Positions 1 to 23,861 of a stretch of DNA of 23,861 nucleotides are shown here, piece by piece (position 1 is the first letter of the stretch; every line of letters begins with the position of its first letter). The stretch lies in the IMG/VR virus record IMGVR_UViG_3300000101_000174, positions 1-23,861 of that record; one strand, written 5' to 3'. The position numbers were made by a program, and so were the translations under genes. Source of the DNA: a virus. Under the pieces are notes generated by a model. That model was given only the letters and a program-made list of their open reading frames with translations. It did not search any database and had not been told where the DNA came from.

Positions 1-836
1 CTTACATTTGTTCCGTCAAACTTTACAAAACTTCCTGTTGCATCTCCTACATAAAATCTTGGTGTACCACTGTTGTACTCTAACTGTATACCTCTATTTC
101 CAAAAGTAGAATCGTTAATTGAGATACTTTCATTGGCTGCGTCTAAAACTATATTTGTAGACTTTGCTATTGTACTATTCGTAATACTCCATCCAGCAAT
201 ATTACCGCCGTTAAAAAGAACAGATGATCCTGTTATATCTCCATTTCCTTTTATGTTAAAATTTGAAGCTGATATGAAGTGGTCTGTAGCTGTTGCAGAA
301 CCAGAGATAAAAAAGGTTGGTACTCCTAGATACTCAGGTCCATGTATTGCGTCTGGTGTGATACTGAAACCTCCTATAAGTCCGGAAGAAGCTGTTATGT
401 CTCCTTCTATCACGGCTCCAGAGGCATATAAATATCCGCTAGATGAAATAGCGAAATTGGATCCAAAGTGTACGTAGTAGGGTGCTGATGCTGCTGGGTC
501 AAAATCTATATACCATTCATCAGAGGATAGATTTCCTCCATCTGAATTCATAGCTTTGGTTTTATCGTAGAATTGTCCGTTGAATAGATCAACTATCATT
601 CTACTTCCAGTAATCTGGCTGTCTGCTATATATACATCTCCAATTGATCCTCCGTTTTCTTGGAAGTCAGCAAATGCTTCTCCACCGATAGGTACAGTCG
701 CAGTTGTTCCGTCTTTCCTTTGAAGAATTAATTGATTTTCAGCGAAGGACGCTGTATAGAAGAATGATCTAAAATTTTCATCTAATTCTTCGTGTGTTAG
801 AGGTGCTCCTTTCTCGTCCCTAAATGTTAAACCCAT
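1..836 (-). CDS. tail fibre protein, partial (C-terminus beyond left edge)
   Basis: An open frame starts at the ATG at 836 and runs 278 codons to the window edge without a stop, so the C-terminal part is missing. The N-terminus (KGAPLTHEELDENF, then FFYTAS) closely matches that of the fibre protein encoded immediately upstream (KGTALTYNELDVNF, then VFYSAS). This suggests a shared adaptor that docks different fibres on the baseplate. The remainder is rich in Gly, Ser, Thr, Asn and Ile in short turns such as DITASSGLIGGF and GNGDITGSSVLF, which is typical of trimeric beta-helical fibre shafts. The 40-base gap before it holds a TATTTATAAT site (851-860) and an AAAGGG purine run ahead of the ATG. 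The receptor-binding tip or a chaperone domain would lie outside the window. Class is confident; the specific receptor role is inference. Confidence 0.75.
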   Translation of the reverse strand, partial: MGLTFRDEKGAPLTHEELDENFRSFFYTASFAENQLILQRKDGTTATVPIGGEAFADFQENGGSIGDVYIADSQITGSRMIVDLFNGQFYDKTKAMNSDGGNLSSDEWYIDFDPAASAPYYVHFGSNFAISSSGYLYASGAVIEGDITASSGLIGGFSITPDAIHGPEYLGVPTFFISGSATATDHFISASNFNIKGNGDITGSSVLFNGGNIAGWSITNSTIAKSTNIVLDAANESISINDSTFGNRGIQLEYNSGTPRFYVGDATGSFVKFDGTNV

Positions 837-850
837 AGTACATTCCCTTT

Positions 851-860
851 ATTATAAATA
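851..860 (-). promoter_or_regulatory. putative late promoter motif TATTTATAAT (site 1)
   Basis: The coding-strand sequence TATTTATAAT ends 14 bases before the ATG of the left-edge fibre gene. It is one of five such sites, one in each gap longer than 10 bases in the tail operon. It resembles T4 late promoters (TATAAATA), but the exact T4 string lies on the opposite strand. Promoter function is inferred from its repetition and from the gp55-like sigma gene upstream. Confidence 0.45.
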
Positions 861-876
861 CGCTCCAATTCTCGAA

Positions 877-2523
877 TTAGCCAGTATACATAATAAATGC
901 TAGTGAGTAAAATGTTGGAACGTGGTATGATGTTGTTATTGTGTGATTATGTCCTTGTCCTGATCCCTGGTTATTAGTTGTTCCGGTTCTCCAGTATACC
1001 CATCTGTTATCTCCGTCACTATCTCCACTACCTTTATAATGTGTTGGCCCTACATAATCTGCTCCACCAATAGTACCACTAGAACCTTGACCTGGGTTAT
1101 TATATTCTATATAGTAGGAATCTTTATATGAATGATTATGTGAAGGTATTTGAGTGGAGGTAAGTGTTGTTGAATTAACAGTTCCGTAGTGATCGTGATT
1201 TGTGTTACCTCCTGTAGACACAGCACTACCTGAGATTGTTGTTGTTGGAGTGCCTGTAGTATTATTGCTGGCTACTACAAATTTATTTCTCAAGTCAGGA
1301 GTTACTACTGAGTTATACGTTGAACCATTACATAGGTTCCAACCAGACGGTAGCGATTGTACTGCTCCAGACCACATGATAATACCTCCTTGCGGTATTG
1401 GAGCTGCATTTACTTGCTTTACTACATCGTTGTTTTGCTGGACTAGGAAATTATAATTGGTAGCAGAAGAAGCGTTGTCTATTGAGTTAACTGTTAGTGA
1501 GCCTGATATTGTAGCACTTTGACTAACATATAATTCTCCACTTCCTGAAATGTCTCCGCTAAATGTAGCTTTGCCATCAATATTGATATCGTCTGATCCT
1601 GTTATTTTTCCGATGACTGTTAGAACATTTCCTGTAACTGTTGCTGAAGTTCCTATTCCTATATTTCCATCTGCTGCAAAATGAGCTACCATTTTATTGT
1701 ATGTCGGTTCTGCAGATGATGATGGAGGTGCAGAAACTATACTAAACGATTCATTCCCTGTAGTAGACTGTATACCCATAAGTATATGAGCGTTGTGAGG
1801 TCCTTCTAATATAATACCACGTTCATTACCTGGTAGTAGGTTAGCACCGACATTATTCTCAATTCTAGTATTACCTGAATCCCATGTGAATAATTTAGAC
1901 CTGTAGTTATTACCGTGATCTTTCCCGAAGATTATACTTCCGCTTATTACAAAATCACCGAGAGTATTAGCTGCTCCTCTATGTAGAACTTTTCCGTCTC
2001 CTGTAACTGTAAGTAGAGGTGTTATTCCGTTATATAGTTCAATATTTGCATTACTATCTGAGAAATTATTTCTAAGTATTAAATCTTTAGTAGTACCTCC
2101 GTATGTAATAGTTGCGTTAGCAGAATCTGTTCCTATTTTGAAATTAGATCCATCTTTTAAATATACATCACCACCCTCTACTCTTAACTTCTCTCCTGTT
2201 GCAGCAGTGGTAGCTCCTAATACTAAAGCATCTACTCCTGTGCTGTTATCGTATACAATTGCGGATGCTCCTCCAAATTGTGTTGGGTTTAATTTAAACT
2301 GTAATTCTCCTACATTACCAGCTACTTCTGGTTGAGAGCCAGTATATGGATTAAGAGGTATATTAATAGTGCTTGCAGATTGAACTGCACTTCCTGTGTA
2401 ATACAAACTTAACTGACTTAAATCAGATGAAAGTGATGCTGAGTAAAATACTGAGCTAAAATTAACATCTAATTCGTTGTATGTTAATGCTGTTCCTTTG
2501 TTTGATCTTAGTGTTATTGCCAT
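877..2523 (-). CDS. tail fibre protein with C-terminal phage tail collar domain
   Basis: This 548-aa fibre has an N-terminal adaptor (residues 1-35) shared with the next gene, a Gly/Ser/Thr-rich beta shaft (about 40-370), and a phage tail-collar domain at about 376-548. The collar part starts with PIPQGGIIMWSG, continues with LPSGWNLCNGS and TPDLRNKF, and contains three His-x-His motifs (HDH at 443-445, HNH at 462-464, HNH at 525-527). In T4 gp12 and gp37 such His pairs bind metal ions in the intertwined trimer, so this is probably a trimeric receptor-binding fibre. It begins two bases after the stop of the 347-aa gene, in the same operon. No reverse transcriptase or template repeat for tip diversification was seen nearby. 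Confidence 0.85.
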   Translation of the reverse strand: MAITLRSNKGTALTYNELDVNFSSVFYSASLSSDLSQLSLYYTGSAVQSASTINIPLNPYTGSQPEVAGNVGELQFKLNPTQFGGASAIVYDNSTGVDALVLGATTAATGEKLRVEGGDVYLKDGSNFKIGTDSANATITYGGTTKDLILRNNFSDSNANIELYNGITPLLTVTGDGKVLHRGAANTLGDFVISGSIIFGKDHGNNYRSKLFTWDSGNTRIENNVGANLLPGNERGIILEGPHNAHILMGIQSTTGNESFSIVSAPPSSSAEPTYNKMVAHFAADGNIGIGTSATVTGNVLTVIGKITGSDDINIDGKATFSGDISGSGELYVSQSATISGSLTVNSIDNASSATNYNFLVQQNNDVVKQVNAAPIPQGGIIMWSGAVQSLPSGWNLCNGSTYNSVVTPDLRNKFVVASNNTTGTPTTTISGSAVSTGGNTNHDHYGTVNSTTLTSTQIPSHNHSYKDSYYIEYNNPGQGSSGTIGGADYVGPTHYKGSGDSDGDNRWVYWRTGTTNNQGSGQGHNHTITTSYHVPTFYSLAFIMYTG

Positions 2524-2525
2524 GG

Positions 2526-3569
2526 TTAAATATCTAGTTTTACTACTACCGTTGTTTCGTTATTATTTGATACAGGGACTGGTTGACCCATTTTAGCTAC
2601 AGCAATCAATTCGTTTGAATCATTATATAGTCCTACAGTAGTAAAATACGGTTTAAAGTGACTACCTGTCAGTTCTGCTTTTATAGTACCATCTGAACCT
2701 GTTACGCTGGTTGGATGAAGCGTATTATTAAATTCGCTTTCTCCTATTGGACAGTGGTAGTTATATGTATAAATAGGTTGAGATGATTGCCAAGTTACAC
2801 TTCCTGAGAAGTAATTCGCATAGTAGTTTCCTATAGCGGGGTTAGTTATTACCATAAGCCCGTGTGAGTAGATTACATTTCCAACAATTCTCTGCGGTGA
2901 AGATGCCGATAGTATTAAGTTACCGTTTTTATCATCTACTAATGTTGTTTTCCAATCGTCGAATCCTGCTACTACAAACTCATCCTGTGTTTCATTAACA
3001 TACTCCCCTTCATTAACCACATACTCACCGTCTTGTAACTCTTCTGCAGCTCCGTAGAGTGTATCTATTTCTTCGTTATAACTTTCAGAAACAAAATTTC
3101 CACCGACATCAGAAGAAGTAAATGCATAATTTGAACCTGAACCCGCAATGTCTGGTTCTATTCGTACGCTTCCTGGTTTAATGTTTGTCCCGTATAGGTT
3201 TTGCGGGATGGAGATAATAGTAAATTCAGATTCTGCTCTTCTTTGGTTCTGAGTATACGAACTTTGAAGGTAGTTTTCATATGCTGAGCCTGACATATCG
3301 TTAGAGCTACTTACAGGGCTTCCGTTTTCGAATCCTGAGTAGTATAAGTGTTTTATGCTATCGTATACTAGTTGGGTGTAGTGCTCTCTATCTGTACCTA
3401 CTAATCTTTTATCTGCTGTTGCAGGGAAGAATGCTGTAGGGCTAGATATACCTATATAAGTTTCAACTCCGTATTCATCATGTTGGCTCCCTGTTACTGT
3501 AAATCTCTTATGAGCAGTATAGGAGGTTAGAAATGAATCTTCTTTGTTTAATTTTTTGTAAGCACTCAT
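2526..3569 (-). CDS. putative virion/tail protein, paralogue of the adjacent 336-aa protein
   Basis: This 347-aa acidic protein has no named domain that I recognise. Its last 80 or so residues align with those of the gene immediately upstream: both share SEFN, TGS, then VGLYND followed by VAK, and end in VVKLDI or IRIKLDY. The N-termini also begin alike (KKLNKEDSFLTS against KKFDNEDVIVSA). This points to a tandem duplication followed by divergence in the middle. The location between baseplate genes and fibres suggests baseplate-periphery or fibre-connector components. The start ATG lies three bases after the previous stop. No signal peptide or membrane segment is visible. Structural role is inferred from position and composition. 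Confidence 0.65.
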   Translation of the reverse strand: MSAYKKLNKEDSFLTSYTAHKRFTVTGSQHDEYGVETYIGISSPTAFFPATADKRLVGTDREHYTQLVYDSIKHLYYSGFENGSPVSSSNDMSGSAYENYLQSSYTQNQRRAESEFTIISIPQNLYGTNIKPGSVRIEPDIAGSGSNYAFTSSDVGGNFVSESYNEEIDTLYGAAEELQDGEYVVNEGEYVNETQDEFVVAGFDDWKTTLVDDKNGNLILSASSPQRIVGNVIYSHGLMVITNPAIGNYYANYFSGSVTWQSSQPIYTYNYHCPIGESEFNNTLHPTSVTGSDGTIKAELTGSHFKPYFTTVGLYNDSNELIAVAKMGQPVPVSNNNETTVVVKLDI

Positions 3570-3572
3570 TCA

Positions 3573-4583
3573 TTAATAGTCAAGTTTGATTCGTATTAGT
3601 GCTTCCTTAGTAAAGTCCTTTAGTAAAGGTTTCGATAATTTAGCTACTCCTAATAGATCATTGTTATCATTATATAGTCCAACTGATGTTACATATGCTT
3701 GTGGGTTATTAACCATAGCATTATGTCTTATTTCTCCTGAGCCTGTTATATTAGAAGGGTTAGATGAGTAGTTAAATTCACTATTTCTTACTCTTACAAA
3801 TATATAATTTGAAGAAATTGTTTCTTCGGAATTTAATTTAAAGCTATCTCCAAGAGCGATTGCATTGTGTAATGCTGTATTATTTGCTCCATTGCTACTG
3901 TCGGATCCTGATAAGATTGGTAGTGTTTGAAGATTTACCTGTAGTGCTTGTGCGTTTAGTAGAAGTATACCTACATCCGGTAAAAACTTACCGTATGATG
4001 CTATATATGCTCCTGTGGTATAACCTGTTCCTAGATCATGAGATACTCCGTTTGAGCCTGATATTATTTCATACACTCTACCTACGTCGCTATAAGTAAC
4101 TGTAGAGGTTAGTCCACTGTTGTCTGTTAGATGTAGATTCTGACTGTTGTGGGTTAATGTTAGGTTGAAGGTTCCTGGTAGTAATTTTTCTTTGTATCTC
4201 GATCTATTGATTGATATCGCATAAAAGCCTTTGTTTCCCGTGTTACCTCCGTATAGAAAACTAGACTCTTCATCACCTAGTACTAATGACCTAAACTGGC
4301 CAAATATAGTGGACGATGGTGCTTTACCGGATACATTTTCGTTAAAGGGTTGTGATCCTAAACCATCTTCTGATCCGTAAGCGATTGAGTATTGAACTGC
4401 AGCAGCGGTTGAGTCTGAAGCTGTTTGATATACATTTAAATAGTAATCACCACTTGTTGATGCTTCTTGTGTTGATGATGTTACAAAGTTATCTAATTCA
4501 TAAGTGTCTGTAGACCATACTGTAGATGATACAGAGTCTGCACTTACTATTACGTCTTCATTATCGAATTTTTTAAATGACAT
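3573..4583 (-). CDS. putative virion/tail protein, paralogue of the downstream 347-aa protein
   Basis: The 336-aa product is Ser/Thr/Asn/Gly-rich with alternating hydrophobic residues, consistent with a beta-rich virion protein. The C-terminal module (from about residue 255: SNYIFVRVRNSEF, then TSVGLYNDNNDLLGVAKL) is shared with the next gene, while the central part differs. The gap from the upstream gene is six bases, so the two paralogues are probably co-transcribed and translated in similar amounts. Family membership beyond this pair is not recognised. The call rests on operon position between the 219-aa tail protein and the fibres. Confidence 0.65.
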   Translation of the reverse strand: MSFKKFDNEDVIVSADSVSSTVWSTDTYELDNFVTSSTQEASTSGDYYLNVYQTASDSTAAAVQYSIAYGSEDGLGSQPFNENVSGKAPSSTIFGQFRSLVLGDEESSFLYGGNTGNKGFYAISINRSRYKEKLLPGTFNLTLTHNSQNLHLTDNSGLTSTVTYSDVGRVYEIISGSNGVSHDLGTGYTTGAYIASYGKFLPDVGILLLNAQALQVNLQTLPILSGSDSSNGANNTALHNAIALGDSFKLNSEETISSNYIFVRVRNSEFNYSSNPSNITGSGEIRHNAMVNNPQAYVTSVGLYNDNNDLLGVAKLSKPLLKDFTKEALIRIKLDY

Positions 4584-4589
4584 ATCTTA

Positions 4590-5249
4590 TTAAGTTGTTT
4601 TCGTTATTGTAATTGGAATAGTAACTCTTGCTCCACTATCTCTACCAATTATGGTAAGTGTGCTTGTCAGTGAAGTAGAATTAGATCCGTACAGAGTGTT
4701 TACTGTTGTTCCGGTAATGTTGATAGATGTACCGATAACTGCTTTTGATACGTTTGTACCTAATGTAGTATTAGAGTTTAATCTATCTGCTTCTGATGAT
4801 GTTATTCCAACTCCGGTAAAATTTGTTAACAACCTTACGTCAGCTATTGTAGCGGAATAACCGTTAGTCTCGTATGCTTGAGTAGCTCCTAGGTAGTTAA
4901 GTGTTTGCGGTGTAATAGTAAGAGAGGCACCTTGCTTTAATGTTATAGATGCAAATCCTGCTTCTAGAATAGGTAGCTTAGCTGTTCCTCTTGGGAGTGT
5001 AGCTAGCTTATATTTCATTACTTGGTTCTCATCCGGGAATGCTTCTAATAGCGGCATATTCTCTATTGCTTCTCCAAAAAATGCTGAACCTGATGGATGA
5101 GCTGTATTATATAGAGTGTAGTCTATTTCGTCATCTGATAGTGCGAATTGAGTGATTCTAAAAGATCCGTCTCCTCGAGCGAGTAGTTCGCGTCCTTTCT
5201 TTGTTAATATTGCGTCTACTGTGACGACTGAGTTGTTAAGGTATCCCAT
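4590..5249 (-). CDS. conserved phage baseplate/tail structural protein
   Basis: This 219-aa protein starts with a segment (residues 1-45) that includes TKKGRELLARGDGSF, ITQFALSDDEIDY and then HPSG. That layout resembles virion proteins of T4-like phages that I recall only as structural or hypothetical. The second half, from about residue 95, is a Thr/Ser-rich Ig-like or beta-sandwich stretch ending ITITKTT. It is preceded by a 45-base gap containing TATTTATAAT (5268-5277), so it may start its own late transcript reading on into the two paralogues and the fibres. No catalytic motif is visible. Structural assignment is moderately sure; exact location in the virion is unknown. Confidence 0.6.
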   Translation of the reverse strand: MGYLNNSVVTVDAILTKKGRELLARGDGSFRITQFALSDDEIDYTLYNTAHPSGSAFFGEAIENMPLLEAFPDENQVMKYKLATLPRGTAKLPILEAGFASITLKQGASLTITPQTLNYLGATQAYETNGYSATIADVRLLTNFTGVGITSSEADRLNSNTTLGTNVSKAVIGTSINITGTTVNTLYGSNSTSLTSTLTIIGRDSGARVTIPITITKTT

Positions 5250-5267
5250 GTTCTAACTTTTATATAT

Positions 5268-5277
5268 ATTATAAATA
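5268..5277 (-). promoter_or_regulatory. putative late promoter motif TATTTATAAT (site 2)
   Basis: The same 10-base coding-strand string as upstream of the left-edge fibre gene, ending 18 bases before the ATG of the 219-aa protein, in the 45-base gap between it and the 564-aa gene. Confidence 0.45.
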
Positions 5278-5294
5278 TGTTGTTTTTTAATATT

Positions 5295-6989
5295 CTATAC
5301 TGTACATACAGTTTTTACTGCATCTATAAATCCTTTATCGTTTGTCGATACTATTGTGGCGCTATCTTTTAACCACACTAATTGTCTTCCTATTGGTTTA
5401 ATTCTACTTCCTTCCGTAGTGTATAGCCTTGATCCTCCAAGTCTTGTTAGTTGGGATCCGGTTGGATGTGCTACAGCTGTTGTACTGTCGTACCCTCTCT
5501 GTAAGGTTAATCTAATATATTTTGAATAAAGAACTAGTGTATTAGAAATTGGATGAATTTGTTTACGGTGGTAGTTAACGTTTAATACGAGTACCTTTTC
5601 AGTTCCTATTAGTAGTATATCTCCTTCTGTTACCAATATTCCAGGTATCGGGTCAAATCTACAGGTAGTATCGGATGCATTTGTAAGTACGTCTGGGTCT
5701 ATTATAGTGCCGACTAATCCGGACCCTACTGTAGGTTCATTTTCTTTACCGTCAAATAGAAGCGTTTCGATATCTCTATCTGCTAATGATGAACTGCAGA
5801 TTTTATTATGATCTGCTGCTAAACCACTGTATGGGTATATTGCTGCTTGGAATGATTTACCTGCTATTGCTGGAGATATACCGCTATAATCTGCTTCGGA
5901 TGTTTTTGTTCCGTTGTACCTGGCGTTTATTAAACCTGTGTCTGTATAGTTTGAGTCTTGAACTGCTGCTTTTTGTGCGTAAGGTACCTGTATACCTCTA
6001 ACTGCTGATATATTCATATATCTTCCCATTTCTCCAAAGAATGTTCCAACTTTAAAAGTATCCATAATTCCAGAAATACTATTTATTACTACTCTCTGTC
6101 TTAGTCTTAAATGTAGATTGTTTTGTGATGTAGTGTATGTTACGTTTACAGGAGTTTGGTTCTTTACTGTTTGGGTTATACCGGAGTTGTTGGTTTGGGT
6201 TAACAGTGTGGTGGTATTAACTGATGATAGGCTTGCTTCTGTGAATATATCTAGGTACAGGTACACTGTATAGCTTACAGCATTACTTAAGTTACTAAGG
6301 AAACTGCTAGGTATTGTGATGACTGGTGGTACGGGTGAGTCAAACGTATTATCAAGATCTGCTAATGTAACTGTAACCTGTGCTCCGCCTTCTCTATTTA
6401 ACTGTCTTATTGGAGAGGTTATCTCACTAACGGTTTGATTAGCTCCGGTTAATGTTGGCATTACTAGTTCTGTTTCTGCTACTTTAGAGGAACCTTCTTG
6501 ATGAAATAATGTTAAATTTACTTGGGGATTTCCAATTAATGCGTCAAAATTATCGGGGTTTACTCCTCCTGATGTTCTGTCTACATCATACCTTAGGCTA
6601 TTAGTTCTAGTATTTTCCGCATTACTTATTAACGCATTATACTGGTTATTAAAGAAAGGTTCAATTAGAAACGGATCTACAGCGATTGAAGAAGATGTAG
6701 AGCTTTGACTATCTCCTATTACTATATCCTGATTATTAAGAAAAAAGTAACCTTGTTTATCGTTTATATCTGTAATACTTAGTGCAGTATTAGCTCCGCT
6801 ACTTGAAATAGGGAGTAACACTTTATTAACTTCTGATAATGAGGGTACTATAACGTTTCCTTCAAGGTCAGTATCTGAGATAGTTATAGATCTTACGGTA
6901 ACAAAGTTACTACCGGCATCTGTTTGCACTAAGACTCGGATTTCTCCTTCTGCTGGTGCTGTGTTTGAAAAGACTCCTTGACTTGGCAT
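5295..6989 (-). CDS. putative baseplate/tail structural protein, unknown family
   Basis: This 564-aa protein has no signal peptide or membrane span. It is rich in beta-prone Ser/Thr/Val/Asn segments. A C-terminal patch reads GDILLIGTEKVLVL, then LQRGYDSTTAVAHPTGS. A 'you must encode this value, RGYDsTxAxxH' pattern like this recurs in phage baseplate or tail-tip proteins, but I cannot assign a T4 gene number. The gene follows the 1541-aa protein and is preceded by a 48-base gap with a TATTTATATA site (7001-7010), so it may head a late sub-operon. A role as a baseplate-peripheral or fibre-anchoring protein is inferred from the order. Confidence 0.6.
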   Translation of the reverse strand: MPSQGVFSNTAPAEGEIRVLVQTDAGSNFVTVRSITISDTDLEGNVIVPSLSEVNKVLLPISSSGANTALSITDINDKQGYFFLNNQDIVIGDSQSSTSSSIAVDPFLIEPFFNNQYNALISNAENTRTNSLRYDVDRTSGGVNPDNFDALIGNPQVNLTLFHQEGSSKVAETELVMPTLTGANQTVSEITSPIRQLNREGGAQVTVTLADLDNTFDSPVPPVITIPSSFLSNLSNAVSYTVYLYLDIFTEASLSSVNTTTLLTQTNNSGITQTVKNQTPVNVTYTTSQNNLHLRLRQRVVINSISGIMDTFKVGTFFGEMGRYMNISAVRGIQVPYAQKAAVQDSNYTDTGLINARYNGTKTSEADYSGISPAIAGKSFQAAIYPYSGLAADHNKICSSSLADRDIETLLFDGKENEPTVGSGLVGTIIDPDVLTNASDTTCRFDPIPGILVTEGDILLIGTEKVLVLNVNYHRKQIHPISNTLVLYSKYIRLTLQRGYDSTTAVAHPTGSQLTRLGGSRLYTTEGSRIKPIGRQLVWLKDSATIVSTNDKGFIDAVKTVCTV

Positions 6990-7000
6990 ACTCTACTTTT

Positions 7001-7010
7001 TATATAAATA
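7001..7010 (-). promoter_or_regulatory. putative late promoter motif TATTTATATA (site 3)
   Basis: Coding-strand TATTTATATA ends 11 bases before the ATG of the 564-aa gene, in the 48-base gap after the 1541-aa gene. It matches the other sites over the eight-base core TATTTATA. Confidence 0.45.
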
Positions 7011-7037
7011 TCTGTTATACATTTAATTTACGTACTA

Positions 7038-10000
7038 TTACTTATTGTTGTGAGATAGAATTCCATTACTAATATACGTACTAGCTTTTTCTACTGTAAG
7101 TTCTATAACATCTCCCTCTTCTTCTTCTTCTATTTCTAATACTTCGTAACCTGTGGTTATATCTCCTACTTTTAATAGTTTTGCAGCAATAAATTCTGAT
7201 TTACTATCTACATATATTCTGTGATTAGGGCTGCATATTAGATCCCTATCGCTATAGATTACCTTAAGTTTTTTAGATTCTACAAACAATTGAGCTCTAG
7301 TAACAATACAGCTTAACATTTCCATAGTAGTTTCATGTTTAGTTCTCACTATGTCTCCTGTCTTAATATCTTTTGCTTTCTTAGTTACTCCCGTATCTAA
7401 TGTTATGTCTGTTTCTGGATCAACACAATTATTACCTGCACCTTGGGTTAATGATATATAATCTGTTGTTGTCCCATTTACTTTCAAGCTTAGTGTTGCT
7501 GTTCGTGCATAGGCATATGGGTTTGCTGATGCGACAAAGCCAGCACCGCTGCTGTTATTTGTCCCAGAGCTAGGGGAAGGGTATATCCAGCTAGCATTTG
7601 AGGACAGTGTCCAGGTTGTGTTTGAAGTAATAGAGATTGGGTAAGTCATTGCGTTACCTCCCCAGCTAACTGAGGATGGTGTCATTGTTGCTGTACCTGC
7701 TTGATATGTTACGGTGTCGGATACTGTTGATGAGATATTCCCATTCGAGTCTGTTAATGTAATTACGACTGTTACTGTTCCGTTATTAAGGTTGTGGCTA
7801 TTATTAAAAACAGCTACCCATCCAGCAGCATTCCCGGACCCGTTGGAGAAACTGTTTACATTTGCTGTAGTCTTATAGTGTGCATTTCCTCCACCTGTTG
7901 AGGTTATAACTGAAGAAGCAGTTATTGCTTCGGTAGTAGGCAGGCCTGTTATTTTAATGTACCAGTTACCACTTGTGTTGGTTATCTGGGGAGTACTACC
8001 TAGGTAACTTGTAACAAACAATGTAGTGTGACCTGTTACCGGTACTACGTCTTTTTGTATTGTTTTGCCAAAAGACCCATTGTCTGTATTTATTGTTGCT
8101 TCTGTACTTTGATTGCCTGCTTGGTCGGTTAATTTTACGCTTAGCGCTATCGCTGTAGATGTTGTATCAGGTAGAGTTGTAAGGTTTAAATTTGTCTGAA
8201 GGAAGCCGTAGTTACTTATTACAGGTGCTAAAAGGACTTCGTCTGAACCTAAAGATGCTGTAATGTTGGCAATTGCTCCAGGTTCAGCACCGGTTATTAT
8301 TATTGGAACAGAAGTTACGTTATTACTATTAACTTTGCTAGTTCTAAAGGCGGCTGCTGGTGCAGGGGGTGCTCCCGGTATATTATCGTACTGGCTACAG
8401 TTTTGAATATCTGTAACACTTCCATCATTTGCTATTCGGTATGCTATCTGCGCATTTCCACTATGGAAGTATTTATCTGCTCCCACTACTAGATTATTTC
8501 CACCACTGTCGGTATATACTATATCGGCTGAGGCTGGCGCAGTAGTTACTCCGTCATGGTATTGGGTTGTGCTATTACTTGCTGGTAGAGCACAGGCTAG
8601 TTGAGGAGTTGTTTGTCCGGAAGTGTTGAGAGAGAATGGGGTATAGACCCCGCTATCAGATTCCACTGTTGTTACATTATACCTTAGAAGTGGTGAGTCT
8701 AGTATTTTAAAGTTGTTTAGTCTATTTAATTCACCATCGCTAATTTTTATAACACTACCACTTAATTCTCCGTTAAACTTTGGGGACTCATCCCCTACCA
8801 TTCTTTTAGTTGTACCGCTAACTGTCTGTACTTTTTCTTGATATAGTGTTGTATTAAGCTCGGGTTTAAATTCTGCAAATGATTTCATAAAGCTATGGAA
8901 TTCATCTATCTTTCCTGCATTTGGTGTCATACCTATAGATGCAATTATTAAATCACTAGCTAATGGTGTGAATGTTGCCTTTGTAGAGTTATTATCTACA
9001 GCATTCCAGCTATTATTATCGTACAGTACAACTACTATATTAGGGTGATGAGTACTATCTGTTAGGGTTGTTAGAGTAGGGAATCTTGCTACTACACCTT
9101 GATCGCTATGCATTAAGAAAGATTTACGGTGTGAACTGGTGTTACCCTCTAATCCGGTAAAGATGTTGTAACCCCTATCTAAGTACTTATACTCTGTTCC
9201 ATTAGGATGTATTAACTCGGTACCTGTAACGATTATTTCACCTATATTATCTGTGTTTGGGGTCTGTTTATTTAACTTAAATGATAAGTTACTTGCTCCT
9301 CCGATAGCACCTGGTGTCCATTTACTAACTAACTCTTTTTGGTATTTTTCAGTTCTATTAAATAATGCAGTACTATATGCTCCGGCATCGGAGCCTTCAA
9401 TAAATGCTGTATCTATCTCTCCTTCATGATCAAGTTGTGTTCCTGATAGTTCTGGTGTCTTTGTTTTAGACTTACTTAGTAGCCCTGGTTTGATTATAAT
9501 ACCTGTATCAGCAGTAGTCCTAGCCGGTAAGAAATCCTTTATCATTTTGAATAGAGTATTGTCGTAAAATTTCAATATTCTTACAAAATCATTTAGTTGG
9601 TATCTCTCCAGTGAACCTATTGTCCTGCGCTCTTGTTCTACTAATCCGCTGTACTCTAGGTTGTTTTCGTTTCTAGGATCCCCTAAATAAGAATCAATAC
9701 TGAAGTCTGATGCTACTTGTGATAATATGTATTCGTCTATAGAATCTGTTGGAGAGAATCCTACCTCTATCCTGTGAATATCCTGTGTCAATACGTTTTC
9801 TGATTTCTGTATTGAGGTATATTCGTTTAATGTTGTGTTTACAGATCCGCTTGCTCTTGTCTCAATCCTTAGTTTATCTGCTGCTGCTTCACTATGTTTA
9901 TCGTAGTTAAAGAATTTATCCTCAGTTATATTCTTCCCTCCATATTGTTTAATAGTTAAGAAATCAGAAGGTATACCGAAACAGTTGATTAATGCTCTTA

Positions 10001-11663
10001 TTCCTCGTTGTGTTCCTTTAGCTTTATTTAAAAAAGGTATGTTATGGTATATCCTCTTATACACTTCCGTTTCATATTCTTTTCTAGATATTGGCTGTTC
10101 ATCTGTAGATATACCAGGTACTGAGGTAAGATTATTAACTACCTCTAACTGGCTTCCGCTATCGTATGAGTTTGCAATTAAGTACTTAAAAAGATCTGTT
10201 GATCCTTCTTCTGAGTTATGTACTTTTACTCCTAAACTTCTTATTGCTTCTTTAACTAAGTCCTTGGATACTCCTACGTTGACTCTATTATCAGCGTTGT
10301 ACTTATCTGTTATAGCTTTTGTATATATCCATAAATTATCAAAGTGTTGCCCGATCATATGTGTAAAGAGTACTCCGGGGTTGTTGGCATTATCGTCTCT
10401 TATGTATTCCGGTAAAGCGTTTCCTAATACATCGTAATTTTGAGCATCGTAATTAGAAGCAGATATAATCTGACTATTATACCAATTTACTGCTTCCATA
10501 TCTGCACTAGAGATATTACTGTGAGGTTTAGTGGAAGTGCTTTTAGGCCAGCTAGAAGAACCGCTATCAAAGTATAAATGTCTTTCGTAATGATCAAAAT
10601 TACCTACTATACCTTTAATGAGATTTGTATACCTAACATTGCTGCCTACAACGTTAACAGTGTTTGTTGATGTTAAGCTAGTAACTGTGTTTAAGCTTGT
10701 TTGATATGATTCAATAAGTTTTAACTTATATTTAAAGTTTTTAAGTCTTTCTGAAGCAGAGGAGAAATGTATAAAATCTCTATATTCGCTATGATCTATA
10801 TTTACTTCTACGCTTTTTTCGCTTAATAGAGAGTATAGTTCTCTATTAGAGTTTGAATTACTATAACTGAATAGTTCGTCGTAGTTAAAATACTGTGTTG
10901 GGTTAGCGTTAGGAAGTTCAACCTTAACGTCAAAGTTAGCTGGTCTTAGTTTAGGTTTTACTAAAATTTCAGGTTCAACTTCTGGTTCAACTTGAACTAC
11001 TATAGAGTCACTTACTTTCTCAACAACTTGAACAAAGCTCTTGATTCCGTATCGCTTAGGTAATGGCTCGTAAAGCTTTATAGCTACTGTAAATTTATCT
11101 TCTAATTCGTATAGATCAACATTTGTAACTATAAACAAGTCGTTATCTCCACAATTCAGCCACAGTTCTTCAAAGTATTGGTTGTTCTTAAGCCCGTCTT
11201 TAAGGTCTTCTGTAATGTTGATTAGTTGGTTAGTCTCAATCTTATCAGTATATAACAGTATCTCTTTTCTATCTTGAGACAGTTCCTGTATATAAAAGGA
11301 TTGTTTTTTATTGTCTATAGTGTATAAATCATTTAAAAAGTGAAACACTATAGCTACATCTGTCTGTACAAATCCGTACTCAATGGCAATATCCTGAGGT
11401 TTTAATGTAAGTTGGGATACATTTGTAGTAGAATTGTCTTCGTTATCTACTATAACTTCGGTTGGTAGTTCGTAGTCATATACGGAGAGAAGTCTAGTAT
11501 TATATATAGAGTAAAAGTGGGATTCAATATAATTCTTTTCAAAATTATACTGCTTGTTAATCTCATAGTTATCTATCAAGCTTATATCTGCATCAGAGTA
11601 TTTCTCGTTATCAGTTATAGAGCCTAGAGGTCTATCCAGTAGTGTGTAAGTTACTTTTGCCAT
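7038..11663 (-). CDS. giant baseplate/tail protein with Ig-like, BACON and C-terminal Hint (intein-like) domains
   Basis: At 1541 aa this is the largest gene here. Residues 1-800 form the structural part, including FLNKAKGTQRGIRALINCFG and a segment DFLPARTTADTGIIIKPGLL. The position after gp6- and gp8-like genes recalls T4 gp7, but this is not a firm homology. Residues 1096-1322 look like two Ig-like repeats (VKLTDQAGNQS and ITLTDSNGNIS mark their last strands). Residues 1323-1410 form a BACON domain (TWTLSSNASWIY, then ISLTQGAG). Residues 1413-1541 form a complete mini-Hint domain ending in His-Asn-Asn-Lys. The surface-exposed C-terminal modules suggest glycan binding plus self-processing or covalent attachment on the virion, which is inference. 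The start follows the Ala-rich gene by six bases. No inserted endonuclease is present in the Hint domain. Confidence 0.8.
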   Translation of the reverse strand: MAKVTYTLLDRPLGSITDNEKYSDADISLIDNYEINKQYNFEKNYIESHFYSIYNTRLLSVYDYELPTEVIVDNEDNSTTNVSQLTLKPQDIAIEYGFVQTDVAIVFHFLNDLYTIDNKKQSFYIQELSQDRKEILLYTDKIETNQLINITEDLKDGLKNNQYFEELWLNCGDNDLFIVTNVDLYELEDKFTVAIKLYEPLPKRYGIKSFVQVVEKVSDSIVVQVEPEVEPEILVKPKLRPANFDVKVELPNANPTQYFNYDELFSYSNSNSNRELYSLLSEKSVEVNIDHSEYRDFIHFSSASERLKNFKYKLKLIESYQTSLNTVTSLTSTNTVNVVGSNVRYTNLIKGIVGNFDHYERHLYFDSGSSSWPKSTSTKPHSNISSADMEAVNWYNSQIISASNYDAQNYDVLGNALPEYIRDDNANNPGVLFTHMIGQHFDNLWIYTKAITDKYNADNRVNVGVSKDLVKEAIRSLGVKVHNSEEGSTDLFKYLIANSYDSGSQLEVVNNLTSVPGISTDEQPISRKEYETEVYKRIYHNIPFLNKAKGTQRGIRALINCFGIPSDFLTIKQYGGKNITEDKFFNYDKHSEAAADKLRIETRASGSVNTTLNEYTSIQKSENVLTQDIHRIEVGFSPTDSIDEYILSQVASDFSIDSYLGDPRNENNLEYSGLVEQERRTIGSLERYQLNDFVRILKFYDNTLFKMIKDFLPARTTADTGIIIKPGLLSKSKTKTPELSGTQLDHEGEIDTAFIEGSDAGAYSTALFNRTEKYQKELVSKWTPGAIGGASNLSFKLNKQTPNTDNIGEIIVTGTELIHPNGTEYKYLDRGYNIFTGLEGNTSSHRKSFLMHSDQGVVARFPTLTTLTDSTHHPNIVVVLYDNNSWNAVDNNSTKATFTPLASDLIIASIGMTPNAGKIDEFHSFMKSFAEFKPELNTTLYQEKVQTVSGTTKRMVGDESPKFNGELSGSVIKISDGELNRLNNFKILDSPLLRYNVTTVESDSGVYTPFSLNTSGQTTPQLACALPASNSTTQYHDGVTTAPASADIVYTDSGGNNLVVGADKYFHSGNAQIAYRIANDGSVTDIQNCSQYDNIPGAPPAPAAAFRTSKVNSNNVTSVPIIITGAEPGAIANITASLGSDEVLLAPVISNYGFLQTNLNLTTLPDTTSTAIALSVKLTDQAGNQSTEATINTDNGSFGKTIQKDVVPVTGHTTLFVTSYLGSTPQITNTSGNWYIKITGLPTTEAITASSVITSTGGGNAHYKTTANVNSFSNGSGNAAGWVAVFNNSHNLNNGTVTVVITLTDSNGNISSTVSDTVTYQAGTATMTPSSVSWGGNAMTYPISITSNTTWTLSSNASWIYPSPSSGTNNSSGAGFVASANPYAYARTATLSLKVNGTTTDYISLTQGAGNNCVDPETDITLDTGVTKKAKDIKTGDIVRTKHETTMEMLSCIVTRAQLFVESKKLKVIYSDRDLICSPNHRIYVDSKSEFIAAKLLKVGDITTGYEVLEIEEEEEGDVIELTVEKASTYISNGILSHNNK
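7041..7427 (-). other. Hint (hedgehog/intein) domain, BIL-like, residues 1413-1541
   Basis: Block A begins with Cys1413 (CVDPETDITLDTG, then KDIKTGDIV). Block B is ICSPNHRIYV, whose His is the conserved activating residue; the usual Thr is replaced by Ser. The end reads STYISNGILSHN, followed by Asn-Lys and the stop. So the N-terminal nucleophile, block-B His, penultimate His and terminal Asn are all present, but the +1 residue is Asn rather than Cys, Ser or Thr and only two residues follow. This resembles bacterial intein-like (BIL) domains, which cleave or transfer rather than splice. At about 127 residues there is no room for a homing endonuclease. Confidence 0.85.
7434..7697 (-). other. 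BACON domain, residues 1323-1410
   Basis: The segment reads TATMTPSSVSW, then TSNTTWTLSSNASWIYPSPS, then ANPYAYARTATLSL and ISLTQGAG. This is the BACON pattern: a W-x-(hydrophobic) strand, an SWI/L turn, a strand ending in R-x-A-T-(L/I), and a final (h)xLTQ strand. BACON domains are Bacteroidota-associated and thought to bind glycans or mucin; crAss-like phages carry them in tail proteins. Binding activity here is inferred. Confidence 0.8.
7698..8378 (-). other. two Ig-like domains, residues 1096-1322
   Basis: Two successive repeats of about 110 residues each end in a similar strand motif (VKLTDQAGNQSTEAT and ITLTDSNGNISSTVS), characteristic of bacterial Ig-like folds. They lie between the baseplate part and the BACON domain and probably act as spacers or weak surface-binding modules. 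Confidence 0.6.
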
Positions 11664-11669
11664 TTATTA

Positions 11670-12689
11670 CTATTTTAATCTGTACCCGACTTCGTCTTCT
11701 CTTTCAGGGTCCTTATAGGTTATCACTCTTGCTGTTATTTTTCCTTTAAAGAAGTCTGTCTTCTTAAATGCATCCACTATTGAAGATGCCCTATACCCTG
11801 CTTGGGTCAATTCTGATACTATAAAGTCAAGTGTCATATCGTTAGCAGTATCTTTATTTGTAGGAATAAGGTATTCACGATTTGAATTATTAGTATAATT
11901 ACGTTTTCTTTTTGAGTAATACCCTGTATCGTTGTTGTCTTTTCCAAATAGCCAATACCATTTTCTACTGTAGGATTTAGCATAGTTACGGAAGTAATTT
12001 GAACCTCTGTGGAATCTAAATATAGTGTATTGACTCTTAACTATAAACCTATAAGCTAATCCAACACTATCATTTTTATTGCCTAGTATACCGTATACTT
12101 CATTTACTTCTCCTGTATCGCTTTGCGCTGCTTTATCTGCAGCTTCTTGTGCTGCTTTTTCAGCTGCTGCTTTTTCAGCTGCTTCTGCTGCTGCTGTTGC
12201 TGCTGCATTTGCTGCTGCGGATGCTTGTTCTACTGCTGAGTTTGCTATCGTATTGGCTTGTTCTAATACTGTTATTGTTGAGTTTGCTGCGTCTAGCTGA
12301 CCTCTAAGAAGAGCCATTTGCTCTGCGTCTTCAAAGTTAATTTCACCGCCATTAGCTAGCTGTGTTTCTAGTGCTAATATCTGTCTGTTACCTTCAAGTA
12401 TTTGACCTCTAAGAGATGCTACTTCATCTAAAAGGGGTTGAATGTTTTCTAATTGAGAATCTATTTGGTATAGCTCTGAGCTTCTTTCTACAAGGTATTG
12501 GTGAGATGAGTTTTGACCTTCGATTGGAATTAACATATAGAGTTTATCGTAGAGTCTAAAAAGTTCTTCTACAGTATCTGGATCTATTAAAGGTTCAGGA
12601 TCTTTGTAGAACTTAAAGTTCCTATCTATAGTCTTCTTATATCCGTCTCTATCAAAGACTGTTTTTTTAATTTCTACTTTTCTATCCAT
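11670..12689 (-). CDS. coiled-coil/Ala-rich baseplate or tail protein with an out-of-frame internal segment
   Basis: This 339-aa protein begins with a charged N-terminus (1-60), then a long heptad-like helix with Leu, Ala, Glu and Gln (about 70-148) and an Ala-rich helix (149-189). A C-terminal globular part ends at TAGYRASS-like residues and ITARVITYKDPE. It overlaps the DNRLRE gene by eight bases and is followed after six bases by the 1541-aa gene, so it is probably a baseplate or fibre-connector component. Residues about 220-268 are anomalous: very rich in Tyr, Arg, Asn and Trp with no purine-first codon bias, while the +1 frame there looks like ordinary coding sequence. I suspect two compensating indels (natural or from sequencing), making the real product different in this stretch. 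Confidence 0.65.
   Translation of the reverse strand: MDRKVEIKKTVFDRDGYKKTIDRNFKFYKDPEPLIDPDTVEELFRLYDKLYMLIPIEGQNSSHQYLVERSSELYQIDSQLENIQPLLDEVASLRGQILEGNRQILALETQLANGGEINFEDAEQMALLRGQLDAANSTITVLEQANTIANSAVEQASAAANAAATAAAEAAEKAAAEKAAQEAADKAAQSDTGEVNEVYGILGNKNDSVGLAYRFIVKSQYTIFRFHRGSNYFRNYAKSYSRKWYWLFGKDNNDTGYYSKRKRNYTNNSNREYLIPTNKDTANDMTLDFIVSELTQAGYRASSIVDAFKKTDFFKGKITARVITYKDPEREDEVGYRLK
11881..12032 (-). other. coding signal in the wrong frame (paired compensating indels suspected)
   Basis: Within the 339-aa gene, the annotated frame gives eight Tyr and two Trp in about 49 residues (RNYAKSYSRKWYWLFGK). The +1 frame is open from 12040 to 11837 and reads NTLYLDSTEVQITSV, then MLNPTVENGIGYLEKTTT, with codons mostly starting with A or G. 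The frame would switch at about 12032 (AGT-C-AAT) and return at about 11885-11895, giving IVKS-NTLYLDSTEVQ and then NREYLIPTNKD. Confidence 0.65.
12123..12245 (-). repeat. Ala-rich low-complexity helix (GCA/GCT triplet repeats)
   Basis: Residues 149-189 consist mostly of Ala with Glu, Lys and Gln at intervals (AAEAAEKAAAEKAAQEAADK). The DNA is a run of GCT/GCA-type codons, an imperfect trinucleotide repeat that could expand or contract by slippage. It probably forms a long straight helix in a trimeric connector. Confidence 0.75.
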
Positions 12690-13860
12690 TTCTGACTACC
12701 TTAAATACTTGGTTGTTATCGACTACTGTAGTTGTTCCGTCTATTTCTGTTTTAATTAATATCCTATAGTATCTTTCTGGCTGTAGTCCGTCCATATATA
12801 TATCAAAATAATTAGAAGTATTATCTGCATTTATTTTAGTATATTCGTCATAATCAAATACCATTTCTTCTGTATTCTCATCTTTAAGTCCCCAGAATGA
12901 ACCTGTAGGGAGTGTATGGTTAACTGTGTATGCAGAGCCTGTTGTGAAAGAACGAGGTGGATTTTCAGGTCTTACATGAAGTCTAAATCTTTGCTTTCCT
13001 TCGTCTATATATTTTCCCTTATTATTCTTTATAGAAACTACAACGTCGGGTGAAACTACTTCTGATAGAGTAGAAGAATGTGAGTAATCACTCCATTGTA
13101 GTTCAATGAATGGAGGGTAGATAGTATTAGTATCTTCTCCGTAGTACTTTAACCTAGTTGTTGAAGTCTGGTTAAATTCTATTGAGTTTTCTGCCTTTAG
13201 AATGAAGCCATTGTTAGCAATAAACCCATTAGTCATGTACATGGTAGCGTTAGTTACGTCTATTTCTACGTCATGAGATGAATTCTTATTAAAGGACTGA
13301 CTGCCTGAAAGAACAGTAGGTGAGCTTCCTGTAGTAAAATACCAACTACCTCCTCCTGTTAATCCAGCTTCGTATGAGGCTGTTGTGTGTAGTTCATTTA
13401 CATCTACTGTGAATCCGTTTCCGGTTGTAGAGGTTATTTGCTGTGTCACTATAGTCCATGGGTGATTATTTCCTGCTAGTCTGTTGATCCAACTACATCC
13501 AGTATGATTTACAGGTACATCTCCGAACTTTCCTGTACCTTCATCCCAATTGTCTGCTACTGGGTGGGCTGATATTTTATATGCTATAGGTAGTTCGTTT
13601 GCGTAATTTAAAGCTAAGTTAATTTTGGCTTTAAATGTCGGTGTCTGTGTAGTGTCTATAGGGTATGTAATACCTGCTTTATCTTTTAGAACATTTTTTA
13701 TTTCTGTTTCGTCAAACTTAATTAACGTCCTTAGTGTATGTCCGGAATCAGATGTAGGGTATCCTCCTATTTCTAATAATTCATCTCGCCCTGTATTCGC
13801 TGTTGATCTCTCTGTAGAAAGAAATGCATCTTGGATTGGGAATATTCTATATTTAGCCAT
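12682..13860 (-). CDS. DNRLRE-like beta-sandwich baseplate/tail protein
   Basis: The 392-aa product starts with IFPIQDAFLSTE, then NTGRDELLEIG and RTLIKFD within the first 50 residues. This spacing (D-A-(h)-(h), N-x-G, a Leu-x-(h)-G, then a (K/R)-F-D strand) is the pattern of DNRLRE-type domains, beta sandwiches found in surface proteins. The last part is Ser/Thr-rich with a strand motif VRPENPPRSF and ends in an Fn3-like segment (LQPERYYRILIKTEIDG). Its place just after gp6-like corresponds to gp7/gp8 in the T4 wedge order, so I infer a wedge component or fibre anchor. It starts one base after the gp6-like stop and overlaps the next gene by eight bases. Confidence 0.65.
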   Translation of the reverse strand: MAKYRIFPIQDAFLSTERSTANTGRDELLEIGGYPTSDSGHTLRTLIKFDETEIKNVLKDKAGITYPIDTTQTPTFKAKINLALNYANELPIAYKISAHPVADNWDEGTGKFGDVPVNHTGCSWINRLAGNNHPWTIVTQQITSTTGNGFTVDVNELHTTASYEAGLTGGGSWYFTTGSSPTVLSGSQSFNKNSSHDVEIDVTNATMYMTNGFIANNGFILKAENSIEFNQTSTTRLKYYGEDTNTIYPPFIELQWSDYSHSSTLSEVVSPDVVVSIKNNKGKYIDEGKQRFRLHVRPENPPRSFTTGSAYTVNHTLPTGSFWGLKDENTEEMVFDYDEYTKINADNTSNYFDIYMDGLQPERYYRILIKTEIDGTTTVVDNNQVFKVVRNG

Positions 13861-13861
13861 A

Positions 13862-15670
13862 TTATAAAGTTGTTATTCTACCTTTTATATCTGTGTCTGG
13901 ATATTTTATTTCAAATATCATTGGATCTAAAGACGGGTAAAGTATGTTATTTTTCATTGCTCCCATAACGTCGTAGTCGTAGATAGAATACCCTTCTCCT
14001 GATAAGCTTTCTAAGTGTATGTTTTGTACTGTTTGAACTCCTTTTACTCTATCAAGTAAAGTGTAAATTGCAGATATATTGATTGGCTGATTTATTGACC
14101 AGTTATCTATATCAAAATGATCTTTTAGAACATCTGTACATGCTTTAAGAACTTCTCTTGAATTCATATTAGGTAGTGCTATAATGTCAAACTTAACTCC
14201 TAAATTGATAGTGAATGCATCTTTAAGTGTAAGTCCATCTGTAAGCATCATGTACGGAGCTAGATAGTTTTTTAAGTTAGTCTTTAATTCCGGTGATGCT
14301 TTTACTGTGTTTTTTAGATTGTCATAAGCAAGTATATAAAGTGTTACACCTAATGGGTTGTTCGGATGGCTATGGGCATCTGCTGCAATAATTGATTCCT
14401 GTTGGGTAACGTACGTCTTAGCAATAGAACCATATGGAGAGGGCATTGTCATAGCTCTAAATGCGAAATCTTGAGCTGTCACCATTCTCCCTTGTTCGTT
14501 AAACGCTTTCAAGGAGTTCTGTCTTAACTCTTCTATTGTATCTCCGTCTTTTCCTCCAGATGCTGGTTTTGGATTGGTGACTAAAAGTGTTCCAGCGTAT
14601 GTTAAATCATCTGCTGTCTTATTTACGCTTTCAATTGTATTCAAAGCATTAGCTTCTACGTTAGCTTCTATTCCACCTCCTCTTAGGTATCTAATAGTTA
14701 GGGTGGTGTTAGCTGGGGCATTGCCGTATGCTCCTGAATATAGAAAATTAGAAGGGTCATACGCTTCTAAACTCTTATTTGTACCCCCTACTGGGACTGG
14801 TGAGCCTACATTTGTTGGGTTAGGCAAGAAAGATGAGTCGGTAGATGTTGCTGTTCCTGCTCCGAACTGTATTAACAGTTGACCTATAGAGTTAAACCTT
14901 GTTACGAACCTATTATCTACTTTAGATGTAGAGACTAAGTATGGAACTTTATCTGGGTTATCTCCTCCGTTTACTGTATCGTTGTATATTGTCTCTTGTC
15001 CTAGGAATGGTACTTCAGACCAAACGTTATTATTTCCGTCTACTATGTCAAGTATACCTATAATGTTAGTGTCCTCTATCGTCAATGTTAGAAACTTTGA
15101 TGCTGTTCCTATTGTCTCTGTTTGAGTAACTATTTCTCCACTTTTAGCTCTTACTTTCTTAATGAGTTCGTACTCAGCTGGAAGATTATTATCAATTGAG
15201 TAAACTAGAGTTTCTGTTGGGTCGTATGAGCTTGAGAAAGAGAAGTCTACTTGTTCTTCAATTAGGAATTTCTGAACGCCATCGGAGATTACGCTATTAG
15301 CTCCTATAGTTAGTGCTTGTTTAAAGTTAGGAACATATTCTGACCCTGAAGCTGCTACTCTTTGTCTAAGTTCTATTTCGACAGAGGATGCTGAAGTTGT
15401 TCTTGGTCTGTATCCCATCTGGTAGGCTAATGTATATAGGTTACTAGGATCTTGGGCATACTGTAGATATGTTTCCTGTAATTGTGAATCCTGGTAATAT
15501 GATAGTATATCCCCTACATATGCTGCCATTTCAACAAACATCATTCCTGGTGATGTTGGAGAGAAATCGTTGTATGTATCCGGAAAGTAATTCTTAGCTA
15601 AGTCTACTAGTTGTGACTTTAAACTATTAAAGTCTTTGTCGGTGTATTTTATGTTAACGTCTTGAGCCAT
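13862..15670 (-). CDS. baseplate wedge protein, T4 gp6-like (baseplate J family)
   Basis: In T4, gp6 forms the dimeric backbone of the baseplate wedge and links the inner and outer parts. This 602-aa protein has the family's N-terminal region: SPTSPGMMFVEMAAYVGDIL at 37-56, followed by YYQDSQLQETYL and GYRPR. The central J-type motif is at about 368-410 (KPASGGKDGDTIEELRQ, then RMVTAQDF). The C-terminal part (about 460-560) contains KAC-x-DVLKDHFDID and ISAIYTLLDRVKGV, typical of the wedge interface. The start ATG overlaps the stop of the gp25-like gene (TAATG), so the two are translationally coupled. The length is close to that of T4 gp6. Confidence 0.9.
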   Translation of the reverse strand: MAQDVNIKYTDKDFNSLKSQLVDLAKNYFPDTYNDFSPTSPGMMFVEMAAYVGDILSYYQDSQLQETYLQYAQDPSNLYTLAYQMGYRPRTTSASSVEIELRQRVAASGSEYVPNFKQALTIGANSVISDGVQKFLIEEQVDFSFSSSYDPTETLVYSIDNNLPAEYELIKKVRAKSGEIVTQTETIGTASKFLTLTIEDTNIIGILDIVDGNNNVWSEVPFLGQETIYNDTVNGGDNPDKVPYLVSTSKVDNRFVTRFNSIGQLLIQFGAGTATSTDSSFLPNPTNVGSPVPVGGTNKSLEAYDPSNFLYSGAYGNAPANTTLTIRYLRGGGIEANVEANALNTIESVNKTADDLTYAGTLLVTNPKPASGGKDGDTIEELRQNSLKAFNEQGRMVTAQDFAFRAMTMPSPYGSIAKTYVTQQESIIAADAHSHPNNPLGVTLYILAYDNLKNTVKASPELKTNLKNYLAPYMMLTDGLTLKDAFTINLGVKFDIIALPNMNSREVLKACTDVLKDHFDIDNWSINQPINISAIYTLLDRVKGVQTVQNIHLESLSGEGYSIYDYDVMGAMKNNILYPSLDPMIFEIKYPDTDIKGRITTL

Positions 15671-16080
15671 TATTGTTCGAAGTTAATTGTTATTTCATCC
15701 TCTGTTTCTGTATCCTGTATATTAAACTTGAGAGAGAATAGTATTGTGTTATCGTCCACTTCACTTTTAAGGGTGAGTTCATTTATATTTAAATTAGGGA
15801 AGTACGTATTTAATTCTTCACGAATAATTAGTTCTAAGCTTGTTAGGTTATCTCTATTTATATTAGCGAATATTAAATTTCTAATCCCTGAACCGAATGC
15901 TGGGTTAAAATACCTCTCTCCTTTTCCTGTGAGAATAAAGTTAATTAAGTTAGACTTAATAGCATCTTTAGTTTCATACGAAGAATTAAACACAGCCTTA
16001 CCGGAAAGGGGAACTGTAATACCTACTGCTCTTCTTTTCTCTAAATCTAATGGATTAATTCGTTTTGCTCCGTATGCCAT
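15670..16080 (-). CDS. baseplate wedge protein, T4 gp25-like
   Basis: This 136-aa protein matches the gp25 family of contractile-tail sheath-initiating wedge proteins. Residues 51-71 contain the signature TGKGERYFNP followed by AFGSGIRNLIF, corresponding to the conserved GER-x-(x)-x-P-x-(F/Y)-G motif. The N-terminus (SGKAVFNSSYETKDAIKSNL) and the helix LELIIREELNTYFPNL also fit. In T4, gp25 connects the hub and wedges and nucleates sheath assembly together with gp6 and gp53. The stop overlaps the gp6-like ATG by one base, and the gene follows a 139-aa gene after six bases. The order gp25-gp6 is as in T4. Confidence 0.9.
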   Translation of the reverse strand: MAYGAKRINPLDLEKRRAVGITVPLSGKAVFNSSYETKDAIKSNLINFILTGKGERYFNPAFGSGIRNLIFANINRDNLTSLELIIREELNTYFPNLNINELTLKSEVDDNTILFSLKFNIQDTETEDEITINFEQ

Positions 16081-16086
16081 ATTTAC

Positions 16087-16506
16087 TTACCTTTTTATCT
16101 TGTTTGCTGCATTGAATACGTCTCCTGCTTTCTTAACAAAATCTAATTGAGTGATATCAATGCCTGGTGCTCCGCCACTATTTCTACCTAATTGAGAGGC
16201 TACATTTGATGCCATTGAGTGACCCGGTGTTACCATATCGGATGTTCCTGAGAATACATTTTTATACTCTTCGTTGGTCATATTTTGCTTAGTCATTGAT
16301 AGCATTTCGTCTAATGTTGTTTTGCCCATTACTGGATTCATTGGACTTGGTGCTTTTACTTCTACCTGGGTAGGTGTAACTGTGTTTGATGTAAGAGTTG
16401 GTTTACTCGCTGCTTTAACTGCCTCGTTCATTACTTCTTGTAACTCTTCTTTGACAGCTGATCTTACTTCTTCGCGAATAATTTTACGTAGTTGATCTAG
16501 TTTCAT
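16087..16506 (-). CDS. hypothetical phage protein with N-terminal 'LRKIIREEV' helix
   Basis: The 139-aa protein starts with KLDQLRKIIREEVRSAVKEE, an amphipathic, basic-acidic helix motif that recurs at the N-termini of several unrelated proteins in T4-like and marine phages. Residues 25-60 are Ala/Thr/Pro/Val-rich and flexible. The rest has helical segments (LDEMLSMTKQNMTNEEY; LDFVKKAGDVFNAANK). The recurring helix could be a scaffold- or baseplate-targeting tag, which is inference. The gene sits between the 281-aa protein and gp25-like gene. A TATTTATATA site begins one base upstream of its ATG. The actual function is unknown. Confidence 0.55.
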   Translation of the reverse strand: MKLDQLRKIIREEVRSAVKEELQEVMNEAVKAASKPTLTSNTVTPTQVEVKAPSPMNPVMGKTTLDEMLSMTKQNMTNEEYKNVFSGTSDMVTPGHSMASNVASQLGRNSGGAPGIDITQLDFVKKAGDVFNAANKIKR

Positions 16507-16507
16507 A

Positions 16508-16517
16508 TATATAAATA
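16508..16517 (-). promoter_or_regulatory. putative late promoter motif TATTTATATA (site 4)
   Basis: Coding-strand TATTTATATA lies in the 17-base gap before the 139-aa gene and ends one base from its ATG. If it is a promoter, transcription would start inside that gene and serve mainly the downstream gp25-like and gp6-like genes, or the ATG is used on read-through RNA only. Confidence 0.35.
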
Positions 16518-16523
16518 GTTAGT

Positions 16524-17369
16524 TTATGGAAGTTGATTGTTAATTCTAAATTTTATTTCGTCTACTAGTATTCTTGTAGAGGAACTAAATGATGATGGTC
16601 CTTTTAAAACCACTACTCCTTGAGCGTCTTCCACTACTGCATACCGCCTTGGAGCAAATTCTGGTGATTCTTTATCTTTTAATATCTTTATTGTATATAG
16701 AGTACCTGGTCCTCCTGTTGCACTTCGTTTAAAATACTCAAAGGTATTTTCACCTGTTTTATTACTTAAGCCTGCATTAGAAGGTAGGTTCTCTATTCCT
16801 GCTAATATTCTAGCTTTATCAGCTTGTGGCATTCCTTCTACACAGGACCATAGTTTAATATCTATAGATTCAAGCTTAGTTTTTAATGGCTGTAATCCTG
16901 AGAATCCTAAATCTGTTAAGTCTTTGATTGCTTGCTGGTCTTTATATAACATATCTACTATTTGACATGCAAGGTTAAGTAACATTGCAAATCTATTCTG
17001 TGCTCCAATTGATACGGAAAAGATAACTCCTCCTCCGGGACCTGGTGGTAATCCTATTGTACCGGGTATGGCTATCATTTCTAATACCATAACTGTTACT
17101 TTACCTGCTTTAATAGGAGGGTCTAATATATCAGCAAACTTCTTAACGGGTTCTATTTTCTTTTCTAATCCGTTAATTGCATTTACTAAGTTGTCCCTAA
17201 CCTTTAATATCTTTTCGATTTCTGCTACTGGAGGGCATATGGAGCCTAATAGCTGTTGTTGTATTTTAGATACCTCTTTTAATACTAGTGCATAGACCCT
17301 AGATTCTAGTTGCCCTAAAAATTTTGCTATAAACTCTGCGAGTTTGGATGGTGGTATACTACACGGCAT
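16524..17369 (-). CDS. putative baseplate-associated structural protein, unknown family
   Basis: This 281-aa protein follows the gp5-like gene with overlapping stop and start (TAATG), implying coupled translation. It begins PCSIPPSKLAEFIAKFLG, contains a long helix with alternating Leu and Lys (residues 20-80), a Gly/Pro-rich loop (GTIGLPPGPGGG, about 107-118), and ends in a short beta-rich segment (RYAVVEDAQGVVVLKG). Several Cys residues (3, 45, 143, 185) are spread along the chain without a metal-binding pattern. Position suggests a hub- or tube-associated protein, such as the partners of gp5 in other T4-like phages, but I see no specific motif for T4 gp27, gp29 or gp53. Not recognised. Confidence 0.5.
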   Translation of the reverse strand: MPCSIPPSKLAEFIAKFLGQLESRVYALVLKEVSKIQQQLLGSICPPVAEIEKILKVRDNLVNAINGLEKKIEPVKKFADILDPPIKAGKVTVMVLEMIAIPGTIGLPPGPGGGVIFSVSIGAQNRFAMLLNLACQIVDMLYKDQQAIKDLTDLGFSGLQPLKTKLESIDIKLWSCVEGMPQADKARILAGIENLPSNAGLSNKTGENTFEYFKRSATGGPGTLYTIKILKDKESPEFAPRRYAVVEDAQGVVVLKGPSSFSSSTRILVDEIKFRINNQLP

Positions 17370-18538
17370 TATTCTACAAAGGTTTTAGTTGACTTTAAAA
17401 GGGATTTACCTTTTGGATTAATTCTATTCTTAAGAGATTGAAAAGCTCCTAGTGATGATGCTCCTTTCATATTTATTTGCGGTATAGCGTCTCCTTTAAC
17501 TGTTGTAGCTGACATCATTGCTCTAGACATGCCTTCGAGTACGTCTATAATATCTTGTAGATAGGTTTCAACTTGATGTCCTAGCATAACAGGTTGTTTT
17601 GCGTTACCTGATGCTTTTCTAGCTCCTGATCCTAAGTATATTTTATCTGCATCTACGCACAAAAACTCTTCTCCGTCAATGTTAATTGTTTTAGAGTTAA
17701 TACCTACAGAGTCTTGACTAGATATAAGTACTTCGTTTGCTCTAGCATTTAAGACTATTCTGTCTGAATTAAATAGCAACTGGGAGCCTTGGTATTTTGA
17801 AGGTAGATCTGGTGCTTTATCGTAAGAGCTTCTTTTTGTATTAGCTAAAATTAAAGGAACAGAGTGATCTGATGTTAGATATATAGAGGAAGGGTCTTCG
17901 TTTATATCTTCTACAATATGAGTGAATCCTTCTGGGGTCTCTTTTTGACCGTTACTTATAATGATAAACGGTTTATCCTTATTAGAGTCATCGGTTAATT
18001 TATTTTCCTCTAGTTCTGTTCCTGACATACGTATTGTTTGTCCTAGTCTACCTGATATAATGGTATCTCCTGGGAACGGCTGTAAAGGTGCTAACTTATC
18101 GTTTACATCAAATGCCTCTCCTATATTAACTCCTTCTTGATCTATATCTGTTGGGAATGCGCTGTGGTGAGGGTGGTTCCATAAGTTGTAAGCTGTCTGG
18201 TAGTATTTTCTAGAGTAGCTGCTGGCTTGTCCTAGATTGGTACCTGGTCCTGTTTGTATAAGGATTATTTCGTTTTTTACAGGAAGAGTATTAATATCCC
18301 TATTAAGTGGGTAAGCTATACCTGAGTATACTATATCACCGCTGTCTGATGTGTCTACTCCGTCAGCGAGATCAATATACAGTACGATACCGATAGAGTC
18401 GGGACCTCCGTATCTGTCGTAGTATTTATGTTCAGAATTTAGTATAACATCTACGACTCTGCCAGGATTAAGGTTTCCCCTATCACTATTACTCAGTCCT
18501 CCTGTTTGAGATTTTGTCCTAAAGTTACTATCTAACAT
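17369..18538 (-). CDS. baseplate hub/spike protein, T4 gp5-like (OB-fold plus beta-helix)
   Basis: The 389-aa protein carries an N-terminal OB-fold-type region (about 25-165: NPGRVVDVIL, SIGIVLYIDL, LPVKNEIILI and GDTIISGRLGQTIRMSG). This is followed by a repeat-rich stretch (251-289: LLFNSDRIVL, EVLISSQDSVGI, TINIDG) that matches the trimeric beta-helix of tail spikes. The C-terminus (ETYLQDIIDVLEGM) is helical. In T4, gp5 has a lysozyme domain between the OB fold and the needle; none is visible here, so this version is probably a spike that punctures the outer membrane without lytic activity. The ATG lies five bases after the stop of the 122-aa gene. Spike class is well supported; exact assembly partners are not. 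Confidence 0.8.
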   Translation of the reverse strand: MLDSNFRTKSQTGGLSNSDRGNLNPGRVVDVILNSEHKYYDRYGGPDSIGIVLYIDLADGVDTSDSGDIVYSGIAYPLNRDINTLPVKNEIILIQTGPGTNLGQASSYSRKYYQTAYNLWNHPHHSAFPTDIDQEGVNIGEAFDVNDKLAPLQPFPGDTIISGRLGQTIRMSGTELEENKLTDDSNKDKPFIIISNGQKETPEGFTHIVEDINEDPSSIYLTSDHSVPLILANTKRSSYDKAPDLPSKYQGSQLLFNSDRIVLNARANEVLISSQDSVGINSKTINIDGEEFLCVDADKIYLGSGARKASGNAKQPVMLGHQVETYLQDIIDVLEGMSRAMMSATTVKGDAIPQINMKGASSLGAFQSLKNRINPKGKSLLKSTKTFVE

Positions 18539-18543
18539 ACCTG

Positions 18544-18912
18544 TTATTCTTTTTCTTCTGATGTATTAGTTGAAGCTTCTACTTCTTCTTGTGTTTCTTC
18601 GGTTTCTTCTAAAAGAGATTGAAGTGAATCAAAATCAAATAGGTCTCCTCCTTCACCTTTTGTCTGAGCAATTTCTATTCTCTGAATAATTGTTGCTAGC
18701 TTTATTAAGGCATCATCATTTTTAACTCCTATCTCCATATACTCTTTAATCATTGGCACTATTAAAGTAGCATCGCCAATACTCTCTATAAGAGGTTTAA
18801 GCTCTCCTATAAGGGCTTTTACTTGAGATTTGGTTTCTTTAGAGTTATCATAGATTTCACCAAAAAGATCAGAAAGGCTTTTGCCTTTGAATATTTCTTT
18901 ATCAGTACTCAT
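18544..18912 (-). CDS. hypothetical phage protein upstream of gp5-like spike
   Basis: This 122-aa acidic protein has a helical N-terminal two-thirds (IFKGKSLSDLFGEIYDNSK, then IKEYMEIGVKNDDALIKLATI) and an acidic, low-complexity tail rich in Glu and Thr (from about residue 100). No catalytic or metal motif is visible. It lies between the sigma factor and the spike, with a TATTTATAAT site eight bases before the ATG and a five-base gap to the spike. This suggests it is the first gene of the late tail transcript. A small chaperone or assembly role would fit the acidic tail, but that is speculative. Confidence 0.6.
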   Translation of the reverse strand: MSTDKEIFKGKSLSDLFGEIYDNSKETKSQVKALIGELKPLIESIGDATLIVPMIKEYMEIGVKNDDALIKLATIIQRIEIAQTKGEGGDLFDFDSLQSLLEETEETQEEVEASTNTSEEKE

Positions 18913-18920
18913 GTTCTTTT

Positions 18921-18930
18921 ATTATAAATA
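18921..18930 (-). promoter_or_regulatory. putative late promoter motif TATTTATAAT (site 5)
   Basis: Coding-strand TATTTATAAT, ending eight bases before the ATG of the 122-aa gene, in the 21-base gap after the gp55-like sigma gene. It would begin the whole tail operon. Confidence 0.45.
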
Positions 18931-18933
18931 GAT

Positions 18934-19638
18934 TTAAAGTACCTTTGTTCGTATTAATCCTCTATCATTATATTTTTCATAAGATTTATAGAATTCTACT
19001 TTAAGTTTATTAACCACTTTAGTAAGGTGAGGTGTCTCACAATCAGTCATTTCTCTTATGTATATGTAAAGAGCTTTCTTTTTAAAGATATCTAGGTCTT
19101 GTCTTGTTTTAAATATAGTGAGGATTGCATCGGCGATGTTCTTTTCGCTGGGTTTTGTAAATAGTATATCAAGCTGTTCGTACATCTCCTCTACATACAT
19201 GTCTAAGAACTTACCAAGAGTGATAGCACTCTCATCATCTACTCTATAGTCGGTATCGTAACCGTCTTCCATTTCATTAAAGGTACCTATCTTCTTAAGC
19301 TTCTTATAGTTTTTATTGTTGTAGTTTATTAACCAGCGTTTTACTATAGTACCGAAGTACGAATAAGCTTTAGCACCATTGTTTTTATCGAACTTATCAA
19401 TCTTTTCCTCTAATAACATAGAAACAACCTCATGTTTGAGGTCTTCTATCCGATCAACATCGGTGTAGTAAAATTTAAAAGTATGTATTATGTTTTCAGC
19501 TAACTTGTAGAAGGGGTAGTAAATGTGGTCTGTAAATATTCCGTTCCTATATTGTTGATTATCTGACTCGTTATACCTATTTATGTATTCTTCTGTTTCT
19601 GAAGTAAAATAATTAGCGCTTGCTTTCTTTCTTGCCAT
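18934..19638 (-). CDS. late-transcription sigma factor, T4 gp55-like
   Basis: Phage late sigma factors bind host RNA polymerase and direct it to late promoters. The 234-aa protein has a sigma region 2-like core at about 36-118: an acidic helix segment (DRIEDLKHEVVSMLLEEK) followed by DKFDKNNGAKAYSYFGTIVK and RWLINYNNKNYKKLKK. The aromatic, basic end of this segment matches the promoter-melting and -10 recognition helix of gp55 proteins. There is no sigma region 4, as in gp55. It overlaps the small membrane-protein gene upstream by 26 bases. The tail operon starts directly downstream, with TATTTATAAT as a candidate target. Assignment to this family is confident; the target motif is inferred. 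Confidence 0.8.
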   Translation of the reverse strand: MARKKASANYFTSETEEYINRYNESDNQQYRNGIFTDHIYYPFYKLAENIIHTFKFYYTDVDRIEDLKHEVVSMLLEEKIDKFDKNNGAKAYSYFGTIVKRWLINYNNKNYKKLKKIGTFNEMEDGYDTDYRVDDESAITLGKFLDMYVEEMYEQLDILFTKPSEKNIADAILTIFKTRQDLDIFKKKALYIYIREMTDCETPHLTKVVNKLKVEFYKSYEKYNDRGLIRTKVL

Positions 19639-19933
19639 AATTCTGTGGGAGCATATATCGATTTAATTCTTCTTGCACCTTTTTTAATTGATTAAAAAAA
19701 TAACCGACCTCATCATCTGACTTGAAAACCCCACGTTCATCAAGGCTGTTAAGGTGCTTTTGTGATTCCCCTATAATATTAGATATGTTTTGTAGATATG
19801 CTGTTTGATCTGTGGTGACATCTTCATACTTCTCTACCTTACTTAATAGGTTAAGGACAATATACGAAAGTATTCCGGAAAAAGCAACTAAAATAGTAAC
19901 TATTATGTAAAAGTATGTTGGGTTAATGTTCAT
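19613..19933 (-). CDS. small membrane-anchored phage protein, unknown
   Basis: This 106-aa protein has one N-terminal hydrophobic segment (residues 7-30: YFYIIVTILVAFSGILSYIV) and a helical cytoplasmic or periplasmic part (LLSKVEKYEDV, then KSDDEVGYFFNQLKKVQEEL). No cleavage site is convincing, so it probably stays anchored. Its end overlaps the start of the gp55-like sigma gene by 26 bases, and its start lies one base after the HD-domain gene, so it is translated as part of that operon. Family not recognised. The tight link to the sigma gene may be coupling only and need not mean a shared function. Confidence 0.6.
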   Translation of the reverse strand: MNINPTYFYIIVTILVAFSGILSYIVLNLLSKVEKYEDVTTDQTAYLQNISNIIGESQKHLNSLDERGVFKSDDEVGYFFNQLKKVQEELNRYMLPQNYGKKESKR

Positions 19934-19934
19934 G

Positions 19935-20669
19935 TTAAATGTTTTTAAGTAAATTAGTTAATCCTTCTGATGATTTTACTGGTCTTCCTGTAGAGGTTTT
20001 AACATTCTGAGGTTTATTGCCAGTATTACTCTGTGTTTTCTTCCATAAATCATATTCTACCTTAGAAGCTAAGAAGTCTCCTGTATGTAAAACTGAAACC
20101 ATGTTAGTTTTTTGTCTAGAACTCTCTTGATGACTGAAGAAGTATGCTTCGTTAGCTTTATCAAACACTCCATCATGTATTCTGATAGCTATAAATTCTT
20201 GTTGATCACATTGAATACCAAATTTCTGGAGAATATATAAAGATCTATCTTGAATTAACATAAAATCTATATCTGGGTTATTCTTATACTTTTCAGATAG
20301 TTTATCCTGTCTCCATTTATCAGTCTGAGGTAAATAATTTGGTTGTTCACCATCTCCTAGTTTACCTAAGTCGTGGAATAAAGCAGCGAATACTAATTGC
20401 TCTTCAGAATAATCAGTAGTCCCACCCATTTCTTTATATAAATTATGCTGTTTAATAGAATATTGTACAACTCTATTAACATGATCAACGTATCCACCGG
20501 CAAAAGCATTATGAAACCAAGCTTTCCCACTAGCAGGAGCCATTATATAGATTTCGGATAGGGTTTCTAACATTTTAAGTATCTTATCTTTCCTATCACC
20601 GGTAATGTAATGGTTGATAATCTTTATATGTTTATCCCAATTTTTTTGTATTTGTTCTGCACTTAACAT
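19935..20669 (-). CDS. HD-domain hydrolase (HD superfamily phosphohydrolase)
   Basis: HD-domain proteins coordinate metal ions and usually hydrolyse phosphoester or nucleotide substrates. This 244-aa protein has the full set of candidate ligands: His63 (GGYVDHVNRVV), the HD pair at 99-100 (LVFAALFHDLGKLGD), His165-Asp166 (AIRIHDGVF) and Asp198 (LHTGDFLAS). The overall length and H...HD...H...D spacing fit the family. The N-terminal 60 residues form a helical lead. It heads the sigma-factor operon and has a host-type promoter candidate (20786-20816) behind a leader of roughly 110 bases. Substrate unknown; possibilities include nucleotide-pool or alarmone hydrolysis. Fold confident, function not. 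Confidence 0.8.
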   Translation of the reverse strand: MLSAEQIQKNWDKHIKIINHYITGDRKDKILKMLETLSEIYIMAPASGKAWFHNAFAGGYVDHVNRVVQYSIKQHNLYKEMGGTTDYSEEQLVFAALFHDLGKLGDGEQPNYLPQTDKWRQDKLSEKYKNNPDIDFMLIQDRSLYILQKFGIQCDQQEFIAIRIHDGVFDKANEAYFFSHQESSRQKTNMVSVLHTGDFLASKVEYDLWKKTQSNTGNKPQNVKTSTGRPVKSSEGLTNLLKNI

Positions 20670-20785
20670 AGATAACCGTTTTAATTTATTATTAATTCTT
20701 TTTTTTATTACTTTATTACTAAATATTATATGTATTTAAATATATTTTTTATTATAACTTATTAATTATATTATATAACATATAT
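20670..20785 (-). other. very AT-rich leader before the HD-domain gene
   Basis: The stretch is almost entirely A and T, with runs such as TATATTTAAATA and A/T homopolymers, and no open frame on either strand. It lies between the promoter candidate at 20786-20816 and the HD gene. I see no riboswitch or stable hairpin. It could be a flexible leader or a DNA-unwinding or protein-binding element. Confidence 0.4.
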
Positions 20786-20816
20786 AGAAGATATTAAATC
20801 TAAGGCAGACTTCCAA
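20786..20816 (-). promoter_or_regulatory. Bacteroidota-type promoter candidate (TTG-N20-TATCTTCT)
   Basis: TTG at 20816-20814, exactly 20 bases, then TATCTTCT (20793-20786). It shares GTTG and an upstream CACT-N6-GTTG block with two other promoters in the window (see the 21593 and 21863 sites). The -7 element deviates from the TAnnTTTA of the others at its end. It would drive the HD/membrane/sigma operon. Confidence 0.5.
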
Positions 20817-20821
20817 CTGTT

Positions 20822-21202
20822 TTAGTGAAAAAGATGAAACTTTTCTGAATTTCTCCATTTAGACTGGTTTTTATAGTGAGTATAGTACACTTTTACGTCG
20901 GCTTGAGCTCTATATTTGGTAAAAAATACTATTTTATCACTTTTAAACTTAGAATCAACGTAAAACCATTTACCATTCCGGTTGCTAGCTTCGGATTTAT
21001 ACTTAACCACGTAAACAACTAAGTCCGCATCACCTATATACTTAGTTACATAAACTTTAACATCAGCCTCCGATTGATACTCAGTAACGAATATAGTTTG
21101 TGTATAAGCATAAGAAGGGAGGCAGAGGGCGAAGGTAAGGAAAATACCGTAGGCCGCCGCGCGAAACGCGCGAAGTTGCCGCGATGATTTTGTACCTAAC
21201 AT
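20822..21202 (-). CDS. secreted or exported DUF6150-like repeat protein
   Basis: This 126-aa protein begins with a signal peptide: basic start (KSSRQLRAFR), hydrophobic core (YGIFLTFALCL, about 18-28) and a likely cleavage site after Ala32 (PSYA|YTQ). The mature part is six approximate repeats of about 13 residues built on (h)-x-V-Y-x-x-K-Y-x-S-x-A-D, followed by KWRNSEKFHLF, which matches DUF6150-type proteins common in Bacteroidota. Function unknown; the repeats would suit a small beta-solenoid or propeller blade set. The ATG overlaps the stop of the 123-aa gene (ATGTTAG). The signal-peptide part has unusually high G+C and a GC-rich hairpin, unlike the rest of the gene. Confidence 0.75.
   Translation of the reverse strand: MLGTKSSRQLRAFRAAAYGIFLTFALCLPSYAYTQTIFVTEYQSEADVKVYVTKYIGDADLVVYVVKYKSEASNRNGKWFYVDSKFKSDKIVFFTKYRAQADVKVYYTHYKNQSKWRNSEKFHLFH
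21121..21180 (-). other. GC-rich patch with hairpin inside the signal-peptide region
   Basis: These 60 bases are about 63% G+C in an otherwise AT-rich window. They include a perfect hairpin with six-base stems CGCGCG flanking TTT on the coding strand (21158-21172). The codons used here (GCG, GCC, CGC, CTC) are rare elsewhere in the window. The reading frame is intact through it. Confidence 0.7.
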
Positions 21203-21567
21203 AATTCAAATTGTTTAGCCACCCATCCGTATTTCTCTATATGATCATCATAGAAGGTATCATCCCCATACATGAAGAAAGCATCAGCTTGATCTAACCA
21301 CCTAGCAGCAGTCTCTTTATCAGGTGCTCCTACAGACATAACGTCTTTAAGGGCCTTCTGTTCGAAGTCTTTCTCATCCTGTACCTGTTTATCAGCTATA
21401 TCAGAGAGATCATTAATGAAATCAGTTAACTCCTGGAAAGACCAGCTACTGAAGTTATACCCTCTTGGTCTGAAACCATTAACGTCTTTGTATAAATCTG
21501 AGACCCACATAAGGGCTTCATCGAATTGACTTTGATTACTAATTGAGAATGTGTTTAAATTTGCCAT
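21196..21567 (-). CDS. hypothetical phage protein, 123 aa
   Basis: A small acidic, largely helical protein (DEALMWVSDLYKDVNGF, then WSFQELTDFINDLSDIADKQ, and EKYGWVAKQFELC at the end). No signal peptide, membrane span or recognised motif. It is preceded by a strong host-type promoter copy (21593-21623) and an AAAGG stretch three bases from ATG. Its stop overlaps the start of the DUF6150-like gene, so the two are co-expressed. Family not recognised. Confidence 0.6.
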   Translation of the reverse strand: MANLNTFSISNQSQFDEALMWVSDLYKDVNGFRPRGYNFSSWSFQELTDFINDLSDIADKQVQDEKDFEQKALKDVMSVGAPDKETAARWLDQADAFFMYGDDTFYDDHIEKYGWVAKQFELC

Positions 21568-21592
21568 AACCTTTATTTATTTATCTTATACT

Positions 21593-21623
21593 TAAAGATA
21601 CGAAATATCTTTGTAACTAACAA
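21593..21623 (-). promoter_or_regulatory. Bacteroidota-type promoter (TTG-N20-TATCTTTA)
   Basis: TTG (21623-21621), exactly 20 bases, then TATCTTTA (21600-21593). It is preceded by GTTG, CACT-N6 and ATAGT ten bases upstream. The -7 element lies about 25 bases before the ATG at 21567. The stretch TTTCGTATCTTTA is identical in three promoters here. Confidence 0.75.
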
Positions 21624-21640
21624 CTTTTTAAGTGACTATT

Positions 21641-21844
21641 TTAAGAAAGTTTTGATATAAATTCTTGTGTTGGATCTAATATTTGACTAAGAGGGTTTTT
21701 AAACGAAGGGTGTTTAATAGTCGATTTAGATAATTTAAATCCGTGAAGATCTTTTGTAGTAATATAATCCCAAGATTGGATAAAATAGTTGTTGTTTAAT
21801 CTAAGAATTTTTGTAATCGAATCGTTGTAAGTTAAAGTTTTCAT
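21641..21844 (-). CDS. hypothetical small protein, 67 aa
   Basis: A 67-aa product with alternating aromatic and basic residues (LNNNYFIQSWDYITTKDLHG), no transmembrane segment, and no family that I recognise. The start follows an AGAAAG purine stretch, 18 bases after the -7 element of the promoter at 21863-21893. Codon usage fits neighbouring genes, and its own promoter supports it as real. Confidence 0.55.
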   Translation of the reverse strand: MKTLTYNDSITKILRLNNNYFIQSWDYITTKDLHGFKLSKSTIKHPSFKNPLSQILDPTQEFISKLS

Positions 21845-21862
21845 ATATCTTTCTTTTATACG

Positions 21863-21893
21863 TAAAGATACGAAAAATAACTATGTAAGGCAA
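21863..21893 (-). promoter_or_regulatory. Bacteroidota-type promoter (TTG-N20-TATCTTTA)
   Basis: TTG (21893-21891), exactly 20 bases, then TATCTTTA (21870-21863), with the shared TTTTTCGTATCTTTA ending. ATAGT lies ten bases before GTTG, and CACT six bases before it, as at 21593. Start codon of the 67-aa gene follows 18 bases later. Confidence 0.75.
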
Positions 21894-21898
21894 CTATT

Positions 21899-22345
21899 CT
21901 AGTGACTATTTTTTAATAAGTCCTTTATTTGTTTAGATATAACTAAGTCCTTATATTCTTCTAAAACAGCACATTTCTCATACTCTTCATATTGAACGAA
22001 AAAATCTATTAGAGTATCCATAGAGCGTATAATGCTATTCTCTTCATAACTATCTCCAATGGTATATGTTCCCTTACCGTATTTAATGTTAATACGTAAT
22101 AAATAACCGTAAAGCTTGGTGTAATATGCATACTTAACCTTATGCTCTACCTTTGTAAACTCCTTAGGGTAATTACGCTTATATAGAATACTCATAAGAT
22201 CATAATTCTCTAAGCCTCTGAGTACCATACCCATTAATACAAAAGGATTATTAAGCACTTCGGCTTGTCCGTGCTCTTCATATATCTCTTCATCCCCTTT
22301 TTCGAAGATTGAGAACAGTGTATGTGGGTCTAACTTTGACATCAT
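21899..22345 (-). CDS. hypothetical phage protein, 148 aa
   Basis: Unknown protein, acidic at the start (FSIFEKGDEEIYEEHG) and with helical segments (NYDLMSILYKRNYPKEFTK, MDTLIDFFVQYEEYEKC). No signal peptide or recognised motif. The initiation region is unusual: two ATGs in tandem (22345 and 22342), and the -7 element of the promoter at 22349-22379 ends only four bases upstream. The transcript may therefore be leaderless, or the first functional Met may be internal. Divergent to the plus-strand 50-aa/85-aa pair. Confidence 0.6.
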   Translation of the reverse strand: MMSKLDPHTLFSIFEKGDEEIYEEHGQAEVLNNPFVLMGMVLRGLENYDLMSILYKRNYPKEFTKVEHKVKYAYYTKLYGYLLRINIKYGKGTYTIGDSYEENSIIRSMDTLIDFFVQYEEYEKCAVLEEYKDLVISKQIKDLLKNSH

Positions 22346-22348
22346 ATA

Positions 22349-22379
22349 TAAATATACGAAGAATACCCCCTATAGACAA
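22349..22379 (-). promoter_or_regulatory. Bacteroidota-type promoter, divergent (TTG-N20-TATATTTA)
   Basis: TTG (22379-22377), exactly 20 bases, then TATATTTA (22356-22349). The sequence before -7 ends TTCTTCG. It lies only four bases from the ATG at 22345, implying little or no leader. It pairs back to back with the plus-strand promoter at 22412-22442. Confidence 0.6.
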
Positions 22380-22411
22380 AAAAAATTGCGGAAAAATTTT
22401 CTTGATATTAG

Positions 22412-22442
22412 TTGCTAACTACCATAAAAGTTCTTATATTAA
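22412..22442 (+). promoter_or_regulatory. Bacteroidota-type promoter on plus strand (TTG-N20-TATATTAA)
   Basis: GTTGCTA here matches the start of the promoter at 23577-23607. TTG is at 22412-22414, exactly 20 bases follow, then TATATTAA (22435-22442). The ATG of the 50-aa gene is 24 bases downstream. The -7 element deviates from the minus-strand copies at its end. Confidence 0.55.
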
Positions 22443-22466
22443 TTATATAATAAGATCTGATAACAT

Positions 22467-22619
22467 ATGTCCACTATAGAAGACCTCGTATACAATGCTC
22501 ACGAACATGGCCAAAGAGAGAGTTTGTTCAAAGAAGTAGCGAAGGTAAGAGCACAAGAACCTAATATGCCACTAGAGGATATATACCAGAGAGCATATAG
22601 TAACGTAATGAAAACATAA
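22467..22619 (+). CDS. small acidic-helical protein, 50 aa, first gene of plus-strand unit
   Basis: ATG at 22467 opens a 50-codon frame ending in TAA at 22617-22619, immediately followed by the ATG of the next gene. The product starts STIEDLVYNAHEHGQRESLF and has a predicted amphipathic helix, with the acidic, basic and hydrophobic residues of a real small protein. Codons mostly start with A or G. A promoter lies 24 bases upstream. Too short for a family call; no signal peptide or membrane segment. Likely co-transcribed with the 85-aa membrane protein. Confidence 0.65.
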   Translation: MSTIEDLVYNAHEHGQRESLFKEVAKVRAQEPNMPLEDIYQRAYSNVMKT

Positions 22620-22877
22620 ATGATGTCAGATAAAACATTTAAAATACTAGTATGGATAGCAATAGGCCTAATATCTATGGTAATTGCACAATATATCATA
22701 CTAAGAACACCATTAACACTGATGATTACGATCCTATGGTCGATAGCATTGGTTCTATTTATAAAGATCAAGTACGGAATGGGTGATAAAGAGGATAAGA
22801 ATAGGGGTAAGAAAGAAGACCTACCTTTTCCTCCGGATGGATGGAGTAAGTTGGATTTGGATGATGAAGATCCATAA
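22620..22877 (+). CDS. small membrane protein with two hydrophobic segments, 85 aa
   Basis: The product has two transmembrane segments (about residues 8-27, LVWIAIGLISMVIAQYII, and 31-50, PLTLMITILWSIALVLFI). A charged C-terminal tail (KDKEDKNRGKKED, then LPFPPDGWSKLDLDDEDP) follows and would face the cytoplasm if both ends are inside. Its ATG abuts the stop of the 50-aa gene, so the two are coupled. No known superinfection-exclusion or holin motif can be named. Small phage membrane proteins of this shape act in lysis or exclusion, but this is only a possibility. Confidence 0.65.
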   Translation: MMSDKTFKILVWIAIGLISMVIAQYIILRTPLTLMITILWSIALVLFIKIKYGMGDKEDKNRGKKEDLPFPPDGWSKLDLDDEDP

Positions 22878-23028
22878 CAATATATAAATATATATTACCC
22901 TATACACCTAAAAATCGTAGGAATTATGCAACTAGGTATGCTCCGCAGGTGCAGGCTACCAACCCTTTAGGGAACTATACTGTCAGTGTTATATCACCTT
23001 GATATCTAGATGATGGCAAGTTGCCCAA
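22878..23028. other. convergent intergenic region
   Basis: About 150 bases between the ends of the plus-strand 85-aa gene and the minus-strand 66-aa gene. It contains TATTTATATA on the minus strand (22881-22890), and short palindromes CCCTTTAGGG and GGCAAGTTGCC. None is followed by a U run, so no intrinsic terminator is convincing. No tRNA or open frame of useful length was seen. Confidence 0.5.
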
Positions 23029-23229
23029 CTACTTCCGGTCGGGTAAAAGAAATAGAAGGGTAGTCATAGCTAATGCTATTAGAAAGCCTTGTAGTGGGTA
23101 ATTGAATATATAACCCAGCACAGCTACTCCTATATTGATTAGTACATGTATAAAGCTAACACCTATTGTAAGTATCAGTACTACAGTTAATATAGTCTTT
23201 AGCTTCTCTATTATATCTAATATGATCAT
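23029..23229 (-). CDS. small membrane protein, 66 aa
   Basis: A 66-aa protein with hydrophobic segments at about 12-34 (TILTVVLILTIGVSFIHVLI) and 44-62 (PLQGFLIALAMTTLLFLL). It starts three bases after the stop of the 107-aa gene, so it belongs to the same transcript driven by the promoter at 23577-23607. No motif identifies it; a membrane-acting phage protein (holin-like or exclusion) is possible but not shown. Confidence 0.6.
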   Translation of the reverse strand: MIILDIIEKLKTILTVVLILTIGVSFIHVLINIGVAVLGYIFNYPLQGFLIALAMTTLLFLLPDRK

Positions 23230-23232
23230 ATC

Positions 23233-23556
23233 TTATTGTTTGTCTGTGTTAGTTACTGTTAACCCTACCTCCATCTCCCATAGCTTGAATGAGTAGGTAG
23301 TTCTCTGGCTCATCATATCGTAAGTATAACAGTTTACTCTAGTCTTAGATAATGAACCTACATTCATACCGCTGAAGTTAGTCCACACACTATAGGATAT
23401 CTCTCCATCCTTATGTTTCCAACACTTAAGGGTATATACATTAGGCTCTCCTTTCCAGCCTTTACCATAGGTAAACTCTAATACCTCTTGATCCTTCAGG
23501 TCGTTTATCAACCCTAATACTCTTTTACTCTTCTTGATTTGTTCTGTGTATGTCAT
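23233..23556 (-). CDS. hypothetical protein, 107 aa (start at 23556)
   Basis: The protein begins TYTEQIKKSKRVLGLINDL after the initiating Met and has a beta-rich second half (YTLKCWKHKDGEISYSVW, then WEMEVGLTVTNT). No recognised family. A longer frame could start at 23607, but that ATG overlaps the promoter at 23577-23607. The shared promoter-leader pattern with the 21567 gene places AATAAAGGTTATG directly at 23556, so I choose that start. It is followed after three bases by the 66-aa membrane protein. Confidence 0.65.
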   Translation of the reverse strand: MTYTEQIKKSKRVLGLINDLKDQEVLEFTYGKGWKGEPNVYTLKCWKHKDGEISYSVWTNFSGMNVGSLSKTRVNCYTYDMMSQRTTYSFKLWEMEVGLTVTNTDKQ

Positions 23557-23576
23557 AACCTTTATTGCTTTATACT

Positions 23577-23607
23577 TAAAGATACGAAATATAATTGTAA
23601 CTAGCAA
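23577..23607 (-). promoter_or_regulatory. Bacteroidota-type promoter (TTG-N20-TATCTTTA)
   Basis: TTG (23607-23605), exactly 20 bases, then TATCTTTA (23584-23577). GTTGCTAGTTACA and ATATTTCGTATCTTTAAG are nearly identical to the 21593 copy. ATAGT lies ten bases before GTTG. Both leaders end AATAAAGGTTATG. The start of the 107-aa gene is 20 bases downstream. Confidence 0.75.
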
Positions 23608-23625
23608 CTAATACCCCAACTATCT

Positions 23626-23861
23626 TTATACTACTCCTATTATACATCTCTCTAACTGAGCAATAGACATTGTATTTAATCCAGGTGTAGGATGATACAG
23701 CTTATCTGTCCTCTTACTCCCATCTACTCTTCTACCAGATACATTGGCATGTTCACCATAACACTCCATGTAGTAGGCCTTATTCATATCCTCTTCTACT
23801 CTAATCAATAGACTAGCACCGGTGGTACTAAAGTTGTCACTGAAGATTGTACCTACCTTAC
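23626..23861 (-). CDS. hypothetical protein, partial (5' end beyond right edge)
   Basis: The minus-strand frame is open from the right edge to a stop at 23626. A TTG codon at 23808 could be read as a start, but the frame continues upstream in normal coding sequence (GTIFSDNFSTTGASLLIRVE), so the true start lies outside the window. The visible part ends LNTMSIAQLERCIIGVV. No family recognised. It precedes the promoter at 23577-23607 and may be the end of an adjacent small-gene transcript. Confidence 0.55.
   Translation of the reverse strand, partial: KVGTIFSDNFSTTGASLLIRVEEDMNKAYYMECYGEHANVSGRRVDGSKRTDKLYHPTPGLNTMSIAQLERCIIGVV

What the first reader, a model, noticed from the sequence alone, without database searches (positions are those of the whole stretch)
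7041..7427. Complete mini-Hint domain at the very C-terminus of a giant phage baseplate/tail protein
The domain has Cys1, a block-B SPNH His, and a terminal SHN, but only two residues (Asn-Lys) follow and the +1 residue is not a nucleophile. Normal splicing therefore cannot join exteins. The expected chemistry is N-terminal thioester formation at GNN|C, followed by hydrolysis, release of the Hint domain, or attack by another nucleophile. That could covalently attach the tail protein to another virion protein or to a cell-surface or host amine. A self-processing domain on a virion protein next to a glycan-binding domain would be an unusual system.
Basis: partly seen in the sequence, partly recalled or inferred. 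Interest (0 to 1): 0.85.

Follow-up and report, generated by a model that had tools for sequence, protein, structure and literature searches.

The report
Self-processing domain on phage tail proteins
A phage baseplate protein ends in a complete self-cutting (intein-like) domain that belongs to a mainly phage-borne family with an almost invariant lysine just after the cut site, which suggests an unusual way of joining or trimming tail proteins; no activity has been tested.

Summary
Window 7041-7427 (minus strand) encodes residues 1413-1541 of a 1541-aa baseplate-module protein: a complete mini-Hint domain from Cys1 to SHN, then Asn-Lys and the stop. A confident model (pLDDT 94) has the Hint fold; by profile its nearest solved relative is Tetrahymena BIL2, reported to form isopeptide bonds to lysine.

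It is not a one-off. I collected 68 distinct Hint-plus-tail sequences, mostly from viral contigs and prophage-like loci, on about ten groups of proteins, many recognisably tail proteins. In 57 the Hint is C-terminal: +1 is rarely a nucleophile (4 of 57) and Lys stands at +2 (55) or +1 (2). Pretoxin Hint controls: 0 of 15.

In one short tail protein of Sphingomonadales, homologues with and without the Hint share the same kind of Gly-rich end, the Hint lying just before the short final tail. This favours excision with re-joining over simple shedding.

Best reading: a phage-tail, BIL-like Hint subfamily that self-processes, the conserved Lys being a likely acceptor. Attachment to a host or another virion protein is possible but unsupported. 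New variant of a known kind; chemistry untested.

The parts
7038..11663 (-). 1541-aa baseplate-module protein that carries the Hint domain
   Evidence: homologue in Flavobacterium phage immuto, 43.6% identity over 64% of the query, third gene after a gp6-like baseplate wedge gene, as in immuto
7047..7427 (-). Hint domain proper, Cys1413 to Asn1539 (127 aa)
7425..7427 (-). Cys1 (residue 1413), expected N-S acyl shift nucleophile
   Evidence: invariant in alignments A4/A5; also used as a trimming anchor
7221..7223 (-). block-B His (residue 1481; CSPNH)
   Evidence: invariant in A4/A5 and 68 of 68; not an anchor
7047..7052 (-). penultimate His1538 and terminal Asn1539 (C-terminal cleavage residues)
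   Evidence: invariant in A4/A5; also used as a trimming anchor
7041..7046 (-). two-residue C-extein Asn1540-Lys1541; Lys is the +2 residue
   Evidence: Lys at +2 in 55 of 57 terminal members, at +1 in the other 2
7443..7619 (-). BACON-like domain just before the Hint (residues 1349-1407)
   Evidence: Pfam BACON E 2e-5, 24.9 bits against cut-off 25
9324..11663 (-). N-terminal region (about residues 1-780) shared with Hint-less phage homologues
13862..15670 (-). gp6-like baseplate wedge gene that places the protein in the baseplate module
   Evidence: PHROG baseplate wedge subunit E 8.1e-19

Best explanation
[quoted passage not shown] Inferred steps: (1) Cys1, helped by the block-B His, forms a thioester at GNN|C. 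(2) Because +1 is not a nucleophile, an amine resolves the thioester; the near-invariant Lys at +2 (or +1) is the most likely acceptor, giving an isopeptide-branched intermediate; the new alpha-amine of the tail, as proposed for type A BILs, is the alternative. (3) His-Asn cyclisation frees the Hint. The product is the tail protein with the short X-Lys tail re-joined and the Hint released. Shown here: the domain, its fold, its conserved residues, the +1/+2 Lys, selection, and a Hint lying in the Gly-rich end of a protein whose homologues lack it. Inferred: every chemical step. My odds: some self-processing about 0.8; re-joining rather than only cleavage about 0.5, of which the Lys side chain as acceptor about 0.35.
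For: Catalytic residues kept across 36-37 aligned members with identities to the window down to 28%. Lys at +1/+2 in 57 of 57 terminal members and 16 of 16 terminal clusters at 50% identity, with variable +1 and +3. Lys codons 12 AAA and 12 AAG in the 24 members tested, third-position GC 0.10-0.96. 0 of 15 PT-HINT controls have Lys at +1/+2. His-Asn is kept although 7 of 28 terminal members have only two residues to release. By family profile the closest solved sequence is Tetrahymena BIL2 (E 4.7e-13), also first by fold (Z 21.2), reported to make isopeptide bonds to Lys (PMC8616854, passages). Eight distinct Hint-less homologues of a short tail protein end in a Pro-rich then Gly-rich linker and a short tail; five distinct Hint-bearing ones have the Hint there. 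dN/dS 0.11-0.35 over six pairs.
Against: No biochemical data. The Lys could be catalytic or structural; the model's last residues are low in confidence (67 for the last block) and I had no coordinates. BIL2's fold lead over ordinary inteins is under 1 Z, a tie, and with the window sequence alone an engineered consensus intein scored better than BIL2 (E 0.0019 against 0.019). In the more distant L042/L192 pair Lys at +1 lies in a Gly/Lys-rich arm and may be inherited context. A product that gains only two residues has no obvious use. For the window's own protein no Hint-less homologue with the same BACON end was found, and its own linker is not Gly-rich. The with/without homologues are only 41-59% identical over the compared domain, so the insertion is inferred from similar ends, not from near-identical pairs.
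Confidence: 0.5

Rival explanations
1. Shed C-terminal domain: the thioester at Cys1 is simply hydrolysed (Hedgehog or type B BIL style) and the Hint acts as a folding or assembly aid that falls off, like the S74 C-terminal autopeptidase domains of some phage proteins.
For: Position at the extreme C-terminus, often after a flexible linker (39 of 57 terminal members have 5 or more Gly in the last 15 residues, though not the window). BILs mainly give cleavage products (PMC4031507 and PMC7664689, passages).
Against: Does not explain why Lys at +1/+2 and the C-terminal His-Asn are kept when the Hint leaves anyway. Hint-less homologues exist, so a folding aid is not always needed.
Confidence: 0.25
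2. Acyl donor in trans: the thioester is held until an outside amine attacks, linking the tail protein to another virion protein or to the host surface.
For: A +1 nucleophile is missing in 53 of 57 terminal members; host proteins include baseplate-module, central tail fibre J and other tail families; Tetrahymena BIL2 is reported to conjugate its flank to other proteins (PMC8616854, passages). Several Corallococcus-group loci carry Hints on two neighbouring proteins of one tail module.
Against: A Lys beside the active site would compete with any outside amine; I identified no partner gene (none was searched for systematically); His-Asn would not be needed.
Confidence: 0.08
3. Type A BIL-like splicing: Asn cyclisation first, then the new alpha-amine of residue +1 attacks the thioester; Lys +2 only positions the tail. 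(A sub-case of the re-joining odds given above.)
For: Proposed for type A BILs with His-Asn and no +1 nucleophile (PMC4031507, passages); needs Cys1 and His-Asn, both kept.
Against: +1 is often bulky (I or V in 17 of 45 terminal clusters at 90% identity), and the near-invariant Lys would be unexplained.
Confidence: 0.15
4. Inactive relic of an intein that merely caps the protein.
For: No nuclease domain in the 127-aa Hint, no +1 nucleophile.
Against: Kept catalytic residues, purifying selection, and spread over about ten host-protein groups.
Confidence: 0.04

Closest known systems
Tetrahymena thermophila BIL2 of the BUBL1 polyubiquitin locus (PDB 6y75, 6tmm)
   Same: Hint fold (Z 21.2, rmsd 1.5 over 133 residues), nearest PDB sequence by family profile (E 4.7e-13), Lys as reported acceptor (PMC8616854, passages); lacks the +1 nucleophile (recalled)
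   Different: Sits between ubiquitin-like domains in a ciliate; its acceptor Lys is in the next domain or another protein, not at +2; 21% identity
Type A bacterial intein-like domains (e.g. C. thermocellum BIL, PDB 2lwy; that it is type A is recalled)
   Same: His-Asn end and no +1 nucleophile (definition: PMC4031507 passages); fold Z 19.6; E 6.9e-10
   Different: Phage tail hosts, mostly extreme C-terminal position, Lys at +2
Class 1 mini-inteins (Ssp/Npu DnaB, gp41-1)
   Same: Fold (Z 18-20); present in some homologues and absent in others
   Different: No C/S/T at +1 in 53 of 57 terminal members; often in linker-like ends of proteins
Pretoxin Hint (PT-HINT) of polymorphic toxins
   Same: Hint autoprocessing domain in the C-terminal part of a large protein, His-Asn end
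   Different: Precedes a C-terminal toxin region (PMC3482391, passages); 0 of 15 controls have Lys at +1/+2; sampled members lie apart in the tree
Hedgehog autoprocessing domain (1at0)
   Same: Fold (Z 19.2), thioester at Cys1
   Different: Lacks the C-terminal His-Asn reaction kept here (recalled)
Phage proteins already labelled 'Hint domain' in public databases
   Same: BFVD lists several phage proteins named Hint among the best fold matches, best match A0A218MKA3 at 29% identity; PHROG phrog_21587, unknown function, matches weakly near its C-terminal end (E 4.7e-4)
   Different: Names only; their tails and +1/+2 residues were not examined

Membership tests
Hint superfamily | Horseshoe all-beta Hint fold with Cys1 and block-B His | tested here: met
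   Model pLDDT 94.3; Z 21.2 to 6y75, 20.4 to 1mi8; Cys1 and block-B His invariant
Class 1 intein | Nucleophile (C/S/T) at +1 | tested here: not met
   Asn in the window; C/S/T in 4 of 57 terminal members
Class 1 intein | Splices out and joins exteins by a peptide bond | not testable with these tools
   needs an experiment
Type A BIL | C-terminal His-Asn and no +1 nucleophile | tested here: met
   definition from PMC4031507 passages
Type A BIL | Groups with known type A BIL domains in a tree | not tested
   No characterised BIL was put in the tree; only PDB matches to 2lwy
Type B BIL | No similarity to intein block G | tested here: not met
   Block G His-Asn present; TIGR01443 above its cut-off
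PT-HINT (PF07591) | Score above the curated cut-off | tested here: not met
   19.0 bits against 27.7 for the window domain; 18 of 36 members match at E 0.01 or better
Pfam Intein_splicing (PF14890) | Score above the curated cut-off | tested here: not met
   29.8 bits against 35.8 for the window domain; 30 of 36 members match at E 0.01 or better
BIL2-like isopeptide-forming Hint | Lys side chain joined to the N-extein C-terminus | not testable with these tools
   needs MS; conserved Lys at +1/+2 is only suggestive
BACON domain (PF13004) | Score above the curated cut-off | tested here: not met
   24.9 bits against 25, E 2e-5; so close that a divergent BACON is likely but unproven

The most novel reading that the evidence does not exclude
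Phages evolved a dedicated Hint subfamily that splices with a lysine side chain in place of the +1 Cys/Ser/Thr: the tail protein's C-terminus is transferred to the epsilon-amine of Lys+2 (or +1), His-Asn cyclisation then frees the Hint, and the mature tail tip carries an isopeptide bond. Where the lysine is supplied by a neighbouring subunit or a second tail protein (as might happen in Corallococcus prophages, where two neighbouring tail-module proteins each carry a Hint), the same chemistry would weld tail subunits together without ATP or further enzymes.
Probability: 0.25. Interest if true: 0.88.

Novelty: new variant of a known kind. Interest (0 to 1): 0.7.

Why it matters
If the lysine is the acceptor, phage tails hold a compact counterpart of the chemistry reported for Tetrahymena BIL2, with the acceptor built in beside the domain (two residues after it suffice). 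It would give a small genetically encoded isopeptide ligation tool and a reason why C-terminal Hints recur on different tail proteins. Even if only cleavage occurs, it is a maturation step of phage tails that I did not see described in the listings of seven literature searches (four of the listings were capped) nor in the passages I read. Members lie in sequenced Corallococcus and Sphingomonas strains, so it can be tested.

Tried and rejected
Split intein: rejected, because both halves lie in one ORF. In 14 whole records searched, 12 hold one Hint match, one holds two and one four, of which two are weak.

Stop-codon readthrough giving a longer C-extein: unlikely, double stop TAA TAG.

Ordinary phage intein: with the window, L031 and L042 Hints as queries, hits in 50,697 phage records were weak matches, where annotated mostly in terminase, helicase-type or reductase genes. 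Only one record, found with L036, held a family member (L092), so the family is rare among deposited phages. In the tree 34 of 35 tail clusters form one side of a branch (100/99); the 35th is L042, which lies with L192, away from them. The L192 slice in that tree was badly cut: it lacks the first residues and includes part of the tail. The tree is midpoint-rooted.

Hint-less homologue of the window's own BACON end: one scan found none. Fold of the N-terminal 688 residues: model too poor, so no fold search was made. PHROG search gave nothing for L029, L036, L062, L030, L049 and L060. Placing the Lys relative to Cys1: no coordinates on hand. A search for J-type homologues without the Hint among Corallococcus relatives gave no clean case; a gpI-type search gave seven places: six also carry the Hint and the seventh is a fragment.

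Limits of the searches: collection scans depend on short conserved patterns (e.g. TYISNGILS), so they miss divergent members; the myxobacterial ones ending LAHN came only. 'Prophage' is inferred from nearby tail genes or from IMG/VR listing the same contig, not tested for each.

Rows dropped before counts: one search left out L043, L044, L089, L090, L091, L093 (classical or distant Hints), L042, duplicate L001, truncated L009/L035, and L040/L083 whose Hint start lies further upstream; 37 of the 77 entries remained after removal of these last two and merging near-copies. One search left out L043, L044, L089, L090, L091, L093, L117, L001, matches above E 1e-8, and truncated L009/L035, but kept L042 and L040/L083. 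Cys1 and His-Asn served as trimming anchors, so their 68 of 68 partly reflects the method, and for L116 (short, probably frame-broken, counted among the 57) the Cys picked is doubtful; no entry was dropped for lacking either. 'Terminal' means a tail of at most 15 residues, 20. PT-HINT control: 15 of 17 loci showed a His-Asn end (L136 and L138 identical there). Hint_2 control: 5 loci, no His-Asn in the longest frames, so no comparison possible; two longer homologues (L233, L234) with unrelated C-termini were not counted.

Full report
The window is a 23,861-base virus record. The tail-module genes run on the minus strand. The protein of the finding, 7038-11663, has 1541 residues. It is the third gene after a gp6-like baseplate wedge gene, the same order as in Flavobacterium phage immuto, whose homologue is 43.6% identical over 64% of the query. 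The Hint domain runs from Cys1413 to Asn1539, followed by Asn-Lys and a double stop. Pfam recognises it as a Hint/intein domain below curated cut-offs; NCBIfam's intein C-terminal model is above its own.

Fold. With 36 aligned relatives AlphaFold2 gives pLDDT 94.3, pTM 0.86. PDB alignments include Tetrahymena BIL2 (Z 21.2, first), Ssp DnaB intein (20.4), C. thermocellum BIL (19.6) and Hedgehog (19.2); differences under 1 are ties. The family profile also puts BIL2 first (E 4.7e-13), then a Spl DnaX mini-intein (2.2e-10), a 1368-aa intein-type protein 8w20 (5.2e-10) and the C. thermocellum BIL (6.9e-10). With the window sequence alone the order differs: an engineered consensus intein first (0.0019), BIL2 second (0.019).

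Relatives. Scans of viral contigs with the domain, its profiles or L042 and one of 84,980 bacterial and archaeal genomes (16 stretches with the pattern, 4 relatives, in two Corallococcus and two Sphingomonas records) show a mainly viral family. In whole genomes it was found in 3 of 298 of the Sphingomonas family at E 1e-15 and in 15 of 96 of the Corallococcus family at E 1e-10; one of these 15 (G378, L117) has only a PT-HINT-looking match, leaving 14. Among 50,697 deposited phage records one member was found (L092; with other members gave none).

Host proteins fall into about ten groups not linked by phmmer. They include the window's type, a gpI-like tail assembly protein (L087, phrog_32, E 8.5e-55), central tail fibre J (L081, phrog_31), phrog_1101 (L039), phrog_376 (L037, L086) and phrog_5616 (L082) tail proteins, and the VrlC/DUF4815-type structural protein of T4-like cyanophages, where the Hint is internal in Pro-rich stretches. 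Others (e.g. L029, L030, L033, L060) have no informative PHROG match. Several Corallococcus-group loci carry two Hints, on a gpI-like protein and on a neighbour that phmmer links with L039.

Conserved features. In the 37-member alignment Cys1, block-B His, Tyr122, Ser129, His130 and Asn131 are invariant; myxobacterial members found later have Ala or Thr before His-Asn. Of 68 distinct Hint-plus-tail sequences 57 are C-terminal (tail up to 20 residues): 55 have Lys at +2, the other two Lys at +1, and 4 have C/S/T at +1. Clustering at 50% identity leaves 16 terminal groups, 15 with Lys +2 and one with Lys +1; in these, +1 takes seven residue types and +3 eight, or no residue. Of the internal entries, six of seven at 90% clustering have Lys at +1 and the seventh has Leu-Lys. 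Lys codons split 12 AAA to 12 AAG in 24 members over a wide GC range, so the constraint is on the protein. Control: PT-HINT domains of the same bacterial family have Lys at +1 or +2 in 0 of 15.

A natural comparison. A short phrog_376/E1_FCCH-type tail protein occurs with and without the Hint in Sphingomonadales genomes and two viral contigs. Eight distinct Hint-less versions end in a Pro-rich then Gly-rich linker and a short tail (for example ...PNYGGGGGGGFGGVDIR*). Five distinct Hint-bearing versions have a like linker, then the Hint, then 6-10 residues (for example ...PDTGGGGGGFGGVH-Hint-LKENPE*). Excision with re-joining would give back an end like the Hint-less one. This is the pattern of an intein-like insertion, though the homologues are only 41-59% identical in the compared domain, and it shows that the protein does not need the Hint in every phage.

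Mechanism. Conserved Cys1 and conserved His-Asn say that reactions at both ends are selected. If the Hint were only shed by hydrolysis at Cys1, His-Asn and the Lys should be free to change, the more so where only two residues follow (7 of 28). Published BILs without a +1 nucleophile cleave, or splice by amine attack (PMC4031507, passages; PMC7664689, passages). BIL2 is reported to form an isopeptide bond with a lysine and to conjugate a ubiquitin-like domain to other proteins (PMC8616854, passages). A lysine that may sit at +1 or +2 fits a flexible acceptor better than a fixed catalytic residue. This remains inference: no chemistry was or could be tested.

What stays open. For the window's own protein, close homologues carry the Hint, while more distant ones without it (immuto and seven further contigs with closed ends, five distinct C-termini) end in other domains, so the with/without comparison comes from a different host protein. 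Why a phage would gain from re-joining two residues is unclear; the gain may lie in the timing of release, a blocked C-terminus, or links between subunits. Phage proteins named 'Hint domain' already stand in public databases, but seven literature searches (listings capped in 21, 22, 51 and 107) listed no paper whose title or abstract treats C-terminal Hint domains of phage tail proteins. I read passages of PMC3556154, PMC5259590, PMC7765530, PMC7824862, PMC4031507, PMC7664689, PMC3482391, PMC8616854 and PMC9200820 and only listings of the rest; the library holds open-licence papers only. That Hedgehog lacks the C-terminal reaction, and that BIL2 lacks a +1 nucleophile, are from recall; S74 autopeptidases are mentioned in PMC7824862 (passage).

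Verdict. Observation confirmed, interpretation partly supported. A phage-tail variant of the known Hint/BIL kind, with a distinctive lysine.

Noticed in passing
L150-L190 (41 viral contigs, one of them that of L049), L049:5385-5777: A roughly 115-130-aa domain with the motif KIICNELYxQG recurs at the C-terminus of several different phage proteins (about 405, 570 and 1461 aa, and others); in L049 it follows a Hint. No PHROG match for the L049 copy.
   Followed up: partly
L036, L038, L079, L087 and further Corallococcus-group loci: Two Hint domains on two neighbouring proteins of one tail module, a gpI-like protein and a second one.
   Followed up: partly
L072:4186-5088: Two tandem Hint domains in one VrlC/DUF4815-type structural protein.
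   Followed up: no
L067-L074: The cyanophage VrlC/DUF4815-type protein appears as one feature in known phages but as two ORFs here, with a Hint in a Pro-rich stretch near the split.
   Followed up: partly
L042:5700-8894 and L192: A Hint more distant from this family sits in a Gly/Lys-rich N-terminal arm of a large protein (QGGKGG|C...VHN|KGG), again with Lys at +1.
   Followed up: partly
PDB 8w20/8w22: A 1368-aa solved protein named 'Intein C-terminal splicing domain-containing protein' matches the family profile at 5.2e-10; its nature was not looked up.
   Followed up: no
window 877-2523: Tail collar fibre-like protein (PHROG tail protein, E 2e-20) with a near-threshold Phage Tail Collar match.
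   Followed up: no

Follow-up and report, generated by a model that had tools for sequence, protein, structure and literature searches.

The stretch of DNA analyzed here (the window) is a 23,861-base IMG/VR virus record that encodes tail and baseplate proteins on the minus strand of its left part and has small orphan genes at its right end. The baseplate wedge of the window shares 54% identity with its counterpart in Flavobacterium phage immuto, which originates from a Baltic Sea mesocosm and combines a 160-kb genome with T4-like structural genes. Among the orphan genes lie six sites predicted to be promoters of one type, here called E-class, and the region to their left includes genes for an HD-domain phosphohydrolase-like protein and a candidate gp55-like sigma factor, as well as several copies of a second, late-promoter-like box (Table 1). 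Two other genes of the window have features of their own. The early region encodes a DUF6150 protein (20822-21202) with a signal-peptide-like start, and the 1541-aa tail protein at 7038-11663 ends, when read by eye, in CVDPETDITLDTG ... ISNGILSHNN, which looks like a Hint/intein-type self-processing domain.

Table 1. Predicted promoters, late boxes and regulatory gene candidates in the window
Feature	Position	Strand	Context	PWM score or support
E-class promoter TTGCTAGTTACAATTATATTTCGTATCTTTA	23577..23607	-	before ORF 23559-23233	51.7
E-class promoter, TTAA variant, TTG-N20-TATATTAA	22412..22442	+	divergent to 22349; downstream small + strand ORFs 22467-22619 and 22620-22877	25.4
E-class promoter TTG-N20-TATATTTA	22349..22379	-	before ORF 22345-21899	25.6
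E-class promoter	21863..21893	-	before ORF 21844-21641	51.8
E-class promoter	21593..21623	-	before ORF 21567-21196	45.5
E-class variant TTG-N20-TATCTTCT	20786..20816	-	before HD gene, 106-aa ORF and gp55-like sigma gene	<6
HD-domain phosphohydrolase-like protein	19935..20669	-	first gene past promoter 20786	phrog_5889 1.7e-17, phrog_28876 3.6e-12
Candidate late sigma (gp55-like phage factor)	18934..19638	-		structure model and weak profiles
Late box CTATTTATAATA	18920..18931	-	before ORF 18912-18544	
Late-promoter-like MTATTTATAATAAA box	16507-16518	-	upstream of structural genes	
Late box ATATTTATATAA	7000..7011	-	before structural ORF 6989-5295	
Late box ATATTTATAATA	5267..5278	-	before structural ORF 5249-4590	
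Late box GTATTTATAATA	850..861	-	before tail-fibre-like ORF 836-3	

The original prediction was that six sites in this region share a TTG separated by exactly 20 bases from a TAnnTTTA-like box, and all six do so, with -7 boxes that comprise four TATMTTTA forms, one TATATTAA and one TATCTTCT. Four sites on the minus strand (21623-21593, 21893-21863, 22379-22349 and 23607-23577) match TTG-N20-TAnnTTTA exactly. Across the whole window this exact pattern occurs five times, compared with an expectation of 1.06 +/- 0.96, and none of 100 shuffles reaches five; the fifth match, at 6118(+), lies within a coding region and is an expected chance match. When TTG-N20-TAnnTTWA is sought in 20670-23861, five sites are observed versus 0.26 expected, a count attained by none of 2000 simulations. 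With a PWM trained on genomes other than the window, five of the window sites score 25-52 and the 20786 site scores below 6, whereas 1 Mb of simulated DNA of intergenic composition yields no match at 14 or higher.

The spacing can be evaluated on a larger scale in 1.52 Mb of unique related phage sequence, which divides into 117 kb of intergenic and approximately 1.4 Mb of coding DNA. For intergenic TTG-Nk-TAnnTTTA the count is 227 at k=20 versus 2-17 at all remaining values of k, which bears out the prediction that the 20-base spacing is invariant. The pattern is not equally common within genes, since coding DNA contains only 100 occurrences at k=20, a count at most slightly above those for other spacings (58-100) and without a comparable peak. 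The TTAA variant behaves similarly (113 at k=20 vs 3-17 elsewhere), and a search from the -7 side alone finds TTG at exactly 20 bases in 222 of 238 intergenic TTCnTATMTTWA sites. Throughout IMG/VR, AGTTGC-N15-TTCGTATATTTA, which corresponds to a spacing of 20, is present in at least 120 stretches, and the N14 and N16 versions (spacings 19 and 21) in two each. Shuffles, simulations and clade spacing counts together rule out a chance origin of the sites. On this sequence evidence, the six window sites are members of a large predicted promoter family in the immuto clade of flavobacterial phages, for which our literature search found no earlier description.

The site at 20786 deserves separate consideration. 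In clade intergenic DNA, its variant form TTG-Nk-TAnCTTC occurs 26 times at k=20 versus 0-4 times at other values of k. Most of these variants precede the next gene by ~75-185 nt (typically 110-150), as the 20786 site does, and the variant is directly visible in the upstream regions of orthologous HD genes. An AT-rich, partly conserved leader of ~110-117 nt (20670-20785) separates promoter 20786 from the HD gene and is possibly a regulatory 5' UTR. Further along, an E-class-like AGTTGC-N15-TTCGTATATTGT site (19857-19887, minus strand; PWM 9.0) falls within the 106-aa ORF, ~220 nt before the sigma gene, and is a possible internal promoter.

There are clear differences between the kinds of genes that follow the two types of box. 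The E-class promoters of immuto and of two 160-168 kb relatives precede small orphan and DNA-metabolism genes and are nearly absent in front of structural genes, which have a separate MTATTTATAATAAA box instead; the few exceptions include an E-class match directly before the tail hub gene in the related genome G001. The originally proposed placement in front of unrelated small genes is thereby supported. The proposal of modular cassettes is similarly borne out by the 60.9-76.2 kb region of immuto, where ~26 promoters lie within 15 kb, most of them ahead of a single small gene. Judged by their content, the genes downstream are early or pre-replicative rather than late, in agreement with the predicted early class, and E-class sites are very probably early/pre-replicative promoters.

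Arrays of this type raise the question of whether the constant spacing merely records recent copying of one cassette, with no constraint on spacing itself. Such copying would explain why 11 immuto promoters in tandem have an identical 16-nt leader. However, spacers differ widely within and across genomes while the 20-base spacing is unchanged, and this explanation is barely credible as a result. Orthologous promoters likewise keep their spacing when the spacer sequence has changed, and at the 21593 promoter the elements and 20-base spacing are conserved in a footprint of ~25 orthologous loci with varying spacer sequence.

The predictive consensus proposed earlier, TTG-N20-TATMTTTA, holds. In refined form its -7 box reads TATMTTWA and is joined by an extended TTCn element; written in full, the consensus is A-tract..AGTTGC-N15-TTCnTATMTTWA..ATG, with the ATG ~24 nt on. 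A sequence logo displays, in order, A-tracts, AGTTGC, a variable spacer, TTC, TATMTTWA, a GGTATA-like start region and an A-rich leader, so that UP-like A-tracts, the extended element and both boxes are all present. The A-tracts lie ~4-6 and 16-19 bases before the TTG, at about -41 and -54, and the -33 element is GTTG in most clade promoters and TTTG in some. When only GTTG and TTCnTA are fixed (n=328), the last base of the -7 box, at -5, is A in 251 cases, T in 58, C in 14 and G in 5. Start codons typically lie 24-28 nt downstream of the box, or 3-9 nt in a short-leader group. The latter includes the 22349 promoter, where ~4 nt separate the box from the first ATG of its ORF, leaving a leader that is short or absent; this promoter is also overlapped by a late-box-like ATATTTATATAT. 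The recurrence of strong, near-identical words such as AGTTGCTAGTTAC could alternatively mean that a DNA-binding protein uses the sites as operators or in replication, and that they are not promoters. This is very improbable given their orientation and distance relative to start codons, the presence of UP-like A-tracts, and the resemblance of both halves and their spacing to Bacteroidota promoters.

Some sites have an additional structural feature. Of 33 strong immuto sites, 11 overlap a stable terminator-like hairpin that often has a T-run behind it and whose stem or loop contains the -33 TTG. Clade-wide, hairpins of -9 kcal/mol or lower occur at 12.4% of sites versus 4.1% of half-swapped controls, a real excess that concerns a minority of sites. 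The notion that every promoter contains a hairpin was therefore rejected in favor of a subset, to which the window sites do not clearly belong (23577, the single window site among those listed, reaches only -5.3 kcal/mol).

When compared with known systems, E-class promoters resemble several established promoter kinds, yet differ from each of them. With Bacteroidota sigma-A promoters (sigma-ABfr; -33 TTTG / -7 TAnnTTTG) they share TTG at -33, a spacing of ~20 bases, the TA..TT core, an AT-rich leader and the absence of a Shine-Dalgarno sequence. They differ by having A/T at -5, a strong AGTTGC, an extended TTCn and unvarying spacing, and by their near-absence from host chromosomes. Like T4 early "uber" promoters, they stack all recognition elements, including UP-like A-tracts, before small pre-replicative genes, but they are built of Bacteroidota-type elements, with proposed recognition by the host holoenzyme. 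T4 middle promoters, with their MotA box, similarly have a distinct upstream box with a TTGC-like core and fairly fixed spacing, whereas the E-class box occupies the -33 position of host promoters and no MotA/AsiA relative was identified. T4-like phages have composite cassettes called PeSLs, which join an early promoter to a stem-loop (Arbiol 2010 and Comeau 2014, cited in PMC4503421). The E-class arrays resemble them in that units of promoter and terminator-like hairpin recur among unrelated small genes, but the E-class hairpin overlaps the promoter itself, and does so only in the subset noted above.

Host promoters offer a comparison for the question of which polymerase reads the E-class sites. 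The F. johnsoniae consensus is TAHHTTTG, in which the G at -5 is near-invariant, and its -33 element is weak (PMC6847099); F. psychrophilum promoters likewise center on TAnnTTTG (PMC9723704). A spacing scan of clade intergenic DNA reveals no TTTG peak, and a host-type TTTG promoter class in the clade was rejected on this basis. A search for cellular-type RNA polymerase beta' (PF04998) found none in the clade, with positive controls, and a phage enzyme of this type was rejected as the reader on the strength of this search. E-class sites are therefore the sole visible candidates for host-read early promoters. Because some promoter must work on arrival, reading by the host holoenzyme is also the simplest account, and T4 "uber" early promoters (UP/-35/TGn/-10) offer a precedent for host-read super-promoters (PMC2988021).

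Several observations count against the originally proposed recognition by the host primary sigma. A/T stands at -5, where host promoters have a near-invariant G, and GTTG-N16-TTCnTATMTTWA has only six matches (three distinct) in 25 flavobacterial genomes, with two control matches, versus 232 in the clade set. Host intergenic DNA has no k=20 peak for the TTTA form. Among four unrelated Bacteroidota phages checked, crAss001 and pT24 retain TTTG at a spacing of 19-20, and phi14:2 and FCL-2 are enriched for neither TTTG nor TTTA form. The promoters might instead be read only by a phage-altered polymerase, carrying either an injected or first-made factor that recognizes AGTTGC at -33, much as T4 appropriates sigma through MotA/AsiA, or a further phage sigma that reads the whole element. 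A phage-specific factor would be consistent with the rigid spacing, with a -33 element that is strong where the host's is weak, with the lost G, and with the near-absence of the motif from host chromosomes. The family is also restricted to the clade, since the more distant Mel-JY01 and LR756508 (wedge identity 36-41%) show no motif excess over the 50 kb checked in each. Yet some gene has to be transcribed first, and the clade has no other visible promoter class. Furthermore, no sigma region 4 exceeds the cut-off in seven near-complete genomes, and no candidate activator was identified. Overall, the original interpretation is supported in part. Host holoenzyme reading of super-promoters appears most likely, and the phage-altered polymerase, although unlikely, is the main rival.

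The loss of G at -5 might also reflect a reading code peculiar to the clade. The base would have been given up clade-wide, either through a phage factor that re-tunes the polymerase from the start or through 7-deazaguanine DNA that makes G unreadable there, and some sites would be fused promoter-terminators in which the -33 element forms a terminator stem arm. We hold this only as a tentative possibility. A modified guanine is a conceivable reason for the lost G because dpdA is present in every searched clade record of at least 150 kb, and general avoidance of G is disfavored because G is kept elsewhere in the motif. The clade DNA probably carries 7-deazaguanine, judging from dpdA and queuosine-pathway genes in the related record L208 (24090-24884) and its relatives. 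In T4, DNA modification is known to influence promoter choice (PMC2988021).

The second box offers a view of how later transcription may be organized. Across the clade, the positions of MTATTTATAATAAA peak upstream of ATG, mostly at a distance of 11-30 nt. The T4 late promoter box is TATAAATA, in place of which the clade has TATTTATA on the sense strand. The clade would nevertheless share with the T4 gp55 system a single-box late promoter before structural genes and, if the candidate at 18934-19638 is rightly assigned, a gp55-like sigma fold. The AlphaFold2 model of this protein (pLDDT 75) has as its best VIA match 7d7c_F, the T4 gp55 open complex (Z 9.6, 126 residues, 4.7 A), and nearly all remaining VIA matches are sigma factors. 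Profile matches are weak, with Sigma70_r2 in 7 of 19 and the phrog_234 late sigma in 4 of 19. Foldseek returned no significant match with the model (best E 0.4), and a profile search of PDB sequences found nothing. The protein is thus a candidate gp55-like late sigma. Its gene is conserved in the clade next to the HD gene. In immuto and G001 the order runs from the orphan array through the HD gene and the gp55-like sigma to the late box and the baseplate genes, and the window broadly follows it.

When these observations are considered together, a reading that is more likely than not, though far from assured, is that the sites are host-read early promoters of an immuto-type T4-like myovirus, with variant 20786 driving a gp55-like sigma that leads to the late promoters. 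Host RNA polymerase with a sigma-A-type factor would read E-class sites as promoters over-determined at fixed spacing by UP-like A-tracts, a strong AGTTGC at -33, extended TTCn and TATMTTWA, and transcription would start 4-7 nt after the -7 box. Most small genes would then be their own transcription units right after infection. Variant 20786 would drive genes that include the gp55-like sigma, and this sigma would open the MTATTTATAATAAA late promoters.

These findings raise the sharp question of why a Bacteroidota phage drops a base on which its host's sigma apparently depends. The compact promoters and promoter-terminators could be used as genetic parts in Flavobacterium. The analysis also provides a predictive map, derived from sequence, of early, late-sigma and late transcription in a widespread clade of aquatic phages.
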